From assembly GCF_029502005.1 (NCBI RefSeq), contig NZ_JAMQOT010000003.1, positions 357,571-421,570 on the forward strand: 64,000 bases of DNA. Direction: 5' to 3'. The notes under the pieces were generated by a model. The model was given only the letters and a program-made list of their open reading frames with translations. It made no database searches and had not been told where the DNA came from. This document shows positions 1 through 64,000 of this stretch, one piece after another. The DNA is from Natrinema salsiterrestre (GTDB lineage Archaea; Halobacteriota; Halobacteria; Halobacteriales; Natrialbaceae). How positions within the stretch are numbered: the stretch's first letter is position 1; every line of letters begins with the position of its first letter. The position numbers and the translations under genes were made by a program.

Positions 1-3
1 GCC

Positions 4-33
4 CGCGCGGCGCGCGGATCCGCGCGCCGCGCG
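4..33. repeat. 30-bp perfect GC palindrome
   Basis: A perfect inverted repeat centred on the GGATCC at 16-21, with 15-bp arms made only of G and C apart from the central AT. It lies 65 bp past the stop codon of the ribonuclease gene, which reads leftwards. No T-run follows on either strand, so it is not a standard archaeal terminator. It could be a strong cruciform or hairpin, a protein-binding site, or part of a repeat continuing outside the window. Confidence 0.8.
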
Positions 34-97
34 AGTGCGATCCTGGCGGACATTGAAAGGGCGAGCGATCGCTGCCAAGCGATCGCGAGGGCTTTCT

Positions 98-2032
98 TTA
101 GAGGAAGCGGAACGTCTCCAGGTTCTTCGGCGCGAAGGTGCGCATGTCGAAGTCGTGGTAGAGCGCGGAGGAGAGGTCCTGCGTGGAGCGCTCGTCGCCG
201 TGGACGCACAGCACCTTCTCGGGCCGCGGATTCATCGTCTTGACGAAGTTCTCGAGGCCGGCGCGGTCGGCGTGGCCGGAGAAGCCGTCGACCGTTTCGA
301 CGTCCATGTTCAGCGAGAGGGTGCCGCGGCCGCCGCCGTTGCCCATGGCACCGACTTCGCTGGTGGGGATCTCGTCCCAGCCGTTCTGGATGCGTCGGCC
401 CAGCGTTCCCTGTGCCTGGTAGCCGACGAAGACGAGCGTCGAGTCCGGATCGGGGCCGATGTGGCCCAGCCAGGACATGATCGGGCCGCCGGTGACCATC
501 CCCGAGGTCGAGAGGATGATGCAGGGCTCGCCGTCGGCGACGTCCTGGCGTTCTTCCTCGCCGCCGTCGATGTGGTTGAACTGCTCGGCGAGGAACGGGT
601 TCTCGTCCTCGTGGAAGATGCGGTCCCGCAGGTCGTCCCTGAGGTACTCGGGATAGGTGGTGTGGATCGCCGTCGCCTCCCAGATCATGCCGTCGAGGTG
701 AACCGGCATCGTGGGGATGTCGCCGCTGCGCATCGCCTCCTCGAGGACGAGCATGATCTCCTGGGATCGGCCGACCGCGAAGGCGGGAATGACGACCTTG
801 CCGTCCTTCTCGTAGGTCTCCGTGATGACCTCCTTCAAATTGCGCTCGGAGTCGGACTGGTCGGTCTGGTAGTCGTTGCGACCGCCGTAGGTCGACTCGA
901 GGACGAGCGTCTCGACGCGCGGGAAGTCGTTGACCGCGCCGTTGAACAGGCGGGTGTCGTCGTAGTGAATGTCGCCGGAGAAGGCCACGTTGTAGAGGCC
1001 GTCGCCAATGTGGAAGTGCGAGACGGCCGAGCCGAGGATGTGGCCCGCGTTGTGGAAGGTGAGTTTGACGTCCGGCGCGATGTCCGTGACGTCGCCGTAC
1101 TCGAGGGGGATGCAGTGTTTGATCGCCTCCCGAACCTGCTCGCTCTCGTAGGGCGGGCTCCGGCCTTCCTTGGCCGCGACGTCGAGGTAGTCGAGCGTCA
1201 GCAGGCCCATCAGGTCCCGCGTGGGCTCGGTACAGTAGATCGGGCCGTCGTAGCCGTACTTGAACAGGAGCGGGATCAGCGCGGAGTGGTCGAGGTGGGC
1301 GTGGGTGAGGACGACCGCGTCGATGGTCTGCGGGCCGGCCCCGAGCGCCTCGGGCGCGTGGAGGTAGGGCACTTCGCCCTCTGCGCCGGGTTTGTCACCG
1401 CAGTCGATGAGGATCCGCGTCTCGGGGGTCGAGAGGATGAACGAGGCCCGTCCGACCTCGCGACAGCACCCCAGCGTGGTGATGCGGACGTACTCGTCGT
1501 CGGACATCTCCTCGCGGTGGATCTGTCGGCCGACCTTCTCGAGGATGTCCCGACGTTCGTCGCGTTCCTGTTTGAGGAAGCTGCGAACGTTCGAGACGGT
1601 CGATGATTCGATCGGCGGCGTGCGGACGACTTCGGGCGTCCAGCCGACGGTCTTCGTGATTTCGCGGAGCGTCGACCCGTGGCGGCCGATGACCATGCCC
1701 GGCTTTTCGGCCTCGATGACGACCTCGCCGGTGTCGGCGTGGAAGTCGAGGTCGGTGACCCCCGCATCGCCGGGGATGACGTCCATGATCTCCTCGCGGG
1801 CCTGCTCGGGCCGCGAGAGGACGCTGGGGTCTGGGCGAACGGTGATCCGCTTGCGGAGCTTGCTCGCGAGCTGCCGAATGAGGTCGCCCTGCTGGGCGAA
1901 CTTCTTCGGGTCGCGCGTGTAGACCACCAGTTCGGGGCCTTCGTACTTCACCGAGGAGACCGAGATATCGCTCGGTAACTCGCTCGTGATCTGTGCTTCG
2001 AGATCGTCGAGTTGCTGCTCTACAGTGCTCAT
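98..2032 (-). CDS. fttA: KH/beta-CASP ribonuclease aCPSF1 (FttA), transcription termination factor
   Basis: This 644-residue protein matches the archaeal CPSF73-like ribonuclease that cleaves nascent RNA and ends transcription. The N-terminal ~190 residues hold KH-type RNA-binding modules, including an IGRHGS GxxG loop. A metallo-beta-lactamase core follows with the zinc motif THAHLDH. The later SGMVTGGP segment and the GHADR histidine belong to the beta-CASP and C-terminal metal-binding parts. The length is normal for the family. The start is the ATG at 2032, giving MSTVEQQLDDLEAQ, the usual N terminus. It stands alone, with a 355-bp gap to the next gene, which points away. Confidence 0.95.
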   Translation of the reverse strand: MSTVEQQLDDLEAQITSELPSDISVSSVKYEGPELVVYTRDPKKFAQQGDLIRQLASKLRKRITVRPDPSVLSRPEQAREEIMDVIPGDAGVTDLDFHADTGEVVIEAEKPGMVIGRHGSTLREITKTVGWTPEVVRTPPIESSTVSNVRSFLKQERDERRDILEKVGRQIHREEMSDDEYVRITTLGCCREVGRASFILSTPETRILIDCGDKPGAEGEVPYLHAPEALGAGPQTIDAVVLTHAHLDHSALIPLLFKYGYDGPIYCTEPTRDLMGLLTLDYLDVAAKEGRSPPYESEQVREAIKHCIPLEYGDVTDIAPDVKLTFHNAGHILGSAVSHFHIGDGLYNVAFSGDIHYDDTRLFNGAVNDFPRVETLVLESTYGGRNDYQTDQSDSERNLKEVITETYEKDGKVVIPAFAVGRSQEIMLVLEEAMRSGDIPTMPVHLDGMIWEATAIHTTYPEYLRDDLRDRIFHEDENPFLAEQFNHIDGGEEERQDVADGEPCIILSTSGMVTGGPIMSWLGHIGPDPDSTLVFVGYQAQGTLGRRIQNGWDEIPTSEVGAMGNGGGRGTLSLNMDVETVDGFSGHADRAGLENFVKTMNPRPEKVLCVHGDERSTQDLSSALYHDFDMRTFAPKNLETFRFL

Positions 2033-2387
2033 AGGTCGCCAATGTGGCTTGCGTGAACTCGTCGTCCGGGATCGGACACGACGTCAGGACGGGAGTCGGA
2101 GGGTGGAGACGGTCGACCGGTATCGACGCGACGGGTGTCGGGTGGTCGCTGCCGTTCCGGAGCGAGTAGCGCGTCTCGTCGTCCGCGCGGGACAACGCTC
2201 GGACTCCGGTTCGCCTTCCGAATCATTGTATCCGACTCCGTGCCGTGACGAACATGCTCCCGGATCGGTTATCCTGGTCCGTGCGGGACAATTCCAGGGA
2301 GAACCCGCTTACTCGACGCTATTCTTTGCGTGGTATAAAAGCCTTCGCAAAAATAAGGGCCACAGGGACAGTAGTCACGGCCGACAG
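2033..2387. other. Intergenic region between divergent genes, with a TATA box
   Basis: This 355-bp gap separates the divergent ribonuclease gene and the gene at 2388. A clear archaeal TATA element (TATAAAA, 2334-2340) serves the rightward gene; transcription would start near 2362, leaving a short leader of about 25 nt. I see no convincing open frame, repeat or RNA gene in the remainder. Confidence 0.55.
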
Positions 2388-2873
2388 ATGCGTCTGACAC
2401 CGACTCGAGTCGCCGAGGAACGCGATTGGGTAGCGAACCGAGCGGATACCGTCGTCCCCTTGATCAACGACGTTCGCGCCGATCTCGGCGATGTCTTCGA
2501 CACCGATGTGGACCCGGTCACCGACGAACAGTATCACGAGGAGGTCGACGCCGTCTTCGCGGACGGCGATCTGGCGGTCAACGTCGCCGCGATGGTCGCG
2601 ATACTCAGGGACCTCGACGTGGACGGGGACTATCCGGGGTTCGTGGTCGACGAGATCCTCGGCCGCGAACTGGCCGCGACGATCGCCGGTAGCCAGCCGC
2701 TACGAACCCTCGGCGAAGCGACCTTCCACTACGCGGACGTTCGCGTGCACGGCGACGCCGACGAGAACGCGGGTGTCGACGACTGCGAGGCGGCCCTCGC
2801 CGCCGGCTTCCAGGAGCGACTCCCCGGCTGGAACTGGACCGAGCGCGAGAGTCCCTTCTCCGTCGAACGATAA
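2388..2873 (+). CDS. Conserved acidic haloarchaeal protein of unknown function
   Basis: A 161-residue acidic soluble protein with no signal peptide or membrane segment; I do not recognise a named family. The frame is open back to 1986, but the ATG at 2388 (MRLTPTRVAEERDW) is the sensible start because a TATA box lies at 2334-2340. The sequence looks mainly helical up to about residue 100 and contains no cysteine cluster or catalytic motif I can name. It has its own promoter and is followed by a convergent lipoprotein gene 49 bp on. Confidence 0.8.
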   Translation: MRLTPTRVAEERDWVANRADTVVPLINDVRADLGDVFDTDVDPVTDEQYHEEVDAVFADGDLAVNVAAMVAILRDLDVDGDYPGFVVDEILGRELAATIAGSQPLRTLGEATFHYADVRVHGDADENAGVDDCEAALAAGFQERLPGWNWTERESPFSVER

Positions 2874-2922
2874 GGATCCGGCAGCGAGAATGAGACCGGC
2901 CGGAGACGACGTCGCTCTCGAG

Positions 2923-3471
2923 CTACCCGTCCGTCTCGTTCGTCTCGTTCGTCGTTTCGTTGTCCGCCGCTTGCTGTTGTTGTTCGAGGAGTGCGCGCTG
3001 TTGCTCGCGCCGTTGGGCTTGCTGTTGTTGCTGTTGAACGCGCTGCTCGTATTGATCGCCGGGATAAACCCCACCGACGGAGCCGTTCCGGAGTTCCGAC
3101 AGGATCGCGTCGGCGGAGCCGGCGACGAGGAAAAGTCCGTACGCCGTCTCGGATTCCTCGATCGTGAACTCGCTGTCCGATACCGATTCCTCGAACGAGG
3201 TCGCCGCCGATTCGACCAGTTCGAGCCGCCGCTCTCGATACTCCAGCTGTCCCTCCTGCTGGCTGAGGTCACCGCTCTCGATATCGGCCTCGATCTCCTC
3301 TCTGAGACTCGTTACCTCCTCTTCGGCCGCCGTGATCTGTACCGTCACCGGGTCCTCCGATCCGTCGGCGGACTGGTCCGTCGATCCGAACCGGGAACAC
3401 CCGGCGAGCGACGCGGCGGCAGCGGTGCCGGTGAGCGCGAGGAAGCTCCGGCGGGTCGGAATATTCGACAT
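2923..3471 (-). CDS. Tat-exported lipoprotein with Gln-rich C terminus
   Basis: A 182-residue secreted lipoprotein. The N terminus has a twin-arginine motif (RRSFLAL), an alanine-rich hydrophobic stretch and a lipobox (LAGC), so it should leave through Tat and be lipid-anchored. The mature part is acidic and probably helical, with a Gln/Arg stretch near the C terminus (QQQQQQAQRREQQ) and a Thr/Asn/Glu tail. No enzymatic motif is visible. The start at 3471 is preferred over an upstream Met at 3495 because a TATA-like ATATTTT (3497-3503 on the minus strand) sits 26-32 nt upstream, which predicts a leaderless mRNA. Confidence 0.85.
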   Translation of the reverse strand: MSNIPTRRSFLALTGTAAAASLAGCSRFGSTDQSADGSEDPVTVQITAAEEEVTSLREEIEADIESGDLSQQEGQLEYRERRLELVESAATSFEESVSDSEFTIEESETAYGLFLVAGSADAILSELRNGSVGGVYPGDQYEQRVQQQQQQAQRREQQRALLEQQQQAADNETTNETNETDG

Positions 3472-3496
3472 TGTCTCTGAATCGAAGAAACGCACG

Positions 3497-3506
3497 AAAA
3501 TATACC
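3497..3506 (-). promoter_or_regulatory. TATA element of the lipoprotein gene
   Basis: The minus-strand sequence GGTATATTTT lies 26-35 nt before the ATG at 3471. This is the spacing expected of a haloarchaeal leaderless transcript, and it is the reason for rejecting the longer start at 3495. Confidence 0.55.
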
Positions 3507-3603
3507 TTCTGCGTTGTCGTCACGCCGCGCGGCAGCGAGCGAACCGCAGCAGATCCACCCGACAGCGCGTCCCTTTTGTCCGTCCCCGTCGTACCCCGAA
3601 CCA

Positions 3604-4347
3604 GTGACGGATTCAGAAGGCAGCCAGCGAACGGAAACCCTCCAGGGACCGACGCCGGCGGCCGCCTGCGACCTGATCGCACGCGGGCTCGATCGCGGCG
3701 CGATCGTGACCGCCTACGGTCGCTGCACGGTCGATTACGATGGACGAGCCTCGAGCCGGCTCGAGGCGGGGCATCGGCACGTGATGCTCAAGCCCGACGG
3801 TGCGGCGCTGGTCCACACGGACGAGGGCCAACAGCCGGTCAACTGGCAACCGCCGGGCTGTGACCACGAGGTCGTCCGCGAGGACGACGCGCTCGTGCTC
3901 GAAAGCGTCCGTTCGACTCCGAACGAACGGCTCCGCGTTCGGTTCGAGGACGTCCTGCAGGTCTCCGCGTTCTCGGGGTCCGACGAGAACGACCTCGCCC
4001 TCGTCGGTACCGAGGAGGACCTCCGCCAGCGGATCCTCGAGGAGCCCGACCTGCTCGAGGCCGGGTTCACGCCGCTGGCGACCGAGCGGGAGACTCCCGC
4101 GGGAGCCGTCGACATCTACGGCGAGGACGCGGCCGACCGCGCGGTCGTCGTCGAACTGAAGCGGCGTCGGGTCGGCCCAGACGCGGTGAGCCAGCTCCGC
4201 CGGTACGTCGACGCCCTCGAGCGAGATCTCCACGCCGACGCCGCGGTTCGCGGCGTCCTCGTTGCCCCGTCGGTAACCGATCGCGCGAGCGGACTGCTGA
4301 CGGAACACGGCCTCGAGTTCGTCGCGCTCGAGCCGCCGGCCGAGTAA
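3604..4347 (+). CDS. nucS: Endonuclease NucS (mismatch/branched-DNA endonuclease)
   Basis: NucS/EndoMS cuts both strands at mismatches or trims branched DNA and works with the sliding clamp. This copy has 247 residues: an N-terminal beta-rich DNA-binding half, a linker near residue 130, and a C-terminal restriction-like nuclease half with GAVDIYGED followed by VVVELKRR, the D...ExK active site. The GTG at 3604 (VTDSEGSQRTETLQ) is chosen over an upstream ATG at 3514 because a T-rich promoter element (CCTTTTGTCC, 3572-3581) lies 23-32 nt upstream and the extra N terminus is not family-like. mutS lies 1 kb downstream on the opposite strand. Confidence 0.9.
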   Translation: MTDSEGSQRTETLQGPTPAAACDLIARGLDRGAIVTAYGRCTVDYDGRASSRLEAGHRHVMLKPDGAALVHTDEGQQPVNWQPPGCDHEVVREDDALVLESVRSTPNERLRVRFEDVLQVSAFSGSDENDLALVGTEEDLRQRILEEPDLLEAGFTPLATERETPAGAVDIYGEDAADRAVVVELKRRRVGPDAVSQLRRYVDALERDLHADAAVRGVLVAPSVTDRASGLLTEHGLEFVALEPPAE

Positions 4348-4425
4348 GCGGTCGCGACCAGTCGGCGGTCAGTCTCCGATTTCACAGATCGCCGGAACGA
4401 TTTTTCGCTGATCGACGACCCGATA

Positions 4426-4881
4426 CTACGCTGGATACGTTCCCTCGAGCGTCGCCCGATCGAGCACGCGCCCATCGATCGCCGACTCGATATCGGCCGC
4501 GCTGGCGTCGGAACCGTGCTCGAGCGTCGTATCTAGCGCGTACAGGTTGAAGCGATACGTGTGTTCCCTGTCCGGCGGGTTCGGGCCGCCGTAGCCGTGG
4601 TCCCCGTAATCGTTCGTCCCTTCGGTCGCCTCCTCCGGCCCCCAGTCCTCCGGAATCGTCTCCGTGTCCGGCGGCACGTTCCAGACGATCCAGTGGTCCC
4701 ACACCTTGCCGGCGGGCTCCTTCGCGTCGGGATCGTCGACGATCAACGCGAGCGACTCGGCGTCGTCTGGGACGCCGCCGATCTCGAGCGGGGGGTTGAC
4801 GTTGCGTTCGGTGTAGCCGTACTCCTCGGGGATCCGTTCGCCGTGATCGAAGGCCGGACTGTCGATCGTGAGGTCACCCAT
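4426..4881 (-). CDS. YbhB/YbcL family (PEBP, Raf-kinase-inhibitor-like) protein
   Basis: A 151-residue phosphatidylethanolamine-binding-protein fold. Typical features are the opening LTIDSPAFDHGERIPEEYG, the NVNPPLEIGGVP stretch, LIVDDPDA, the WDHWIVWNVPP motif that lines the ligand pocket, and YGGPNPPDREHTYRFNLYALD. The length and motifs are those of bacterial and archaeal YbhB/YbcL. The biochemical role of prokaryotic members is poorly defined, probably binding small anions or phospho-ligands. No operon partner; nucS converges on it 78 bp away. Confidence 0.92.
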   Translation of the reverse strand: MGDLTIDSPAFDHGERIPEEYGYTERNVNPPLEIGGVPDDAESLALIVDDPDAKEPAGKVWDHWIVWNVPPDTETIPEDWGPEEATEGTNDYGDHGYGGPNPPDREHTYRFNLYALDTTLEHGSDASAADIESAIDGRVLDRATLEGTYPA

Positions 4882-5024
4882 TTCGATCGCCTCCGTCTGT
4901 CGTCTCGAGACGCGTCTTCACCATCGAGATAGAATAATCTTACAGCCGGATCGACCCCCGGTCTCGAATCGCGGACGGTCGACGGGCCGATCGAGCAGCG
5001 ACGTCGAGCGTGGATGTCGATCCG

Positions 5025-5168
5025 TTACCGCCGCACGGTGAAGACCACGATTCCGAGGAGCAAGAGGAAAACGCCCCACCACCACGACTTCCCGGGCAGA
5101 TACGCCAGCAACAGCGTGACGATTCCCGAGGAGATGAGCGACCAGCCGATCGTCGTTCGATATGTCAT
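5025..5168 (-). CDS. Small 47-residue two-helix membrane protein
   Basis: Reading the minus strand from the ATG at 5168 gives a 47-codon frame ending in TAA at 5025. It begins MTYRTTIGWSLISSGIVTLL and ends LLLLGIVVFTVRR. Two hydrophobic stretches are separated by a PGKSWWWG turn, so it is predicted to be a hairpin membrane protein with a positively charged C terminus. Codon choice favours G/C in the third position, like real genes here. The function is unknown. Haloarchaeal genomes carry many such short hydrophobic proteins, and this one is easily missed because of its size. Confidence 0.7.
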   Translation of the reverse strand: MTYRTTIGWSLISSGIVTLLLAYLPGKSWWWGVFLLLLGIVVFTVRR

Positions 5169-5387
5169 ACAACTATACCGCGGCCGAGACGGTTGTGCGT
5201 TGTGCCGGGTCTTGCAGCCCGACCATCAATGCCATACTCGAGTACGGGACGCGGACTATCGCTCCGTCGCGACCGGCCGGGGACGGTTCCCGAGTCCGAG
5301 AACGCCACGAGACTGCAATGCGAGACCGTCGGCGAGACCTATCTCGAGGCAGGCGGCGAATTCCTCGTCGGCGACGAGCGACGGCCG

Positions 5388-8114
5388 TCACTCCTCGAGC
5401 AGCTGCTTCAACCGATCGAGTTCCGTCAGCGCTTCGACCGGCGTGAGGTGGGCGAGGTCGAGCGCACGGAGCTCCGCGGCCACGTCGGCGGGAATATCGC
5501 CGCCGTCCGCTGTCGCGGTCCCGGTTGTCTCCGCGCCGTGAGTCGGAGCGGGACTCGAGTCGGTGTCGGGGCCCTGATCGCCCTCTCCGGTCGACTCGAG
5601 GGCCTCCTCACCCGCGTCTGCGAGCAGTTCCCGCGAGCGCTCGACGACGGACTCGGGGACGCCGGCTGCGGTTGCGACCTCGACGCCGTAGGACCCCGTC
5701 GCCGCGCCGGGCGCGATCTCGTGGTGGAAGACGACTTCGTCGTCGTCCTGCTCGACCTCGAAGTGGAGGGTGAACGCGGCCGCGAGCTCGTCCGCGAGTT
5801 CGGTCAGCGGGTGGTGGTGGGTCGCGAACAGCGTCGTCGCGCCGACCTCGTCGTGGAGGTGTTCGGTGATCGCCTGCGCGATGGCCATTCCGTCGGCGGT
5901 CGACGTGCCTCGCCCGACTTCGTCCAGCAGGACGAGCGAGCGCTCGTCGGCCTCCCGTAGAATGGTCGCGAGTTCGTCCATCTCGACCATGAACGTCGAG
6001 CGGCCGCCCGCGATGTCGTCGCTCGCCCCGACGCGGGTGAAAATCCGATCGACCGGCGTGATTCGGGCGGCGCTGGCGGGAACGAAACTCCCGACCTGTG
6101 CCAGCAGGACGATCTGGGCGACCTGTCGCATGTACGTCGACTTCCCCGACATGTTCGGCCCCGTGATCACCGCCAGCCGCCGATCGCTCGCGAAGCGGGC
6201 GTCGTTCGGGACGAACGACTCCTGGGTGCGCTCGACGACGGGGTGGCGACCGCCCTCGATCTCGAGGGTCCGACTCCCGTCGCGCTCCCGTATCTCGGGC
6301 CGACAGTAGTCGTACTGGGCGGCGGCCGTCGCCAGCGAGACGAGGGCGTCGAGGGTCGCAAGTGCCTCGGCGAGGCCTTGTACGCGTTCGACCTCCGCTG
6401 CGATGTCGCGACGCACGTCGCAGAAGAGTTCGTACTCGCGTTCGTCCGCGCGCTCTTCCGCGCCGACGATCTCGTCTTCGCGTTCCTTGAGCTCCGGCGT
6501 GACGAACCGCTCCGAGTTCTTCAGGGTCTGGCGGCGCTGGTAGTCGTCGGGCACCGAGTCGAGGTTCGGATTCGTCACCTCGATGTAGTAGCCGTGAACC
6601 GAGTTGTAATCGACTTTCAGCGAACCGATCCCGGTGCGCTCGGCTTCGCTCTCCTCGAGGTCGTCGATCCACTGCTTACCCGCTCGCGCGGTCCGGCGGA
6701 GTTCGTCCAGATCCTCGTCGTAGCCCTCCGCGATGATGTCCCCCTCGGTGATCTCGATTGGGGGGTCGGAATCGATCGCGTCCTCGAGCAACTTGCGGAC
6801 GTCCGTCAGGGGATCGAGATCGTCGTGGAGCCGCTGCAGTCGGTCGCAGTCGGCGTCGGCGAGTTCCTCGCGAACGTCGGGCACCACCGCGAGGGTGTCC
6901 CGGAGCGAGCGGAGATCCCGCGCGTTCGCCCGTTCTCGGGAGATCCGTCCGATCAGTCGCTCGAGGTCGTAGACGCTCCGCAGGAGGTCGTGCAGTCGTT
7001 CACGGGTCTGGACCGCGCTCGTGAGCTCCTCGACGGCGTCCAGTCGCGCCTCGATCCGGTCGGGCTCGAGCAGCGGCCGCCGGAGCCAGTCGCGGAGTTT
7101 CCGGCCGCCCAGCGCGCTCGCCGTCTCGTCGAGGACGCCGACGAGCGTCGCCTCGTCCCGGCCGTGGACGGCGCGGGGTTCGAACAGCTCGAGGCTCCGC
7201 AGGGCGACGGCGTCCAACAGGAGGTACTCGCGGGGATCGTACCGCGTGAGGTGGGTGAGATACTCGAGGCGGGAGTCCCCGCCCGAATTCGCGGCCGCGT
7301 CTTCGTCGGCGTCCCTCGCGTCGCCGCGCTCGCCTTCGTGTGCGCCGCCGCGGACGTACTCCGCGTAGGAGAGCAACGCACCGCAGGCCCGAACCTCGGC
7401 GTCGCTCGCGAGCAGCGCGTCGGGATTGCGGAAGTACGTCGACAGCTTCTCCCCGGCCCCCTCGCGGTCGAACGCCCCTTCGTCGTACGGCGTGACCATA
7501 CAGTTTTCCGGGAGCACGTCGGCGGGCGCAGCCGGCCCGACGACGGCCTCCGCGGGAGCGAACCGGCTCACCTCGTCCGCGATGGCCTCCCTCGAGGTCG
7601 AACTCGTCGCGAGGAAGTCCCCGGTCGAGACGTCCAGCAGGGCCAGGGCGAGTTCGTCGTCCGCGCCGGCCGTGCGCTCGCGAGCGAGGGCGGCCACGAA
7701 GTTGTTGTCGTCGCTCGCGAGCAGTTCGTCCTCCGTGAGCGTTCCCGGCGTGATCACGCGCGTCACCGCACGCTCGACGACGCCCGACGTCTCACCCGGT
7801 TCCTCGACCTGGTCTGCTACCGCGACCCGATATCCCGCCTCGAGTAGCTCCTCGATGTACGATTCGGCGTTGTCGATCGGGATGCCGGCCATCGGGTACT
7901 CGCCGGTCGAGTCCTCGCGGCTGGTCAGGGCGATCTCGAGCAGGCGCGCGGTGCGTTCGGCCGCGCCGCAGAACGTCTCGTAAAAATCCCCCACCTGAAA
8001 CAGAACGATCGCGTCGTCGTAGCGCGCACAGAGGTCGTGGTACTGCGCCATCATCGGCGTCAGCTCGTCGCGTTTCTCGGCCATCCGCTCGGGCGGGCCA
8101 AGCGCCGGATCCAT
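5388..8114 (-). CDS. mutS: DNA mismatch repair protein MutS
   Basis: A 908-residue MutS1-type protein that recognises mismatches and small loops. The N-terminal mismatch-binding domain has the Phe-x-Glu motif in QVGDFYETF. Connector, lever and clamp regions follow. The ATPase has Walker A ([13 protein letters not shown]), Walker B ([17 protein letters not shown]) and the THHHPL switch. An acidic, low-complexity insertion lies near residue 840, before a C-terminal helix-turn-helix ([21 protein letters not shown] region). The ATG at 8114 is supported by a TATA-like element at 8138-8146; a second Met at 8084 is possible. No mutL is in the window. Confidence 0.97.
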
Positions 8115-8137
8115 ACCCGAATTCGGCCGCCCGATGC

Positions 8138-8146
8138 GGAAATACC
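8138..8146 (-). promoter_or_regulatory. TATA-like element of mutS
   Basis: Minus-strand GGTATTTCC lies 24-32 nt before the ATG at 8114, the spacing for a leaderless transcript. Confidence 0.4.
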
Positions 8147-8218
8147 TTGCTGGATCGACCGCCCTGGTCTCTCGAGCACCCGTCTATCGAGCGACGTGAC
8201 AGTCAGGAAACGGACAAA

Positions 8219-8228
8219 ACGTATTACG
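8219..8228 (+). promoter_or_regulatory. TATA-like element of the membrane regulator gene
   Basis: ACGTATTACG lies 26-35 nt before the ATG at 8254, the leaderless spacing seen for several genes in this window. Confidence 0.4.
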
Positions 8229-8253
8229 CTCGACCGCACATAATCGGCGTAGC

Positions 8254-9594
8254 ATGCAATCGGAATCGTCGATCGCGACGCGCCTGCTCGCGTGTCTCGT
8301 CGTCGCGATGCTAGTCGGCGGCGCGGGTGCAGGTACCGCGGCCGGTGCCTCGAGTGCCGGGTCCGTACTGCCGAGTGCGACCGCGCTCTCGACGACCGAC
8401 GCTGTCGACGGGTCTCTCGACGAGACGACGGAGGCGCTCGAGAACACCACCGAGACGACGACCGATACCGTCGAAGACACGACCGATACCACGACGGACT
8501 CCGTCGAGAATACCTCGGGGACGACGACCGATTCGGTCGAGGACGCGACCGATAGTACGACCGACGCCCTCGAGAACGAGACCGACGATTCGGACGGCTC
8601 CGGTGAGACGGGCGATGGGGTCGACGAAACGACCGAGACGGTCGACGACACCGTCGATACGACGACCGACACTGTCGACGGCACCGTCGACACCACGACC
8701 GATACCGTCGACACCACGACCGATACCGTCGACGAAACGGGGGAAACAGTCGACGAAACGACGATCGATGCCGCTCTCGAGGCCGGGCTCGGTACGCGTG
8801 AATCGAATCCGAGCGGCTCGAGCGACGGAACGGCCACGGCCGAGAACGCGAGCGCGGGCAGCGGTGGCGACGCCGACGGAGCGTCCGACGGCACCGAAAC
8901 GGCGACGGACGCGATACTGGTCGGGATGCTGGGGGCGATCACCGCCTCCGGTGCGGCGGCCAGCGGTGCCGGTGCGACCGGGACGGCCGGCGGCGGGAGC
9001 GCCGCGACGGCCGGGTGGCTGCACACCCTCCGCGAGACGCGACTGCTCCGACGGGCCGGGACGGACCTCTGGAAGCTCCTGCCGCTGTTCAGGTACAGCC
9101 AGTACGACGATTCCGATCCGCTCGAGCACGACCGCCGCCGGGCGCTCTACGAGACGATCGAGGCCGAGCCGGGCTCGTACCTCTCGCAACTCAGCGACGA
9201 GACCGGCGTCCCCCTCTCGACGGTCCGCCACCACGTCCGCATCCTCGAGGAGGAGGGCCTGATAACCACGAGCAAGCACACCGGGAAGCGCCGCTACTTC
9301 CTCGAGGGAGCCGACGCCGAACTGCAGGCCGCGCTCGCGGAACCGGCCAAACGCGACGTGCTCGAGGCGCTCGCGGCGCTCGGCCGGGCGCACAACGGCC
9401 GGCTCGCGGACGAACTCGAGCGCGATCCGAGCACGGTGTCACATCACCTCGCGGGGCTCGAGGACGACGGGCTGGTCATGCGGGAACGCGACGGCCGCTC
9501 GATCGTCAACGAACTCCCGCCCCGGGTCGAAAGGGCGCTCGGCGGCGATTCCCCGCCGACAGGCGACGCGGAACCGGCCCCCGCCGACGACTGA
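8254..9594 (+). CDS. Membrane-anchored transcription regulator with two winged helices and a repeat stalk
   Basis: A 446-residue protein with an unusual layout. Residues 1-31 look like a signal peptide ending in Ala/Gly. Residues 57-170 are a Thr/Asp/Val stalk of 11- and 7-residue repeats (for example TTTDSVEDATD). Residues 171-218 are Ser/Gly/Asp-rich. Residues 219-250 form a weakly hydrophobic Ala/Gly segment that may cross the membrane. The C-terminal part has two winged helix-turn-helix domains, about 297-350 (LSTVRHHVRILEEEGLI) and 363-420 (PSTVSHHLAGLEDDGLVMR). The likely topology is an outside stalk with inside DNA-binding domains. The signal sensed is unknown. It is divergent from mutS. 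Confidence 0.85.
   Translation: MQSESSIATRLLACLVVAMLVGGAGAGTAAGASSAGSVLPSATALSTTDAVDGSLDETTEALENTTETTTDTVEDTTDTTTDSVENTSGTTTDSVEDATDSTTDALENETDDSDGSGETGDGVDETTETVDDTVDTTTDTVDGTVDTTTDTVDTTTDTVDETGETVDETTIDAALEAGLGTRESNPSGSSDGTATAENASAGSGGDADGASDGTETATDAILVGMLGAITASGAAASGAGATGTAGGGSAATAGWLHTLRETRLLRRAGTDLWKLLPLFRYSQYDDSDPLEHDRRRALYETIEAEPGSYLSQLSDETGVPLSTVRHHVRILEEEGLITTSKHTGKRRYFLEGADAELQAALAEPAKRDVLEALAALGRAHNGRLADELERDPSTVSHHLAGLEDDGLVMRERDGRSIVNELPPRVERALGGDSPPTGDAEPAPADD
8422..8763 (+). repeat. In-frame 33-bp/21-bp coding repeats (Thr/Asp stalk)
   Basis: These bases encode residues 57-170 of the membrane regulator. Five 11-residue units are consecutive (TTD-type starts at residues 58, 69, 80, 91 and 102). 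After a short acidic break there are units of 11, 11, 7 and 11 residues. The pattern is polar-polar-polar-Asp-x-Val/Leu-Asp/Glu. Such 7/11 patterns can form long helical rods, but the many Thr residues also suit an extended O-glycosylated stalk. Confidence 0.75.
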
Positions 9595-9636
9595 CTGTCC
9601 TCGGTCGATGCTGCCCAACGGTTTCTCGACCGACCC

Positions 9637-9978
9637 TCACTCTCCGCTCGAACCCGTCGTCTCGAAGTACAGCTCCGCGTGGTTCGCACAGCCGGGATTG
9701 AACGCGGCGTCACAGGCCGGACAGCTATAGTCGGCCTCGAGGTAGCCGGGGACGGTGAGTTCGGTCCCGCAAACGCCACAGAGAACGGACGGCTCGTCGA
9801 ACCGCGCTCGAGGCCACGGGACGGCCTCGTGGGTCGTCGATTCCTCGTGGCACCGGAAGCAGGGGTAGTACCGCTCGCAGCAATCGAACTTGAAGGAGAC
9901 GACGTCTCGGTCGGTTCGGTAGTGAGCGCACCGTGTTTCGTGATCGACATCGACGCCGCGGACAGGCTGGTCCGACAT
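9637..9978 (-). CDS. CHY-type zinc finger protein
   Basis: A 113-residue protein with the CHY zinc finger layout. It has CAHYRTDRDVVSFKFDCC, then YYPCFRCHEE, then two CxxC pairs (CGVCG and CPAC) with a final CANH. These Cys and His residues should bind three zinc ions. The family is found in archaea, bacteria and some eukaryotic ubiquitin ligases; the prokaryotic role is uncertain (protein or nucleic-acid binding). The end converges on the regulator gene 42 bp away. Confidence 0.9.
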   Translation of the reverse strand: MSDQPVRGVDVDHETRCAHYRTDRDVVSFKFDCCERYYPCFRCHEESTTHEAVPWPRARFDEPSVLCGVCGTELTVPGYLEADYSCPACDAAFNPGCANHAELYFETTGSSGE

Positions 9979-10299
9979 AGAACGTATTCGAGCGAAACGA
10001 CGGCCCCAGCGGACTTCGCCGTTACGGTCGGCAATGTCGTCGAGCAGGCGGGGATGGGGACTCGTATCCGAACCCTACGCGTCGGACGCTCGGATTTCAG
10101 TCACTTTAGACATACGTTTGGCTGTCAGTAGCCGACGCCGCGATCGACTCCCGAACGTCGTCCGCCGGACGACACTACCTAAACGTGGTAGTATTGGCCG
10201 GCCGTCTTCTTAAGTGGCTCATCGACTTCCGTTACTATGAGATAACCCCACGGAAGGCATGACAGGTACCCTCCAACTGACCTTCAGCTTCCCCCACAT
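9979..10299. promoter_or_regulatory. Divergent intergenic region with an inverted repeat
   Basis: This 321-bp region separates two divergent genes. It contains the inverted repeat ACTACC-TAAACGT-GGTAGT at 10174-10192, directly followed by the palindrome GGCCGGCC at 10196-10203. Either could be an operator for the membrane protein gene at 10300. No open frame, TATA box of clear quality or RNA gene is evident in the rest. Confidence 0.4.
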
Positions 10300-11316
10300 A
10301 TGAGCGCTTCCGACAGGTTTGACAATCTGAGAAGTTGGTTTCCCATTCCGAGCCGTCGACGCGGTGTCGGGCTCAGTCGATGGTTGCTTCTGGAAGGGAA
10401 TCGATACGCCGTCACCGGGGCGCTACTGACAATGACGCTCCTCAGCATCATCCTGATCGGGATGCTCTGGACGTTCGAAATGAGCGTCCTCCTCACCGAG
10501 ACACAGGCCGTCCAGACGATACTCAACACGTTCCTCAGTGGGATCATCCTGCTAGTTTCGATCGTCGTCTCGATCAACTCGACGGTCCTCTCCTACGACA
10601 TTACCCACATAAGCGCTCAGCAGGAGCGTATCAAAGGTATGCGAGAGTTCCGACGCGAGTTAGATAGGGTCACGGTAACGGATGAAGACCCGACGAACGC
10701 GCGGATGTTCATCCAAGTTGTCGCGGAGACCATTCGAGATCACGCCCATCAATTGGAGGACGTCGCCGAGGGGTCCGACGAGGAGTTGGCCACCGATATC
10801 AGAGAGTACACCGAGTCCATCACGGAGACCGCCGATCACCTCGACGAGTCGATCCACCACGTCGGCGGTGCCGAGTTCGGCGTCCTCTGGCTCGGACTCG
10901 AGACGGATTACGGTCCGATGATGGACCAGGTTCGCGAATTCGCGTTTCGGTTCGAGGACGACGAGTCCGACGTCGGCGAGGACCCCTTCGAGGACTTGCT
11001 ACAAGCATTGGAGCTGTTTGCGACCGGACGGGAATACTTCAAAACGCTGTACTACAGCCGGGAAATCTCCGAGCTCTCGCGGACGCTTTTGATCAGTGCG
11101 TTTCCGTCGATCATCGCGACCGTGTCGACGATCCTCGCGATCAATGCCAATCTCGTGCCGGAGATCTGGATGTTGGGCCTTCCGCCGCTGTTGATGTTCG
11201 TCGCGATTGCGTTCTCGATCGCACTGATTCCGTTCCTCGTTCTGACATCGTTTACGATCCGGATGGCGACCGTCGCACGACGAACCGCGGGTGCAGGGCC
11301 GTTCATTCTTCAGTAG
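10300..11316 (+). CDS. Four-helix membrane protein with a central acidic helical domain
   Basis: A 338-residue protein with two transmembrane hairpins. Helices 1 and 2 lie at about residues 40-62 and 72-97, and helices 3 and 4 at about 255-275 and 282-310. The ~150-residue domain between them is acidic and probably helical (SDEELATDIREYTESITETA). The N terminus is basic (PSRRRGVGLSR). I do not recognise a named family. The design, a soluble domain held by two hairpins, could suit a sensor or a membrane scaffold. It is a single-gene unit. Confidence 0.85.
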   Translation: MSASDRFDNLRSWFPIPSRRRGVGLSRWLLLEGNRYAVTGALLTMTLLSIILIGMLWTFEMSVLLTETQAVQTILNTFLSGIILLVSIVVSINSTVLSYDITHISAQQERIKGMREFRRELDRVTVTDEDPTNARMFIQVVAETIRDHAHQLEDVAEGSDEELATDIREYTESITETADHLDESIHHVGGAEFGVLWLGLETDYGPMMDQVREFAFRFEDDESDVGEDPFEDLLQALELFATGREYFKTLYYSREISELSRTLLISAFPSIIATVSTILAINANLVPEIWMLGLPPLLMFVAIAFSIALIPFLVLTSFTIRMATVARRTAGAGPFILQ

Positions 11317-11522
11317 GATCGGCGACGGAAGCGAGAGACAGATCGCCGGTCCGAACGATCGAACGGCGTTGTCATAGCGTGACCGGGACCGAAATCGAGC
11401 AGCGGAGCGGAAAACGAGACGCCCACGATGAGGATGCCGATGTCGTGTTTACTGTTGCCAATCACCTGGCCCGAGACCCGCTCGAAATCGATACGATTGT
11501 GCCCTCCGACGAGGGCCGGCTG

Positions 11523-11738
11523 TCAGGCGTACTTCGGGCGTTCCGTCGTCTGTTCGACGTCGCCCGTGATCGTCTCCTCGTCGCTATCGTCGTCGTAGAC
11601 GTACCGGCCGGTCGCGCCACAGAGGGTACACTCGTAGGTCTCGGAGATCTCGTTTATCATCTCGCCGTCCTCGAAGTAGACGCGGCTCTGGGTGATCTGC
11701 AGGAACTGGGCGGTCTCGCAGTTAGTGCAGGTGATCAT
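11523..11738 (-). CDS. Small two-CxxC zinc-ribbon protein
   Basis: A 71-residue protein with two zinc knuckles, CTNCE near the N terminus and CTLCGATG in the middle, forming one predicted zinc ribbon, followed by a negatively charged tail. Haloarchaea carry many such very small zinc-finger proteins; most have no assigned function, and a few affect motility or biofilm formation. The third-position base choice and the paired CxxC support a real gene. Confidence 0.85.
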   Translation of the reverse strand: MITCTNCETAQFLQITQSRVYFEDGEMINEISETYECTLCGATGRYVYDDDSDEETITGDVEQTTERPKYA

Positions 11739-12081
11739 ACCAGTTCGGTACCCGCGATCGGTTGTAGTTATCCGGCTTGTAACCGAAAGGGACGAGTGAC
11801 TATCGGGCTCTTACCGGGCTCGTGGTCGCTGTGGGAGACCGTTCGGGCCTCACCGACGACTCACGCCCAACCGTGCCGCCCAGACTGCGAGTAATAGCCG
11901 TCTAATCGCACGACTGGGGCGGGTTTCTCACCGATCGCCGGTTCGTCGATTTTCCGACGAAAACGCGTATTTACTCCCGGGTCGGGCCGGTAGACGACTG
12001 TTTACCGAGGGGCTTCACGAACGGAGATCCGCTCGATAGCAACGCGGAGAGCCCCACTGTCGGCCGGTATCGTCTCCCCGC
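11739..12081. other. Intergenic region, nothing identified
   Basis: This 343-bp stretch lies before the zinc-ribbon gene and behind the oxidoreductase gene. I see no coding frame with haloarchaeal codon use, no tRNA and no repeat. Only a weak T/A-rich patch (GTATTTACTC, 11968-11977) stands out. Confidence 0.3.
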
Positions 12082-13119
12082 TCATTCCCGTTCCGCGAAC
12101 TCGGGGGTGAGGCCGTCGATAGTGACCCGCCCGCCCGACAGCGCCGCTTCGTACGCCGCCTCGGTCAGTGCCGTCACTCGGAGCGCGTCTCGAGCCGTCG
12201 CCGGCGGTTCGCTCCCCTCCCTGACGCTCTCGAGGAAGGCGTCGGCGCGGGACTGCTCGCCGCGGGGATCGACGTAGGGGACGTACTCTCCGGCATCGGC
12301 ACGGATCTCGCGGACGTCCCGCGGTCCCCACTGCGTTCCCTCGAGGTAGACCGCGCCGTCGTCGTCCCAGAGGTGGAGGTGCTCGCGGACCGACGGGGCG
12401 TCGCCGTGGAACGAGAACGTTCCGGTCGCACCGTTCGCGAACGCCACGTCGAGGTGGGCGCGGCTATCGACGCGGTTCTCGTCGTCGTGGAAGTCCATAC
12501 TCGCGGCGACGGACACCGGCTCGAGCCCGGTCGTCCAGAGCACGCCGTCGAGGACGTGGCTCCCCGTATCGTACAGGAATCCCCCGCCCGACAGCTCCGG
12601 GTCGAGTCGCCAGCTCCCCCGCGAGTCGTCGATCCAGTCCTGCGTGATCGAGGCGGTCACCCACCTCGGTTCGTGGTCGGTAAACCGCTCGCGAGCCGTC
12701 CGAAAGGCCGTCTGCAAGTGTCGCTGGTAGCCGACCATGACGGTCGGATCGCTCCGTTCGGCTCGCGCCGTGAGATCGCGAGCCCGGTCGAGGTCCGTCG
12801 TCAACGGCTTGTCGCAGTAGACGTGGCAGCCGCGATCGAGGGCGGCGACGACCTGCTCGTAGTGCAGGGTGTGGGGCGTCCCGACGAGGACGGCGTCGAT
12901 GCCCCTGTCCTCGAGCATCGCCGGATACTCGGCGTAGCGCCGGTCGTCGGGGACGTCGAATTCGTCCCCGATAGACTCGAGTCGATCCGCGTCGAGATCG
13001 CAGATCGCCCGGACGGTCGCGTCCGGGTGGCGGTGAAACTGACCGCCGACAGTGGTTCCGATGTATCCCAGGCCGACGATACCGATCCGAATCGGGCGTG
13101 ACGGAGCGCCATCAGACAT
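12082..13119 (-). CDS. Gfo/Idh/MocA family NAD(P)-dependent oxidoreductase
   Basis: A 345-residue dehydrogenase of the glucose-fructose oxidoreductase/inositol dehydrogenase family. The N-terminal Rossmann fold has IGIVGLGYIGTTVGGQF. The catalytic-lysine motif appears as CDKPL in place of the common EKP. The C-terminal alpha/beta domain contains GGGFLYDTGSHVLD, where the His is usually catalytic. The substrate is probably a sugar or polyol but cannot be named. The frame stays open upstream to 13404, but the ATG at 13119 (MSDGAPSRPIRIG) starts just before the Rossmann strand and is the family-like start. Confidence 0.9.
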   Translation of the reverse strand: MSDGAPSRPIRIGIVGLGYIGTTVGGQFHRHPDATVRAICDLDADRLESIGDEFDVPDDRRYAEYPAMLEDRGIDAVLVGTPHTLHYEQVVAALDRGCHVYCDKPLTTDLDRARDLTARAERSDPTVMVGYQRHLQTAFRTARERFTDHEPRWVTASITQDWIDDSRGSWRLDPELSGGGFLYDTGSHVLDGVLWTTGLEPVSVAASMDFHDDENRVDSRAHLDVAFANGATGTFSFHGDAPSVREHLHLWDDDGAVYLEGTQWGPRDVREIRADAGEYVPYVDPRGEQSRADAFLESVREGSEPPATARDALRVTALTEAAYEAALSGGRVTIDGLTPEFAERE

Positions 13120-13662
13120 ATGCCGTCGAACGCCGTCCAGCGCCATCTCTCTGGAGGCGTCGCAGGCAAGCACCGCGCCGCCGCGACCCCGAATCGATCC
13201 AGTTCGCGGCTTTCGATCCCGGTTCCGGATCGAGAAGACGGGACCGTCCGTCACGGCTGGAATCCCGCTTGCGGTCGCGGTATAGACACCGGTTATGCCT
13301 CCGACGTGCCAGCAATCACGACGTAGCATCGGGCTACGAGCGGAGTATACGCCACCTGCGGGCGGTTCGGAGACGCTACCGGTGTGCAAGCGGCCGCATA
13401 ACAATGGCCGAAACGCGCATCGACCGACGTGCGGGGAGAAAACCCCGCCGGGTACGCGCTCGGCCCAACCGACGCGCTGACCAGCCGATTGCGTGCGTTC
13501 ACGCCCGGATCGCTCGACGTGGACTCGCCCCCGCTTCGAGTACGCTCATGTCTCTCACGCCCGGGGCGGTTCCCGCCCCGCCCGGGGTTCGTGACCCAGT
13601 ACGGATCGCCGCCGGTAACTCCCGCCGCCGAACCGATCGGTTATCGGTCCGACGATCACCGG
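13120..13662. other. Intergenic region with a GC-rich hairpin
   Basis: This 543-bp stretch contains no convincing gene on either strand; the open frames here are short and Arg-rich, the usual GC shadow pattern. A compact hairpin is present at 13563-13579 (GGGGCGG, 3-nt loop, CCGCCCC). It is 84 bp beyond the alcohol dehydrogenase stop codon. No T-run follows, so a terminator call is not justified. Confidence 0.35.
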
Positions 13663-14724
13663 TTAGAACTCCGTAATAACCGGAATGCCGACCGTCTCGT
13701 AGTCGTCCATCGAGGCCAGCGTCTCCGGTGCCTCCTCGAGCGAGAGCGTCTCGCCGATGATCTTGCTGGGCTCGAGGGTGCCCTGCGCGATCAGGTTGAA
13801 CAGCTCCTCGTAGCGGACCAGCGGCATCCCGAAGGAGCCGTGGAAGTCGATCTCCTGCATCGTCATGATGTCGACGGGGAGTTCGATCTGGCCCTGTTCC
13901 TCGCCGGTCGTGAGACCGACCTGAACGTGGCTCCCGCGGGTACCCAGGCTGTTGACCGAGTTCTGGCAGGTTTCCGCGATGCCCAGCGCGTCGATCGAGA
14001 CGTCCGCACCGTCGCCGGTGATCGACTGCACTGCCTGCGGTGCGCTGTCGACCTCGGTACTGTTGATCGTCTCGACCGCGCCGAGTTCCTCGGCTCGCTC
14101 GAGTTTGCTGTCGAGGACGTCGATCGCGATGGGGTGCGCGCCCAGCGCCTGCGCGATGTGGATCGCCGAGAGACCGACCCCGCCACAGCCGTGGACGGCG
14201 ACCCAGTCGCCGGGTCGGAGGTTGGCCCGGTCGGCAAGCGCGTGATAGGCCGTCATGAACCGGCAGCCGAGGCCGGCCATCTCCGCGAAGTCGACCTCGT
14301 CGGGGAGTTTGACGCAGTTGAAATCGGCCTCGCGAACGGGGAACGCCTCCGCGAACGCGCCCGGTGCGTACTCCGATAGCCCGAGGGGTAACACCGTCTC
14401 GCAGTTGTTCGCCCGGCCTTCGCGGCAGTGAGAACAGCTCCCGTCACCGAGGTGGAACGGCACCGCCACGCGGTCGCCCTCCTCGAGCGTCTCGACGTCG
14501 CTGCCGACCGCCGAGACGACGCCCGCGGGCTCGTGACCGAGAACCTGTCCCTCGGGGACGCCGGCACCGATCCAGCTCCAGTCGCCCTGCCAGGCGTGCC
14601 AGTCGCTTCGGCAGATCCCACACGCCTCGGTTTCGACGATGACCTGGTCCGGCTTCGGCTCCGGATAGTCGACGTCTTTGACCGCAAGCGGTTCACCATG
14701 TTCCTCGAGTACGGCTGCTCGCAT
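13663..14724 (-). CDS. Zinc-dependent alcohol dehydrogenase (MDR family)
   Basis: A 353-residue medium-chain dehydrogenase. Catalytic zinc ligands are visible in ACGICRSDWH and VLGHEPAG. The structural zinc lobe reads LGDGSCSHCREGRANNC: three Cys are present, but an Asp occupies the place of the first. The cofactor fold has VAVHGCGGVGLSAIHIAQALG, ending in an acidic AIDVLD strand that favours NAD over NADP. It resembles alcohol and polyol dehydrogenases of haloarchaea; the substrate is unknown. A TATA element at 14748-14755 on the minus strand supports the start. Confidence 0.93.
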   Translation of the reverse strand: MRAAVLEEHGEPLAVKDVDYPEPKPDQVIVETEACGICRSDWHAWQGDWSWIGAGVPEGQVLGHEPAGVVSAVGSDVETLEEGDRVAVPFHLGDGSCSHCREGRANNCETVLPLGLSEYAPGAFAEAFPVREADFNCVKLPDEVDFAEMAGLGCRFMTAYHALADRANLRPGDWVAVHGCGGVGLSAIHIAQALGAHPIAIDVLDSKLERAEELGAVETINSTEVDSAPQAVQSITGDGADVSIDALGIAETCQNSVNSLGTRGSHVQVGLTTGEEQGQIELPVDIMTMQEIDFHGSFGMPLVRYEELFNLIAQGTLEPSKIIGETLSLEEAPETLASMDDYETVGIPVITEF

Positions 14725-14747
14725 GGATTATAGGTTGAGCCAGCGAC

Positions 14748-14755
14748 TATAAAAG
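14748..14755 (-). promoter_or_regulatory. TATA element of the alcohol dehydrogenase gene
   Basis: Minus-strand CTTTTATAG lies about 24-32 nt upstream of the ATG at 14724, predicting a leaderless transcript. Confidence 0.6.
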
Positions 14756-14759
14756 AGTA

Positions 14760-15421
14760 GGCGGTATGTGATCATTCATCATAAATCCGGAGCGGGTTTC
14801 GTATCGTTGTCTCGGGCTCCAGTACCCGAAATACACCGCTTTTCGCCCCGAACGCTTCGGATCTCGAGATCCAGTCGCGAAACCGAACCGTCGATGTATC
14901 CTGCGACGGAACTATCGCGGTGGGAGAACGTCCCGTCGGGCAGACGCCCCTGAGCGCGGTGATTCGCCACCCGGGTCACACCCCGGCAACTATCTCAACT
15001 CGACGGTGCAGTCCCGTGGAAAGCCCCGTCGTCGGACAACACCGGATTCCAAGCGGTGCGAAGCGTCTCCTCACGGTTCGCTGCGAGTCGGCTTCCGGAA
15101 CGGTGGCTGTCGTCGGTCGACGAACTGACTCGCCTCGCGACTCCGAACGCAGTGACGACGAGACGTTTTGAGAGCAGGATACCGCGGATTCACTCACGCG
15201 GTAAGTCGACGGCGGCATCGATGTGGCCCTGGAGTTCCGAACTGGGAAGCGGGACTGCGTCGGGGTGGGACGCCTCGATGGACTGCAACCCCTCGGCGAT
15301 CGACGCTCGTCCGTACAGATGTTCGTCGTCGCACTCGGTTACGTATCGCTCGATTCAGGCAGCCATCGAAGAGGCGCGTCGGCGATACACCACGCTGCAT
15401 GCGTTTCTCATCTGGATTCGT
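14760..15421. other. Long intergenic region, nothing identified
   Basis: About 660 bp lie between the alcohol dehydrogenase promoter and the end of the 1432-residue gene. The open frames are short, and none shows a recognisable protein or haloarchaeal codon pattern. I see no RNA gene or IS end. Together with the gaps at 19.7 kb and 25.1 kb it marks this stretch as less densely coded than the flanks. Confidence 0.35.
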
Positions 15422-18400
15422 TCACCGATCCTCCGATTCCGGTGAGGTACTGCCGAGCCCGCGGTCAGTATTCGAGGGCGACTCGCCATCGGAAACGGGT
15501 TTGTCGTCACCGCCGTTGTCGAACAGGTCGTTCGCGAGAGACTCGTGGCCCGTTTTTCGGAGACCGTGGTCGATGCGGATCACGAAATCGCCGGGATTCC
15601 TGACGGTGGCCGACGAGAGCGTGTCGGCGGCTTGGGAAACCGTTCGTTCCAGGGCGTTATCGTCCGGGAGCAGGCCCGCGTCGCTCGCGGCCCGGAGAGA
15701 CTCGGCTACGGCCTCAATGCACGCTTCGATCCGTATCCCGGGGCCGTGTCTCTTTGCGCCCTCGACGACTACGTCGGCGTAGAGGCCTTCCAGGAACGTC
15801 GCCGGCTCGTTCACGGACGGCCCCCTCGTGAATTCACGGAGTTCCGAATCGAGTTTCCGACGCCACTCGTCGGCACCGTCCTGAGCTGCGTCGAAGAGGG
15901 CTCGAGCGTACACGCCGGTGACGAATTCGGCCGGACGGTCCGGCACTTCCCTCGTCGCGGCCGCTTCGATCCCGGCACTAACGAGGTCGAACCACTCCTC
16001 CGTTTCCGAAACGTCGGTGTGGGTTCGACCGACCTGTGAGAGCGCCTCGGCATAGATCCGCTCGAAGATGTCTGCCCGCTCGAGGCCGACCCAGTCGAGC
16101 GAACACTCCCCGTCCAGGGCCGCCAGGACCTCGGTCACCCCGAACCGAACTTCCTCGGACCGGGCGTCGGCGGCGAGTGCGAGTGCACCGCCAAACACCG
16201 AGGCCACGTACACGACCGGATGCGGTGGATTGTCCTGGGCTGTCGCAGCCGCCCGGATCTGGGACAGCACTGCATCGACCACCCCTTCGTGTGTCCGTTC
16301 GCCGACGTCCGTCCGGGTCAACACTGCCGCCAAAATCTCGGCATCGATCGACGCGAACGCGTCGAACCAGTCCGTCTCGTCGCGCCCGTCGATGGACTCG
16401 CGACTGGTCCGAAACGACCGGACGAGCACCGTGATCCACTCCTGCGTGCGACTCGATTCCCCGTCAGCTGCCCACTCGACGGCGGCTCCGCCGTAGACCT
16501 CTGCGAGGAACTGAATCGGATCGTCGACCGCATCGGTCGTCGTGGCTCGCGTTTCGATCAGGTCCGTGAGCCCGCCGTACCAGGTGCGCTCCCCTCGTGG
16601 TGTCACTCCGTCGTTCGAATCGGGCCACTCGTCCGAATCGGGATCGAAGCCCCGTACGTGGGTAGACAGCGCCCCGCGGTAGACCTCCGTCAGATACTGC
16701 GTCGTCTCCGCGGTGGACGCATCGGACCCGACTCCCCGAGTCACGGACTCCTCGTACAGTTCCATCCAGTCCTCGAAGCCGAGGGAGTCCTCGAACGCGA
16801 TCGTGTCGCGACCGTAGGGGTACTGACCGACCGCGTCGGGAGAGTCCAACTCGACGTCGCCGAAGGCGGCGAGTCCCGTCGCGTGGAGAGCCGCTCGGCC
16901 GTCTCGCTCGTTTTCGAATCCGTCGGAACCGGCGATCGCATCAGCGAGCCGGTGACACTCGGCGAAGAACGGTTCCGCTCGGTCGAGCTCACCCGACTGG
17001 ACGACGACTCGAACCGTGTGGCCGTACGCCTCGAGGACGTACGTCTCGGGATCGCCGTCGAGTTCTACTGCTGTCGCTGTGTGGCGTACGCTCTGGCCGA
17101 CGGCCTCGAGGAGGGGACCGAACGCCTCGTCCGGACAGCCGTGCTCGAAGACCCACAGCCCGAGCCCTGCGACGTAGAGCTCTGTGAGCAGCGTCCGCCG
17201 ACTGTGCCGATCAGTGACGTCCTGAACTGCCTCCCTGGCTCTGGACTCGATATCGTGGACCCAGACCGACAACTCCTCGGTCGACCGCTCGACGCCTGCG
17301 ACTGCACCGAGCATGGACCCGAAACTGTTCCCGAGGGCGCTCGCCGTGTGGTGATCGTTGGCACTCATCGCGTACTGGCGAACGCGGGAAACGATGGTGG
17401 AGATGCCGCCGTTGGCCGCCTTCGGATCGTCGGCTCGTCGGACGATCTGGCCGACCGCGGCCCCGTAGACGAAGTGGAGCGGGAACTGCCACCCGTCGTC
17501 TACGATCGATGCGTGGAGGGCTTCGTCGACGCACCCGACCGCCCCGTGGTTCACGGCCGACCCGTCCGGCGGCTGAGCGAGCCGTGCCAGTGCGGCCGCG
17601 AACGCTGTCGCAAACGGTTCCAGGTCGCCGCCGACGGATTCCCGACCGGCGAACGGAGCGGCTGTTTCGTTCGTGACCTCGAGAACGCCGCGCGCGACCG
17701 CGTGGACCCACTCGTCAGTCCTCGGGTTCGCCCGTGCGACGGCTGCGATCGCAGTCTCGTAGACCTCGCCCCGGTACAGGAGGGACTCGTCCGAGTCGGC
17801 GGTTCGATTTCGCCCGACGTCGGTCACGAGGTCGTCGATGAACGAGAGCCACTGCTCGGCCGCGGCCGGCCCGTGCGTCGTCGAGATGACGTCGACGGCC
17901 TCGGCGACGACGGTCCCGACGAACTCGCCGTCCAGGGCGTGATCGGGAACGGCCGCGATCGCAGCCAGCGGGCTCTGATCCGTGACCGACTCGACGTCGA
18001 CCGACCGACGAGACGGCGACCGGATCTCGTTCCACCCGATCGCATCGAGCAGGTCGCGAGCGACGGTCGCCGGGTCTCGGTCGATATCGACGGTCGGATC
18101 TGCCAGCGAAAACTCGACGCGGTCGGTCCAGGCCGTCAATTCGTCACAGCCCGCCCGATCGGCGACGTCCTCGAGCCGCTCGCGGTTGGTGTCGTCACAG
18201 ATGAGCACCGCGCCCGCACAACTCCCGTCGCCGATCCACTCGGGGAGTGCCCGAACGCCGTCGTCGCCGTTGACGGCCGCCGGCTCGGCACCGTACGTTG
18301 CGACGACGATCGCGTTCGGCGTCGCCTCGATCCCCGTCCGGATGTGGTCGGGACGAGAGAGATCGGGAAGTGTGACGGTCGTTCCCCAGTCGTCGAGCTC

Positions 18401-19720
18401 CGAGGCGAGGGACGCGGCCAGTCGGCGTTTCCCGCTCGCCCTGGGACCGGAGAGGACGACCAGTCCCCCGTCGAGCGCCTCGAGGAGTTCGTCTCCGTCG
18501 ACGAGCGATCTCCAGTCCCGATTCGTCTCGTCGTCGGTGCCCTCGAGCTCACGAATCGGGTCCGGAAGCTCGCGCTCGACTGCGGCATCGTGTAACGCTT
18601 GCGGGCCGTCCCAGTGCCAGGAGCCGACGAGTGGCGAGGAGCCGTACTCTTCGGGTCCCACCGACATCGTTTCGAACGATGGACCTTCCGAGCTGAGCGC
18701 GTCCACTGCCTGCCCCATCACGTCACGCGCGGCATCGATCACCGACTCTTCGTCGTCGTCCTCGGCGAGTCGGTCGCGGATCAGTGCTCGCGCCGGATCG
18801 GCGGCGAACACGCGGAGGTGATCGATCGTTCCGGGCGGGAGATCCAGAGCGATCTCCAGTGCCTCGGCGGTCGTGGGGGGTGTCCGATACCGCGCGAGGG
18901 GCTCGAACCAGTCTGCGTCGTCTGCCACTCCGACGGCGACGAGCGCGACCGCGGCGAGGACCGCAGGCGATCGTTCGGTAGGGGTTCGACTCGGGAGGCC
19001 ACCGCTCGGGACGAGCGGCGAGACGACGTCCGCAAACGCCTCGCCGAACGGCCCGACCGAGACGTTACAGTCTCCGAACGCTCGCCTGACGTCGCCGGGC
19101 AGCAGTACGTCCGAGCCGTCGTATTTCGAGAGGGAGAGAAACGCTGCCGGCGTGACTGTCGCATCGTACCATCCCAGGTGTTGCTGAACCTCTGGGCCCT
19201 CGAAGTAGTATGGCGGATACCTGGCCCACTCCAGTACGGCCGCTCGCTCGTCGTCTCGTAGTCCGGACGGACTCCGTCGAGTGATGCGCTGTCGGACCTC
19301 GTCGATTGCGGCCGTGGCACCAACCGGCGGCGTTCGGACCGACAAAACGGTGTCGACCTTTTCGATGAATCTCTCGGAGACCCCGTGGTCGCTCCGACAG
19401 AGCCAGTCGAAACTCCGTGGACGGGTGATGATCACTGCACCCCCCGATCTGGTAAACAGCGACTTATCGCCGTACTCGTACGTGTAGGCTGCCAGCGTTC
19501 TGTCGTCGAGGTCGAACACTGCGGATACGAAATCCTCGACGATCACGAGTTCCCGATCGTCGACGGCGGTGACCTCGGGCAGTCGTTCGACTAACTGACC
19601 CAGCGATTGCAGGTGCCGTGACGTTCCGATACCGGGTGCACCGAGGACGAGGGTCACCCCACCCGATTCGACGGCGTCCGCCAGTTCGTCTGGTCTGACC
19701 TCCTGAATGTGAACTGTCAT
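15422..19720 (-). CDS. Giant protein: two degenerate P-loop modules plus helical repeats
   Basis: A 1432-residue acidic, cytoplasmic-looking protein not assigned to a named family. Module 1 (residues 1-130) has TLVLGAPGIGTS at 23-34, a Walker A lacking the Lys, then ELVIVED at 57-63 (Walker B-like) and GAVIITR at 94-100. Module 2 (400-540) has VVLSGPRASGKRR at 421-433, with the Lys but Arg in place of Ser/Thr, and AGAVLICDD at 502-510. From about residue 640 to 1345 there are ~50-residue helical repeats built on an F/Y-x3-V-Y-x2-A-L core. The plan resembles STAND-type sensors with a repeat ligand-binding end. A TATA-like ATTAAG element at 19803-19812 lies upstream. Confidence 0.8.
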   Translation of the reverse strand: MTVHIQEVRPDELADAVESGGVTLVLGAPGIGTSRHLQSLGQLVERLPEVTAVDDRELVIVEDFVSAVFDLDDRTLAAYTYEYGDKSLFTRSGGAVIITRPRSFDWLCRSDHGVSERFIEKVDTVLSVRTPPVGATAAIDEVRQRITRRSPSGLRDDERAAVLEWARYPPYYFEGPEVQQHLGWYDATVTPAAFLSLSKYDGSDVLLPGDVRRAFGDCNVSVGPFGEAFADVVSPLVPSGGLPSRTPTERSPAVLAAVALVAVGVADDADWFEPLARYRTPPTTAEALEIALDLPPGTIDHLRVFAADPARALIRDRLAEDDDEESVIDAARDVMGQAVDALSSEGPSFETMSVGPEEYGSSPLVGSWHWDGPQALHDAAVERELPDPIRELEGTDDETNRDWRSLVDGDELLEALDGGLVVLSGPRASGKRRLAASLASELDDWGTTVTLPDLSRPDHIRTGIEATPNAIVVATYGAEPAAVNGDDGVRALPEWIGDGSCAGAVLICDDTNRERLEDVADRAGCDELTAWTDRVEFSLADPTVDIDRDPATVARDLLDAIGWNEIRSPSRRSVDVESVTDQSPLAAIAAVPDHALDGEFVGTVVAEAVDVISTTHGPAAAEQWLSFIDDLVTDVGRNRTADSDESLLYRGEVYETAIAAVARANPRTDEWVHAVARGVLEVTNETAAPFAGRESVGGDLEPFATAFAAALARLAQPPDGSAVNHGAVGCVDEALHASIVDDGWQFPLHFVYGAAVGQIVRRADDPKAANGGISTIVSRVRQYAMSANDHHTASALGNSFGSMLGAVAGVERSTEELSVWVHDIESRAREAVQDVTDRHSRRTLLTELYVAGLGLWVFEHGCPDEAFGPLLEAVGQSVRHTATAVELDGDPETYVLEAYGHTVRVVVQSGELDRAEPFFAECHRLADAIAGSDGFENERDGRAALHATGLAAFGDVELDSPDAVGQYPYGRDTIAFEDSLGFEDWMELYEESVTRGVGSDASTAETTQYLTEVYRGALSTHVRGFDPDSDEWPDSNDGVTPRGERTWYGGLTDLIETRATTTDAVDDPIQFLAEVYGGAAVEWAADGESSRTQEWITVLVRSFRTSRESIDGRDETDWFDAFASIDAEILAAVLTRTDVGERTHEGVVDAVLSQIRAAATAQDNPPHPVVYVASVFGGALALAADARSEEVRFGVTEVLAALDGECSLDWVGLERADIFERIYAEALSQVGRTHTDVSETEEWFDLVSAGIEAAATREVPDRPAEFVTGVYARALFDAAQDGADEWRRKLDSELREFTRGPSVNEPATFLEGLYADVVVEGAKRHGPGIRIEACIEAVAESLRAASDAGLLPDDNALERTVSQAADTLSSATVRNPGDFVIRIDHGLRKTGHESLANDLFDNGGDDKPVSDGESPSNTDRGLGSTSPESEDR

Positions 19721-20153
19721 ATGTTCGCTCCAACCAACTCCGTCGACGAACGAACTGCAGAGAGCGACAACGGCGGTTGACTACGTTCGAATACATTTTC
19801 ACTTAATATAACGGTTTCTACCGCGAGTAGCACCCGTTGGGGTCGGACGGACGCTCCCGGTCGGAGCTGTCGGTGCGCATCGGTGGTCGGCGACGATGAG
19901 ATCCGTACAGGCTCATCGGGATTCGCCGGTACAATCTCCCTCGGCGTTGTCGTGATACCCGGCAATTCGACACCCCGTTCCACCGTCGTCTTCACAGCTG
20001 ATTTCGTGGTTCGATGTGTTCGGACACCGATGAACGTCCTCAATACGAAGCCGTACTCCTCCGTGTCGCTCGACGACGATGGCGAGTGGATCCTCACCGT
20101 TTTGCTGGGCGGGCCAGTCGTCCGCGACGTGTCCGTCGCCTCGACGGAACGGA
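19721..20153. promoter_or_regulatory. Intergenic region with the promoter of the giant gene
   Basis: This 433-bp region holds an AT-rich minus-strand TATA candidate (GTTATATTAA, 19803-19812). It would give the 1432-residue gene a leader of about 60 nt. No coding sequence is convincing between 19820 and 20153. Confidence 0.4.
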
Positions 20154-20654
20154 TCACTCGACGAATAGGCCGTTCAGCCGGGACAGTGGCCCCTCCGGGA
20201 ACAACTGAAAGAATACGGCCCGTACCAAGACGAGAGCACCGAGAACCCCTCCAAACATCAGCACGAAGATCGTTGGGGAAACACCGCCCGTTTCCGCCAG
20301 ATGGTGGACGTACAGGGTCGCAACGACCCACAACAGGGTGTACACGGCGAGGGCTCCGAGGACGAACGAGGCGAGGATCCGAGTCAGCGCCGCGTCACCG
20401 GGCCGGATCCGATCACCGGAACCGAGAACTGCGAAGCCGAGTCGGATTCCGTGTGCCACCCCACCGACCAGAACGGAAAGAGAGAGGAGGCCGGGAACGA
20501 GTATCACTGCCGGATACCACAGGCGTCCGAGAGCGGTTTCGTAAAGAATCGCGGATTCGTTGATTGTCCCGGCCGTCAAGAGGATCGCGAGCACGGCGAG
20601 GACGGGTTCGACTAGTCGTCGTTTGATCGGGCTCTCGGGGTGTAGGGGGAACAT
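20154..20654 (-). CDS. Four-helix integral membrane protein, unknown function
   Basis: A 166-residue protein with four hydrophobic stretches, at about residues 14-30, 42-66, 92-116 and 125-147. The first loop is short and no catalytic motif is visible; charged residues are few. The start at 20654 lies just after an AT-rich promoter region (TTTATTATTC on the minus strand near 20683-20692). It sits between the giant repeat protein and the CPBP protease, all on the same strand but with gaps too large for a tight operon. Confidence 0.8.
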   Translation of the reverse strand: MFPLHPESPIKRRLVEPVLAVLAILLTAGTINESAILYETALGRLWYPAVILVPGLLSLSVLVGGVAHGIRLGFAVLGSGDRIRPGDAALTRILASFVLGALAVYTLLWVVATLYVHHLAETGGVSPTIFVLMFGGVLGALVLVRAVFFQLFPEGPLSRLNGLFVE

Positions 20655-20785
20655 GATATATGAGTAACTATTAATCTGAGAATAATAAATTCACCTTCCT
20701 GAATCGATGGCATCGAATTCCCGAGCGATGATTGTAACCTCCGATAGAAATCCGTGTCCGGCGACCTACTGCTCCACACCGCTAC

Positions 20786-21637
20786 CTACGCACGGTATCC
20801 GGAGAGCGATTTCCGAGACAGGGTCGGCGTATCGAGAACGGCGATGGCAATCGCAGCAGCGCCGAACGCGAGCACGCCGGCAGCACCCACGGGACTTGCG
20901 ACCAGTTCCTCCAGAACCGCCTCGTCCGCGGTCGCGTACACGACGACGAGACCGGCCGACCCGTTGAACACACCGTGGAGAAGCGCTGCGGCGAGCACGG
21001 ACTTGGCACGGACGACGACGTAGGTGTAGACCGGTGAAAAGGAGAGACACGCGATCGTCATGGCGAGAACACCGATATAGGGGAACGAGGGGTAGTTGTA
21101 TCCGGCGACGATCACGGGCGTATGCCAGATGCCCCACAGGGCACCGATCGCGAACGACGCCTTCCAGAACCCCCACGGTGCGAGTTCCCACAGGAGGTAG
21201 CCGCGCCAGCCGAACTCCTCGCCGAACGCGAAGATCGCATTGATCGTGGCCCCGAGGACGAGCGCAAGGCCGGCCGCTACCGCGACGCCAAGGAGGCCCG
21301 ACGGTAGCTCGAGGCCCGGAACCGGGGTGGCGGTCGGATCGAAGTCTACCCCGGGGACTGCGAGGGCGAACGCGAGGGTCAGACCGATGAGCGGCAGCGC
21401 GAGCACGGCAGCTATGGCGAGCCATCGGAGCCGGCCCCGTCGAAGCCCGACGTCCGACAGTGGGATATCCCGAGAGAGGCAGACTGCGAGGCCAGCGACC
21501 ATCGGTGAGAACATGTAGGCCGGTGCGAGTGCAATCGGGCTCACGTCCACACTGGCTGCGATGATGACGAGTGCCACGGCAGCGACGAGCAAAATACCGA
21601 CGAAGAGTCCGATCCGACTCCTATCGGGATCAGTCAT
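20786..21637 (-). CDS. CPBP family intramembrane metalloprotease
   Basis: A 283-residue multi-pass membrane protein of the CPBP (CAAX protease/bacteriocin-processing) family. The three hallmark motifs are present: FGEEFGWRGYL (EExxxR), the FAIGALWGIWHTP motif with the second-motif His, and ALLHGVFN (HxxxN). Such proteins act as membrane proteases or as self-immunity factors against peptide toxins. The start at 21637 (MTDPDRSRIGLFVG) is preferred over 21679, as it places the first helix near the N terminus. Upstream lies a shared AT-rich region with the Mrr-like gene. Confidence 0.92.
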   Translation of the reverse strand: MTDPDRSRIGLFVGILLVAAVALVIIAASVDVSPIALAPAYMFSPMVAGLAVCLSRDIPLSDVGLRRGRLRWLAIAAVLALPLIGLTLAFALAVPGVDFDPTATPVPGLELPSGLLGVAVAAGLALVLGATINAIFAFGEEFGWRGYLLWELAPWGFWKASFAIGALWGIWHTPVIVAGYNYPSFPYIGVLAMTIACLSFSPVYTYVVVRAKSVLAAALLHGVFNGSAGLVVVYATADEAVLEELVASPVGAAGVLAFGAAAIAIAVLDTPTLSRKSLSGYRA

Positions 21638-21730
21638 CGAGGTCACCCCGGAAGACACTGCCGGACACGGATGTCTCACCCGCGTCGAGCGCGGTCCAGC
21701 AGGACTGCTGGCAACTCGGCGCTATCATGT

Positions 21731-21757
21731 CGAATATATATGTAATACGAATATATA
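21731..21757. promoter_or_regulatory. Tandem CGAATATATA repeats between divergent genes
   Basis: The decamer CGAATATATA occurs at 21731-21740 and again at 21748-21757, a 17-bp spacing. It lies 94 bp before the CPBP gene start and about 100 bp before the Mrr-like gene start, reading away on each side. The copies are TATA-like, so they may be promoter elements, but the exact repeat suggests a regulator site as well. Confidence 0.5.
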
Positions 21758-21855
21758 ATAGTACCTGAACTGGTCGGACGACGTTTCGAGGTCTGCCGGT
21801 ACAGCAGCCGGTATGCGAAATCTTTTGCTACCGTGACGACGATGCTCACAGCGTT

Positions 21856-22851
21856 ATGGATACGGGAGCCGCGATGTCTTCTATTCTGCAGACCCTCCAG
21901 CAGTTGGACGGTCACGAGTTCGAGCGGTTCATCGCTGATCTCTGGTCTCGCCGCGGGTGGTCCACCGAGGTGACGACCCAATCGGGCGACAAAGGGATCG
22001 ACGTTATCGCCACGAAAGCGTTCCCGTATCCGAAGAAGAGCCTCATCCAGACGAAGCGATATCGGGATAGCAATTCCGTCTCCGGGCCCGAGCTACAAAA
22101 ATACGCCTCGCTAAAGCAGCGGGAGAACGTCGACGAAGTCGTCATCATCACGACGAGCGGATTCACCAATCAGGCCGACGTCATCGCCGACGATTTCAAC
22201 ATCAAGTTGATAGATGGGGAAACGCTGCAGCGATTAGTCGGAGAGATGGCCGCCGAAGACCTCGTCGCGACCTACGCAGACGGGAACGAAATCTCGGATC
22301 GGGCGTACACCGGAACCATCAGCGCATTCGAATCCACGCCTCCGACGACTATCGTCGCCGAGTGTGACCTCTTCAGGGCGGAGCTCGTCGGATACGAGTG
22401 GGTGACGTCGTCGGACCCGGCCGTGAGACGGCCGAGCGAATTCGACGGACCGTTCTTCGCGTTCGAATTCACGAACCTCGTCGATTACGATCTCTCCCTG
22501 CACCCGTGGGAGGATTTCACCGTCTCCGACGACCGCGGCCGAACGTACACCCAAGCGATGCGATTCTCGAGGAACAGCTATTTTCCGGGCGACTGGCAAG
22601 TCAAACAGCCGATAATTCCAGCTGCGGGGAACGCCAAATTCGCGTTCTACGTCGACGGCGTCGCGGGCGACGTCTCCGGCGTCCGATTCCGAAACAATAC
22701 GCACCTGCTGCTCGACGATTACGACCGGGAATCGGACGAGTTCTCCACGGCGGACTTGCTGCGGAAGGTGGAGTGGATGATGTACCTCTCCGACGAGCGG
22801 AAGGCGGAGATCCCGGACCTCCCACCGGAACTGGCGGCCGCCGTTACCTGA
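21856..22851 (+). CDS. Mrr-like restriction endonuclease fused to a C-terminal beta domain
   Basis: A 331-residue protein. Residues 10-130 form a restriction-endonuclease fold of the Mrr family: the FERFIADLWSRRGW helix, GDKGIDVI (catalytic Asp 49) and SLIQTKRY (Gln 65-x-Lys 67, the QxK variant usual for Mrr). Residues 150-285 look like a beta-sandwich of the DUF4352 type. A helical tail follows. It may cleave modified or foreign DNA, with the fused domain giving binding or control. No methyltransferase is adjacent, which fits a type IV (modification-dependent) enzyme. A later Met at 21874 is an alternative start. Confidence 0.8.
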   Translation: MDTGAAMSSILQTLQQLDGHEFERFIADLWSRRGWSTEVTTQSGDKGIDVIATKAFPYPKKSLIQTKRYRDSNSVSGPELQKYASLKQRENVDEVVIITTSGFTNQADVIADDFNIKLIDGETLQRLVGEMAAEDLVATYADGNEISDRAYTGTISAFESTPPTTIVAECDLFRAELVGYEWVTSSDPAVRRPSEFDGPFFAFEFTNLVDYDLSLHPWEDFTVSDDRGRTYTQAMRFSRNSYFPGDWQVKQPIIPAAGNAKFAFYVDGVAGDVSGVRFRNNTHLLLDDYDRESDEFSTADLLRKVEWMMYLSDERKAEIPDLPPELAAAVT

Positions 22852-23082
22852 TCAGGCGCAGAACGGTTCGGTGATCGAGAGCTTCGAGTGGCCGCTCCAC
22901 CGACCTCGGACGTAGTCGTACGATACGGCGAGGTGCGAAATTCGAACACCGTCGAAGAATGCGCGACTACGAGGTTCGATACTGGTCGAATTTTCCGTCC
23001 AAGCCGCTTCGTTTACGGGAGAGCAGAGGACGGTGTCAGAACACGGAACGCTGGTAACGGACGTCTGTGGTGCCCTCGCCGC

Positions 23083-23877
23083 TCACGGTTTGTCGGTCTC
23101 GTGCATCCACTCGAGGGCGGCCTGCAGCCCCTCCTCGTCCCGAATTTCGCGAAACCGTTCCGCAGCCGAGGACTCCATGGTGAGAGCGCCGACGTACTCG
23201 TCGACGCGGCCGTACCGTCTGAACCCCTGGGTCTCCTGTACGCCGTTGAGCATGTCTTTCGCGATCGCAACGGCCGTACTCGGTGTCTTTTTGATCTCGT
23301 TTACTTCCGCATCGACGGTCGCGTCCAGTTCGCCTTCGGCGACGACACGATTGACCAACCCCATCTCGGCGGCGGTCGCTGCGTCGATAGTTTTCCCCGA
23401 ATAGAGCAGTTCCCGCGCGTCTTTCAGGGAATCCGTCACGAACGGCAGCACGAACTTCGGCGGGGGTTCGCCGAAGTGCATGTCGGGATAGCCGAACTCG
23501 GAGGGCTCCGTCGCGAAGGTGAGGTCACAGCAGATCGCGAGGTTGCACCCGCCGGCGATTGCAGTCCCGTCGACCGCCGCGATGACCGGGAGCCGCGACG
23601 AGAAGATCGCTTCGAGGTGAGTCCGCTGGTCGAGGATGCGGTCGTCGATCGGTTTGTCGGCCTCAGCCTCGCTGATGTCGTAGCCCGAGGAGAAGGCTCT
23701 GCCGTTGCCGCTCAGGACGACGACTCGACCCTCATCGGCGGCCTCGGCGCGTTCGATCGCGTCCTCGAGTTCGCGCAGTAACTGCGGATTCAATGCGTTC
23801 AGGGCCTCGGGGCGATCCAGTGCGATTCGGACGACGCCCTCGTCTACAGCGTACTCGAGACAGTCATACGTTCCCAT
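23083..23877 (-). CDS. Enoyl-CoA hydratase/isomerase family protein
   Basis: A 264-residue crotonase-fold enzyme. The motifs GRAFSSGYD and GTAIAGGCNLAICCD form the CoA-binding and oxyanion-hole regions. The second catalytic stretch reads FGEPPPK in place of the usual Pro-Gly-Gly-Gly loop, so the exact reaction may not be hydration. The start at 23877 (MGTYDCLEY) follows a TATA-like GGTATATG on the minus strand at 23902-23909. The MaoC gene follows in the same direction 152 bp before it in reading terms, with its own promoter. Confidence 0.9.
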   Translation of the reverse strand: MGTYDCLEYAVDEGVVRIALDRPEALNALNPQLLRELEDAIERAEAADEGRVVVLSGNGRAFSSGYDISEAEADKPIDDRILDQRTHLEAIFSSRLPVIAAVDGTAIAGGCNLAICCDLTFATEPSEFGYPDMHFGEPPPKFVLPFVTDSLKDARELLYSGKTIDAATAAEMGLVNRVVAEGELDATVDAEVNEIKKTPSTAVAIAKDMLNGVQETQGFRRYGRVDEYVGALTMESSAAERFREIRDEEGLQAALEWMHETDKP

Positions 23878-24029
23878 ACCACACTCATTCCGAGCCACCC
23901 ACATATACCGTTGGGCGCTTCTCAGCGATGGTGCTGTGATCTCACACGAGGAACGGATACGCGCTCACTCGGGATGACTCAGATCGCGGCAATTCGGTCG
24001 TAGCAGCGCAATGACGGGACTGGGTGGCC

Positions 24030-24491
24030 TTAGTCCGCCGCGTCTGTTCGGCGGACGATATTGTGCGAGAGGATCGACATGACCTCTTCATCGGCATCGT
24101 TGACGACGCTGCGACGGAAATCGACGTAACCGCGATCGGATCGGCTCGTCGACGGCGTCTTTCCGACGACCTCGACCCGGACCCGAAGCGTCTCACCGGG
24201 GCGAACGGGCTCGTGCCAGCGCAGGTCGTCCATCCCGAGGCCGCCCATGTTCGCGATATCGACCTCGCCGTTGACGATCTCCGTGACGAACAACCGGACG
24301 GACAAACAGAGTGTATGGAGGCCGCTGGCGACCAATTCACCGAACATCGAATCCCGGGCGGCCTCCTCGTCGAGATGGAACGGCTGCGGATCGAACTGCT
24401 CGGCGAACTCGATGATCTCCTCTTTGGTGACCGTGTATCCGCCGGTTTCGTAGGTCTCACCGATCTCCAAATCCTCGTAGTACCGTGGCAT
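24030..24491 (-). CDS. MaoC-like (R)-specific hydratase-type hot-dog protein
   Basis: A 153-residue single hot-dog-fold protein (YDLxIGETYETGGYTVTKEEI). The FAEQFDPQPFHLDEEAA stretch holds the hydratase Asp/His pair (FD..PFH). Such enzymes hydrate trans-enoyl-CoA esters or ester-linked analogues. The C-terminal half is shorter than two-domain MaoC proteins. A minus-strand TATA element TTTTACAC at 24516-24523 sits 25-32 nt upstream of the start at 24491. It may function with the neighbouring crotonase gene, but the two are separately promoted. Confidence 0.9.
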   Translation of the reverse strand: MPRYYEDLEIGETYETGGYTVTKEEIIEFAEQFDPQPFHLDEEAARDSMFGELVASGLHTLCLSVRLFVTEIVNGEVDIANMGGLGMDDLRWHEPVRPGETLRVRVEVVGKTPSTSRSDRGYVDFRRSVVNDADEEVMSILSHNIVRRTDAAD

Positions 24492-24701
24492 ATCACGTGA
24501 ATTGCTAACGAATAGTGTAAAACATCCGGTCTGTGACGTGACGAGACCCCACTATCCTCGAGAAGGGGAAGCAGCTCCCGTACGGGTAGAGGTGCTTCCT
24601 CCCCTTGCAGGCCCAGCCACACACGTCGTGGAACGAGGGTCTGCGTCTCGCTTACGCCGGAGGCCGCCGATCACTGACTCTCGAGACGGCGCAGAGACGA
24701 G

Positions 24702-25127
24702 TCACCGGACCACCGTCACCGGGACTGGCGAGCGCCGCGTCACGGCCTCAGCGACACTGCCGAGAAGAACGCGCGCTGGCCCGGTACGGCCGTGACTCCC
24801 GAGAACGACGTGGTCCACGTCATGCTCCGCGACATACGCGGTGATCGTCCGCGCTGGATTCCCCGTTTCGAGCGCAGTGTCGACCTCGACCCCGCGTTCA
24901 GCGGCGGTTTCGCTCGCTCTCTCGAGGATGTCCGTCCCTCGCTTGCGAATCTGCTCGCGATATTCGTCACTGTAGAGGAATCCTTCGTCGCCGTACAGCG
25001 AGGCGCGATCGAACTGAACGACGTGGAGCACAGTGATCCGTTCGTCGGGGTACTCATCGACGGCGTATTCGAGCGCTTTCGTCGACTCGTCCGAATTGTC
25101 GACCGGAACGAGGATGTGCCGAGCCAT
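24702..25127 (-). CDS. Universal stress protein (UspA family)
   Basis: A 141-residue UspA-type protein (ILVPVDNSDESTKALEYAVD). The ATP-binding motif G-x2-G-x9-GS is present as GSHGRTGPARVLLGS, so it probably binds ATP. Its promoter is unusually clear: TATATATC at 25149-25156 on the minus strand, about 22-30 nt upstream of the ATG at 25127. It lies next to the decayed region and the partition locus, but nothing links it functionally to them. Confidence 0.95.
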   Translation of the reverse strand: MARHILVPVDNSDESTKALEYAVDEYPDERITVLHVVQFDRASLYGDEGFLYSDEYREQIRKRGTDILERASETAAERGVEVDTALETGNPARTITAYVAEHDVDHVVLGSHGRTGPARVLLGSVAEAVTRRSPVPVTVVR

Positions 25128-25168
25128 GTTAGAGATTCGCTTTCATTCTATATATCAGCACTCATCTA

Positions 25169-25450
25169 TCAGATGGCCGCCTTATTCGCTGGCCACACCG
25201 CTCTTAGCGTCAGAACCAGAGAGAACCCACGTCGCATCTCTTTCGCTTCGATATGAGAATGGGTCGTTCGAACGACCGCTTCGTTGTTGTCCAAGAGACC
25301 GGCAGCTGCGGGAAGTCCTTCGTCGAGACAGTACGTCACCAGCGCCACGCCGTCCACCGTGTGACGCGAGGCGTGTTTTCCATCGACCTGCATCCGCACA
25401 GAATCGACGCCGGATCCGACGAGCGTCATCAGTATCGATGGAGGAGACAA
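25169..25450 (-). pseudogene. Probable tyrosine recombinase (integrase) C-terminal remnant
   Basis: The minus-strand frame from 25450 (93 codons, start by TTG, stop at 25169) resembles the C-terminal catalytic end of a tyrosine recombinase. HASRHT matches the HxxR box. LDEGLPAAAGLLDNN matches the stretch leading to the LGH motif, with the Gly-His replaced by Asp-Asn. TTHSHIEAK matches the region around the catalytic Tyr, but a His codon (CAT) stands where Tyr (TAT) is expected. No N-terminal half or box I Arg is recognisable upstream. I read it as a broken integrase; the motif match is limited. Confidence 0.4.
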
Positions 25451-26745
25451 CAGTCCGTACTCAAAACGGGCACCGGAGATTTCGAGTTGACCAGTGTGGT
25501 CGTCGACGAACGTCTCTCTCGTCCGGCGACCGCCCTATTGACCCGTAGTCCGGTTCGAAGCGTTTCGAAAAGCGTCGGAAGGTGAAACGCCGGAAAGACT
25601 GGCCAGTCATCGGCAGTGAGCTGGAACAATTCTTTGTATCGCCCCATATGGTTTATGGCCTGGGCCGTCAGTAAGCGATCGGACCAGTTTCGCATCCCGG
25701 ACGGCCATCGTCCGACCGCAAAGGCGACCCCAGTCCACAGAGCAAGTACAGCGATCCGCTTCCGTATCGGCAATGATTTCGCCCCGCAGATACGGGTGCA
25801 GCACAGGACGGCGACGAGCGTTCGGGAACCCGTTGATCGCATCCTGTCCCTTCCCGCCGGTAGTATCGCGGGCGCGTATATCGACATGCCGGGGGTCAAC
25901 AGCCGGTGTTCGTCGGACCGGGCCTGCTGATCCCGGATCGACGCCCATCGTTTCCGGGAACGGTTCCGTCGCAGCGGTAACTGTGCGTGGTCGCCTCGAG
26001 AACCTACTCACGAACGCACCAGCCGATATTGATCTGGCCGGTACGTGATAGGCTGACCCGTTTCCGGCGCGAGACCCTGGGGGTCGCGAGCGTACCATCA
26101 GAACCTTCGGTCGTTCGGGTTGTCGACCGTTTCCCCGATCGGGATTCTGCCTCGAGCCGCGAGGGAGTCGCCCACAGTGCTCGAGATTCCGCCGGGAGGT
26201 CCTATTTTCCTCACCGCCCTTCGATTTCGATCGGAGGAACTCCTCGAGTGGGGCAGCGATCATGTCGATTCGGCTGTCACGGTCTATCAGCCTCGAGAGC
26301 CGAGTTTCCGCTGGATTCCATCGGTCGGGATTCCTGGAAGGCAGACTTCGAGAGAGCTGTACTCGATTATCGAGCTGATCGAGCGTGTTCTCCTCTGCGA
26401 CTAATCCGTGGAATCCGAGAGTAAATACCGGTAGCACGCTCGCAGCGCACAAATAAACCGAATATGGCTATATGGAACGTTGATCCGGCTGGGTGAGACT
26501 TCAGGGGCTCAGCGGGACTGTGATGCGTGGTTCGACGAATCGGTGAGCAGGAACTGGTTCGAAGCCCTCCAAATCACTCGTCGGGTCGTGGTAACAACGA
26601 TCTCGGCGACTCACTGAGACTACGACCGGAGGTGCCGCTCGAAAAACGGATCTTCGACCGGATCGAGCCGTTCTCTACCCGTTCCGGTCTCCCTCGCCAG
26701 TAGCGCCTTTCCCGCTGCGTCCGATTCGAGACCGGAGACGGTCGA
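25451..26745. other. Decayed or non-coding region upstream of the partition operon
   Basis: About 1.3 kb without a gene I can support. Open frames up to 281 codons exist on the minus strand (for example 25607-26452), but they are Arg/Pro/Ser-rich and match nothing I know, as expected of random GC-rich frames. A short minus-strand stretch near 25600-25740 (reading SDRLLTAQAINHMGRYKELF) has a more protein-like composition and may be a fragment of an old gene. The lower coding quality fits an eroded insertion. Confidence 0.35.
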
Positions 26746-27216
26746 TCAGTCGACCGATTCGAACCCCCACGCCTCGAGTCGGTCGACGACTTCGTCGACG
26801 TTGTGCATCGCCGCTTCGTAGGCTGCCTCCCGGACGTCGGTCTTCGACACGTCGGTTCCGAGTTCGTCACCCACTGCATCGACGAACTCGTCCTCCGCTT
26901 CGAGCACGAAATCCCGGAGATAGAACTGGACCATTTCGCGGTCCTGTTTGACGGTATCTCGGACGTAGACCCACGGAACGCCGCTATCGGTAGCGCCGTC
27001 CTGTGGCGGCTCCCCGACGATCGCCTCGGCCGACTGCTCTTCACTGTTAGCGGTTTGACCACCGTCGTCGGCAGTCTCCCCTCGAGTCGTTCCGTCCTCG
27101 GTATCAGAGCGAGGCGGCTCAGTATCCGATCCGTCGCCGGACTGAGACGCTTCGTCCGCGTCATCGGCCTCGTCTCGTGCATCCGCGAACGGATCGCTAC
27201 CGGATCCCTTCTTCAT
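26746..27216 (-). CDS. ParA-associated small acidic protein (putative partition partner)
   Basis: A 156-residue protein starting at an ATG that overlaps the parA stop by 4 bp (ATGA at 27213-27216), so the two are translationally coupled. Residues 1-80 are a disordered, highly acidic Ser/Asp/Glu region. Residues 85-156 look helical and contain QDREMVQFYLRDFVLEAEDE and VSKTDVREAAYEAAMHNVD. No ParB-type helix-turn-helix is obvious. By position it should be the adaptor or centromere-binding partner. The frame ends just before the decayed region. Confidence 0.8.
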   Translation of the reverse strand: MKKGSGSDPFADARDEADDADEASQSGDGSDTEPPRSDTEDGTTRGETADDGGQTANSEEQSAEAIVGEPPQDGATDSGVPWVYVRDTVKQDREMVQFYLRDFVLEAEDEFVDAVGDELGTDVSKTDVREAAYEAAMHNVDEVVDRLEAWGFESVD

Positions 27217-28055
27217 TGCTCACTCACCTCCTCGATTTCGGTCGCCAGCCGGTCGATTTTGTCGAGGGTTTCGCTCTCGTGATCGCGTCGTCGGTCGCGG
27301 TGTTCCTCGACGTAGTATCGCGGTGTACACTGCTGATCCCAGCAGCCCTCGAAGAGCGATGATCGCTCGCGGATCGCGACCGGCGCGGGATAGCCCCGAT
27401 CGCGAATTTCGGTCAGATATCTGTCCTGGTCGGACGTCCTACCGATACCGTTCGGAACGGCCGAGAGGACACCGATTTCGGCCTCCAGTCGCTCCTGAAG
27501 CCCGTCGACCAGCTCCTCCAACCCGAGAACGCTTTGCATTCCCTTGCCGGTCGGCTCGACCGGGATCACCAGACTTCGGGTGGCCGAGACGGCGTTGTAG
27601 AGATGCGGGCCCGCCGTCGCCGGCGGATCGACGACGAGGACGTCGTACTCCTGTGGGACGCCGGACTCGAGGAGCACCTGCCGGAGGCGGTCGTACGGGT
27701 CGAAGTCGTCACCCTCGCCGAGATCGTCGGCCATCTGCTGTGCGCGATTGAGGAGGTCTTCGAGGCTCTCGAGCATGTTGTGACTGGGGATGAGGTCGAA
27801 GCCGTACTCCGTTTCGTAAATGAGATCCTCGAGTGACCCTTTCGGTCGATCGATCAGGTGGCGAACGATGTTATCCGCTTGACTGTCGTCACGGGGTGCA
27901 TCGATATCGAGGAGGTAGGTGAGCGACCCGTTCTGTTGGTCCATATCGATCGCGAGAACGTCGAGCCCGTGGTTCGAGTGGGACTCGAGCAACGCCGCGC
28001 CGATCGTCGACTTGCCGACGCCGCCGGCCTCCGAGTACGTCGTGTACGTGAGCAT
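27213..28055 (-). CDS. parA: ParA-type partition ATPase
   Basis: A 280-residue MinD/ParA-family ATPase. The P-loop reads SEAGGVGKSTIGAALL. It lacks the signature Lys of the deviant Walker A (KGGxGKT), here an Ala, while the catalytic Lys and Ser/Thr are kept. Walker A' is LDVLAIDMDQQNGSLTYLL and Walker B is VLVVDPPATAG. Leaderless start at 28055: a TATA element (AATATAATA, 28077-28085) lies 22-30 nt upstream. Partner gene overlaps downstream. The 13-bp iterons upstream make this a typical type Ib-like partition system of a haloarchaeal replicon. Confidence 0.93.
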   Translation of the reverse strand: MLTYTTYSEAGGVGKSTIGAALLESHSNHGLDVLAIDMDQQNGSLTYLLDIDAPRDDSQADNIVRHLIDRPKGSLEDLIYETEYGFDLIPSHNMLESLEDLLNRAQQMADDLGEGDDFDPYDRLRQVLLESGVPQEYDVLVVDPPATAGPHLYNAVSATRSLVIPVEPTGKGMQSVLGLEELVDGLQERLEAEIGVLSAVPNGIGRTSDQDRYLTEIRDRGYPAPVAIRERSSLFEGCWDQQCTPRYYVEEHRDRRRDHESETLDKIDRLATEIEEVSEQ

Positions 28056-28064
28056 GCGTATGGG

Positions 28065-28085
28065 TTAGCCTTCCCGAATATAATA
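28065..28085 (-). promoter_or_regulatory. parA promoter with overlapping iteron operator
   Basis: The minus-strand TATA element at 28077-28085 is the only good promoter near the parA start. One iteron-like unit (TTAGCCTTCCCGA, 28065-28077) lies between it and the start codon, so a protein bound there would block transcription. It is in 13-bp register with the next unit at 28104 (39 bp on). This suggests self-regulation by the partition complex. Confidence 0.6.
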
Positions 28086-28683
28086 CTTCACCACACGTAT
28101 TGGGTAGGAAAATCAGTTAGCCTAACCGAATAGGCTAACCGCCTGCTTCGGTATTCGTGTCGCTGTGGGGGGTAAGCTGCTCGAGCACGGTTCTCACCTC
28201 GCATAGAGAAATAACGAGTCGAATAGGCTTTCTAGTTAGCCTAACTGAATAGTGTTAGTAGAAAACCGAACCTGTAGTTGGGAGACGGATCGGACTGGGA
28301 GGGCACGCGAGCAGTCGACGCGGATAGTTCGCTCACATCTTCGGACTATCTCAGCAGACTATTCGATCAGTTTGGCTGGGAAGTACAATTGGGTAGCTAT
28401 CTCACATGGCCTATTCGAACAGCCTAACTAAACGGCCTGATTAATAGGGCGGGGGCCGCGAGCTTTTGTTCCTCACACAAGTATGTCTACTAGAAGGTCT
28501 AATCGAGTAGACTAGCTACATAGACTAACTAAATGGGCTTCTTAGAATGATGGATCGGTAGTGTTGCGTACGAAATCACGTCAGAGAGCCGTTCGGATAC
28601 CTTCCCTTCGCCGACCAATACAGCGACGATGAACGGCTATTCGAATAGCCTAACCGAACAGCCTAACTACATAGACTAATCAC
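28065..28683. repeat. 13-bp iteron array (candidate centromere) of the partition locus
   Basis: Units of 13 bp with the consensus A-T/C-A-G-N-CTAA-C/T-C/T-N-A occur in clusters: 28065; 28104-28142; 28223-28261; 28341-28366; 28393-28444; 28481-28545; 28632-28683. About 22 units can be counted, some degenerate. The core is CTAAC. Examples are TTAGCCTAACCGA (28117-28129) and ACAGCCTAACTAA (28419-28431). Within a cluster the units are directly abutting, in the same orientation. A 9-bp inverted repeat (GTTAGCCTA/TAGGCTAAC, 28116-28139) also occurs. No open frame interrupts the array. It is probably the parS/centromere, or the origin iterons, of a once-independent replicon. Confidence 0.85.
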
Positions 28684-28861
28684 ACAGCTCGCACGGAACC
28701 ACGGAGTAGTTATGAGACCGATCGCACGCACACGCAGGCCGTCTACCCGAGGCATCATCTGCGTTCGAAAAGACGGAGCATCAGCTGGTAGTCTTACTAT
28801 CCGACCAGTTACGGTTCGTGACGATAGTGGTACAGAGGTAGTCCTCCATCCCAGTCACACC

Positions 28862-29581
28862 TCATTCATGAGCGTGGTCGTGCCGGTGGTCGTTCGCGTC
28901 GTGATGTCCGTGACCGACCGTCGGCGTGTCCAGTACGTCGTCGCACGCGACGTTCGTGTACCCCGAGTGGAAGAGCTCGACCGTCCCATCGTCGGCGTCG
29001 AACGCGTGCCGTTCGATGCAGCCGACGTCCGCTCCGAGCAGGTGGACGCTCACGCTGGGTTCGGCCGACGTCGTCTCCACCGAGTGAATGTCGTTGTTCG
29101 GCGGAATGAGTTCGTAATAATCGCCCCGTTCCATGCGATCCGTCCGAATCCGCTCCAGGTCCGCCTCGCCCTCGTCAGTGGTCCCGTCGTCGACGCGGCG
29201 ATAGAAATCTTCCCGCTGGGTCCCCCCGTAGATTCCGACGAGTCCCCACGCGAGATGATCGTGCACCGGCGTCGACGCGCCCGGGGGCAGGACGAGGGTG
29301 AACAACGACAGTTTGTTTCCCTCCCGGTACAACAGCCACTGCGCGATATCGTCGCCCATATTGCCGCTGTCCTCTTCGTCGTCGGCTGGAAGCCGTTGAT
29401 ACCGCTCGTCGAGCCAGTCATCGTCCGCCAGGAGCGCTTCGAAGGGTTCAGCCAGCGCCTCGAGCAGCGCCGGGATCTCGTCGTGTTCGTTCGCCGTTTC
29501 TTTGACCGTGTCGACGAAGTCGCGTACTCGGTCAGTGTCGTAGACGAACTCCGGTTCGGGATCCGCGTTTGGTGACGCCAT
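28862..29581 (-). CDS. Cysteine-dioxygenase-type cupin with His-rich tail
   Basis: A 239-residue cupin of the cysteine dioxygenase group. The metal motif PVHDHLAWGLVGIYGG has the HxH pair, and NDIHSVE supplies the third His. The enzyme probably oxidises a thiol (cysteine or a mercapto acid) with iron and O2. The C terminus has an unusual cluster (GHGHHDANDHRHDHAHE), possibly metal-storing. The start at 29581 follows a minus-strand TATA-like GATCTTATGCC near 29605-29615. Confidence 0.85.
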   Translation of the reverse strand: MASPNADPEPEFVYDTDRVRDFVDTVKETANEHDEIPALLEALAEPFEALLADDDWLDERYQRLPADDEEDSGNMGDDIAQWLLYREGNKLSLFTLVLPPGASTPVHDHLAWGLVGIYGGTQREDFYRRVDDGTTDEGEADLERIRTDRMERGDYYELIPPNNDIHSVETTSAEPSVSVHLLGADVGCIERHAFDADDGTVELFHSGYTNVACDDVLDTPTVGHGHHDANDHRHDHAHE

Positions 29582-29770
29582 CGTATATGTCTCTTGTGAG
29601 CAATAGGCATAAGATCACCCCTCGCTCGAGCGGCGAAGCGGGTTCGACACTGCCGGACAACATCTCAGAGTGATCGTCGGTATCGGGGTCGAAATCTCGA
29701 GCCGGTGGAGCCTCGAGAGGCGTGCCGGGATTATCGGAGGAAAGAGAGAGCGAATCGATGGGGTAGACGG

Positions 29771-30943
29771 TCAGTATTCGAGACCGAACGCCCAGTTGAC
29801 GGCCAGTAAGACGGCAACGAACGACAGCAGGAGCATCAACATGCCGAAGGACGTGGCCCAGCCGTAGGTGTCGGCGAAGAATCCGACCGCGACCGAACCC
29901 AGCGACGCGACCGAGAGATACGTCGTCCGAACGAGCCCGAAGCCGGCACCTCGCTCCTGGTCGGTCATGTTGTCCATGAAGCGAGGCTCCACGGCGACTG
30001 CCCAGCTCAGTCCGTTGGCGATCAGTACGACGCCGCCGACGATACCGACGACCCCGGGAACGGCAACGAACAGGGCGAGCCCGGCGACGCTGGCGACCAT
30101 GCAGCCGAAGGTCGTCACGTCGCGGCCGAACCGATCCGACATCGCGCCGATACCGGGTTTGACGATCGACTGCACGACGAAGTATGCGGAGAAGACGACG
30201 CCGGCAGTCGTCGGCGATTGGCCGCGGTGTTCGACGAGAAACGTCGGCAGGAACGAGGCCGTTCCCTGCCAGACGAACGCACCGACCGACGCGATGACGA
30301 CGGTGAACGCGATCTCGGGCTTCCCGAGAATCGCCGTGACCTCACCGAGTTCCAACCGCTCCCGGAGGGGCTGATCCGGACGGTGTGGCTCGATCGGGCG
30401 GACGCGCCAGAGGAACAACAGAAAGATCGGCGCAGCGATCACCGCGCCGAACGCGACGGCGGGACGCCAGCCGTACCGGACGCTGATCCACGCGACGGCG
30501 ACCGGTGCGATCAATCCCGCGGCGGACGAGCCGATCGTGTGAACGCCGATGGCGAACCCGAGATTCTCGTAGGTCCGATCGAGAAGCGTCGTCGCCGCGC
30601 TGTAATGCAGTCCGGCGACACCGCCGAGAACGATCAGGGCGAGTACGAACAGCGCGTAGAACGGCGACACTGCGAGGAGGAGACTCATCACTGTCGTCCC
30701 GCCGACGGAAATCAGAACGATCGATCGCTCACCGAACCGATCCGCGAGGATTCCGCTCGGAAACTGCATCAGCGCGTAGGCCATCCACATCCCCGTGAGC
30801 GCGATCCCGATGACGGTGTTCCCGATCCGGAAGTCGTCGGTGATGGCGGGGACGACCGGACTGACGGCGAGCCGGGCGACCATCGTCGCGAAGAACGCGA
30901 ACGTACAGAGCGTGAGGACCGTGTGCCTGTACTCCCATCTCAT
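29771..30943 (-). CDS. MFS transporter
   Basis: A 390-residue major facilitator superfamily permease with about 12 hydrophobic helices. The first loop has the family motif GILADRFGERS between helices 2 and 3, repeated in the second half as GAMSDRFGRDV. The N terminus is short (MRWEYRHTVLTLCTFAFFATMVARL). It may carry carboxylic acids, as do many MFS proteins in such catabolic regions; the substrate cannot be seen in the sequence. It is followed by the acyl-CoA dehydrogenase gene 137 bp before its start. Confidence 0.93.
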   Translation of the reverse strand: MRWEYRHTVLTLCTFAFFATMVARLAVSPVVPAITDDFRIGNTVIGIALTGMWMAYALMQFPSGILADRFGERSIVLISVGGTTVMSLLLAVSPFYALFVLALIVLGGVAGLHYSAATTLLDRTYENLGFAIGVHTIGSSAAGLIAPVAVAWISVRYGWRPAVAFGAVIAAPIFLLFLWRVRPIEPHRPDQPLRERLELGEVTAILGKPEIAFTVVIASVGAFVWQGTASFLPTFLVEHRGQSPTTAGVVFSAYFVVQSIVKPGIGAMSDRFGRDVTTFGCMVASVAGLALFVAVPGVVGIVGGVVLIANGLSWAVAVEPRFMDNMTDQERGAGFGLVRTTYLSVASLGSVAVGFFADTYGWATSFGMLMLLLSFVAVLLAVNWAFGLEY

Positions 30944-31080
30944 CGTGCCTCTCGCATCGACCTGGACATGGGTGTATCCTCTCGATTGGGTACAATGAGT
31001 GTGAATTTTCCGGCAAACTGACCCTCCTTTCGACAGCGAAAGCGACCGCGGTGAGAGCGATTCCGCGGCGAAACCGATGA

Positions 31081-32250
31081 TCAGTACGACTTCGGCAGCC
31101 CGAGGACGTGCTCGGCGATGTAGTTCTTCACCATCTCGTTGGAGATCGGCGCGATGACGTTGATCATGGTCTCCCGCCAGTAGCGCTCGACGTCGTACTC
31201 GCTCGCGTATCCCATCCCCCCGTGAGCACGGACCGCGCGCTCACACGCCTCGAGCGCGTCTTCGCTCGCGCGGAGCTTGACCGCGTTCGCCTCGGCACCG
31301 CAGTCGCGGTCGGCGTCGTACAGCCACGCCGCTTTGCGGACCATCAGTTCGTCCTGCTCGAGTTTCGCCCACGAATCCGCGAGCGGATGTTGGACGGCCT
31401 GATAGGAGCCGATCGGGTTGCCGAAGACGACCCGGTCGTCGGCGTAGGCGGCCGCTTTCTCGATCGCCGCCTGTCCCACGCCGACGGCGTTCGAAGCGAG
31501 CGCGATCCGCTCGGTGTTCGCGAACCGGAGGAGATAGCGGAACCCCTCGCCTTCCTCGCCGATTCGATCCTCCGCGGGGATGCGGAAGTCGTCGAACCAC
31601 ACCTCGTTCGAGTCGGATGCTCCCCGCCCCGCTTTCGGGATCTCAGCGACGTCGACGCCGTCCGCGTCGCGGTCGAAGTCAGTAAAGAAGAGCGTGAGGC
31701 CGCCGAACCGGTCGCTTTCCGCTCGGGGCTCGGTTCGAACGAGCAGCATGATCACGTCCGCCTCCTGCGCTTTCGACGTCCAGATTTTCTGCCCGTTGAC
31801 GGCGTACTCGTCGCCCTCACGCCGGGCGGTCGTCTCGATTCGGGAGGTGTCCGTCCCCGCGTTGGGTTCGGTCACGCCCGTACAGACCTGTACCGACCCC
31901 TCGGCGATCTTCGGGAGGTACCGTTCCTTGTGGTCGTCGTCCGCGAACGCCACGAGCGGTTCCGTACTGAACGTGTGGTGGGCGGTGATCGAGGTGCCCG
32001 CCATCCCCGCCCCCGAGCGCGCGATCTCCTGCTGGACCAGCGACGCCTCCTGCACGCCGTATCCCTGGCCGCCGTACTCCTCGGGGATCGTGATACCACA
32101 CCAGCCGTCGGCCGCGAAGGCCTCGAAGAACTCGTCGGGATACTCGTGGTTCAGGTCGCATTCGCGCCAGTACTCGTCGCCGAACTCGTCACAGAGTTCC
32201 CGTACCTGTGACCGGATCAGCCGCTGTTCGTCCGACAGCTCGAAATCCAT
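31081..32250 (-). CDS. Acyl-CoA dehydrogenase family protein
   Basis: A 389-residue FAD enzyme of the acyl-CoA dehydrogenase fold. Conserved features are EQRLIRSQVRELCDEF, CTGVTEPNAGTDTS (FAD/substrate loop), GQKIWTS and VGQAAIEKAAAYA. The C-terminal AVRAHGGMGYASEYDVER is the CoA-binding helix, but the usual catalytic YEGT is replaced by IAPISNEM, so the Glu base must come from elsewhere, if the enzyme is active. A TATA-like CGTTTAGCTG at 32273-32282 (minus strand) supports the start. Confidence 0.92.
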   Translation of the reverse strand: MDFELSDEQRLIRSQVRELCDEFGDEYWRECDLNHEYPDEFFEAFAADGWCGITIPEEYGGQGYGVQEASLVQQEIARSGAGMAGTSITAHHTFSTEPLVAFADDDHKERYLPKIAEGSVQVCTGVTEPNAGTDTSRIETTARREGDEYAVNGQKIWTSKAQEADVIMLLVRTEPRAESDRFGGLTLFFTDFDRDADGVDVAEIPKAGRGASDSNEVWFDDFRIPAEDRIGEEGEGFRYLLRFANTERIALASNAVGVGQAAIEKAAAYADDRVVFGNPIGSYQAVQHPLADSWAKLEQDELMVRKAAWLYDADRDCGAEANAVKLRASEDALEACERAVRAHGGMGYASEYDVERYWRETMINVIAPISNEMVKNYIAEHVLGLPKSY

Positions 32251-32406
32251 GCCTGTTAGTATCCACCATACCAGCTAAACGTTTCCCCCGTTACCGGGTC
32301 CGATCGGCTCGCTGGCTCGAGCGGGACTGCTCCGGCTGATCGGGTCGCAGTTATCCGATATCGGCTGATCGATCCACCAGCGGCCGAAATCGATCGTCCG
32401 GTCGGA

Positions 32407-33336
32407 TCAAACGACCTGGTTCGACAGCGCCTCCCCGCGCTCGAGGCGGCCGACGTTGTCGCGGACGATGTCGCCCACGTCGCGGTAGTAGTCGCGGGTG
32501 TAGGCGGCCGCGTGCGGCGTGACGATCACGTCGTCCATGGTCCACAGCGGGGAGTCCTCTGGCAGCGGCTCGGTCTCGAAGACGTCGAGCGCGGCGCCGG
32601 CGATGTCGCCGGCCGCCAGGGCCTCGACGAGTGCCGGTTCGTCGACGACCGCACCGCGCGCGACGTTGACGAAGTAGGCGTCGTCGCGCATCGCCTCGAA
32701 CGCCGCCGCGTCGAACAGGCCCCGCGTCGCGTCGGTCAGCGGAACGGTGACGATCACGAACTCCGCGTCGGCGATCGCCTCGTGAAGGTCGTCGACGGCG
32801 TACATGCGATCGAATTCGGGGAGGGTGTCGTCGGAGCGCCGGACGCCGACCGGCTCGACGCCGAGCGCGCCCACGATGTCGGCGACGCCGCGACCGAGCG
32901 TTCCGGTACCGACGATACAGGCCGTGGTGCCGGGCAGCGTGAACGCTTCGTCCCACTCCGGGCGCTCCCAGCGCCGCTCCGTCGCGCTGGCGATCTGGTC
33001 GTGGAGCCGGCGGGCGAACGCCAGCAGGTAGCCCGCGACGGTCTCGCCGACCGTGCGTCCGTGAATGCCCGTGCTGTTGGTGAGGGCGACGCCCTCCTCG
33101 GCGAGGGCCTCGAGCGGGAACCGATCGATGCCCGCCTGCGTCGAGTGGATCCACTCGACGTCGAGTACGGATTCGAAGTAGTTGCGCGTGACGATCGCGT
33201 CACAGTCCGCGATTCCCGCTTCGTCGACGACCGAGACGTCGACGGGGAGATCGGAGAGATACCCGACGAGTTCTGCCGGCGGAAAGATCGCGTCGACGGA
33301 TCGGTGAACGCCCAGTCGCTCGAGTTCGAATGTCAT
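32407..33336 (-). CDS. D-2-hydroxyacid dehydrogenase (NAD-dependent)
   Basis: A 309-residue 2-hydroxyacid dehydrogenase. It has the NAD fold GTGTLGRGVADIVGALG, the catalytic Arg in NVARGAVVDEPALVE, the Glu in DVFETEPLP and the His in VIVTPHAAAYT. Such enzymes interconvert 2-keto acids and D-2-hydroxy acids. The start at 33336 (MTFELERLG) is the best family-like choice; in-frame ATGs exist at 33348 and 33366. It is divergent from the MFS gene at 33562. Confidence 0.92.
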   Translation of the reverse strand: MTFELERLGVHRSVDAIFPPAELVGYLSDLPVDVSVVDEAGIADCDAIVTRNYFESVLDVEWIHSTQAGIDRFPLEALAEEGVALTNSTGIHGRTVGETVAGYLLAFARRLHDQIASATERRWERPEWDEAFTLPGTTACIVGTGTLGRGVADIVGALGVEPVGVRRSDDTLPEFDRMYAVDDLHEAIADAEFVIVTVPLTDATRGLFDAAAFEAMRDDAYFVNVARGAVVDEPALVEALAAGDIAGAALDVFETEPLPEDSPLWTMDDVIVTPHAAAYTRDYYRDVGDIVRDNVGRLERGEALSNQVV

Positions 33337-33561
33337 CACGTACCACATGGGCGGCGGTCGCATCAACCTTCGGACGGGGGAGTCCGAAGCGGAGGGGACG
33401 GCCGGTCACACGGCGCGATCGCGGGCCCGGGTGATGGACCGGCGACCGGCCGCGTGGCGGACCGAGCGACTGTCTTCGCGGCTCACCGCGCGGTCGACCG
33501 ATCGACGCCTCGTATCGACGGAACAGAATCCTTATCATCGCTACCGCGGTATCGATTTCTC

Positions 33562-34782
33562 GTGGAGACGACTCCCTCGGAGCGGCTTTCCGCGGCCAAG
33601 AGCGGCGCGGTCGATCTCTGGAGCGGGGGACGAGGCAAAGTGCTCACTGCGGTCGCCGGCGGCTGGTTCCTCTCGATCGGCGTCCGGATGATCTACCCGG
33701 TGATGCTTCCGTACTTGCGTTCCGCCTACGGTATCGATCTGACGACTGCCGGCCTCCTGTTGACGACGCTTTTCCTCGCGTACGCGCTGGGCCAATTTCC
33801 GGGCGGGATCCTCGCCGATCGCTTCGGAGAGCGGGTCACGCTTTCGGCGAGCGCGGTTATCTCCGCGATCACGCTGACGCTCGTCGTCACCGCTCGCTCT
33901 TCGACCGTCCTCTTCGCCGCGACGGCGCTGTTCGGGTTCGGCACCGCGCTGTACGCGGTCGGCCGATATACTGTTCTCCCGCGGCTCTACTCCGACCGGC
34001 TCGGTGCTGCCAACGGCGTGACGGCCGCGTCACAGGACGCCGGCCAGTCGGTCCTCCCGCCGATCGCCAGCGTGATCGCGGCGATCACCCTCTGGCAGTA
34101 CGGGTTCGGCTTCGCGGTACCGCTGTTCCTCCTCTCCGCCGTCGCCCTCTGGATGATCGTCCCGACGCGCCCTCCGGACTCGTCCGACGAAGACGAGGGA
34201 TTCGGCGTCGATACGCTCCGAACGCTCGGCACGGAGTTCCGCAAGCCGTCCGTCGTGTACGCGACGGCAGTGCTCGTCCTCGGCCTCCTCGTCTGGCAGG
34301 CGTTTACGAGCTTCTACCCGACGTATCTCGTCGACGAAAAGGAGCTCTCGACGACCGTCGCGAGCCTCCTGTTCGGCGCGTTCTTCGCGCTCGGAATACT
34401 CATCAAACCGCTCGCCGGCGCGGCGTACGATCGGTTCGGCATCCGACGTTCCCTGACGATCGTCGCGACCGGCCCGACCATCGGCCTCGTCGCGCTTCCC
34501 TTCGCCAGCAGTCTCTGGAGCCTCGTCGTCGTAACGGCGCTCGTGAGCACGCTGCTCGGGTTCGCGACGGTCGTCGAGCCGTCGTTACTTCGCTCCCTGC
34601 CCGAAGACGTCCGCGGAACCGGATTCGGCGTGCTGCGATCCGTCGCGTTTACGATCGGCGCGACGAGCCCGGCGCTGTTCGGTGCTGCTGCAGATTTCGG
34701 CTACTTCGACGAGGTGTTCGTGCTCCTGGCCCTCCTGGCGAGCGGCATGATCGTTCTGGCGTTCCGGATCCCCGAGCGCTGA
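33562..34782 (+). CDS. MFS transporter
   Basis: A 406-residue MFS permease with about 12 helices and the motif GILADRFGERVTL in the first half. The frame is open back to 32512, where it overlaps the divergent dehydrogenase gene antisense, so the true start is the GTG at 33562 (VETTPSERLSAAK), just before the first helix. It probably imports an organic acid used by the surrounding enzymes, by analogy with neighbours only. Confidence 0.93.
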   Translation: METTPSERLSAAKSGAVDLWSGGRGKVLTAVAGGWFLSIGVRMIYPVMLPYLRSAYGIDLTTAGLLLTTLFLAYALGQFPGGILADRFGERVTLSASAVISAITLTLVVTARSSTVLFAATALFGFGTALYAVGRYTVLPRLYSDRLGAANGVTAASQDAGQSVLPPIASVIAAITLWQYGFGFAVPLFLLSAVALWMIVPTRPPDSSDEDEGFGVDTLRTLGTEFRKPSVVYATAVLVLGLLVWQAFTSFYPTYLVDEKELSTTVASLLFGAFFALGILIKPLAGAAYDRFGIRRSLTIVATGPTIGLVALPFASSLWSLVVVTALVSTLLGFATVVEPSLLRSLPEDVRGTGFGVLRSVAFTIGATSPALFGAAADFGYFDEVFVLLALLASGMIVLAFRIPER

Positions 34783-34815
34783 GTCCCGAGCCCTGAAACG
34801 CCGCCCGTCAGCGGC

Positions 34816-36003
34816 CTACGAACTCGAGATGACCGCGCCGGTTTCGTGTAGTCGCTCGATCTCGTCCGTCGAGTACGACAGGGCCTCGAGGATGGTCTCC
34901 GTGTGTTCGCCCTTCTCCGGCGGTCGCGAGGAGAACCCGCCGTCGTGGATACCGGTGCTGAACCGGAACGGAAGCCCTGCGGTGACGACGTCTTCGTCGA
35001 CTTCGGGATTGTAGGTGTCGACGAGCATCGATCGCGCGTCGACGTGTTCGTTGTCGTCGACGAGATCCGCGACGGTCCGGACCGCTCCGGCCGGAATCCC
35101 CGCATCGAGGAGTTTCCCCTCGAGCTCCGTCGAGGTGTACGCCTCGAATTCCGGAATCAGTTCGTCGCGGAGGGTCTCGCGGTGATTCATGCGATCGTCG
35201 ATCGTTTCGAACCGGTCGTCCTCGAGCAAATCTTGTCGGTCGAGGACCGTACAGAGGCGCTCGTACATCCCCTCCGAGAGGGTCGCGACGTAGATGTGGC
35301 CGTCGCCCGTCGGGAAGACGCCGTTGGGCGCGCTGCCGATCCCCTTTCCGCCGGCGCGCTCGGGCAGTGCGCCCGACTGGTCGTAGTTCGTGATCCAGTA
35401 GGACATCCACGAGACGGCCACGTCGAACAGCGAGATGTCGATGTGGGTGCCGTCGCCGCCGCGATCGCGGTTGCGGACGGCGGCGAGGATCGCGAACGCG
35501 GCGTTCGCACCGGTCCCGCAGTCGATGAGGCTGGCGCGGATGCGGGCCGGCGGCCGGTCGGCGTAGCCGTTGATCGCCATCAGCCCGGAGATCGCCTGAA
35601 TACACGGATCGTAGCCGGGATACGACCGGTAGGGGCCGGTTCGGCCGAAGCCCGACAGCGAACAGTAGACGACGTCCTCGTTCCGTTCCGTGACCGACTC
35701 GTAGTCCAGATCGTACTGCTCGAGGACGCCGGGTCGAAAGCTCTCGACGATCACGTCGGCTTCGTCGGCGAGTTCCGTGACGACCGCGAGTCCGTCCTCG
35801 GTTTTCATGTCGACGCAGAGGCTCTGTTTGCCGTGATTGAACGGGACGAAGATGTTTCCGTTCATGAGGTTGCGGAAGTTGTCTCCGGACGGCGGTTCGA
35901 CCTTGAGAACGGTCGCGCCCATCTCGGCGAGCAGTTGCGTACTGACTGGACCGGCGACTGACTGCGTGAGGTCGACGACGGTGAGATCGCCTAGCGGCTT
36001 CAT
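34816..36003 (-). CDS. CaiB/BaiF family (class III) CoA transferase
   Basis: A 395-residue class III CoA transferase. It begins MKPLGDLTVVDLTQSVAGP at the ATG 36003; the open frame reaches back to 36093 but the extra residues are not family-like. The conserved LKVEPPSGD and FNHGKQSLCVDMK regions are present, and GFGRTGPYRSYPGYD near the catalytic Asp is normal. It transfers CoA between two carboxylic acids. It converges tightly with the MFS gene (33 bp between stops) and precedes the aldolase gene on the other strand. Confidence 0.93.
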   Translation of the reverse strand: MKPLGDLTVVDLTQSVAGPVSTQLLAEMGATVLKVEPPSGDNFRNLMNGNIFVPFNHGKQSLCVDMKTEDGLAVVTELADEADVIVESFRPGVLEQYDLDYESVTERNEDVVYCSLSGFGRTGPYRSYPGYDPCIQAISGLMAINGYADRPPARIRASLIDCGTGANAAFAILAAVRNRDRGGDGTHIDISLFDVAVSWMSYWITNYDQSGALPERAGGKGIGSAPNGVFPTGDGHIYVATLSEGMYERLCTVLDRQDLLEDDRFETIDDRMNHRETLRDELIPEFEAYTSTELEGKLLDAGIPAGAVRTVADLVDDNEHVDARSMLVDTYNPEVDEDVVTAGLPFRFSTGIHDGGFSSRPPEKGEHTETILEALSYSTDEIERLHETGAVISSS

Positions 36004-36281
36004 ACCACGGTGGATGTCATCGGGCGAGAAATGTCTTCGGGAACTACTAACAAACGTGACGTGTATGCATGCGGTAAGCCGTCTGCCAGTCACGGCACAC
36101 AGGTCGAATTCGATCGCCGCGTGTCACTCCGACCCACAACTTTTTGCTACTCCCCTCGGAACCGCGGACCCATGGAGCGAATTCCGCACGAGAGCGATCG
36201 GACCCCAGGTCTGCGATTGCTGCCCTACCGAACGAGTACGACGGTACCGGACGGTCAGCGGGCCAAAACGAGGGAGCAGCG

Positions 36282-37073
36282 ATGACGGACCGCTCGAGCG
36301 ACCGCGACTTCCGGGCCCGGTTCCGCGACGGCGACGCGCTCGGGACGTGGATTTCGATCGGCCATCCGGCCGTCGTGGAAGCGGCGGCGAGGGCGGGGTT
36401 CGACTTCGTCCTCGTCGACACCGAACATAGCGAGCTGAGCCTCGAGACCGTCGCGGAGCTGACGCGAGCGGCGGCGGCCGCCCCCGGCGAGCTCGCCGTG
36501 ATCGTTCGGCCGGCCTGGAACGACCCGGTTCGGATCAAGCGAGTCCTCGATATCGGCGTGGACGGACTCATGGTGCCGATGATAGATACGCCGGAGGCCG
36601 CCGAGGAACTGGTCCGCGCGACGAGGTACCCGCCGGAGGGCGACCGCGGCGTCGCGTCGGGGCGTGCGGCCGGCTACGGACAGGATTTCGTCGAGTACGT
36701 CGAGGAAGGACATCGATCGCTGCTCACGATCGCGCAGATCGAGACGCCGACCGGCGTCGACCACGCGGGCGACATCGCGGCAACGGAGGGGATCGACGCG
36801 CTGTTCGTCGGTCCGGCCGACCTCTCTGCGGCGCTCGGGGTCTTCGCCGAGTGGGACGCCCCCGCGTTGAACGACGCCATGGCCAGCGTCATCGACGCGG
36901 GCGGGAGCGCCGACGTCCCCGTCGGCACGCTCACCGTCCGCGAGGGCGACGTCGCGGACCGCGTCGAGCGAGGATTCGACTACCTGATCGCGGGCAAGGA
37001 CATGACGACGCTCATCGAGAGCGGCGAACGGATCCGCGAGACGTACGACGGAAGCGTCGCCGACCGCGAGTAA
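36282..37073 (+). CDS. HpcH/HpaI aldolase family protein
   Basis: A 263-residue TIM-barrel aldolase. Key motifs are GTWISIGHPAVVEAAARAGFDFVLVDTEHS, GVDGLMVPMIDTPEAA, the metal-binding Glu in IAQIETPTGV and the Asp in ALFVGPADLSAALG. Such enzymes split 2-keto-3-deoxy acids to pyruvate and an aldehyde. The ATG at 36282 is chosen because upstream codons do not match the family. Its two flanking genes, the CoA transferase and the ThDP enzyme, may act on related C-C bond chemistry, but this is inferred from position. Confidence 0.93.
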   Translation: MTDRSSDRDFRARFRDGDALGTWISIGHPAVVEAAARAGFDFVLVDTEHSELSLETVAELTRAAAAAPGELAVIVRPAWNDPVRIKRVLDIGVDGLMVPMIDTPEAAEELVRATRYPPEGDRGVASGRAAGYGQDFVEYVEEGHRSLLTIAQIETPTGVDHAGDIAATEGIDALFVGPADLSAALGVFAEWDAPALNDAMASVIDAGGSADVPVGTLTVREGDVADRVERGFDYLIAGKDMTTLIESGERIRETYDGSVADRE

Positions 37074-37156
37074 TCGGCGGACCAAGTCGATCAGCCGTCG
37101 ACCGTTCGCCGTAGCCGAGTTCAGCGCGGACGGTCACTCGGCACCGGATCGGTGGG

Positions 37157-38800
37157 TCATTCGTTCATCCAGACGCCGGACTGCGGTTCGTAGGGGTCGG
37201 TCGGGATTTCCACGAGGGTCGGCCCGTCGCTCGCGATCGCGTCGGCGACGGTCGCTTCGACCTCGTCTGGCGTTTCCGCCCGTTCGACGTCGAGGCCGAG
37301 CCCCTCGGCGACGGTCGTGTACGATACCGGCGTCTCGTCCCAGCCGTACTCGCCTTCGTCCATCCGGTAGCTCCGGCCGGCCTCCTCGCTGATGATCGCG
37401 TAGTCGCTGTTGTTGAGGACGACGACCGTCACGTCGATCTCCTCGTCGGCCAGCGTGTGCAACTCGTGGAGACACATCAACAGTCCGCCGTCGCCGGTGA
37501 GTGCCACGACGTCCTGGTCGGGGTTAGCCAGCTTCGCCCCGATCGCCGAGGGCAGTCCCGATCCCATCGTCGCCCACGAGCCCGGATTGACGTAGTCCCG
37601 AGGATCGTACGTCGGGAACATCAGGAGCGCCCAGAGCCTGAACCCGCCCGCGTCGACCGCGACGACCGCGTCGCGGGGCGTCCCCTCGCGGATCGCGTCC
37701 AGCGCCTTGACCGACGTCAACGGGGCCTCCGTCACCGCTCGCAGCTCCTCGAGGCGAGCGTCGACCGCGTCCCGGGTTTCGCGAGCGCGTTCGACGCCGT
37801 TCCCGCCGGCGATCGTTCGCCCGGCCAGCGCGTCGTCGAGGGCCTCGAGCGTTCGGGCCGCGTCCGCGACGATTCCCACTGCCGGATCGTAGCCGGTCCC
37901 GATGTCGTCCGCGCCGAGGGTGACGTGGACCAGGTCCTCGGGAATCTCGATCGACCAATTGTGCAGTGAGACCGCGTCGAAGTCGGTGCCGACCCCGAGC
38001 GCGGCGTCGGCGTCGGCGATCAGCTCCTTGACGGCCGTCCCGGTGCCGCCACAGAGCACGCCGCCCATGAGCTCGTGATCGTCGGGGAAGACCGCCTTCC
38101 CCTTGTACGTGAGGACGACGGGTGCCTCGAGTCGCTCGGCGACCGCTTTCAGTTCGTCGCTGGCCTCGCCCGCTCGAACGCCGCCGCCGGCGACGATGAT
38201 CGGGGTCGACGCGTCCGCGAGGAGGTCCGCCGCGGCGTCGACTTTCCCCTCGGGAACGCCGCTGAACGACTGGGGCTCGACCTCGCCGCGTTCGGCGAGC
38301 GAGACGTCCATCTTGAGGAAGTTCTTCGGAATCCCGACCCGGACGGGCCCTTTCGGGGCGGTCCGCGCGGCGTCGATCGCCCGCTGGAGTTCGGCGACGG
38401 TGCTCTGTGGCGTCTCGACGGTGACGTTCTCCTTGACGACGTTATCGTAGGTGTCGGGGGGCGTCTCGTGGATCCCGTCGCCGCCGCGGATCTCCGGTTC
38501 GGTCTCGACCGCGATGTGGACGAGCGGCGTACAGTCGTTCAGCGCGTTCTTCAGCCCGTTCATGGCGTTCATATCGCCCGGGCCGGGGATGACGACCGTC
38601 CCCGCCATTTCGCCGCTCGTCTCCGCGTACCCCCACGCCTGGTGGGAGACGGCGGTCTCGTGGCGAGCCATGACGAACCGGATGTCGTCGCGCTCGCTGA
38701 TCGATTCGTTCAGCGGCAGCGACTGCTTGCCGGGAATGCCGAACAGGGTGCCGATATCGTTCTCGGTCAGACAGTCGATAATCGCCTCGTTGACCTTCAT
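37157..38800 (-). CDS. Thiamine diphosphate-dependent decarboxylase/acetolactate-synthase-like enzyme
   Basis: A 547-residue ThDP enzyme. The N-terminal domain carries the catalytic Glu in FVMARHETAVSHQAWGYA. The C-terminal domain carries the ThDP motif GDGGLLMCLHEL ending in VVVLNNSDYAII. The length and architecture fit the acetolactate synthase/benzoylformate decarboxylase group; the exact 2-keto acid is unclear. A TATA-like CTTTACA at 38826-38832 (minus strand) supports the start at 38800. The gene stands alone on its strand. Confidence 0.9.
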   Translation of the reverse strand: MKVNEAIIDCLTENDIGTLFGIPGKQSLPLNESISERDDIRFVMARHETAVSHQAWGYAETSGEMAGTVVIPGPGDMNAMNGLKNALNDCTPLVHIAVETEPEIRGGDGIHETPPDTYDNVVKENVTVETPQSTVAELQRAIDAARTAPKGPVRVGIPKNFLKMDVSLAERGEVEPQSFSGVPEGKVDAAADLLADASTPIIVAGGGVRAGEASDELKAVAERLEAPVVLTYKGKAVFPDDHELMGGVLCGGTGTAVKELIADADAALGVGTDFDAVSLHNWSIEIPEDLVHVTLGADDIGTGYDPAVGIVADAARTLEALDDALAGRTIAGGNGVERARETRDAVDARLEELRAVTEAPLTSVKALDAIREGTPRDAVVAVDAGGFRLWALLMFPTYDPRDYVNPGSWATMGSGLPSAIGAKLANPDQDVVALTGDGGLLMCLHELHTLADEEIDVTVVVLNNSDYAIISEEAGRSYRMDEGEYGWDETPVSYTTVAEGLGLDVERAETPDEVEATVADAIASDGPTLVEIPTDPYEPQSGVWMNE

Positions 38801-39043
38801 AGAAAGGGGTGTGTCGGGTGGCAGTGTAAAGCTTTAGGAGAAACTGTCTCCGCTCGACCGATCCGGCGCGCTCCGTATCGCGAAAGCGATTCTCCGAACG
38901 CCGGCACGCTCCGTACGCATCAGCGGCTCCCGACCGCCGGTACGCTCTGTCTCACAACGAGAGCCAACCGACCGTCGACGCGCTCGCTCGAGTCCCCGGG
39001 CGGCAACGGTACGTTTTTATCCTGATCATTGGTGATATGTAGC

Positions 39044-39418
39044 ATGGACGTTCTGCACACGGCCGTCTGGGTCGACGACATCGAGACGCAACTATCCTTT
39101 TACTGCGACGGGCTCGGGCTCGAGCGCACCCGCGAGTTCGACCTCGACGGCGTGACGAACACGTACGTCGGCGGGGAGAGCGACGCGGAAATCCAGTTCA
39201 AACACGACGACACCGAGCGGAACCCGGAGCCGGCCGGGATCGATCACCTCGCCGTCGGCGTCGGCGACGTGGACGGGAACGTCGACGAGCTCGTCGACGA
39301 CTACGACGGCGAGGTGGTCGACGAGCCGCGAACCCTCGCGGACAAGGGAGTCCGGATCGCGTTCGTGGCCGACCCCGAGGGCTACGTCGTCGAACTCATC
39401 GAAACGCTCGAGGCGTGA
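39044..39418 (+). CDS. VOC family (glyoxalase-like) protein
   Basis: A 124-residue vicinal-oxygen-chelate protein. It begins MDVLHTAVWVDDIETQLSFY, with the GLGLERTREF, GIDHLAVGVGDVDG and ADPEGYVVELIE parts of the two beta-alpha-beta-beta modules. His 5, His 69-ish and Glu near the C terminus are the likely metal ligands. A TATA-like TTTTTATC at 39013-39020 lies 24-31 nt upstream of the ATG. It may isomerise or cleave a metabolite; a glyoxalase activity is only one possibility. A 53-residue membrane protein gene follows 18 bp on. Confidence 0.92.
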   Translation: MDVLHTAVWVDDIETQLSFYCDGLGLERTREFDLDGVTNTYVGGESDAEIQFKHDDTERNPEPAGIDHLAVGVGDVDGNVDELVDDYDGEVVDEPRTLADKGVRIAFVADPEGYVVELIETLEA

Positions 39419-39436
39419 CCGATCGAGAGTGATGGT

Positions 39437-39598
39437 ATGAGTGACGACCGATCGGGTCCCGTCGGCCAGCTCCTCGCCGCCGAGGAGCAGTTCCACGAGC
39501 TGATGCCCGGCAAGGACATCTACAGCAAGCTGTTCTTCCGGACAGTGCTGTGGTTCGCGCTGTTCACCGCCGCGTATACGATTATCACGGGGCTGTGA
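39437..39598 (+). CDS. Small 53-residue single-helix membrane protein
   Basis: An ATG-to-TGA frame of 54 codons 18 bp after the VOC gene, probably co-transcribed. It begins MSDDRSGPVGQLLAAEEQFH and ends in a hydrophobic helix (VLWFALFTAAYTIITGL). The acidic N terminus probably faces the cytoplasm and the last ~20 residues span the membrane as a tail anchor. Function unknown. The codons have high third-position G/C, as expected for a real gene. Confidence 0.75.
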   Translation: MSDDRSGPVGQLLAAEEQFHELMPGKDIYSKLFFRTVLWFALFTAAYTIITGL

Positions 39599-39758
39599 CG
39601 GCCGGTTACCGACTGAGACTGTGAGGCCCGATCGCTGACTGGAACGACGGGACCGAGTCACTGCCGAGACCGGTTCTCCCCGGTCGACGCCGACCCGCGT
39701 GAGCTATATGCCCGTCGGCCGCGTCGCTCCGAACGTGACACCGAACGCGACGGACCGA

Positions 39759-40781
39759 ATGACCGCGCTAGTGAAGACGACGCCCGAACCCGGAATGGCC
39801 CTCGAGTCGGTTCCCGTCCCCGAACCGGGACCCGGGGAGGTCCGAATTCGCGTCGAGTCGGTCGGGATCGACGGCGGCGCGGAGGCACTGATCTACGACT
39901 GGCACGAGAGCAAACGCCACTACGCCGACGCGTTACCCCAGCTGTTCGGGCACGAGTTCGCCGGCACGGTCGACGCGATCGGGCCCGACGTCGACGGCGT
40001 CGCGACGGGCGAGCGCGTCGCGGTGGAACCGATCGTCGGCTGCGGGCACTGTCGGTGCTGTCGCTCGGGCTCGTTCGCGATCTGTCCGGACCGGCGCATC
40101 CTCGGGCTCGATACCGAGCTCGACGGCGCGCTCGCGGAGTACGCCGTCGTCCCCCGCGAGACGATCTATCCGATCGGCTCGCTGAGCGCGGACGAGGGCG
40201 TCTTCCTCGAGCTCCTCGGACTCGCCGTCCGCGGGATCGAGCGATCCGGCTTCGAGCCCGGCGACAGCGTCGCGATCACCGGGCCGGGACCGGTCGGGAT
40301 CGGCGCGCTCGTCGCCGCAGTCGCGGGCGGGGCGAGTTCGATCACCGTCGCCGGGACCGACGCTGACCGCGGGGATCGCCTCCCGCTCGCCAGGCAACTC
40401 GGCGCGACTCGGACGGTCGTCACCGACGACGTCGAAGACGGACTCGAGGAAGACGTCGACGTCTTCATCGAGGCGGCCGGCCACCCGGACGCGTTCTCGC
40501 TGGCGGCGTCCTCGACCCGCCGGGGCGGCGAAATCGTTCAGATCGGCATCTTCCACGGCGCGGAGACGGTGCCCGTCGACCTCACTCGCCTCGTTCGACG
40601 CGGCGTCTCGATCACGACGGTCTACGGCCGGCGGGACTCGAGCTGGCGGCGCGCGATCGCGATCGCAGGCGATACCGACCTCTCGCCGGCGCTGGGCCCG
40701 TCGTACCCCCTCGAAGACTACGAGGACGCTTTCGAGGCGACCCGACAGCGCGAGGGGATCAAGATCACGCTTCGGCCGTAA
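39759..40781 (+). CDS. Zinc-dependent alcohol/polyol dehydrogenase (MDR family)
   Basis: A 340-residue medium-chain dehydrogenase. The zinc-binding GHEFAG and the full structural zinc set CGHCRCCRSGSFAIC are present. The Rossmann motif is ITGPGPVGIGALVAAVAGGA. It resembles threonine- and sorbitol-type dehydrogenases, so a polyol or amino alcohol is likely. The ATG at 39759 (MTALVKTTPEPG) is preferred to one at 39699, which adds a non-conserved N terminus. A TATA-like GCTATATG at 39702-39709 lies about 50 bp upstream. Confidence 0.92.
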   Translation: MTALVKTTPEPGMALESVPVPEPGPGEVRIRVESVGIDGGAEALIYDWHESKRHYADALPQLFGHEFAGTVDAIGPDVDGVATGERVAVEPIVGCGHCRCCRSGSFAICPDRRILGLDTELDGALAEYAVVPRETIYPIGSLSADEGVFLELLGLAVRGIERSGFEPGDSVAITGPGPVGIGALVAAVAGGASSITVAGTDADRGDRLPLARQLGATRTVVTDDVEDGLEEDVDVFIEAAGHPDAFSLAASSTRRGGEIVQIGIFHGAETVPVDLTRLVRRGVSITTVYGRRDSSWRRAIAIAGDTDLSPALGPSYPLEDYEDAFEATRQREGIKITLRP

Positions 40782-40829
40782 CGTGACGCTCGCCGGAGTC
40801 GCCGCTCGCTCGCAAAACGAAAGGAGCGC

Positions 40830-41594
40830 TCACTCGGCCTGATCGGTGTACATCTCGTCCGGATCGAGATCCTCGCGGATCAGCCTGAGTTCCTCTTCTT
40901 TCGGCTCCGGCGTCGTCTCCAGATCGTCGGCGAACTCGATCTCCCACCCGGTCTCGGCTCGCACCTCCTCGCGCGTCGCGTTCGGGTGAAGCGCGGCGAC
41001 GTACATCTCCCCGCGCTCGTCGAACCGGCAGACGGCGAGGTCGGTGATGACAGCCTCCGGCCCGCCGGAGAGGCCGAGTTCCTTGCGGCCCTCGCGGCCG
41101 TCGACGTAGCCCGGACTCGTGATGAAGTCGACTTCCTCGGGGAACCGCCGCGCCGAGTGCGGCGTGATCATCAGCGTGCGGCCGACGTGGCACGCGATCT
41201 CGCAGGCCCCGCCGCTGCCCGGCAGTCGAACGTCCGGGTCGTCGTAGTCGCCGATGACCGTCGAGTTGATGTTGCCGTTCTTGTCGATCTGGGCACCGCC
41301 GAGGAAGCCGACGTCGAGACGGCCGGCCTGCAGCTGGTAGTTGAAGTTGTTCCGCATCGGTTCGATCGAGACCGCCCCCGACGCGAGCACCGGATCGCCG
41401 ATCGAGAGCGGCGGCGACGACGGGTTCGAGCCGATCGTCCCCGACTCGTAGACCATTTGCAGATCCGGCGCGTGCGTTCGCTTGGCGACGTTACACGCCA
41501 GATTCGGCTTGCCGATCCCGACCAGCACCGAATCGTCGTTCTCGAGTTCCCTCGCGGCCGCGACCACCATCAGTTCGCTCTTCGTGTAGTTCAT
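40830..41594 (-). CDS. CoA-transferase-like protein, beta subunit
   Basis: A 254-residue class I CoA transferase-type subunit. It begins MNYTKSELMVVAAARELEND and has GIGKPNLACNVAKR, YESGTIGSNPSS (the Glu that forms the CoA thioester in active transferases), LDVGFLGGAQIDKNGNIN and LPGSGGACEIA. The ATG at 41594 is chosen over 41687. The alpha gene (41698-42612) lies 104 bp upstream on the same strand. The pair resembles glutaconate CoA-transferase and the IpdAB ring-cleaving hydrolases of steroid catabolism; the sequence alone does not decide. Confidence 0.88.
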   Translation of the reverse strand: MNYTKSELMVVAAARELENDDSVLVGIGKPNLACNVAKRTHAPDLQMVYESGTIGSNPSSPPLSIGDPVLASGAVSIEPMRNNFNYQLQAGRLDVGFLGGAQIDKNGNINSTVIGDYDDPDVRLPGSGGACEIACHVGRTLMITPHSARRFPEEVDFITSPGYVDGREGRKELGLSGGPEAVITDLAVCRFDERGEMYVAALHPNATREEVRAETGWEIEFADDLETTPEPKEEELRLIREDLDPDEMYTDQAE

Positions 41595-41697
41595 TGGAGT
41601 GCCTCCGTGGATTCGGGTTCGTTCGATCGGTCGGCGCTGCCGTTCTCCGGAACGCTCGAGCGCCCGGACGTCACCCGTCCGCTGCACAGTCGATCGA

Positions 41698-42612
41698 TCA
41701 TCGGTACGCCCCCATATCGACGGGCGTCGCGTACGAGTGATCCGGCTGCAGGTCGAGCAGCCTGTCGACGCCCAGCTTTTCGACGTACTCGCGGCGGTTC
41801 TCGACGCCGTAGACCCACTCGTCGAGCCACGCTTCGACGCGGTCGACGTCGCTCGCGATCTCGGCCCACTCGATGTACGCCTCGTTGTCCCGCCCGTAGT
41901 AGCCCTGCGCGTACGACGGATGCGACCCGTAGGGGTCGTGGACGACGTGATCGACGTCGTCGCTCGTGATGACCGTCCGGTTCGGATCGCTGCGGATCGT
42001 CTCCTCGGAGCAGAGCTCTTCCACCGAGAGGATCACCGTATCGGCGGCCAGCCCGGCGATCTTCACCTCCCCCTGGATCCCCCAGAGGTGTGCGTTCCCG
42101 GACTCGTCGGCCCGCTGGGCCCGGACGACCGCCACGTCCGGCTCGATCGGCGCGACGGCGTAGACGTAGTCGTCGTCGAACGGGCTCTCCACGCGAGCGA
42201 TGTTGTCGTTGTGCTCGGGCAGGTCCGAGCCGATGAACCCCCGCAGCGGGGCGAAGGGCAGGTTGGACGCGCCCGCGTCGAGGGCGGCGATCAGCCCGAA
42301 GTGCGTGTACTCCTCGAGCTCGAGTTCGGTCGGAATCCCGTCCTCGGCCGCCCGGCGGAACGCCGGTAAGCTGCCCACCCCCGGGTTGCCGGCCCACGAG
42401 AACGTCGCCTTTCGCGCACAGCCGGCGGCGATCAGCTGGTCGTAGATCAGGTCCGGCGTGGCCCTGATCAGCTCGAGGTCGCGTTTCTCCTGTCTGATTA
42501 TCTCGTGACCCGCAGCGAACGGGATGAGGTGGGTGAACCCCGCGAGATAGACGCTATCACCGTCGGAGACGCCGTCGCTGACGGCGTCGTGCATGGACGT
42601 GAGTTTGCTCAT
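41698..42612 (-). CDS. CoA-transferase-like protein, alpha subunit
   Basis: A 304-residue partner of the downstream subunit. It begins MSKLTSMHDAVSDGVSDGDS, then VYLAGFTHLIPFAAGHEI, NLPFAPLRGFIGSDLP, ADESGNAHLWG (the CoA-binding Gly-Asn region) and ILSVEEL. The sizes of the two subunits (304 and 254) fit a heterodimeric class I CoA transferase or an IpdA/IpdB-like hydrolase. It is divergent from the acyl-CoA dehydrogenase gene at 42775, with a shared 162-bp promoter region. Confidence 0.88.
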   Translation of the reverse strand: MSKLTSMHDAVSDGVSDGDSVYLAGFTHLIPFAAGHEIIRQEKRDLELIRATPDLIYDQLIAAGCARKATFSWAGNPGVGSLPAFRRAAEDGIPTELELEEYTHFGLIAALDAGASNLPFAPLRGFIGSDLPEHNDNIARVESPFDDDYVYAVAPIEPDVAVVRAQRADESGNAHLWGIQGEVKIAGLAADTVILSVEELCSEETIRSDPNRTVITSDDVDHVVHDPYGSHPSYAQGYYGRDNEAYIEWAEIASDVDRVEAWLDEWVYGVENRREYVEKLGVDRLLDLQPDHSYATPVDMGAYR

Positions 42613-42774
42613 AGCTGTGCTGAACTACGGAATGAATGGCGAAATCCGCACATAAGAATTGGTGTTGAGGCACTTCGAGGCGGTATCGGCAGGCGAGTCT
42701 CCCCTGCGATGTCGCGTCGGGGCAACGAGTCCGGTTGGCGTACATTGATATCGGACGCCGCGATACCATGACAC

Positions 42775-43911
42775 ATGATCTCGCTCGACCCGGAGCAGGA
42801 GCTGCTCGTCTCGTCGCTGGAAGACATCGCGGACCGCGAGTTCGCCGAGCGGGCGTTCGACTGGGGCGCCGAACCGCCGTGGGAGAACGTGCGACTGCTG
42901 GCCGACCGGGGCTTTCTCGGCGTCAACTTCGACGAGGAGTACGGCGGCGGGGGGATGACAGAACTCGACGCCATCCTCGCCATCGAGGCCGTCGGCCGCG
43001 TCTGTCCCGATACCGCGGAGTTCCTCTACAATCAGACGCTCGTCGCGCCGCGCGCCATCGAACTGTTCGGGACCGACGACGCCAAGGAGCGGTACCTGCC
43101 GCCGGTCCTCGCCGGCGAGGACAGCATCGCGATCGGCATCTCCGAGCCGGAAGCCGGCTCCGACGTCGGATCGATGGGAACGCGGATCGAGGAGACCGAC
43201 TCGGAGCTGGTCCTCGACGGCGAGAAGACGTGGGTGAGCAACGTCGAACACTCGAGCGCAGTACTCGTCTGGACGAAGTTCCCCGAGGGGCTGGGCTCGG
43301 TCGTCGTCGAGTTCGACTGGGACGGCGTCGAGATCCAGCAGCACTACGAGAACATGGCGGGCCACCACCAGACCCACTTCGTGATGGAGGACGTGACCGT
43401 GCCCGAGGAGAACGTCGTCACGCGCGGCCCGGACGGCTTCAAGAACCAGCTCCGAGCGCTCAACTGGGAGCGGCTGGGAAGCGCGACGCTCGCGAACGCC
43501 TACGCCAGCTGTGCCCTCGAGAAGGCCCTCGACTACGCCGACCAGCGCGAGCAGTTCGACCAGCCGATCGGCGACTTTCAGGGCATCGAGTGGAAGCTGG
43601 CCGACGCCGCGACGGCGCTCGAATCCTCGCGGGCGCTCACCCATCGGGCGGCGGCGCGGGCTCACGAGCAGGGGCGGATCCCCGACCGTCGCGATGCCTC
43701 GATGGCCAAACTCCAGGCCAGCGAGATGGTCGAGCGCGTCGTCAGCGAGGCCTTGCAGGTCCACGGCGCGAACGGCTACCAGCGGGGCCATCCCCTCGAG
43801 TACCTCTACCGGCTCGCGCGGGGCCGCCGGCTCGCCGCCGGGACCGACGAGGTCCAGAAGAATCAGATCGCGGCGAGCCTGAAGCAGGAGGGGCTGCGGG
43901 ATCTCGCCTGA
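42775..43911 (+). CDS. Acyl-CoA dehydrogenase family protein (divergent)
   Basis: A 378-residue acyl-CoA dehydrogenase. The N-terminal helical domain (EQELLVSSLEDIADREF), the IGISEPEAGSDVGS FAD loop and DGEKTWVSN are present. The C-terminal LQVHGANGYQRGHPLEYLYR is the CoA-binding helix, and the usual YEGT reads AAGTDEVQK, so the usual Glu base is Ala. Such forms occur in the alpha2beta2 dehydrogenases of steroid side-chain catabolism, where the Glu is elsewhere. A convergent crotonase gene ends 6 bp away. Confidence 0.93.
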   Translation: MISLDPEQELLVSSLEDIADREFAERAFDWGAEPPWENVRLLADRGFLGVNFDEEYGGGGMTELDAILAIEAVGRVCPDTAEFLYNQTLVAPRAIELFGTDDAKERYLPPVLAGEDSIAIGISEPEAGSDVGSMGTRIEETDSELVLDGEKTWVSNVEHSSAVLVWTKFPEGLGSVVVEFDWDGVEIQQHYENMAGHHQTHFVMEDVTVPEENVVTRGPDGFKNQLRALNWERLGSATLANAYASCALEKALDYADQREQFDQPIGDFQGIEWKLADAATALESSRALTHRAAARAHEQGRIPDRRDASMAKLQASEMVERVVSEALQVHGANGYQRGHPLEYLYRLARGRRLAAGTDEVQKNQIAASLKQEGLRDLA

Positions 43912-43917
43912 GGCGAG

Positions 43918-44700
43918 TCAGGAGTAGTCGCGCTCGAACTCGGGCTCGCGGCCCTCGCCGAACGCCGCGATCGCTTCCGCGTGTTCGGGGTCGTTGACGC
44001 ACTCCCACTGGTACGCGATCGCCCGCTCGCAGTACTCCTCGAACGATTGCTCCGGATCGACGAGCGCGTTCGTCCGTCGAACGGCCAGCGCGGGGAGCTC
44101 GAGGAGGTCATCTGCTAACTCGGTCGCGCGTTCGACGGGGTCGTCGGCGACGTCGACCGCGAGGCCGAGGTCGACGGCGTCCTCCGGCGTGATGTCGTTG
44201 CCGGTGAGGAGGTACTCCTTGGCCTTCGACTCGCCGATGAGGCGGGGCAGGAGCCACGAGCCGCCGTCGCCGGGGACGAGGCCGACGCGGACGAACCCCT
44301 CGCGGAGGAACCCGTCGGGCCCGATGACGCGCAGGTCACACGCCAGCGCGAAGTCACAGCCCGCACCGACCGCGGGGCCGCCGACCGCGGCGACCGACGG
44401 CTTCTCCATTCCGCGGAGCTGCCGAACGACGTTCTGGACCGCCCAGAGGTAGCCCGCGTACTCCTCCTCGGTCATCTCCTCGCTCCAGTCGGGCATCTCC
44501 GTGACGTCGGCCCCGGCACAGAAGCCGCCCTCGGCCCCGGTCAGGACGACGACGTAGACGCCGTCGTCCCCGGCCGCCTCGCGCAGCGCCTCGTTGAGCT
44601 CGAGGATCGTTTCCCGGCGAAACGCGTTGTGTACGTCGGGGCGATCGATCGTTATCGTCGCGATACCGCCGTCCGTCTCGTATCGGATGTCTTCGGGCAT
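43918..44700 (-). CDS. Enoyl-CoA hydratase/isomerase family protein
   Basis: A 260-residue crotonase-fold protein. It has FRRETILELNEALREA, GGFCAGADVTEMPDWS and GPAVGAGCDFALACDLRVI (oxyanion-hole region), and a second loop VGLVPGDGGSWLLPRLIG, where Asp replaces the usual hydratase Glu/Gly context. Reaction: hydration or isomerisation of an enoyl-CoA. The enolase-superfamily gene ends only 6 bp upstream in the same direction, so they are probably one transcript. Confidence 0.92.
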   Translation of the reverse strand: MPEDIRYETDGGIATITIDRPDVHNAFRRETILELNEALREAAGDDGVYVVVLTGAEGGFCAGADVTEMPDWSEEMTEEEYAGYLWAVQNVVRQLRGMEKPSVAAVGGPAVGAGCDFALACDLRVIGPDGFLREGFVRVGLVPGDGGSWLLPRLIGESKAKEYLLTGNDITPEDAVDLGLAVDVADDPVERATELADDLLELPALAVRRTNALVDPEQSFEEYCERAIAYQWECVNDPEHAEAIAAFGEGREPEFERDYS

Positions 44701-44706
44701 CGTCGA

Positions 44707-45873
44707 TCACTCGTACACTCGTCGCCCGATCTCGCGGGCCTCGATCTCGTCCCAGTCGTACTCGACGCCGAGTCCCGATCCGTCGGGTACCTGCACGCGG
44801 CCGTCCGCGTCGACGGTGTCCAGCATGTCCGAGTAGTCGTCCGCGTACACCGGCGGCTGGGTGTTCGGACAGATCGGGTGGACGAGCGCCACTTCGTAGT
44901 AGTTGCTGTTGCGCGTCGCGGCGAGGCAGTGACGCTGTGCAGGCCCCGGCGCGTGGTACTCCACGTCGAGTCCGAACCCTTCCGCCATGTGGGCGATCTT
45001 CATCGCGCCGGTGATCCCGCCGTCGTACTCGGGATCCGCCCGGACGAAATCGGTCGACTCCGTCGCGACGAAATCCGTGTGGGGCTCGAGCCCGCGAACG
45101 TGCTCGGTCTGGAGGATCGGGGTGTCGAGCATCTCGCGGAGCTTCCGGTGGGAGTGCTGGGAGACGCCGCCGTCGCGGTAGGGATCCTCGTACCAGAGGA
45201 AGTCGGCCTCGTCGCAGGCCTTCCCGATCTTCAGCGCGTCGGCGAAGGTGGCCGGGTTGCAGGCGGGGTCGAGCATGAGGTCCATCTCGTCGCCGACGCG
45301 GCGGCCGACCTCGCGAACGACCGCGGCGGTCTCCTCGGGGTCCGTCCAGTCGCCGCCCCAGTCGTGAATCTTGAACCCCTGATACCCCAGCTCGAGACAG
45401 TCCTCGGCGAAGTCGGCGTAGGAGTCGGGCGAGTCGAGGCCGCCGTTTCGGTCGCCCTGGTACGTCGAGGCGTAGGCGGGGAAGGAGTCGCGATAGCTGC
45501 CGAGCAGTTCGTGGATCGGCGCGTCGCGGTAGTTGCCGGCGAAGTCCCAGAGCGCGATGTCGATCGGTCCCATCCCCATCCAGTCGTACTTTCGAAGCGC
45601 GCGCTTGAACGCGCTCCAGTGGCGCTCGCGCTCGAGGGGGTTCTTCCCGATCAGGTAGTCGGCGATCATGTTGAGCTGGGCCGCGCCGGGCGAGTTCCCG
45701 CCGACGTACTCGCCGGTGGTGCCCTCGTCGGTGTGGACTCGCAGGGCGAACAGTTTCCGTTCGGTCGTCGAATCGGGGTCGTAGACGATGCTGAACCCGT
45801 TCGGCGCGTAGCCGACTTCCGGGAGGTCGTAGCCGAACTCGATCGATTCGATGCGCGTGATCGTTGGTGCCAT
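44707..45873 (-). CDS. Enolase-superfamily (mandelate racemase/muconate lactonizing) protein
   Basis: A 388-residue barrel enzyme of the mandelate racemase group. The barrel ends show GYQGFKIHDW (KxH, the acid/base motif), the metal-binding MLDPACN, FLWYEDPY and LQTEHV, and YHAPGPAQRH. These point to a sugar-acid or dicarboxylate dehydratase/isomerase. The downstream crotonase gene is 6 bp away. A GGTATCACAT motif lies just before the start (45880-45889). Confidence 0.9.
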   Translation of the reverse strand: MAPTITRIESIEFGYDLPEVGYAPNGFSIVYDPDSTTERKLFALRVHTDEGTTGEYVGGNSPGAAQLNMIADYLIGKNPLERERHWSAFKRALRKYDWMGMGPIDIALWDFAGNYRDAPIHELLGSYRDSFPAYASTYQGDRNGGLDSPDSYADFAEDCLELGYQGFKIHDWGGDWTDPEETAAVVREVGRRVGDEMDLMLDPACNPATFADALKIGKACDEADFLWYEDPYRDGGVSQHSHRKLREMLDTPILQTEHVRGLEPHTDFVATESTDFVRADPEYDGGITGAMKIAHMAEGFGLDVEYHAPGPAQRHCLAATRNSNYYEVALVHPICPNTQPPVYADDYSDMLDTVDADGRVQVPDGSGLGVEYDWDEIEAREIGRRVYE

Positions 45874-45879
45874 CGGTAC

Positions 45880-45889
45880 GGTATCACAT
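45880..45889. promoter_or_regulatory. GGTATCACAT motif, copy 1
   Basis: A 10-mer just before the start of the enolase-superfamily gene (ending 7 bp from the start on the minus strand). The same 10-mer is at 59381-59390 before the second enolase-superfamily gene, and nine of its bases recur at the start of the flavin oxidoreductase gene (45978-45987). It may be a shared operator, but the count is small. Confidence 0.35.
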
Positions 45890-45975
45890 ATCGAACGAGT
45901 TCCAAATGCGTTTGCATCGCGGTGATGCGCCGCTCGAGCGCAAAGGGTTACGGCGATGCGTCGAAAACGGGTGGT

Positions 45976-46950
45976 ATGGTATCACACGGGTTCGTGTTGC
46001 CGACCCGCGGCGTCGTACTGTCCGCCGACGACTCCCTCGAGCAGACCGCCCGCGTCCAGTCGGAAGTCATCGGCCTCGCTCGCCGGGCCGAATCGCTCGG
46101 TTTCGACGGCGTCTGGGCCGGCGACAGCGTGCTGGCGAAGCCCCGGCTCGAACCCCTTTCGACGCTGGCGGCGGTCGCGAGCGCGACGGAGTCGGTCACC
46201 CTCGGTACGGCCGTCTATCTCCCGCAGCTCCGGCACCCGGTTCACGTCGCCCACCAGACGGCGACGGTCGATCAGGTAAGCGGCGGCCGCCTCGCGCTCG
46301 GCGTCGGTGTCGGCGTCGGAGACGGCGTCAAGACTGAACACGAACAGCTCGACGTCCCCTACGAGCGGCGGGGGGCGTTGCTCGACGAGGGGCTCGAGAT
46401 CCTCGAGGGGCTCTGGGGCGACGACCCCGTCTCCGCGGACGGCGAGTTCTTCGACCTGACCGACGCCGATATCGGGATCCGTCCGTCCGGGGGGTCACCG
46501 CCGGTCTACATCGCATCGGCGACGTTCGACCCCCGAGACGGCTTTCCGCGTCAGATACGGGACCGCATCGCCGACCGCGGCGACGGCTGGCTCCCCATCG
46601 GGATGTCGCCCGAGATGTACGAGGGCGGTCTCGATCGGGCGCGCGAGATCGTCGACGACGCCGGCCGCGACGCCGCGGGCTTCGACGCGGCCTACTACCA
46701 GGACGTGGTGATCGCGGAGACCGAGGCCGAGGCGATCGAGCAAGCGCGGGACTTCCTCGACCGGTACTACCCCTCCTGGGGCGAACTGAGCGACGACGAC
46801 ATTCGGGGCCGCGGGGCGTTCGGGCCGCCGTCGGTCGTCGCGGACCACCTCGAGCGCTACGCCGACGCCGGCGTAGAGACGTTCGTCACGCGATTCACGG
46901 CGGCCGATCAGCGCGAGCAGTTACAGCGGTTCGCGGATATCGTCGATTGA
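45976..46950 (+). CDS. LLM class flavin-dependent oxidoreductase
   Basis: A 324-residue luciferase-like monooxygenase-family protein. It has FVLPTRGVV, the FDGVWAGDSV strand-loop, VTLGTAVYLPQLRHPVHVAHQTATVDQVSGGR (flavin-binding His/Thr region) and EGLEILEGLW. Members use F420 or FMNH2. The frame is open far upstream on the antisense of the divergent gene, but the ATG at 45976 (MVSHGFVLPT) is the family start. It is divergent from the dehydratase gene at 45873. Confidence 0.93.
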   Translation: MVSHGFVLPTRGVVLSADDSLEQTARVQSEVIGLARRAESLGFDGVWAGDSVLAKPRLEPLSTLAAVASATESVTLGTAVYLPQLRHPVHVAHQTATVDQVSGGRLALGVGVGVGDGVKTEHEQLDVPYERRGALLDEGLEILEGLWGDDPVSADGEFFDLTDADIGIRPSGGSPPVYIASATFDPRDGFPRQIRDRIADRGDGWLPIGMSPEMYEGGLDRAREIVDDAGRDAAGFDAAYYQDVVIAETEAEAIEQARDFLDRYYPSWGELSDDDIRGRGAFGPPSVVADHLERYADAGVETFVTRFTAADQREQLQRFADIVD

Positions 46951-47034
46951 GACGCATCGTCTCGCGGGACCGTTGAATCGTCTCCGCGCCGGGGAAATTC
47001 GAATCTTTAACTCCCCCGAATTTGATGTCTCGAT

Positions 47035-48291
47035 ATGAGTGTGACGGAGGGTCGGCTGCGTGCCGCCGGTCGGGTACTGATCGCCGAACGAGCGTTCGTC
47101 GGCTGTCTCCTTGGAACGTGGCTGCTGACAGCAGCGGCTCACTACTACGTGATGGCACCCGCGAGCGTCCTCTCGCAGGTCGCCGACGACCTCGCGGTGA
47201 CGCCGGCCGTTGCTGTCTGGCTCGTGAGCGCGGTCCCGGGGACGTGGGCGCTCACGAACTTCGCGCTCGGCGTCTGGATCGACAGACTGGGAGAGTATCG
47301 TATGATCGTGGTCGGAACCGCGGTGCTCATCGCCGCGGGGGTCTGGAGCTGGTGGGCCGGTCGTCGAGGAACGTTCTACCCGTTGCTGGCGTCGCGGCTG
47401 CTAGCGGGCGTCGCGGTGGGCGTGATCTGGACGGCGTCGACGAATCTGATCGGGGGTGCCGTCTCCGGTGCCAATCGAGGGACCGCGATCGGGGTCTACG
47501 TCACGAGTGCCCCGGCCGGATTCGCGCTCGGGCAACTCTTCGGGCCGATCGTCACGGCGCGAGCCGGCTGGCCCGCGAATTTCCTCGTGATGAGCGCCGT
47601 CGCCGGCCTCGTGATCGGCGTGATTTCGCTGTCGGTCCGCCGCCTCGAGGTCGATCCCGTGACGAACACCGCGTCGATGCGGTCGAATTTCACGTCGGTG
47701 CTGGGCCATCGAGTCGTGTGGTACGGCTCCGCGATGGCGTTCGCCGCCTACTCCTACTACCTGTTCATGAACAGCTGGATGCCCACGTATCTCGGGAACG
47801 AGTTCGCCCTCTCGGCGGGACTCAGCGGGCTGTTGACCGCAATCTTTCCCGCGATGGGCGTGCTGTCCCGGGCCGGCGGTGGCCTCATTTCGGATCGCCT
47901 CCTCGGTCAGCGCCGCGTTCCGCTGCTTCAGGCGTCGTTTCTCGTCTCGGTGCCGCTGGTCGTCCTCATCGGGTGGACGCGGCGACTCGCCGTCATCGTC
48001 GCGGCGCTGGTCGCCGCCGGCTTCGTCATCCAGCTCACGTTCGGGGTCGTCTACAGCTACGTTCAGGAGGTCGTCGAGACGAGTATCTCGGGGACTGCGC
48101 TCGCGTTCGTCACGTCGGCGGGCATTGCGGGGGCGTTTTCGGCACCCTTGATCACCGGCGCGCTCATCGACTGGACCGGCGGCTACCTGACCGCATTCGC
48201 CTACGCGACCGCGCTGACCGTCCTCGGACTCCTCCTCTCGAGCGTGGCTCCCGAATCTCCCGCGGCGACGGACCGCTCGCAGTCCCGGTAA
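47035..48291 (+). CDS. MFS transporter
   Basis: A 418-residue MFS permease of about 12 helices with ALTNFALGVWIDRLGEYRMI (first-loop motif) and VLSRAGGGLISDRLLGQRR in the middle. TATA-like TCTTTAACTC (47002-47011) lies 24-33 nt before the ATG. It is separated from the flavin oxidoreductase by 84 bp, so it may be independent. The substrate is unknown; import or export of an aromatic or organic acid is possible. Confidence 0.92.
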   Translation: MSVTEGRLRAAGRVLIAERAFVGCLLGTWLLTAAAHYYVMAPASVLSQVADDLAVTPAVAVWLVSAVPGTWALTNFALGVWIDRLGEYRMIVVGTAVLIAAGVWSWWAGRRGTFYPLLASRLLAGVAVGVIWTASTNLIGGAVSGANRGTAIGVYVTSAPAGFALGQLFGPIVTARAGWPANFLVMSAVAGLVIGVISLSVRRLEVDPVTNTASMRSNFTSVLGHRVVWYGSAMAFAAYSYYLFMNSWMPTYLGNEFALSAGLSGLLTAIFPAMGVLSRAGGGLISDRLLGQRRVPLLQASFLVSVPLVVLIGWTRRLAVIVAALVAAGFVIQLTFGVVYSYVQEVVETSISGTALAFVTSAGIAGAFSAPLITGALIDWTGGYLTAFAYATALTVLGLLLSSVAPESPAATDRSQSR

Positions 48292-48352
48292 TCAGCTGTC
48301 GCTGGTAGACGACCGTTGAGGGGGGTGATTTCCGCAAGCCAGATCGAAGCAG

Positions 48353-48787
48353 TCACGAGAGGTGGTGAACGAACGAGGTACAGTACTCCTCGTAGCCCAT
48401 CTTCTCCGTGTAGAATCGATGGGCGTCCTCGCGCCACTGCCCCGACTCGAGTTCGACCGCCTCGCAGTCGTTCTCGGCGGCCCACTCGTGAACGAACGAG
48501 AGGAGGCGTTCGCCGTGGCCCTCCGACCGTCGGTCTTCGTCGGTCACGAGGTCGTAGACGTAGACGTGCCGGCCGAGGTAGAAGTTCGTCGCGATTTTCA
48601 CGCCGGCGACCGCCACCGGCTCGCCGTCGACGTAGCGCGCGAACAGTCGGTACCCCTCCTCGCGCATCTCCTCGAACAGGGCGAGATAGGACTCGACGTC
48701 GAGGTGATCGCGGAGCTGGACGAGGATCGGAAACGCCGCCCGGCGCTCGCTCTCCGTCGTCACTTCGCGTATGTCGGCTGATGACAT
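48353..48787 (-). CDS. GNAT family N-acetyltransferase
   Basis: A 144-residue GNAT protein. The acetyl-CoA-binding motif A is DRRSEGHGERLLSFVHEW, matching R/Q-x-x-G-x-G/A. The N-terminal part (ESYLALFEEMREEGYRLFARY) and the VDGEPVAVAGVKI strand are typical. The acceptor is unknown. It converges with the MFS gene and has its start at 48787, in front of the divergent 3-hydroxyacyl-CoA dehydrogenase gene. Confidence 0.9.
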   Translation of the reverse strand: MSSADIREVTTESERRAAFPILVQLRDHLDVESYLALFEEMREEGYRLFARYVDGEPVAVAGVKIATNFYLGRHVYVYDLVTDEDRRSEGHGERLLSFVHEWAAENDCEAVELESGQWREDAHRFYTEKMGYEEYCTSFVHHLS

Positions 48788-48946
48788 ACACCGCTATGGG
48801 GAGCCACGGCTAATCAAACCGCGGGTCGCTGGGGCAGGTCGCGCCGCATCGCGGCTCGAGAACTCGCCGTCGCCGGATCGTCCGGATCGATATCGAGGCG
48901 GTACTGTCACCGAGATTTATGTAGAGACTCGAGAAATGTTGGAGAC

Positions 48947-50143
48947 ATGGTCGTGACTATCGACGATATCGAAACGGTCGCAGTTGTCGGTGCGGGACAG
49001 ATGGGACGCGGCATCGGCGCCGTCGCAGCCCTCGCGGGGTACGAGACGTCCGTCACCGACATCGACGAGTCGCAACTCGAGGAGGCGGAAGAGGAGATCG
49101 AGTGGTCCTACGGGAAGGCCGTCGAGAACGACGACGCGACCGAGCGGGAGACAGAGGCGGCCCTCGAGCGGCTTTCCTTCACGACGGAGTTCGACGAGGC
49201 GGTCGAGGACGCGGAGTTCGTCACCGAAGCGGCGGTCGAACGGCAGGCGGTCAAGCAGGACATCTTCGCGGATCTCGACGCGGCGGCCCCCGACGACGCC
49301 ATCCTCGCGACGAACACGTCGGGGCTCAACATCACCGAACTCGCCGAGTCGACCAACAACCCCGAACGGGTCATCGGGACGCACTGGTTCAACCCGCCGA
49401 TGCTGATGGAACTCGTGGAGGTCATCATGACCGAGCACACGCCCGACGGCGTGGCCGATACCGCGGAGTCGCTCGTCGACTCGTTCGGCAAGACGCCGAT
49501 CCGCTGCAAGGTCGACGTTCCCTCGTTCATCGTCAACCGGCTCATGCGGCCCTACGGCGAAGGCCCGGCGTGGATGGCCTATCGGGGCGAACACTCCTTC
49601 GAGGAGATCGACTCGGCGATGAAATACAAAGAAGGGTTCCCGATGGGGCCGTTCGAGCTCGCCGACTTCACCGGGGGTATTCAGCTCCGCGTCGAGGGCG
49701 AACAGGATCACCTCGAGGACGACCGCCCGATGTCCTACGACACGGACGTCTGCCCGATCCTCCACCAGCTCTACGACAAGGGCCGGTACGGCCGAAAGGC
49801 CGACGCGGGGTACTACGAGTACGACGAGCGCGACGAGCCCCAGATTTCGGTGGACGCCGGACAGGGGTTCGACACGCTGTTGGTGTGGGCACCGATCGTC
49901 AACGAGGCCGCCAAGATGGTCGAAAACGGCGTCGCGAGCGTCGAGGACATCGACACCGGCGCTCGACTCGGCGGCAACTGGCCGACGGGGCCCCTCGAGA
50001 AGGCCGACGAGGTCGGGGCCGACGTCATCCTAGAGAAACTGACCGAGGTGGCGAGCCGCCACGAGGACACGAACAAACTCGCGGAGACCCTCCCCTGCGA
50101 CCTCCTCGTCAGGAAGGCGAAGAACGACGAGACGTTCTACTGA
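48947..50143 (+). CDS. 3-hydroxyacyl-CoA dehydrogenase
   Basis: A 398-residue NAD-dependent dehydrogenase. It has the Rossmann VAVVGAGQMGRGIGAVAALAG with acidic VTDIDES, EAAVERQAVKQDIF, the catalytic His in GTHWFNPPMLMELVEVI and the VNRLMRPYGEG region. The C-terminal domain is duplicated-helical. It oxidises 3-hydroxyacyl-CoA to 3-ketoacyl-CoA. A TATA-like GATTTATG (48911-48918) lies 29-36 nt upstream. The thiolase-like gene follows 134 bp on. Confidence 0.94.
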   Translation: MVVTIDDIETVAVVGAGQMGRGIGAVAALAGYETSVTDIDESQLEEAEEEIEWSYGKAVENDDATERETEAALERLSFTTEFDEAVEDAEFVTEAAVERQAVKQDIFADLDAAAPDDAILATNTSGLNITELAESTNNPERVIGTHWFNPPMLMELVEVIMTEHTPDGVADTAESLVDSFGKTPIRCKVDVPSFIVNRLMRPYGEGPAWMAYRGEHSFEEIDSAMKYKEGFPMGPFELADFTGGIQLRVEGEQDHLEDDRPMSYDTDVCPILHQLYDKGRYGRKADAGYYEYDERDEPQISVDAGQGFDTLLVWAPIVNEAAKMVENGVASVEDIDTGARLGGNWPTGPLEKADEVGADVILEKLTEVASRHEDTNKLAETLPCDLLVRKAKNDETFY

Positions 50144-50277
50144 ATCGGCGCGGCCCCTCTTTCCGGCTGACGCGCCGATGACCGTCGAAAAGCGGCGGGA
50201 ATCGGTCACTGCGAACCGTCGTCGACCCGTGCGGCGAACCACCAACGCTTACGGGGTCGCTTGTGAATTGATGCCTA

Positions 50278-51453
50278 ATGGCAGGAACAGAGCCAGTGTA
50301 CATCGCCGGGGCGTTCGAACACCCCACGAGAGAGGCACCGGACAAGTCGACGATGCAGCTGCACGCGGAGGTCGCGAAGGGCGCACTCGAGGACGCGACA
50401 CTCGAAAAGGGCGACGTGGACGGCTACTTCACGGCCGGCGTCCCGGAGTACGACTCGGGACTGCCGCCGCTGATCATGGCCGACTATCTCGGACTCGAGC
50501 CGTCGTACGCCGATACGACGGACTTCGGCGGGTCGTCGTACGTCAGCCACGTCGGGCACGCCGCGAGCGCGATTCGCGACGGCCGGTGCGACGTCGCGCT
50601 CGTCACGCTCGCCGGTCGACCCAGATCGCGCGGGCAGGCGACGGGGTCCGGGGTTCGCGGCCTGCGAACCGTCCAGGACAGTTTCGAGCGGATCTACGGG
50701 GCCACGAACGTGACCATGTACGGCATGGCCGCACGGCGGCACATGCACGAGCACGGGACGACGAGCGAACAGCTCGCGGAGATCCGCGCTGCCGCTTCAC
50801 ACCACGCTCAGTACAACGAGCAGGCGATGTATCAGGAGCCGGTGACCGTCGAGGGCGTCGTCGAGTCCCGGGTGGTCGCCGACCCGCTCCACCTCCTCGA
50901 CTGCTGTGTCATCTCGGACGGCGGCGGTGCGCTGGTCGTCGTCTCCGAGGACGTCCGGTCGGACCTGGGCCGAGAGTGCGTCGAACTCCTCGGGTTCGGC
51001 GAATCGATCGGTCACCACGACGCGGGCCGGATCGACCTCGCGAAGACCGCCGCGGACCGCTCCGGCTCGCGCGCTTTCGACGAGGCCGGGCTCGGTCCCG
51101 ACGACGTCGACTACGCGTCGATCTACGACTCGTTCACGATCACGGTGCTCGAGGCCATCGAGGACCTCGGCTTCTGCGAGAAAGGCGAGGGCGGATCGTT
51201 CGTCGAGGGCGGAACGCTGCGCGCGCCCGACGGCGACCTCCCGTTCAACACCGACGGCGGCGGCCTGTGTTCGAACCACCCCGCGAACCGCGGCGGCATG
51301 ACGAAGGTCATCGAGGCGGTTCGCCAGCTCCGGCGGGAGACGAATCCAGAGGTGCAAGTCGACGCCGACGTCGCACTCGCCCACGGAACGGGCGGGAGCA
51401 TCGGCACTCGCCACGGCGCGGCGACCGTCGTTCTGGGGAGGGAAGACCGATGA
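50278..51453 (+). CDS. Thiolase-fold (SCP-x/Ltp-like) protein lacking the nucleophilic Cys
   Basis: A 391-residue thiolase-fold protein. The usual nucleophile region (CxSG) reads DFGGSSYVSH, and the second usual Cys motif near the C terminus reads HGTGGSIGTRHG, so both catalytic Cys residues appear absent. The SNHP region keeps the His. These variants occur in Ltp-type aldolases that pair with a DUF35 protein. Its stop overlaps the start of a DUF35 gene (ATGA at 51450-51453), which supports a complex. It is therefore probably a retro-aldolase or non-thiolytic C-C lyase rather than a classical thiolase. Confidence 0.9.
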   Translation: MAGTEPVYIAGAFEHPTREAPDKSTMQLHAEVAKGALEDATLEKGDVDGYFTAGVPEYDSGLPPLIMADYLGLEPSYADTTDFGGSSYVSHVGHAASAIRDGRCDVALVTLAGRPRSRGQATGSGVRGLRTVQDSFERIYGATNVTMYGMAARRHMHEHGTTSEQLAEIRAAASHHAQYNEQAMYQEPVTVEGVVESRVVADPLHLLDCCVISDGGGALVVVSEDVRSDLGRECVELLGFGESIGHHDAGRIDLAKTAADRSGSRAFDEAGLGPDDVDYASIYDSFTITVLEAIEDLGFCEKGEGGSFVEGGTLRAPDGDLPFNTDGGGLCSNHPANRGGMTKVIEAVRQLRRETNPEVQVDADVALAHGTGGSIGTRHGAATVVLGREDR

Positions 51454-51860
51454 GCTGGGACCCGCGTCCCGTCCCCGACGTGACTCCGGAGACGGAACGG
51501 TACTGGACGGCCGCCGCGCAGGGCGAGCTCCTCGTCCGCGAGTGTCAAGAGTGCGGATTCGTGTACCACTATCCGCGTTCGCTATGCCCCGACTGCTTCA
51601 GCGAGGACGTCGAGTGGCGCGAGTCGTCGGGCCGCGGCGAGGTGTACTCGTACTCGACCGCCCGAACGATGAGCGGGTGGCCGGAGGACGACCTCCCGCT
51701 CGTCCTCGCGTACGTGGAACTCGAGGAGGGACCGCGGCTGATGACGAACGTCGACGCCGATCCGTCGGCCGTCGAGATCGGAACGCGCGTCGCGGTCGAG
51801 TTCCGCGACGTCGACGACTCGGAGATCGCGGTTCCGGTGTTCGTCCCCGAAGACGGCTGA
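51450..51860 (+). CDS. DUF35 zinc-ribbon/OB-fold protein (thiolase partner)
   Basis: A 136-residue DUF35 protein. The zinc-ribbon is formed by CQECG and CPDC (LVRECQECGFVYHYPRSLCPDC overall pattern), followed by an OB-fold with GRGEVYSYSTA and PLVLAYVELEEGPRL. Such proteins bind the acyl-CoA adenine part and form a complex with a thiolase-fold partner. The ATG at 51450 overlaps the upstream TGA, so the two are translationally coupled. Confidence 0.93.
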   Translation: MSWDPRPVPDVTPETERYWTAAAQGELLVRECQECGFVYHYPRSLCPDCFSEDVEWRESSGRGEVYSYSTARTMSGWPEDDLPLVLAYVELEEGPRLMTNVDADPSAVEIGTRVAVEFRDVDDSEIAVPVFVPEDG

Positions 51861-51917
51861 CGCGCCGCTCGGGGTCGATCGGCGACGAGAACGGGGAACA
51901 CAGCTGTCGCGACGCTT

Positions 51918-52922
51918 TCAGGGAAGCCGACCGGTCAGCGCCTCGCTGGCGGGTGCGATGGGGAACTCCGTCCCGAGCCCCTCCTCACGCGCCTTTTCGT
52001 AGAGCATGTAGGCGGCAGCAACCGTCTCGATACCCGTGCCGCCGCTGTCGAAGACCGTGATCTCGTCGTCGCTCGTCCGGCCGGGCTCGGTCCCCGCCAC
52101 GACCTCGCCGAGTTCGGCGTGGACGTGGTCCTCGTCGACGACGCCCGCCTCGAGAGCGGCCAGGAACGACCCGGCGTCCTGCGTCACGCGCTCGCGGAGG
52201 TCGGGAACGTACGTCGCTCGCTCGATGGTCGTCGTATCGAGTTCGCGCCGGCCGGGGGTGTACTGGCCCATCGCCGTCACGTGCGCGCCGGGCTCGAGGT
52301 CCTCGCCGTCGAAGACCGGATCGGACGCCTTCGTCGCCGTGATCACGATGTCCGCGCCCGAGACGGCGGCCGCGCTCGAGTCGACCGCGTCGACGGACGC
52401 CTCGAGGTGGTCGTCGAACTCCGCGGCGAACGTCTCCCGGTTTTCGGGCGTCGGCGAGAAGACGCGGACCTGCTCGAGGTCGCGGACGGTCGCCGTCGCG
52501 TGGAGTTGACCGCGCGCCTGCGCGCCGCTGCCGATGACGGCGAGCGTGGTCGCGTCGTCCCGGGCCAGCGCGTCGACGGCGACGGCACCGGTCGCTCCGG
52601 TCTTGAACGGGTTCATGCTCGCCCCGTCGATGAGCGCGAGGGGCTCGCCGCTCTCGGCGTCGAACAGCGGCGTCACGAACCACGCGTTCGGCCCCGAAAA
52701 GCCGGACGTGTACATGTAGCCGCCCATCGCGCCCGTCTCGGGCAGGATGGTCGAGTAGTTCGTCAGCTTCCCGTCGGGGTTCTCCCGGCGGAACGTCTGT
52801 CGCGGCAGGGCCGGTGCGCCCTCGCCGCGCTGGCGGTAGCCGTCGCGGACGACGGCGACGTATTCGGCGGGCGTTGCGAGCCCGTCGACTTCTTCACTGG
52901 TGAGAAACAGTGTGTCTGTCAT
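51918..52922 (-). CDS. Ornithine cyclodeaminase/mu-crystallin family protein
   Basis: A 334-residue NAD-binding protein. It has the Arg-rich entry YRQRGEGAPALPRQTFR, GGYMYTSGFSG, the Rossmann-type LAVIGSGAQARGQLHATA and SGADIVITATKASDPVF. It may be an ornithine cyclodeaminase, alanine dehydrogenase or ketimine reductase; sequence alone does not decide. The start at 52922 (MTDTLFLTSEEVDG) is preferred over 53033. It is followed by the Lrp gene upstream on the same strand. Confidence 0.9.
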   Translation of the reverse strand: MTDTLFLTSEEVDGLATPAEYVAVVRDGYRQRGEGAPALPRQTFRRENPDGKLTNYSTILPETGAMGGYMYTSGFSGPNAWFVTPLFDAESGEPLALIDGASMNPFKTGATGAVAVDALARDDATTLAVIGSGAQARGQLHATATVRDLEQVRVFSPTPENRETFAAEFDDHLEASVDAVDSSAAAVSGADIVITATKASDPVFDGEDLEPGAHVTAMGQYTPGRRELDTTTIERATYVPDLRERVTQDAGSFLAALEAGVVDEDHVHAELGEVVAGTEPGRTSDDEITVFDSGGTGIETVAAAYMLYEKAREEGLGTEFPIAPASEALTGRLP

Positions 52923-53029
52923 ACGCAGCAACTCACACGCGAAGTAGAAAAAGACAACCGGTCGAGCGCAGTCGGAAGGCGAACGCGACGGGCTCCGACG
53001 GAGGCCTGTCAGCGTAGACGGACAGCCGA

Positions 53030-53545
53030 TCACTCGGTCTCGAGTACCCGATCGACCATCCCCTCGGACATGGTCTCCAGGATCCGATTGCCGTTCTTGA
53101 GTTCACGCATCACGAATCGGGACGACGTCTCGTTGACGCCCTCGAGGGCGACGATCTCGTCGATCAGCTCGTTCATCTGGTCGTGGTTCTGGACGCGAGA
53201 CACGACCATGAAGTCGACGTCCCCCATCGTGTAGAACACCTGTTGCACGCCGGGGAGGTCGGCCAGGTCGTCGCCGATCTCGTCGGCGTAGCCGCTCTCG
53301 TGGGAGACGTACACCTCGGTGATGATGACCATCGACATGCCGAGCGCGCGGGGGTCGACGTCCGCGGAGATGTTCCGAATCACGCCGCTTTCTTTCAACT
53401 GGTTCAGCCGGTAGTGGATCGCCGACTTCGAGAGGTCGAGTTCGTCGGCGAGCTCCTCGAGGTTCTTCTCGTCGTTTCGCTCGAGCTCGCGGATGATGTC
53501 GAGGTCGTTTTCGTCGAGATCCGGTGTGGCGTCGGTGTGGTTCAT
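53030..53545 (-). CDS. Lrp/AsnC family transcriptional regulator
   Basis: A 171-residue regulator. The N-terminal helix-turn-helix is LDLSKSAIHYRLNQLKESGVI, and the C-terminal RAM effector domain begins after residue 70 with SMVIITEVYVSH and ends ...MSEGMVDRVLETE. It probably binds amino acids or their products and controls the adjacent aminotransferase or ornithine cyclodeaminase genes. The ATG at 53545 is chosen over 53989. It lies 63 bp from the end of the first aminotransferase gene. Confidence 0.93.
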   Translation of the reverse strand: MNHTDATPDLDENDLDIIRELERNDEKNLEELADELDLSKSAIHYRLNQLKESGVIRNISADVDPRALGMSMVIITEVYVSHESGYADEIGDDLADLPGVQQVFYTMGDVDFMVVSRVQNHDQMNELIDEIVALEGVNETSSRFVMRELKNGNRILETMSEGMVDRVLETE

Positions 53546-53607
53546 GGCAATTCCTACTGACTTCGGGGTAATAAGATTCCGTACTCTCCTCCCCCGAACC
53601 GATTCGC

Positions 53608-54933
53608 TCAGAAGACGGCGTCGATCGCCGAACCGAGCGTGTCGATCGCGGTTTCGATTTCGTCGGTGGTGGTACACAGCGGGGGCGCGAGCATGATCTG
53701 TGTCGCCGGGCGACCGGCGCCGAACAGCACGCCCCGGTCGCTCGCCTCGGCGATCACGTCCCGTACCGGGTTGTCTCCGTCGTCGACCCGCGGGTCGTGG
53801 AACGGCTCGCCGGTCTCCGGATCGGCGAATTCGACGGCGCGGAGGAAGCCCCTCCCCCTCGCGTCGGCGACGACGTCGTGGTCGCGCTCGAGCGCCGAGA
53901 GCCCCTCGGCGAACGCGGATTCCGTGGTTCGGACGTTTTCGATCAGTCCGTCGGCGTACTCCTCGAGCGCGGCGACGCCGGCGGCACACCCCACTGGGTG
54001 GCCGCCGAACGTCTGTCCGAGGTCGAAGCCGCCCGATCGGACGTGGTCCGCGATCTCCGGTCGCATCATCGCGCCCGCGAGCGGTGCGTACGCGCTCGTG
54101 ACTCCCTTCGCGAAGGTCAGCATGTCGGGTTCGACGCCCTCCGTCTGGACGCCGAACCAGTCTCCGCAGCGGCCGAAGCCGGTGATCACTTCGTCGACGA
54201 TCAGCAGGATATCGTACTCGTCGCAGAGCTCCCGGACCCGCTCGAAGTAGCCCGGCGGTGCCGTGTACGCGCCGCTCGAGCCGGCGATCGGCTCGGTCAG
54301 GATCGCGGCGATCGTGTCGGGCCCCTCGTTTCTGATGACGAACTCGAGGTGGTCGGCCGCGGCCTCGGCGAGTTCCGCGGGCGTGTCCGCGTCGAACGGC
54401 GAGTCGTAGGACATCGGCGGCAGGAATTTCACTGCGCCCGTCGTCGACGCGTGGGCCTCGAGCGGTTCGCGCGTTTGCGGATCGCCGGTCATGCTCCCCG
54501 CACCGTAGGTGGAGCCGTGATAGGATCGCCAGCGCGACAGCACCTTCGGCGCGTCCGCGTAGTCGCGGGCGATCGTCATCGCGAGTTCGTTCGCCTCGCT
54601 CCCCGAGACGGAGAACGACACGTTCGACAGGGAGTCGGGGGCGACCGCGGCGAGGGCGTCGCTCAGCTCGGTTCGCGCCGAGGTCTGCTTCGCCGACGAC
54701 ACGTACTGGATCTCCTGTAGCTGGTCGGTCATCGCGTCCACGATCGCCTGATTTCCGTGGCCAGCGTTGACGCAGTACAGCTGCGAAACGAAGTCGAGGT
54801 ATTCCGTTCCCTCGTCGTCGACGACGCGCGTGCCGTCGCCGCCGGTGATCGTCATCGCCGGCGACGACGGATCGTACCAGTGTGGGATGTTCGCGTCAGC
54901 GTCGGTCTCGGAGTCGATTGGTTCGTCGAGCAT
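53608..54933 (-). CDS. Class III aminotransferase (omega-amino acid type)
   Basis: A 441-residue PLP enzyme. The motifs are DFVSQLYCVNAGHGNQ, SGSEANELAMTIARDY, YHGSTYGAGSMTGDP, the Walker-like ILLIVDEVITGFGRCGDW and the PLP-binding Lys in LTFAKGVTSAY. It transfers the amino group of an omega-amino acid to pyruvate or 2-oxoglutarate. A second, similar gene lies at 55024-56361. Together with the downstream semialdehyde dehydrogenase it suggests beta-alanine or beta-aminoisobutyrate breakdown. Confidence 0.94.
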   Translation of the reverse strand: MLDEPIDSETDADANIPHWYDPSSPAMTITGGDGTRVVDDEGTEYLDFVSQLYCVNAGHGNQAIVDAMTDQLQEIQYVSSAKQTSARTELSDALAAVAPDSLSNVSFSVSGSEANELAMTIARDYADAPKVLSRWRSYHGSTYGAGSMTGDPQTREPLEAHASTTGAVKFLPPMSYDSPFDADTPAELAEAAADHLEFVIRNEGPDTIAAILTEPIAGSSGAYTAPPGYFERVRELCDEYDILLIVDEVITGFGRCGDWFGVQTEGVEPDMLTFAKGVTSAYAPLAGAMMRPEIADHVRSGGFDLGQTFGGHPVGCAAGVAALEEYADGLIENVRTTESAFAEGLSALERDHDVVADARGRGFLRAVEFADPETGEPFHDPRVDDGDNPVRDVIAEASDRGVLFGAGRPATQIMLAPPLCTTTDEIETAIDTLGSAIDAVF

Positions 54934-55023
54934 TGGTCGTGGTATGTTGTGACAGGATACAGTCGTTTTGGTCGGGGGAGTCGGGGTCGCCGCGTTCGCT
55001 GGCGACCGACGCCCGCCTCCTCG

Positions 55024-56361
55024 TCAGCGGTCCATCGCGGCGTCGGAGACCTCGAGGGCGGAATCGAGGGCCGCGACGGCCTCGTCGATGTCGGATTCGG
55101 TGATCGGCAGCGGCGGTGCGATGATGAGCGTGTTGATCATGTTCGCGACGTAGACGCCGTCCTCGCCGGCGGCCGCGGCGACCTCGTCCACGACGGTCGA
55201 TCCCGTCGAGATCTTGTCCTCGCGTTCGCCGAAGGGAACCCGCTCGTCCGGGTCCCTCGTCAGCTCGATCCCGCGGAAGAGCCCGACGCCGCGCGTCTCG
55301 CCGACGCTCGGGTGGGCTTCGGCCAACTCCTCGAGGCGGTCGCCGAGGTAGTCGCCGACCTCGCTGGCGTGGTCGATGAGGTTCTCCTCCTCGTAGGTCT
55401 CGATGGCCGCGAGGCCGGCCGCGCAGGCCACGGGGTGACCCGAATAGGTGTGGCCGTGGCAGAACATCTCGTCCTCGAAGTGCTCGGCGATCTCGTCCGT
55501 GACGACGGTGGCCCCGAGCGGCGCGTACGCGCCCGAGAGTCCCTTCGCCATCGTCATGATGTCGGGCGTGACGTCGAAGACGTCGCAGCCGAACCACTCC
55601 CCGGTGCGGCCGAAGCCGGCCATCACTTCGTCACAGATCAGGAGCGCGCCGTGCTCGTGGGCGATCTCCTTCAGTCGCGGTAGGTACTCCTCCGGCGGGA
55701 CCAGGATTCCGTTCGAGCCGACGATCGGTTCGACGAGGATCGCCGCGACCGTGTCGCCCTCGAGCATCAGCATCTCGTCGATGTACTCGAGGCTCTCCAT
55801 CGGCTCGAGCGTCGAGCCGTAGGCGTACGGGTCGGGCGCTTTGATCGCGCCCGGAACGCCGGGCTCGGCCTTCAGTCGACGGGGGTCGCCGGTGACGCTG
55901 ATCGAACCGGCCGTCGCGCCGTGGTAGGAGCGGTACCGCGAGACGATCTTCTGCTTGCCCGTGTACATCCGGGCGATCTTGATCGCCGCCTCGACGGCTT
56001 CGGTGCCGCTGGTCGAGAAGAACGTCCGCGAGAGGTCTCCCGGCGTTACTTCGGCGAGTTTCTCGCCCAGACGGGCGCGCGCTTCCGTCGCGAACCCGGG
56101 CGCGAAGTACGCTCCCTCGCGGGCCTGCTCGGCGATCGCGTCTGCGACGGCGTCGGCCGAGTGCCCGAGGTTCGAACACATGAGTTGGCCCGAGAAGTCG
56201 ATGAACTCGTTTCCGGATCCGTCCGTGAACCGGACGCCCTCTCCGCCGACGACTTCCGTCGGATCGACTTCGCTCTGGAACGACCACGTCCCGAACACGT
56301 ACTCCTTGTCGAGTCGCTCTACCTCGGTCCGATCGTCAGACGCTGGTGTCTTCTCTGCCAT
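55024..56361 (-). CDS. Class III aminotransferase (omega-amino acid type), second copy
   Basis: A 445-residue PLP enzyme similar to the 53608 gene. It has FIDFSGQLMCSNLGHS, SGTEAVEAAIKIARMY, YHGATAGSISVTGDP, ALLICDEVMAGFGRTGEW and MTMAKGLSGAYAPLG with the PLP Lys. The two may differ in amino donor. The adjacent gap holds a minus-strand AT-rich promoter near 56380-56400, and a divergent methylmalonate-semialdehyde dehydrogenase gene is on the other side. Confidence 0.94.
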   Translation of the reverse strand: MAEKTPASDDRTEVERLDKEYVFGTWSFQSEVDPTEVVGGEGVRFTDGSGNEFIDFSGQLMCSNLGHSADAVADAIAEQAREGAYFAPGFATEARARLGEKLAEVTPGDLSRTFFSTSGTEAVEAAIKIARMYTGKQKIVSRYRSYHGATAGSISVTGDPRRLKAEPGVPGAIKAPDPYAYGSTLEPMESLEYIDEMLMLEGDTVAAILVEPIVGSNGILVPPEEYLPRLKEIAHEHGALLICDEVMAGFGRTGEWFGCDVFDVTPDIMTMAKGLSGAYAPLGATVVTDEIAEHFEDEMFCHGHTYSGHPVACAAGLAAIETYEEENLIDHASEVGDYLGDRLEELAEAHPSVGETRGVGLFRGIELTRDPDERVPFGEREDKISTGSTVVDEVAAAAGEDGVYVANMINTLIIAPPLPITESDIDEAVAALDSALEVSDAAMDR

Positions 56362-56508
56362 CCTTTCACAGGGGTATGGAGTACTAATTCATTAATCTTT
56401 GGTGGTGGATGATGTTTTCAAGTCTATAGTCCAGAAATTATTTCCAACTGTTGAAGCAGATGTGTATTTCTCGCCCTTCGTTCGAATAATATCCTGAACG
56501 ACCGAAGA

Positions 56509-56516
56509 TTTTATTT
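56509..56516 (+). promoter_or_regulatory. TATA element of the semialdehyde dehydrogenase gene
   Basis: TTTTATTT lies 23-30 nt before the ATG at 56539, giving a leaderless promoter. Confidence 0.6.
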
Positions 56517-56538
56517 CGCCGGTCACGGTAGCACCCCT

Positions 56539-58020
56539 ATGGTCGAATTAGCGTCGATCGGCGAGAGCAAGACGGTACGCAACTACGTGAACGGCGACTG
56601 GCGAGACGCCTCGGGCGACGAGGAACTGACCAGCGTCAATCCGGCGACGGGCGAGGAACTGGCGACGGTCCCGTTCAGTTCCGCCGCGGACATCGACGAA
56701 ATCGTCCGGACCGGAAACGAGGCGTTCGAGGACTGGTCGGCCCGTCCCGTCGAGGAACGGATTCAGCCGCTGTTCCGGCTGAAAACGCTGCTCGAGGAGC
56801 ACCAGGAGGAGCTCGCGGAACTCCTCGTCGAGGATCACGGCAAGACCCTCGCGGAGGCCCGCGGCGAACTGCGCCGCGGGATCGAGAACGTGGAGGTCGC
56901 CTGCGGCATCCCGTCGATGATGCAGAGCGGCTCGCTGCTGAACGCCGCCCCCGAGATCGACGAGAGCGCGGTTCGGAAGCCCCTCGGCGTCTTCACCGCG
57001 ATCACGCCGTTCAACTTCCCGGGGATGATCCCGCTGTGGTTCCTGCCCTACGCGGTCGCGACCGGGAACAGCTTCATCCTCAAACCGAGCGAGCAGAACC
57101 CGCTCGTCGCTCAGCGGCTGTTCGAACTCATCGGCGAGGCGGGGTTCCCCGACGGCGTTCTCCAGCTCGTCAACGGCGGTCCCGACACCGTCAACGCCCT
57201 GCTCGACCACGACGGCGTCGAAGGGGCGTCCTTCGTCGGCAGTACGCCCATCGCGAAGCTCGTCTACGAGCGCGCGGCGAAAAACGGCAAGCGCGTTCAG
57301 GCCCAGGGCGGCGCGAAGAACCACATCATCGTCACGGAGACCGCCGACCTCGAGTTCGCCGCCGAGAAGACGGTCTCGTCGGCGACCGCCTGCGGGGGCG
57401 AGCGGTGTCTCGCTAACGATATCGTTCTCGTCGAGGAATCGGTGTACGACGAGTTCAGCGACCTCGTCGTCGAGGAAGCCGCCGCGCAAGTCGTCGGCTA
57501 CGGTCTCGACGAGGAGACCGACATCGGGGCGCTCATCAGCGCCGACCACGAGCAGACGGTCCGCAACTTCATCCAGACCGGCATCGAGGAGGGTGCGGAA
57601 CTCCTGCTCGACGGCCGGGACGTCACCGTCGACGGCTACGAGGACGGCAACTTCCTCGGCGCGACGGTCTTCGGCGACGTCACGTCGGATATGGTCATCT
57701 CCCGGGAGGAGATCTTCGGGCCGGTGCTCGGTCTCGCGTCGGTCGCGAACGTCGACGAGGCGATCGACCGCATGAACGAGAGCCAGTACGGGAACGCCGC
57801 GAGCCTGTTCACCGGCAGCGGCGCGGACGCGCGGAAGTTCCGACACGAGGGCGAGATCGGGAACCTCGGCGTCAACGTCGGCACCTCCGCGCCGATGGCG
57901 TTCTTCCACTTCGGCGGCTGGAAGGACTCGTTCTTCGGCGACCTCCACGCGCAGGGCGAGGACATGATCCACTTCTACACGGACAAGGCCGTCTACATCG
58001 AGCGCTGGCCCGACGCCTGA
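56539..58020 (+). CDS. mmsA: CoA-acylating methylmalonate-semialdehyde dehydrogenase
   Basis: A 493-residue aldehyde dehydrogenase of the MmsA group. It has PFNFPGMIPLWFLPYAVATGN, GSTPIAKLVYERA, the catalytic Cys in ATACGGERCLAND and GEIGNLGVNVGTSAPMAFFHFGGWKDSFFGDLHAQG, the CoA-acylating type signature at the C terminus. It converts malonate or methylmalonate semialdehyde to acetyl- or propionyl-CoA. It is divergent from the two aminotransferase genes that would supply its substrate. Confidence 0.94.
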   Translation: MVELASIGESKTVRNYVNGDWRDASGDEELTSVNPATGEELATVPFSSAADIDEIVRTGNEAFEDWSARPVEERIQPLFRLKTLLEEHQEELAELLVEDHGKTLAEARGELRRGIENVEVACGIPSMMQSGSLLNAAPEIDESAVRKPLGVFTAITPFNFPGMIPLWFLPYAVATGNSFILKPSEQNPLVAQRLFELIGEAGFPDGVLQLVNGGPDTVNALLDHDGVEGASFVGSTPIAKLVYERAAKNGKRVQAQGGAKNHIIVTETADLEFAAEKTVSSATACGGERCLANDIVLVEESVYDEFSDLVVEEAAAQVVGYGLDEETDIGALISADHEQTVRNFIQTGIEEGAELLLDGRDVTVDGYEDGNFLGATVFGDVTSDMVISREEIFGPVLGLASVANVDEAIDRMNESQYGNAASLFTGSGADARKFRHEGEIGNLGVNVGTSAPMAFFHFGGWKDSFFGDLHAQGEDMIHFYTDKAVYIERWPDA

Positions 58021-58147
58021 ACGCTCGCGGCACGGCATCGTCCAGCGGCCGACTCGCTTTTCACGCACCGATCATCGCGATATCCGATCGAGACACCGCC
58101 GTCGAGTGGACGGAGCGGGCAGTACTCGAGCACTCAGCGCCCGACGA

Positions 58148-59380
58148 CTACGCTTTCCGATGTTCGTCGACGACGTCCCAGTCGAGTTCGATCCCGAGTC
58201 CCGGCTCGTCCGGAACCTCGATGTACCCGTCCCGAATCAGCGGTTCGTCGCGGGCGACGAGGTCGTCCCACCACGGCACGTCGCGGGCGTGGAACTCGAG
58301 CGCGAGGAAGTTCGGAACCGTCGCGCCCACGTGGACCCCGGCCATCGTCGCGACGGGGCTCCCGATGTTGTGCGGGCTCATCGTCAGGTAGTAGGTGTCG
58401 GCCAGCTCGGCGATCTTCTTGGTCTCCGCGATGCCGCCGGTCTTCGGGATGTCGGGTGCGACGAACGAGACGGCTTCCTCCTCGACGAGATCGCGGAAGC
58501 CGTGACGACCGTAGCGGTTCTCGCCGGTGAGCAGCGGCTGCTCGACGCTCCGGTTGAGCGTCGCCAGCGCGTCCGCGTTCTCCGGCGGGAGCGGGTCCTC
58601 GATCCACGCGAGGTCGTACGGCTCGAGCGCCTTGCACAGCTTTTCGGTCGCCTCCACGCTGAAGTTCCAGTGGAGGTCGACCGCGACCTCCGCCTCGTCG
58701 CCGACCTCGTCGGTCACGGCCTCGACCAGCCCGCGCTTGTGCTCGATCTCCGGGCGGTCGAAGTGGCGCGCGAGCGTGTCGATGTCTCGGCCCGACGGCA
58801 CGTCGAGGTCGAACTTGACGATCTCGTAGCCGTCGTCGACCGCCGCTCGAGCGGCGCGGGCGTAGGCGTCGGCCTCGTAGGTCTCGTCTGGCTGGTCGTT
58901 GAGCGCCGATTCGACCATCCCCTCGCCCGCGTGGCAGTCCGCGTACATCCGGACCTCCTCGCGGGTCTTGCCGCCGAGGAGCTGGTAGACCGGTTGCTCG
59001 AGGATCTTGCCGGCGGCGTCCCAGAGCGCGAGTTCGATGCCGCTGATCGCGATCGTGCCGATCCCCTGCTGTGACCCCCGTCCCGAGAGGCTCTCCCGCA
59101 TGAGGTGATACAGCCGCTCGACGTCGAGCGGGTTCTCGCCGACGAGGACCGGCTCGAAGTAGTCCGTGATCACCTCGTGGACGCCCGGCGACGGGTAGGC
59201 TTCGCCGATGCCAGTTACGCCGGCGTCCGTCTCGAGGCGGACAATCGTCCACGGGAAGTTGCCGTCGACGACGACCGTCGACAGGCCGGTGATCTCGGGC
59301 GTCTCCGTCGATCGAGCCGGCGTGTCGCCGAAGTCTGGCCAGATGCTGGACGCTAACCGCGCCGCGAAGTCGGAGTACAT
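58148..59380 (-). CDS. Enolase-superfamily sugar-acid dehydratase-like protein
   Basis: A 410-residue mandelate racemase-group enzyme. The barrel carries EIVKFDLDVP (KxD, as in galactonate dehydratase types), the metal ligands in AVDLHWNFS, LAWIEDPLPPE and LLTGENRYG, and the His of TMSPHNIGSPVATM. A sugar-acid dehydration is likely. The ATG at 59380 (MYSDFAARL) is used; a GTG at 59395 is the only longer option. A GGTATCACAT motif is directly upstream. Confidence 0.9.
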   Translation of the reverse strand: MYSDFAARLASSIWPDFGDTPARSTETPEITGLSTVVVDGNFPWTIVRLETDAGVTGIGEAYPSPGVHEVITDYFEPVLVGENPLDVERLYHLMRESLSGRGSQQGIGTIAISGIELALWDAAGKILEQPVYQLLGGKTREEVRMYADCHAGEGMVESALNDQPDETYEADAYARAARAAVDDGYEIVKFDLDVPSGRDIDTLARHFDRPEIEHKRGLVEAVTDEVGDEAEVAVDLHWNFSVEATEKLCKALEPYDLAWIEDPLPPENADALATLNRSVEQPLLTGENRYGRHGFRDLVEEEAVSFVAPDIPKTGGIAETKKIAELADTYYLTMSPHNIGSPVATMAGVHVGATVPNFLALEFHARDVPWWDDLVARDEPLIRDGYIEVPDEPGLGIELDWDVVDEHRKA

Positions 59381-59390
59381 GGTATCACAT
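59381..59390. promoter_or_regulatory. GGTATCACAT motif, copy 2
   Basis: The 10-mer directly before the second enolase-superfamily gene start, identical to the one at 45880-45889. The sequences beyond it (ATATC and CTCAC sides) differ by little, so the match may be wider. Confidence 0.35.
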
Positions 59391-59499
59391 CTCACTTTTC
59401 GGAGTCGTCATATTAACTTATGGGCGAGACGCGATCGCGAGTCGCTTCGAACGGAGGTCGTCGCGCGGAGGAACTGAGACTGGACCGGGAACCGATATG

Positions 59500-60894
59500 C
59501 TACGCGTCGGGGAGCACCTTCCCGGGGTTCAGGATTCCGTTCGGATCGAACGTCTCCTTGACCGATCGCATGAGGTCGATCGCCTGGCCGTGTTCCTCGT
59601 CCATGAACTGTCGCTTCCCGATACCGACGCCGTGTTCGCCGGTCGCGGTCCCGCCGAGCGCGATCGCCTTCCGGACGACGCGCTCGTTCAACTCGTGTGC
59701 CCGTTCGACCATCTCCTCGTCGTCGGGATCGACGAGCGACGTGAAGTGGAGGTTCCCGTCCCCGGCGTGACCGACGCAGGAGGTCAGCAGGTCCAGTTCC
59801 TCGCTGACCCGCGAGACCTCCTCTACGATGTCGGGGTAGCGCGAGATCGGCACGACCACGTCGCCGACCAGCGCGACCTCTAACCCCTCTCGGTAGCTCT
59901 GCGTCGCCGGGTACTTGTCGCGGCGAGCCTGCCAGATATCGTCGAGGTTCTCCTCGCCGGCCGCCTCCCACGAGAGCATCCCGTGATCCTCGCAGATCGC
60001 CTTCGCGAACGCGAGGTCCTCTTCGATCCCGCTGTTGTTCGCGTGCAACTCGATGATCAGCGTCGGTCGCTCCTCGAAGGAGACGTCGTCGTGATACGCG
60101 TTCAGCATCTTGATCGCCGTGGTGTCGATGAACTCGATCGCACCCGGGACCAGCGCCGAGCCGATCGCGTCCGCGACCGCGCCGGACGCGTCGACGCGCG
60201 AGGGAAACGTCACCAGCGCGGCCCGCCGGTACTCTGGGATCCCCACGAGACCGAGCGTCACCTCGGTGACGACGCCGAGCGTCCCCTCGCTCCCGACGAA
60301 GAGGTCCTTCAGGCTGTAGCCCGCTGACGTCTTGACGACGTCCCTCCCGCAGTCGACGACGCGCCCGTCGGCGGTGACCACCTCGAGGCGACGGACGTGG
60401 TCGCGCGTCTCGCCGTAGCGGACCGCGTTGAATCCGCTCGCGTTCGTCGCGACCATCCCGCCGATCGTCGCCGCGTCGCCGCTCGAAATACCGGGCGCGA
60501 ACCGCAGCCCGTGGGAGGCCAGTCGCTCGTTCAGGTCGTCGTAGACGACGCCCGCGCCGACCGTCACCTGCATGTCGTCCGGCGACACCTCGATGCCCCC
60601 CATTTCGGCCGTGCTGAGGACGATACCGCCGGCCGAGGGGATGGCATTGCCCTCGAGGCCGGACCCGCCCGATCGCGGCGTGACCGGCACTCCGCGGTCG
60701 TTCGCCGCCGCCAGGACGGCCGCGACCTCGTCGGTCGACGCCGGCCAGACGACGGCGTCCGGTACTCGTCCGGCGTGCGGGCTCTCGTCGGTCGCGTACT
60801 GTTCGCGGACGCTCGCTCCGTGTGCGACGCGGCCGTCAGTGACCGCGTCGTCGAGGAACGCGCAGTCGTAGCTCGAGTCGTGGTCCCGTTGCAT
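59500..60894 (-). CDS. FAD-linked oxidase, GlcD/D-lactate dehydrogenase type
   Basis: A 464-residue flavoprotein of the GlcD family. The FAD-binding part has GVPVTPRSGGSGLEGNA, GMVATNASGFNAVRYG and VGSEGTLGVVTEVTLGL. The C-terminal oxidase domain ends HAGDGNLHFTSLVDPD and GEHGVGIGKRQFMDEEHG. It oxidises a 2-hydroxy acid such as glycolate or D-lactate. The ATG at 60894 (MQRDHDSSYD) is preferred over 60945. Confidence 0.94.
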   Translation of the reverse strand: MQRDHDSSYDCAFLDDAVTDGRVAHGASVREQYATDESPHAGRVPDAVVWPASTDEVAAVLAAANDRGVPVTPRSGGSGLEGNAIPSAGGIVLSTAEMGGIEVSPDDMQVTVGAGVVYDDLNERLASHGLRFAPGISSGDAATIGGMVATNASGFNAVRYGETRDHVRRLEVVTADGRVVDCGRDVVKTSAGYSLKDLFVGSEGTLGVVTEVTLGLVGIPEYRRAALVTFPSRVDASGAVADAIGSALVPGAIEFIDTTAIKMLNAYHDDVSFEERPTLIIELHANNSGIEEDLAFAKAICEDHGMLSWEAAGEENLDDIWQARRDKYPATQSYREGLEVALVGDVVVPISRYPDIVEEVSRVSEELDLLTSCVGHAGDGNLHFTSLVDPDDEEMVERAHELNERVVRKAIALGGTATGEHGVGIGKRQFMDEEHGQAIDLMRSVKETFDPNGILNPGKVLPDA

Positions 60895-60982
60895 GGTACC
60901 GTATGGGACGCGAACTGGGATAAACGCTCTCCGATTCCGTCCCACCAGTAGCTATTCGTAGATCGGGCGTCTGGGTGGAGAC

Positions 60983-61165
60983 ATGACCTGCCCCTACCTG
61001 TCGTACCGTGAGTCGGCCGGCGATCGCGAGTTCGAGACCGAACGAGCCTACTGTGACGTCGTCGAGGAGTTCGTCTCCCCGATGCGCGCGGACGTCTGCA
61101 ACGACCGCCACGAGTTGAACCACGAGCGAGACTGCGAGTTCTACCGCGACGCCGAATCCGAGTGA
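60983..61165 (+). CDS. Small Cys-rich protein, unknown function
   Basis: A 60-residue acidic protein, MTCPYLSYRESAGDREFETE..., with Cys at residues 3, 24, 39 and 50. Four Cys in this spacing could bind a metal or make an iron-sulfur or zinc site. I do not recognise a named family. It lies between the flavoprotein gene and the cleavage enzyme gene, both on the other strand, so it has its own promoter. Codon use looks haloarchaeal. Confidence 0.7.
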   Translation: MTCPYLSYRESAGDREFETERAYCDVVEEFVSPMRADVCNDRHELNHERDCEFYRDAESE

Positions 61166-61211
61166 TCGGAGGTCGACGCCGGCGGAACAGATCTTCAGTC
61201 GGGGGTCGCGA

Positions 61212-62057
61212 TCACCGGGACGGAATCCCGAGCAGTTCGCGCGCCTCCGCAGGCGTGGCGAGTTCCCGGTCGAGTTCGTCGGCGATGCGGACCGTCCGCT
61301 CGACGAGCTGGGCGTTGCTCTCGGCGGGTTCGCCGCGACGGTAGTAGAGGTTGTCCTCCATGCCGATGCGAACGTGGCCGCCCATCACGATCCCCATCGT
61401 CGTCAGCGGGAGCTGGTGCGGGCCGATCGCGAGCACGTTGAAGATCGAGTTCTCCGGGAGGTTGTTCACCATGTTGACCATGTTCTCCGGCGTCGGCGGC
61501 GTCAATGTCCCCGGTCCGAAGATGATGTTGATGTAGTACGGCTCCTCGAGCAGCCCCTTGTCGATGAGGCGGTGGACCTCGTTCATGTGGCCGTTGTTGA
61601 ACACCTCCATCTCGGGTTTGATCCCCTTCTCCTGCATCTCCGCGGCCAGCGTGTCGATCATGTGGCGCGTGTTCTCCGAGGTGATGTGCTGATACCGGTT
61701 CATCGGCCCCATGTCGAGCGACGCCATCTCCGGGAGCGGATCCGTCCGGATCCCCGCGGCTCGCTGCTCGAGCGGGATCCCCGTCCCGCCGGTCGTGTTC
61801 TGGATGATGATATCGTCGCAGCGCTCGCGAACGGCGTCGTTGATCTCCTGGAGCCGACCCGCGTCGCGCTCGCCGTGTTCGTCCCGGCCGTGCAGGTGAA
61901 CGATCGCCGCGCCGAGTTTTTCACACTCCCGGGCCGCCTCGGCGATCTCGTCGGGCTGTTCCGGCAGGTTCGGGTTCGCCTCCTTTCCCTGCACGCCGCC
62001 CGTCGTCGGGACGGTCAGGATCAGCTTCCCGCCCTCGAGGTAATTCTGGTAACTCAT
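61212..62057 (-). CDS. Beta-keto acid cleavage enzyme (BKACE/DUF849)
   Basis: A 281-residue TIM-barrel enzyme of the BKACE family. It has IVHLHGRDEHGERD (zinc-binding His-x-His), IIIQNTTGG, the conserved GGHVRIGMEDNLYYRRGE segment and TPAEARELLG at the end. These enzymes condense a beta-keto acid with acetyl-CoA to give acetoacetate and a new CoA ester. The divergent 3-hydroxyacyl-CoA dehydrogenase gene at 62119 may supply its keto substrate. Confidence 0.94.
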   Translation of the reverse strand: MSYQNYLEGGKLILTVPTTGGVQGKEANPNLPEQPDEIAEAARECEKLGAAIVHLHGRDEHGERDAGRLQEINDAVRERCDDIIIQNTTGGTGIPLEQRAAGIRTDPLPEMASLDMGPMNRYQHITSENTRHMIDTLAAEMQEKGIKPEMEVFNNGHMNEVHRLIDKGLLEEPYYINIIFGPGTLTPPTPENMVNMVNNLPENSIFNVLAIGPHQLPLTTMGIVMGGHVRIGMEDNLYYRRGEPAESNAQLVERTVRIADELDRELATPAEARELLGIPSR

Positions 62058-62118
62058 CTATCGTATTCCAGACGGGCCACCACGAAAGCATTAATGGACG
62101 GCCCCGAGAGGGTGGACC

Positions 62119-63126
62119 ATGGACGACCAGCCGTCGGAGAGTGGGGAGGGAGCGCCACGTCCCGCGATCATCGGTGCCGGAACGATGGGACGCAACATCG
62201 CCGTGGCGAGCGCGGTCGGCGGCCAGCCCGTCACGTTGTTCGACATCGACGAGGACGCGCTGGCGGAGGCGGAAGCGGAGATCCGATCGACCGTCGGGAC
62301 GCTCGTCGACCGCGGCGTCGGAGATACGACGGACGTCTCGGCCGTCCGCGACCGCGTCGCGTACGCGACCGATCTGGCAGCGGCCGTCGGAGACGCGCCG
62401 CTGATCGTCGAAGCGGTGACCGAGGACCGCGAGGTGAAAGCGGCCGTCTACGAAGACCTCGAACGCGAGGCACCGACGACCGCGACCATCGCGACGAACA
62501 CGTCGTCGCTGTCGATCACCGAACTCGCGTCGTCGCTCTCCCACCCCGAGCGCTTCTGCGGGATGCACTGGTTCCACCCCGCTCACATCGTCCCCGTCGT
62601 CGAGGTCGTCTACGGGGACCGAACGACCGACGAGGCGGTCGACACCGCGACCGCGTTCCTCGAGTCCATCGGCAAGGACCCGGTCGTCGTCGAACGTGAT
62701 ATCCCGGGATTCATCGCCAACCGAATCCAGTCGGCGATGGCTCGCGAGGCGTGGGCGCTGCTCGAGTCGGGCGTCGCCAGCGCCGAGGACATCGACCGCG
62801 CGGTCAAGGGGACGTTCGGCTTCCGGCTGCCGACGCTGGGCGTGCTCGAGAAGGGCGACCACTCCGGACTCGACGTCCACCACAAGGTGCTCACGGAACT
62901 GCTCGGAGAGATCGACCGGCAACGGGAACCGGCACCGGTCCTCACCGAACTCGTCGAGGCGGGTCGACACGGCGTGAAGACCGACCGTGGCGTCTACGAT
63001 TGGTCGGACGCCGATCTCGACCGAGTGACGGCCGAACGGGACCAGCGGCTCCTCGATCAGCTCGAGGTGTACCGGGCCGCACGCGGTCCGCCGGACGTCC
63101 CCGACGAGTCGGAATCGGATCCCTGA
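62119..63126 (+). CDS. 3-hydroxyacyl-CoA dehydrogenase family protein
   Basis: A 335-residue dehydrogenase. It has AIIGAGTMGRNIAVASAVGG with acidic LFDIDED, and VEAVTEDREVKAAVYEDL. The catalytic His is in GMHWFHPAHIVPVVEVVYG, and the NRIQSAMAREAWALLESG region follows. Its length, one C-terminal domain only, resembles L-carnitine and short hydroxyacid dehydrogenases as much as fatty-acid enzymes. It is divergent from the BKACE gene with 61 bp between the two starts. Confidence 0.92.
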   Translation: MDDQPSESGEGAPRPAIIGAGTMGRNIAVASAVGGQPVTLFDIDEDALAEAEAEIRSTVGTLVDRGVGDTTDVSAVRDRVAYATDLAAAVGDAPLIVEAVTEDREVKAAVYEDLEREAPTTATIATNTSSLSITELASSLSHPERFCGMHWFHPAHIVPVVEVVYGDRTTDEAVDTATAFLESIGKDPVVVERDIPGFIANRIQSAMAREAWALLESGVASAEDIDRAVKGTFGFRLPTLGVLEKGDHSGLDVHHKVLTELLGEIDRQREPAPVLTELVEAGRHGVKTDRGVYDWSDADLDRVTAERDQRLLDQLEVYRAARGPPDVPDESESDP

Positions 63127-63166
63127 GCGATTTGTCCGTCATTACTCGGCGCGCCTGCGAGTACGA

Positions 63167-63173
63167 CTATATG
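63167..63173 (+). promoter_or_regulatory. TATA element of the second stress-protein gene
   Basis: ACTATAT lies 29-35 nt before the ATG at 63202, consistent with leaderless initiation. Confidence 0.5.
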
Positions 63174-63201
63174 GCTGGAACAAGAACCCTCACTGAAGGT
63201 C

Positions 63202-63639
63202 ATGTACAAGATCGTTATCCCGATCGACGAGGACGAGACGCGAGCGATAACTGCAGCGGAGTTCGTGACGGACCTCGGCGACGAGTCCGGTCTCGCCGCC
63301 GATCTCGACGAGGTTTCGGTGTCGATAATAAACGTCTTCAAGGAGTTCAAGGCGGTCGACGACGGCGGCAACGTTCGGTCGGAAGACCTCTACGACGAGG
63401 ACAGTTACCCGGACTCCGTGGCGACCGCTCGCGACCACCTCGCCGCGGCCGGCGTGGACGTCGGCGTCGAGCGCCGTCACGGAGATCCCGGCGAAGAGAT
63501 CGTCGACTTCGCGGAGTCGGTCGACGCCGATACCATCATCATTCCCGGCCGAAAGCGATCACCGGTCGGAAAAGCGGTGTTCGGAAGCGTCACTCAGGAC
63601 GTCATTCTCAACGCCGATTCGCCGGTCACGATCGTCTAG
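63202..63639 (+). CDS. Universal stress protein (UspA family)
   Basis: A 145-residue UspA domain protein with MYKIVIPIDEDETRA at the start and the ATP-binding motif GRKRSPVGKAVFGS near residue 118. It has the normal length. It is unrelated in position to the Usp at 24702 and is separately promoted. Confidence 0.94.
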   Translation: MYKIVIPIDEDETRAITAAEFVTDLGDESGLAADLDEVSVSIINVFKEFKAVDDGGNVRSEDLYDEDSYPDSVATARDHLAAAGVDVGVERRHGDPGEEIVDFAESVDADTIIIPGRKRSPVGKAVFGSVTQDVILNADSPVTIV

Positions 63640-63695
63640 CCGCTCTCCCGGTGCCATTCGATCGGTCGACCCGCCGCGACGGGCGGTCACCCTTC

Positions 63696-64000
63696 CTAGA
63701 TGACATCCTCCGCCTGTAACCGCTCGAGCTCGTCCGCGTCGTAGCCGAGCTCCGTCAGCACCTCGTCGGTGTGTTCGCCGAGGCGCGGCGGCGGCCCCTC
63801 CGCATCGGTCTCGAGCGAGCCGAAGTTGACCGGGTTGGCCGGCGACTTGAACGTCCCGAGATCGGGGTGGTCCATCTCGGCGATCATGTCGCGCGTCTCG
63901 ATGTGGGGATCGTCGACGAGCGTCTCGACGTCCTGAACGGGCGTGCAGGGGACGTCCTCGGCCTGGAGGATCGACAGCCACTCGTCGGTCGTCCGCTCCG
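63696..64000 (-). CDS. CaiB/BaiF family CoA transferase, C-terminal part (cut by window edge)
   Basis: The last 101 codons of a minus-strand gene whose start lies beyond position 64000. Reading back from the stop at 63696 gives ERTTDEWLSILQAEDVPCTP, then IETRDMIAEMDHPDLGTFKS and PPPRLGEHTDEVLTELGYDA, the normal end of a class III CoA transferase. It is a second copy of the 34816 family in this window. Confidence 0.9.
   Translation of the reverse strand, partial: ERTTDEWLSILQAEDVPCTPVQDVETLVDDPHIETRDMIAEMDHPDLGTFKSPANPVNFGSLETDAEGPPPRLGEHTDEVLTELGYDADELERLQAEDVI

Follow-up and report, generated by a model that had tools for sequence, protein, structure and literature searches.

The window analyzed here, a 64,000-nt stretch of a Natrinema salsiterrestre contig (NZ_JAMQOT010000003.1), carries an uninterrupted gene (family c0, the main gene) that is present as a single copy in its genome (Table 1). 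The open reading frame lies exactly where an earlier note, made from the sequence alone, had placed a 1,432-residue protein. The encoded protein begins with two P-loop-like modules and continues as a long alpha-solenoid. Ka/Ks values near 0.33 (0.31 to 0.34 against four relatives), obtained in all regions of the gene, indicate purifying selection. An antisense ORF of 791 aa (16220 to 18595, plus strand) is likely a by-product of high G+C content, the minus-strand frame being the conserved one. The main protein matched no Pfam model above threshold, no NCBIfam model, and no PADLOC model of a known anti-phage system up to an E value of 1, and a PDB profile search with the whole main family returned no usable match.

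Table 1. Features of the main gene and its immediate surroundings (window coordinates)
Feature	Residues	Position	Strand	Evidence or remark
Decayed remnant of HEAT-repeat partner c1, downstream		15193..15405	(-)	tblastn E 5e-12
Main gene, family c0		15422..19720	(-)	ORF; 1432 aa; double P-loop-like N terminus plus alpha-solenoid; 22 near-full-length relatives aligned; Ka/Ks 0.31-0.34
Alpha-solenoid of helical hairpins	549-1402	15515..18076	(-)	AF2 model of residues 548-1432
Module 2, degenerate STAND NTPase domain	401-548	18077..18520	(-)	hhalign vs nSTAND5-type set; main vs distant family
LICDD	506-510	18191..18205	(-)	Strand after Walker B by alignment; "Walker B" of the earlier note
True Walker B strand of module 2, AIVVATYGAEP	470-480	18281..18313	(-)	Acid absent; Tyr476 invariant
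Module 2 Walker A, GPRASGKR	425-432	18425..18448	(-)	Lys kept; Arg for Ser/Thr in 22/23 sequences, Tyr in one
Module 1	1-135	19316..19720	(-)	Compact, P-loop-like; motif evidence only (alignments)
TRPRSFDWL	99-107	19400..19426	(-)	Most conserved module 1 motif; Pro and Trp invariant in main and distant families
Module 1 Walker B-like strand, VIVEDF	59-64	19529..19546	(-)	Alignment
Module 1 Walker A position, GAPGIGTS	27-34	19619..19642	(-)	Lys lost; sister clade GAP[SC]VGKS
Truncated remnant of divergent ~90-aa partner c2		20027..20146	(+)	tblastn E 5e-13, 70% identity

The two N-terminal modules

Profile comparisons support a STAND descent of module 2, the link running through distant haloarchaeal kin that retain an intact GTGKT. 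Because the Pfam nSTAND3 model matched in all 41 genomes as well as in 14 controls, it was discarded as unspecific and nSTAND5-type proteins were used for comparison. Against this set, module 2 of the main and distant families together scored 96.5% in hhalign (E 8.5e-10, 103 columns) and that of the main family by itself 84.5% (36 columns), with shuffled and reversed controls reaching at most 0.3%; the main and distant families matched each other at 99.2% (E 7e-20). A PDB profile search with module 2 recovered generic P-loop ATPases.

The distant kin form an uncharacterized haloarchaeal family (L038, L075 to L079, L180, and L181; 936 to 1,504 aa) that shares with the main family the two-module plan, a PRxxDWL-type motif in module 1, a Tyr at the Walker B position of module 2 and, in several members, the repeat core of the solenoid. 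Features of its own are an intact G[TI]GK[ST] and a GNP motif in module 2, near-identical tandem repeats, and variable loss of the module 1 Lys. The GxP motif and winged-helix segment, represented in most distant kin by GNPEI or GNPLV, correspond to an alignment gap in the main family.

The broken Walker A of module 2 is as first described, and its P-loop Lys (K431) is invariant. Walker B-like strands had been claimed for both modules, and that of module 1 stands, but the acid is missing from module 2: by alignment, AIVVATYGAEP pairs with the Walker B strand VVVEDAVRPE of true STAND proteins and has Tyr instead, and LICDD pairs with the following "LLDARE" strand. The catalytic positions of module 2 are, as judged from these alignments, lost across the whole main family. 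Measured against the usual marks of a STAND NTPase, module 2 thus has no Walker A of the form GxxxxGK[ST], no Walker B acid, and no GxP/winged helix, and the C-terminal superstructure-forming repeats are present in the modeled solenoid. Compared with nSTAND_NTPase5 and nSTAND3 (Pfam PF25199 and PF20720), with which it shares an NTPase ahead of an extended stretch of helical repeats, and in the first case the 103 alignable columns with proteins from the same archaeal order, the main protein lacks the Mg-coordinating Ser/Thr as well as the Walker B acid and GxP/winged-helix segment, has an extra P-loop-like module ahead, and falls below the Pfam gathering scores.

Module 1 is a P-loop by motif only: its hhalign test of P-loop identity gave 34.7% over just 31 columns, and its PDB profile search gave nothing significant. 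Its defective Walker A reads as the earlier note had it, but the defect is not family-wide; the aligned sequences place the loss of Lys within the clade of the window, and the sister clade has GAP[SC]VGKS (as GAPSVGKS) and VDD. Since module 1 of the sister clade looks intact, some relatives may still bind or hydrolyze nucleotide. The two modules are colinear, but hhalign scored their comparison at just 1.3%, and we make no claim of homology between them. The AF2 model of residues 1 to 620 had a pLDDT of 34.7 and was unsuited to a fold search, so that no fold is demonstrated for either module.

The helical repeat region

The AF2 model of residues 548 to 1432 (pLDDT 82.9, pTM 0.80) contains 36 helices and no strands. 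As helices begin near residue 548, the helical part spans some 850 residues rather than the C-terminal ~700 proposed earlier. All four repeat cores that had been picked out earlier (at residues 1071, 1171, 1266, and 1310) are there, although they lie 44 to 100 residues apart, corresponding to one or two hairpins, and not 43 to 51; in the model, each core coincides with the start of a helix, and the alpha-hairpins of the solenoid recur every ~43 to 53 residues. A loose regular expression for the core matched six times within residues 561 to 1432, compared with a mean of 0.05 and a maximum of 2 in 1,000 shuffles, a result that is indicative only, the expression having been written after the cores were seen. 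Near-identical 50-aa repeats built on this core, as many as five per protein, are found in several of the distant kin, a situation that can be likened to STAND sensors under repeat turnover, and a profile of these repeats matched the main protein at E=6.7e-6 (best of 20 shuffles, 0.44). A fold search with the solenoid returned only low-TM, generic HEAT/importin-like solenoids, on which no family claim can be based, and its comparison with a TPR-like giant partner (c7) detected no relation.

Partner genes and distribution

Homologues of the main gene are patchily distributed in the Halobacteria, occurring in 26 of 391 genomes (a count that takes in the distant kin), so that more than 90% of those sampled lack it. 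Some copies are on megaplasmids (four plasmid records contain homologues), and near-identical copies with branch lengths below 0.07 cross family boundaries (N. gari, G250, G362, and the Halovenus group). Truncated, duplicated, internally deleted, and fragment copies exist in other genomes. A search of other genomes for an empty site of the locus found none. An origin from viruses or phages was rejected when searches of viral contigs and phages gave no match to the main protein.

Recurrent partners of the main gene encode a HEAT protein, proteins of ~105, ~90, and ~400 aa, and TPR-like giants. The ~105-aa gene is present in 12 of the 391 genomes, 11 of which also have the main gene, mostly adjacent (Fisher 5.8e-15); for the ~400-aa gene, the main gene is present in six of its seven genomes. 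In the window, two partner genes survive only as scraps beside the intact main gene, the c1 remnant being the last ~73 residues with an in-frame stop (the first ~578 codons are gone). With its partner genes gone, the main gene of the window may act alone.

The proximity to an Mrr-like nuclease and a CPBP protease to which the earlier note drew attention is coincidental: in the nearest relative, 40 kb separate both genes from the main gene, and they were unseen near other relatives. PADLOC matches among 138 neighbors are scattered, with at most four members per family. In the nearest relative, the locus is surrounded by a DNA methylase and an AAA+ gene resembling the Hma defense system; in N. 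gari, the cassette lies beside SUKH-1, Ank-SUFU, and HEAT genes, and in Halovenus beside SUKH and pentapeptide genes. Toxin-immunity-type neighbors of this kind are found at 2 of ~21 loci (two closely related copies) and are absent from the window and most loci. Several to many loci have ordinary metabolic neighbors. We found no toxin gene near the main gene loci and no effector domain in the main protein or its partners. MoxR and vWA genes are absent from the neighbors of the window and from the 25 commonest Pfam families listed for the 138 neighbors; L068 has one vWA-like fragment, identified by reading the sequence.

Possible function of the cassette

The earlier proposal of a STAND-like sensor or innate-immunity ATPase survives in its first part, given the module 2 profiles and the NTPase-plus-superhelix plan; "ATPase" is unsupported because module 2 has lost its catalytic residues throughout the family, as has module 1 within the window's clade. 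An innate-immunity role is plausible, the cassette being patchy, mobile, and decaying and having toxin-immunity-type and Hma-like genes among its neighbors. With about even confidence, we regard the main protein as a pseudo-STAND recognition scaffold in a small mobile haloarchaeal conflict system, because its ATP-handling parts are eroded, its recognition arm is kept, and its partner genes travel with it between species. Paired N-terminal modules that, we infer, no longer hydrolyze ATP would be joined to a protein-binding solenoid and would work independently of nucleotide or, at most, by binding it; the solenoid would recognize a partner or else a protein arriving from outside, either viral or a toxin of a rival, and the N-terminal half would assemble or release the products of the neighboring genes: the HEAT, ~105-aa, ~90-aa, and ~400-aa proteins and the TPR-like giants. 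An unlikely variant has the double-P-loop pseudo-STAND of such a mobile system sensing and signaling with no hydrolysis of ATP, perhaps by way of a composite site built from the P-loop Lys of module 2 and the acid and arginine of module 1 (VIVEDF and TRPR). All known partners are repeat proteins or small proteins of no known family.

An active antivirus STAND sensor, still binding ATP, hydrolyzing it slowly, and oligomerizing on recognition in the manner of Avs and NLR proteins, with a partner or an unrecognized domain as effector, would accord with the descent of module 2, the invariant K431, the canonical GAPSVGKS and VDD of the sister clade, and the overall plan; we think it improbable when no relative retains the Ser/Thr or the Walker B acid in module 2, the module 1 Lys is lost in the window's clade, the GxP/winged-helix region of the distant kin is missing, and neither a recognizable effector domain nor a PADLOC match is present. 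Equally low in probability is a toxin-immunity (polyimmunity) protein, in which the giant repeat protein and its HEAT, TPR, SUKH, and SUFU neighbors neutralize proteinaceous toxins of rival archaea. SUKH, SUFU, Ank, and HEAT proteins are classical immunity families of polymorphic toxin systems and their polyimmunity loci (PMC3482391), they and pentapeptide genes flank the cassette in two genomes, and the partners consist mostly of interaction repeats; such flanking genes are nevertheless confined to those closely related copies and absent from the window, no toxin accompanies them, and the giant protein falls outside the described immunity families.

Metabolic surroundings and a solenoid resembling importin/HEAT scaffolds, if only generically, would suit an ordinary regulatory or trafficking scaffold whose patchiness reflects niche and not conflict, but a housekeeping role is quite improbable for a gene that most sampled Halobacteria lack, that sits on plasmids, moves between families, and becomes pseudogenized, and that has a co-mobile partner set. 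It is very unlikely that the gene is a nonfunctional relic, cassette debris whose large ORF is still undisrupted: the two partner remnants and the fragmentary and internally deleted copies elsewhere point that way, against which stand the intact 1,432-codon frame, the low Ka/Ks in every region, and the conserved module motifs.

For the pseudo-STAND scaffold, a precedent is offered by the iSTAND ternary systems (Kaur et al. 2020; PMC7159879), putative conflict systems with a catalytically inactive STAND domain, whose defining partners are MoxR and vWA. The likeness lies in an inactive STAND domain as conserved core, as gauged by the catalytic losses; the main family is of another lineage, with MoxR/vWA unseen among the neighboring families listed and without effector-associated domains or TIR/caspase fusions. 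If the scaffold reading is true, this would be a widely exchanged, undescribed haloarchaeal conflict system with, at its center, a STAND-type protein that has abandoned the ATPase switch, and an experiment of nature as to which components of an NLR/STAND sensor can be spared. With an intact P-loop in module 1 of the sister clade and in module 2 of the distant family, the loss could be tested by residue swaps or mutation in tractable haloarchaea. Plasmid pHME505 of Haloferax mediterranei, a species in standard laboratory use, has a copy of the gene.

Two P-loop-like modules

The reading frame lies exactly where the earlier note placed it (see the table), is single-copy in its genome, and encodes both P-loop-like sequences together with the repeat cores that the note quoted. 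That note was built on one sequence, and comparison with relatives alters two of its details.

Pfam gives the protein only sub-threshold matches (AAA_16/nSTAND3). A distant family of uncharacterised haloarchaeal proteins (936 to 1504 aa) matches its N-terminal half (BLAST E 2e-23 to 4e-29 for one member, L038), retains an intact GTGKT, and matches nSTAND3/nSTAND5 down to 5e-6. In profile comparisons, module 2 (residues 401 to 548) matches a set of eight nSTAND5-type proteins from its own order at 96.5% (E 8.5e-10, 103 columns; shuffled and reversed controls, ≤0.3%), and the main and distant families match at 99.2% (E 7e-20, 153 columns); the main family alone aligns to the nSTAND5 set in the P-loop surroundings only (84.5%, 36 columns). 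Gly-Lys-Ser/Thr has become Gly-Lys-Arg in 22 of 23 sequences and Gly-Lys-Tyr in the other. The STAND Walker B strand (VVVEDAVRPE) aligns to AIVVATYGAEP, in which the acid is replaced, and the main family is without the GNP (GxP) motif and following segment present in most distant kin; across the alignment of both families, Tyr476 never varies. Given the profile match, GKR/GKY, the replaced acid, and the missing GNP segment, module 2 is a STAND NTPase stripped of its Mg-binding and hydrolysis residues, and hydrolysis has presumably been lost. Of the earlier likening to STAND-like sensors or innate-immunity ATPases, the STAND part is supported for module 2 and the ATPase part is not.

Module 1 (residues 1 to 135) resembles a compact P-loop module by motif only (GAP..GKS, V[DE]DF, TRPR): hhalign gives 34.7% over 31 columns against STAND P-loops and 1.3% against module 2, and an AF2 model of residues 1 to 620 has a pLDDT of 34.7. 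It is best conserved at PRxxDWL, whose P and W do not vary in either family. The Lys position is T, Q, S, G, or M in the window's clade and mixed in distant kin, whereas the sister clade has GAP[SC]VGKS and VDD. The Walker A motifs called broken in both modules are so in the window protein, but for module 1 this is no family trait; of the Walker B-like strands claimed for both, V[DE]DF holds in module 1, but LICDD in module 2 aligns to the strand after Walker B.

Solenoid and putative role

The AF2 model of residues 548 to 1432 (14 sequences; pLDDT 82.9, pTM 0.80) has 36 helices, zero strands, and a hairpin period of ~43 to 53 residues, with the quoted repeat cores where hairpins begin. Fold searches with it returned generic HEAT/importin-like solenoids only. 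The window protein matches a profile of L075-type repeats (L075 being a distant relative) at E 6.7e-6 (best shuffle, 0.44).

The protein is STAND-derived; at the sequence level, descent and catalytic loss are both shown. It is best read as a pseudo-STAND recognition scaffold, in which protein binding would fall to the solenoid, while the dead pair of NTPase modules would hold or release partners; we infer the ligand, the partner binding, and a role in conflict. Inactive STAND components have precedent in iSTAND ternary systems (PMC7159879); since no MoxR-vWA couple was seen beside the gene in the window or among the 25 commonest Pfam families of 138 scanned neighbors, we do not claim membership in such a system. 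For each catalytic feature, the family has matched clades that keep it and that lack it, and one copy sits in a tractable species.

The five repeats of L075 (core FLANVYSMAI) have comparable arrays in L077, L078, L179, L180, and L181, and L075-type proteins are a candidate rapidly evolving sensor family. In several same-order relatives of the kinase-like fusion L175 (L171 to L174, L176, and L178), winged-helix-like N-termini replace the kinase.

Distribution, partners, and locus

Among 125 genomes of the taxonomic family, a protein search gave matches in 17; across the class, 26 of 391 genomes matched a profile, with distant kin counted. Carriers include Natrinema, Natrialba, Haloarcula, Halovenus, Haloferax mucosum, Halovivax, and Halostagnicola; plasmid copies occur in Hfx. 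mediterranei (pHME505), N. pallidum, N. thermotolerans, and one unannotated haloarchaeal plasmid record. Two clades make up the tree of 23 sequences, and copies from different families (N. gari and two family f3 genomes, for example) can be near-identical; some copies are fragmented or internally deleted. The gene moves horizontally and often decays. Compared with four relatives, the window copy gives Ka/Ks of 0.31 to 0.34 (every region <0.45), which indicates purifying selection within the group.

Comparison of neighbor genes across loci defined the recurrent partners: a ~655-aa HEAT protein (Pfam HEAT_2, 2.8e-35) directly downstream in seven loci, with a remnant in the window, and ~105-aa, divergent ~90-aa, ~400-aa, and ~1000- to 1375-aa TPR-like proteins. 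Of 391 genomes, 12 have the ~105-aa gene, and 11 of these also carry the main gene (Fisher 5.8e-15); strong matches to the ~400-aa gene are found in seven, six of them with the main gene (7.7e-8). Both tests are uncorrected for genome relatedness. Family libraries and a limited open-access literature search yielded no description of this set. The nearest relative, G069, retains the ~105-aa and ~90-aa genes, and its HEAT gene is split. On pHME505, the TPR-like gene directly adjoins the main gene.

Coordinates of features in the window and related loci
Feature	Position	Strand	Remark
Main gene	15422-19720	-	ATG start, 1432 aa
HEAT gene remnant	15193-15405		in-frame stop
~90-aa gene remnant	20027-20146		
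Interval between flanks, window	15193-20146		
Interval between flanks, G069	C1:1275070-1321638		
DUF1156 methylase (HmaB-like), G069	L204:1430-4075	-	
DUF499 (HmaC-like), G069	L202:5406-8630	-	opposite end from L204
TPR-like protein, Hfx. mediterranei	L092:16280-20407	-	1375 aa, nearly all ~50-aa repeats (FDxxxxHLDRLExLAxxYPD)
Haloarchaeal repeat protein	L075:5264-9775	-	1504 aa, STAND P-loop intact, tandem array of five near-identical 50-aa helical repeats
Kinase-like fusion	L175:1479-5840	-	1453 aa, reads as Ser/Thr protein kinase domain fused to nSTAND5-type NTPase
SUKH-1, ankyrin-SUFU, HEAT genes, N. gari	L031:7756-11501		in a row

The same flanks, left and right, are separated by 5 kb in the window and by ~46 kb in G069, which makes this a variable chromosomal region; the Mrr-like and CPBP genes sit in its far flank, and their nearness to the main gene, noted earlier, is coincidental. 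The G069 interval holds an HmaB-like gene beside the cassette and an HmaC-like gene at the far end, both among metabolic genes. SUKH, Ank-SUFU, HEAT, and pentapeptide genes adjoin the cassette in N. gari and Halovenus; known families of toxin immunity proteins include SUKH, SUFU, ankyrin, and HEAT (PMC3482391). The N. gari row is reminiscent of an archaeal polyimmunity locus.

Follow-up and report, generated by a model that had tools for sequence, protein, structure and literature searches.

A 13-bp palindromic repeat array upstream of parA as a probable centromere-like site in the haloarchaeon Natrinema salsiterrestre

Several partition systems driven by a ParA-type ATPase bear comparison with the locus studied here. 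In SegAB of the Sulfolobales a 13-bp odd palindrome (TCTAGA-S-TCTAGA) lies upstream of the operon, with one copy immediately ahead of the segA start; two sites are found near the operon and further ones are scattered on the replicon, and SegB is a proven RHH protein (PMC12284271, PMC5120986). The delta-omega-parS system of pSM19035 (type Ib, with an RHH ParB) needs at least four contiguous repeats for full activity, and its omega protein acts on ParA through an N-terminal region with a key lysine (PMC9499535). Also described are the type Ib system ParF-ParG-parH of TP228 (PMC7308502) and the ParABS systems, with a CTPase/HTH ParB and a 16-bp parS. In the literature that we searched, from which subscription journals were mostly absent so that an earlier description is possible, we found no description of haloarchaeal plasmid partition sites.

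The present locus lies in a stretch of 64,000 nucleotides of N. salsiterrestre DNA, analysed as a whole and called the window below. It consists of two genes and, directly upstream of the first of them, a non-coding, A/T-richer array of repeats spaced by 13 bp (28063-28681):

26746..27216, minus strand, partner gene, encoding a 156-aa protein that presumably binds the array
27213..28055, minus strand, parA, encoding a 280-aa ATPase of the ParA/MinD type with the P-loop SEAGGVGKS and matches to AAA_31 and CbiA

The two genes form an operon in which the partner start is inside the parA stop (a 4-bp overlap). Two features of type I partition are thus present, namely repeated units in cis linked to parA and a P-loop ATPase of the ParA/MinD kind, whose Pfam matches (AAA_31, E = 4.6e-16; CbiA, E = 4.2e-9) both lie above the curated cut-offs. 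We consider it quite probable, on the evidence of sequence comparisons, that the array serves both as a centromere-like site (parS/parC) and as an operator, in a three-part module of parA, partner and array.

The locus resembles SegAB in the overlap between a ParA-type ATPase gene and the gene downstream of it, which encodes a small partner without similarity to bacterial ParB, in its 13-bp odd palindromes upstream of the operon (a likeness of length and symmetry, not of SegB sequence), in further sites elsewhere on the replicon and, for one haloarchaeal subfamily of partners (QHQ), in the repeat word aTCTwAGAt. It differs in that haloarchaeal loci have a multi-cluster tandem array at a 13-bp period where SegAB has two sites, are mainly plasmid-borne and have the word re-specified among subfamilies; moreover, profile searches of PDB sequences detected no relationship between the partner and SegB. 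With pSM19035 the locus shares a short ParA, a small partner, contiguous short repeats overlapping promoters and several parS sites per plasmid (PMC9499535), whereas the pSM19035 repeats are 7-bp non-palindromic heptads instead of 13-bp palindromes, and the haloarchaeal partner, for which no homology to omega could be detected, contains a long acidic linker. The short ParA, small partner and upstream centromere of ParF-ParG-parH are likewise matched, with no sequence relation detectable by family and PDB-sequence searches, an indirect comparison. Repeat sizes in TP228 differ from those of the haloarchaeal array. ParABS has the general plan of ParA, partner and centromere in common with the locus, but the haloarchaeal partner is without a ParB domain and the repeats form a tandem 13-bp lattice.

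The best explanation of the locus is therefore a variant of ParA-driven partition, known in its general plan, with an array layout for which we found no published description. By analogy the system may work like SegAB and the ParG and omega systems, the likeness being one of layout with partner homology undetected; because the partner has neither detected homology nor a convincing fold match, we do not assign the locus to SegAB or to the RHH systems.

The repeat array and the parA promoter

When the array flank (region 28056-28700) was compared by autocorrelation with dinucleotide shuffles, lag 13 gave z = 6.7 and lag 26 gave z = 3.9. Over the whole window, cut into 181 tiles of 700 bp, the lag-13 z had a mean of -0.79 (sd 1.35) and rose above 2 in three tiles only, all touching the array. 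The repeat unit proved palindromic, with the 13-bp sequence RGTTAGNCTAACY, of which CTAAC is one half, and a second dyad, CTATTCGAATAG, is formed where units abut. That is, the array is identical when read on either strand, and for the same reason a repeat finder reports direct and inverted repeats together. The original prediction had described a gene-free array of directly repeated CTAAC units, spaced exactly 13 bp apart and lying immediately upstream of parA; the spacing, the repetition and the absence of coding sequence throughout 28056-28700 are all borne out, while the units prove to be palindromes and not merely direct repeats.

Sites were then scored with a matrix derived from ten other species only, at a cut-off of at least 7 bits. 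The array held 13 such sites, whereas 300 shuffles averaged 0.48 and never exceeded 3, and the remaining 63 kb of the window held another 13. A chance or low-complexity repeat without function is refuted by the excess of array sites over this expectation, together with the class-wide recurrence described below. Counting about six weak in-register units along with the 13 strong ones, we recognise six clear clusters of one to four units each (no strand; scores in bits), listed here with the promoter element:

28063..28088, cluster 1, one strong unit, GGTTAGCCTTCCC, at 28063-28075 and one weak unit; 12.3 and 4.1
28077..28085, minus strand, TATA-like box TATTATATT, 22-30 bp before the parA start codon
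28102..28140, cluster 2, strong units at 28115-28127 and 28128-28140 (17.8 and 15.5) and a weak one at 28102
28221..28246, cluster 3, two strong units; 11.1 and 17.9
28404..28442, cluster 4, three units, the top one at 28417; 6.1, 11.7 and 4.7
28492..28543, cluster 5, four units; 8.7, 9.7, 9.2 and 7.2
28643..28681, cluster 6, three strong units (15.5, 11.7 and 8.2) and a weak one at 28630

The earlier count of 22 units in seven clusters was thus somewhat high, the repeats themselves standing, and in place of the four to five units formerly ascribed to each of the two rightmost groups we count one to four in every cluster.

Relative to the parA start, array unit 1 fills positions -8 to -20 and the TATA-like box positions -22 to -30, an arrangement kept in most close relatives. 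The box TATTATATT, itself kept in most Natrinema/Natrialba relatives, would act as a promoter element of parA, and its spacing fits a leaderless haloarchaeal mRNA. Leaderless transcription is common in haloarchaea. An autoregulatory operator is the natural reading, since a protein on unit 1 would block leaderless initiation; cluster 1, whose position between TATA box and start codon is kept in relatives, is a probable operator, and cluster 2 is in phase with it (52 bp = 4 x 13). The array could also be an operator and nothing else, autoregulating the parA-partner operon with the centromere elsewhere, and most close relatives do have a unit where a classical repressor would sit, with the TATA box on one side and the start codon on the other. 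An array of more than 600 bp in six clusters, however, goes far beyond the needs of a repressor, and unit pairs also occur far from the operon, on the same replicon only (see below), which makes an operator-only role very unlikely and favors a centromere-like site with an operator at its parA-proximal end.

Two observations concern the surroundings of the array. In many distant loci a conserved GTCTGAC motif precedes the TATA-like box, some 35-40 bp ahead of the parA start, and recurs across subfamilies with differing repeat words; it is possibly a BRE or an activator site. Adjoining the array is a minus-strand gene (28862-29581) with weak similarity of the cysteine dioxygenase type (CDO_I) and no evident link to partition.

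Conservation of the lattice and change of the repeat word

We assembled 131 parA loci from across the haloarchaeal class and scored 130 upstream regions at lags of 4-40. A homologous partner gene directly follows parA in 129 of the 131 loci, with an overlap of 4 bp in 109 and of 1 bp in 18. The strongest lag was 13, 26 or 39 in 104 of the 130 upstream regions (77, 9 and 18 regions, respectively), and when loci were thinned to below 80% ParA identity the same was true of 24 of 34, vs. 1 among 71 control segments drawn from these loci. The window's own unit was found upstream of parA relatives at 86-98% identity (Natrinema, Natrialba and Natronorubrum) and also at 70-74%; for most haloarchaeal relatives, at ParA identities as low as 38%, the upstream region has a 13-bp lattice with other unit sequences, and the signal is weak or absent in some loci (L099, L100, L112 and L118). 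The search for 13-bp repeats beside other haloarchaeal parA genes, suggested along with the original prediction, has in this way turned them up next to most relatives sampled, which supports the centromere for a ParA/partner pair proposed there. The gene pair with its DNA site was found in most haloarchaeal genera sampled, and 164 plasmid records in PLSDB encode the window's ParA family, the close relatives among those listed being haloarchaeal. A 13-bp lag upstream of an AGGVGK-type parA can serve as a rule for locating such sites, with repeat words predicted for several subfamilies.

When partners were grouped by residues 97, 99 and 101 of the segment MVQFYLR, which are the exposed positions of a putative strand, the groups had different palindromes:

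QYR-type partner, word rgTTAG.CTAacy
QHQ-type partner, word aTCTwAGAt
TFH-type partner, word tGtTtsaAaCa
EHR-type partner, word tcTGTwACAga
PFR-type partner, word cTAta...taTAg
QFR- and THT-type partners, word ytAgt...acTar

The 13-bp period and the dyad symmetry thus stay constant while the word differs by partner subfamily. In a comparison of locus pairs, which are non-independent and share ancestry, repeat similarity for loci sharing the three partner residues vs. those not sharing them was 3.0 vs. 0.7 at 35-50% ParA identity, 2.1 vs. 0.6 at 50-60% and 5.6 vs. 1.7 at 60-75%. These values support the notion that the partner subfamily would set the repeat word. In a ranking of alignment columns K90, W150, M95 and T126 predicted the word better than Q97 and R101, so that the putative strand was not singled out, and because several columns outside it ranked as high we claim no residue-level code.

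Three further parA-partner loci occur in the window's genome: L004 (G000:C1:110441-111235), L003 (G000:C27) and L002 (G000:C6). The 13-bp lattices of L003 and L004 differ in their words, and that of L002 is weak only. The differing words of the window locus (L001), L003 and L004 within a single genome fit separate, non-interfering systems for separate replicons. A corollary would be a kind of incompatibility group, in which plasmids with a common word should interfere.

The ParA ATPase and the partner protein

A survey of P-loops showed that the signature lysine of the deviant Walker A motif (KGGxxK[ST]) is absent in 128 of the 131 ParAs, which have AGGVGK[ST] or an SGG-type loop; a lysine-bearing P-loop was seen in only two of the 131, both distant paralogues. 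With the signature lysine missing, this ParA is an atypical type I partition ATPase, and because AGGVGK replaces KGGVGK its ATP-dependent dimer chemistry may be unusual.

The partner is laid out as an N-terminal MKKGSGSDPF motif, an acidic linker (35% D/E) and a conserved C-terminal domain with the invariant residues R86, R93, D127, E130 and G151; an N-terminal peptide of the form M(..)K-x-G-[STA] is present in 128 of 129 partners. Searches of Pfam, PHROG and PDB sequences gave no family match and NCBIfam none of note. Neither Pfam nor NCBIfam matched a ParB CTPase or HTH domain to the partner, profile searches of PDB sequences returned neither SegB nor any other RHH protein, and scans of IMG/VR with four partner subfamilies found no relatives. 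An RHH-like pattern can be discerned, with alternating buried and exposed residues at 96-101 followed by a helix and then SKTDVREAA. Proline stands at position 97 in 35 of 109 sequences, and an hhalign comparison with haloarchaeal RHH_1 proteins gave a probability of 1.9, no better than with ParA. An AlphaFold model of the full-length partner was unusable (pLDDT 50); that of the C-terminal domain (pLDDT 79, built from 13 close relatives only) is helical in the RHH-like segment. Foldseek found no convincing structural match to the C-terminal model (best E = 1.8) and no RHH match, and a match to the histone fold of CENP-S/MHF1 was rejected, its best VIA-align Z of 4.4 being below the level that the tool regards as meaningful.

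Binding of the array by the partner is suggested by their linkage and co-variation, which shared ancestry could partly produce. Alternatively, the array might be bound by ParA or by an unlinked host protein, with the partner otherwise employed. The ParA of type Ia systems, which binds its own operator, provides a precedent, and neither hhalign nor structural comparison confirmed a DNA-binding fold in the partner. Nonetheless the window ParA is a short form, with its ATPase motif at residue 7 and without the N-terminal helix-turn-helix extension, and a host factor would not explain the differing words at L001, L003 and L004 of one genome. We regard binding by ParA or a host protein as highly improbable and take the partner to be the putative array-binding protein.

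Replicon context and proposed mode of action

Whole genomes (n = 14) were searched for satellites of the array, defined as two abutting units with three or fewer mismatches. Matches to the tandem pair were almost solely on the parA-bearing contig, with one exception seen in the many-contig draft G076. In seven complete genomes (G046, G053, G055, G056, G072, G077 and G078) all 12 of the 12 off-array pairs were on the plasmid with the par locus, a replicon that accounts for 9-30% of the respective genome; the probability of such a result under random placement is about 1e-11 by hand calculation. The reversed control pattern also matched 0-2 times per genome, and a few of the weakest satellite pairs may thus be due to chance. 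The pairs occur dispersed along the replicon, and most of them fall between long reading frames. The window genome has a perfect pair at C21:438417-438442 (L136 1488-1513), 52 kb from the array, and the sister genome G069 (L175) has one at C1:1214483, about 52 kb from its array.

Such a distribution bears on the replication iterons that had been named as the alternative to a centromere, that is, repeats binding an initiator (Rep or Orc1/Cdc6) at an origin beside parA. Iterons are likewise tandem repeats near par genes, and Natrinema versiforme (G077) has Orc genes at a distance of 6-17 kb from parA. Yet an initiator is not consistently near: the closest Orc1/Cdc6 gene on the 500-kb contig is about 268 kb off here, in agreement with the earlier remark that none is nearby, and the distance is about 146 kb in G053. 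Also arguing against iterons, the 13-bp lattice tracks the parA-partner pair across the class, its word shifts with the partner subfamily, and the satellite pairs are spread along the replicon, for the most part outside long reading frames. We therefore disfavor the iteron alternative as very unlikely and retain the centromere-like site.

The locus of the sister genome G069 (ParA identity 98%, colinear over the window stretch compared, G069:C1:1257161-1275086) is on the main chromosome, judging from its 4.19-Mb contig, which bears all three 16S rRNA genes found; it is probably on the main chromosome in the window genome too. In other Natrinema the locus is on plasmids of 167-1617 kb, and some window neighbour genes match plasmid DNA of G053. 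With a chromosomal locus in G069, plasmid-borne ones in other Natrinema and plasmid-like neighbours, the window probably contains the partition locus of a megaplasmid that was integrated and kept, and with the locus now probably chromosomal the present role of this copy could differ.

We infer the following mode of action. Each 13-bp palindrome would be occupied by a dimer of the partner, with the conserved C-terminal domain making the DNA contact, as linkage, symmetry and co-variation suggest. Dimers would line up on contiguous units, each turned by about 86 degrees from the next about the helix axis, and so build a partition complex; here the contiguity of the units and the pSM19035 precedent are our guides. 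By analogy with pSM19035, the N-terminal K-x-G-S/A peptide on its flexible acidic linker may contact DNA-bound ParA-ATP and lead to ATP hydrolysis, upon which the complex would be pulled over the nucleoid and the copies separated, in keeping with the plasmid context. Partner bound at the unit closest to parA would, given the location of that unit between the TATA box and the start codon, repress the operon, and the satellite tandem pairs on the same replicon may be secondary binding sites.

Tentatively, and as a possibility that we ourselves doubt, one may go further and see in these loci an undescribed haloarchaeal partition class: a new non-RHH, non-HTH partner would read a fixed-period, re-codable 13-bp lattice, keeping the several megaplasmids of a cell from interfering with one another, in company with a lysine-less ParA and replicon-wide satellites. 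The partition module would supply stabilisation modules for haloarchaeal vectors and would give a euryarchaeal comparison for SegAB.

In both the window genome and G069 the satellite pair adjoins a gene for an archaea-specific SMC-related protein (ASRP, NF045487), and a link between the centromere protein and an SMC-like protein is possible.

Follow-up and report, generated by a model that had tools for sequence, protein, structure and literature searches.

Can a single iteron unit inside the parA promoter of a haloarchaeal operon serve as the operator through which a partition system restrains its own synthesis? The window analysed here, 64,000 nucleotides of the Natrinema salsiterrestre genome, contains a gene for a small ParA ATPase, an overlapping downstream gene for a partner predicted to be a ribbon–helix–helix (RHH) protein and, upstream, an array of palindromic units with a 13-bp period that we take as a putative parS (Table 1). 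One further unit, TTAGCCTTCCCGA, stands at 28065–28077 in the promoter itself. The initial annotation had suggested that a partner able to bind iterons would repress its own operon. Our comparisons lead to a closely related reading, to which we assign a probability of roughly 0.7: in a system like type Ib and SegAB, the unit would be an operator for autorepression that lies within the parS array, and through it the partner would presumably couple partition and expression.

Table 1. Positions of the operon, its promoter elements and the upstream array units in the window
Feature	Position	Strand	Basis
Partner gene, 156 aa	26746..27216	-	start overlaps parA stop (ATGA)
parA, 280 aa, ParA-type ATPase	27213..28055	-	Pfam AAA_31 and CbiA
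Promoter-embedded iteron unit, putative operator	28064..28077	-	9.8 bits; -19..-9 in 20/20 promoters
TATA element of the parA promoter (TATTATATT)	28077..28085	-	sequence; block conserved across promoters
BRE-like GTGAAG, preceding the TATA element	28086..28091	-	sequence
Degenerate unit slot (-58), the 28104 unit	28103..28113	.	<6.5 bits; good unit in several orthologs
Proximal array, units 28116-28126 (16.5 bits) and 28129-28139 (13.9 bits)	28116..28139	.	13-bp phase with putative operator
Array units 28222-28232 and 28235-28245	28222..28245	.	motif score
Array unit	28418..28428	.	motif score
Three weaker tandem units 28493, 28506, 28519 (7.3-7.6 bits)	28493..28529	.	motif score
Three tandem units 28644, 28657, 28670, distal array end	28644..28680	.	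motif score

The ParA ATPase and its predicted partner

The P-loop of ParA, AGGVGKS, occupies residues 10–16 (window 28008–28028), so close to the start that an N-terminal HTH domain would not fit. In place of the signature lysine of the deviant Walker A motif (KGGxGKT/S) it has an alanine, which is invariant in 12 aligned relatives.

The partner, which 27 of 30 listed plasmid records call a 'hypothetical protein', matches no family in Pfam or NCBIfam and has no credible relative among PDB sequences; SegB was not named among the PDB sequence matches of its profile at E ≤ 10, in a copy of the PDB that may not contain SegB. A structural model based on 49 aligned sequences (4 of 53 rows were left out) has helices at 102–119, 125–138 and 140–149 following a helix-free stretch, with no strand in the monomer; the N terminus is modelled at low confidence and the C-terminal domain alone reaches a mean pLDDT of 90. 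Structural comparison with VIA-align placed the model closest to the CopG–DNA complex (Z 4.5, r.m.s.d. 1.4 over 42/42 residues), with TraM (Z 4.4) and 1myl (Z 3.9), which we take to be the Arc repressor, in the next rows, and the C-terminal domain model closest to TraM (Z 4.5) and CopG (Z 4.1). These Z-scores lie below the secure level of the tool, with non-RHH rows (TCP domain, NE0241) close behind, and a Foldseek search with the partner models returned nothing at E ≤ 0.001. ParG, Omega and SegB were not named among the VIA-align rows, by which none of them is excluded. From the models, we predict that the C-terminal domain adopts an RHH fold. The N-terminal peptide MKKGSGSDPF (window 27187–27216), whose residues K2 and G4 do not vary among the 49 aligned sequences, precedes the low-confidence stretch and is possibly a ParA-contacting peptide.

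Elsewhere in the window, two minus-strand open reading frames of 1,432 aa (15422–19720) and 219 aa (20766–21425) have no Pfam or NCBIfam match; both lie near a gene for an Mrr-type restriction endonuclease (21856–22851).

The promoter unit and its register with the array

Read on the strand of parA, the promoter sequence is GTGAAGTATTATATTCGGGAAGGCTAACCCATACGC-ATG, which can be set beside the haloarchaeal BRE (CGAAA) and TATA (TTWT) elements given in the source account (PMC4983044). The TATA element is centred about 26 bp from the ATG, a distance from which we infer a leaderless parA start and which fits the 72% of protein-coding transcripts of Haloferax volcanii reported there as leaderless. 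The placement of the iteron unit between the TATA element and the start codon, as originally described, holds in sequence and coordinates, and its palindromic core spans 28064–28074. The two elements had been said to abut; they are indeed adjacent and in fact overlap by one base, 28077 being common to both.

The unit differs from TTAGCCTWACCGA at one position, and matches with at most one mismatch number four in the 64 kb (28065, 28117, 28236 and 28645). When up to three mismatches are allowed, the 64-kb count is not significant (14 versus 10.75 expected, a number reached by 20 of 100 shuffles), so the case for the unit rests on clustering, position and conservation. A motif was trained on 13 related loci, from −450 to −48 only and with the promoter unit thereby excluded. 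The motif learned is an imperfect palindrome, gtTAGnCTAac, most commonly spaced at 13 bp. Against it the promoter unit scores 9.8 bits, a value reached at 2 of 63,318 positions elsewhere in the window, or about 7 × 10^-4 per promoter-sized interval. Array units reach up to 16.5 bits, and one half-site of the promoter unit is degenerate; this weakness counts against reading it as an operator.

The 13-bp register that had been claimed between the unit and the array is borne out, the first good array unit (28116–28126) lying four units, or 52 bp, away. The neighbour proposed at 39 bp, at 28104, is likewise in register but is not a good unit, being degenerate in this genome (below 6.5 bits).

Conservation was assessed in 20 same-clade promoters: that of the window, those of 12 of 80 haloarchaeal loci and those of 7 of 11 further same-clade loci (L049, L050, L051 and L055 were omitted as the same records as L110, L068, L069 and L070). 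The unit is found at −19 to −9 in all 20, with the CTAAC half invariant. Information content averages 1.72 bits per column in the TATA block (−33 to −20) and 1.70 in the unit, versus 0.70 in the 8 bases before the ATG. Scores of the unit range from 3.0 to 10.4 bits across the clade, in every promoter below the best array unit. A site at −71 is in 13-bp phase with the unit in 20 of 20 promoters and sites at −84 or −58, where present, are also multiples of 13 bp from it, while more distal array units are usually out of phase. The −71 site keeping phase as the distal units drift points to a fixed block of array, BRE, TATA element and unit in which the BRE and TATA element fill two slots. Because the spacing is inherited, it counts as one observation within the clade.

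Conserved bases at this position could simply belong to the basal promoter, as a −10 'WW' element or the initially melted region, with the likeness to the iteron partly coincidental. The TAA at about −11 could serve as the WW element that the account of PMC4983044 proposes for haloarchaea, and the half-degenerate iteron match would fit this idea. The conserved stretch GAAGRCTAAC, however, extends beyond any AA, and in several clusters whose iterons differ from this one, the core of the cluster's own iteron is present on that side of the TATA element (below), which together leave us regarding a basal-promoter origin as very unlikely.

Arrays and promoters across the ParA family

For a wider comparison, 80 haloarchaeal loci, the best 3 of 80 viral loci (52% identity; the other 77, at 30% or less, were left out) and the window were grouped into 18 clusters at 75% ParA identity. 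Among lags of 5–45 upstream of parA, 48 of 83 sequences have 13 as the best lag, and 64 have 13, 26 or 39 (one of the 84 sequences was too short). When each cluster is represented by a single sequence, these counts become 7 and 11 of 17. In the same loci, a lag of 13 is best in 0/83 cases inside parA and in 2/77 far upstream. The iterons themselves vary by cluster, and include TTAGNCTAA, TAGTNNNACTA, TCTWAGA, TATAGCTATA and GTTCATT, among others.

Against this diversity, the interval after the TATA element fits the array of its own cluster over those of other clusters (permutation P = 5 × 10^-5, at most 4 members per cluster). The fit persists at −25 to −1, with the TATA element cut off (P = 5 × 10^-4), and in that interval without the clade of the window and clusters 1, 9, 14 and 16 (P = 0.0025); a far-upstream control gives P = 0.23. 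An earlier motif search with weak priors had yielded poor motifs (matched P = 2.5 × 10^-4, far-upstream control 0.07) and was replaced. By cluster, the fit is strong in 0, 5, 8, 11, 14 and 15, whereas clusters 17 and 9 show a fair one; a post-TATA unit of the cluster's own type is essentially absent from 3, 7, 10 and 13, with a weak one in six more. In clusters 11 and 14 the signal disappears once the bases overlapping the TATA element are cut. The interval from −48 to −26 likewise fits its own array (P = 7 × 10^-4). Given this upstream fit and the clusters that lack a unit, the feature is neither universal nor limited to the post-TATA side; sites over parA promoters do recur among the clusters.

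This pooled signal on the BRE/TATA side, together with the register of the promoter unit, is also what would be seen if the unit were only the promoter-proximal end of parS, helping to assemble the partition complex without regulating anything itself, such that whatever repression occurs would follow incidentally from occupancy of the array upstream of the TATA element. A unit with a purely centromeric role would not have to keep this position, yet this one is fixed between the TATA element and the start in 20 of 20 promoters as the distal units shift, and we consider it unlikely that parS function alone accounts for it.

As phases are mixed among clusters, we assert strict register for no more than the clade of the window and cluster 11. 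In cluster 11 (iteron TCTTAGA), 39 bp separate the last array unit from the post-TATA unit in 4 of 5 members; the exception is the viral locus L149, which has no post-TATA unit. The phase of the best post-TATA site was determined in 12 of 18 clusters. Relative to the nearest units it is 0 in clusters 0, 11 and 2 (the match in cluster 2 being poor, at 0.7 bits). Cluster 5 has mostly 9, cluster 8 has 9 relative to its three nearest units, cluster 15 has 0, 8 or 9, cluster 14 has 8 or 4, cluster 17 has mostly 5, and clusters 4, 6, 7 and 9 have various values. Separately, a GTCTGAC block sits directly upstream of the BRE/TATA region, at about −45 to −36 from the parA ATG (loci L085–L149); it occurs in many parA promoters of other clusters, independent of iteron type.

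Partner and iteron also show signs of changing together. Over 16 clusters (cluster 1, with an unlike partner, and cluster 13, with no partner by the rule used, were left out), similarity in the predicted DNA-contacting strand of the partner covaries modestly with that of the iteron (r = 0.26, Mantel P = 0.037), compared with P = 0.31 for the rest of the partner domain and a weak correlation for ParA similarity (P = 0.046). The motifs used were those of the short region, which are noisy for clusters 2, 7, 8 and 10.

Within the Natrinema salsiterrestre genome, four of six ParA matches were compared, that of the window and those on contigs C6, C27 and C1 (55, 50 and 38% identity), the other two being weaker matches on C3 and C2. 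The four systems have four different iteron arrays, all with a best lag of 13 (z = 3.8, 2.3, 6.1 and 7.4). When the four post-TATA intervals are matched to the four arrays, the correct pairing ranks 1 of 24 by total fit; row by row, the own array wins in two of four cases, ties in one and loses in one.

Sites resembling the array also occur far from it. We searched for paired TTAGNCTAA cores at a 13-bp distance, with at most one mismatch; the pattern was found in 11 of 29 genus genomes, and its reversed control in none. In the 25 genomes that were also searched for the partner, matches occur in 9 of the 15 where a close one (E < 1 × 10^-30) is present versus 0 of the 10 where it is not (Fisher P = 0.0024); G043 and G044, which also have matches, fall outside that set. 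Some matches are arrays adjoining parA, and others are isolated pairs. In the present genome, an isolated two-unit tandem lies outside the window at C21:438419–438440 (L042 about 6420–6441), 52.7 kb from the array and downstream of a gene whose product is an archaea-specific SMC-related protein, and the relative G010 has an isolated pair at a similar distance from its array. In G044, about 0.8 kb separate an isolated two-unit site (L242 1501–1522) from an orc1/cdc6 gene. A pair in G015 (L243) adjoins a right-hand neighbour gene like that of the G044 site.

A putative operator within parS and its known counterparts

In these comparisons, the unit is a conserved component of the promoter, falls within the motif family of the array and, in several related systems, varies along with it. 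The fold predicted for the partner, RHH, is that of the class that includes the known centromere-binding autorepressors. Its conservation, its membership of the array motif family, the own-array fit and the predicted RHH partner are together best explained if it is an operator. We propose that the array runs through the promoter, with sites at −84, −71 and −58 (degenerate here), the BRE and TATA element in two 13-bp slots and then the unit at −19. The partner would bind the array to form the partition complex and, once abundant enough, would also fill the weaker promoter unit, presumably after the array. Partner bound there would block RNA polymerase between the TATA element and the start site, and this block would lower the synthesis of both partner and ParA.

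A bound unit might instead activate parA or be needed for its expression (positive autoregulation), or another regulator that shares the motif might bind it. In archaeal transcription, however, a site between the TATA element and the start is classically occluding, and the motif changes together with the cognate system; we hold these possibilities to be extremely unlikely.

The autorepression proposed above can be extended to a scheme that we offer only tentatively and, taken as a whole, regard as doubtful. In it, the promoter would be built into the centromere and partner dimers would occupy the strong array before they reach the promoter unit, the last to be filled, such that the operon senses free partner per array copy and matches the level of segregation proteins to replicon copy number in polyploid haloarchaea; co-resident systems would be kept apart by their iterons. 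A few distal two-unit sites (at the SMC-like gene here and at orc1/cdc6 in a relative) would extend the reach of the partner over the replicon.

Among the titles and abstract openings listed from the open-licence literature searched, none describes a haloarchaeal ParA/RHH system with 13-bp iterons. For the partitioning of multiple large replicons in haloarchaea, our analysis offers a concrete rule in which a predicted RHH partner is paired with 13-bp iterons that come in many specificities, and four systems with four iterons in one genome make direct tests of specificity and compatibility possible. It also offers a precise putative operator, mutation of which would test autoregulation, a point left undetermined for SegAB in the account of PMC12284271. 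Bacterial RHH partition proteins that bind over their own promoters and a SegB site just upstream of segA are known precedents.

The closest archaeal comparison is with SegAB of the Sulfolobales, described as an ATPase (SegA) with an RHH protein (SegB) that has a site just upstream of segA; feedback is suspected, with repression left undetermined in these accounts (PMC12284271, PMC5120986). The overlapping gene pair and the RHH partner, predicted here, are shared features. Unlike SegAB, the system described here has a palindromic unit at −19 to −9 with the consensus gtTAGnCTAac, versus the SegB motif TCTAGASTCTAGA, and its putative binding sites form upstream tandem 13-bp arrays with few distal pairs, whereas SegAB sites are many and scattered over the chromosome. 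Several iteron specificities within one genome are a further difference.

Among bacterial systems, RHH ParB proteins are reported to control their own genes via parS sites that overlap their promoters (PMC9499535), and type-Ib ParA proteins are described as lacking an HTH domain and hence repressor function (PMC9178275). Delta/Omega of pSM19035 and ParFGH of TP228 resemble the present system in their small HTH-less ParA, RHH partner (again, predicted here) and promoter repeats; control of expression by the RHH protein, reported for both (PMC9499535, PMC9178275), is what we propose here. They differ in having a bacterial rather than an archaeal BRE/TATA promoter, and the 13-bp palindromic units differ from the 7-bp heptads of Omega. 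In addition, the ParA here is without the signature lysine, as is one member of the type-Ib table in PMC9178275 (McdA, SGGQGKT), and no sequence similarity to the partner was found in the PDB. Type-Ia parA operons such as those of P1 and F are likewise described as autoregulated at the promoter (PMC9178275), as proposed here; there, the HTH domain of ParA is the repressor, in contrast to a ParA with its P-loop at residues 10–16. The present system shares with type Ib a small ParA that has no N-terminal HTH domain and an upstream 13-bp repeat array as putative centromere, and departs from it at the deviant Walker A motif (AGGVGKS). As the signature lysine is missing and the iteron is unlike the SegB consensus, we describe the system as one that works like type Ib and SegAB, and file it under neither.
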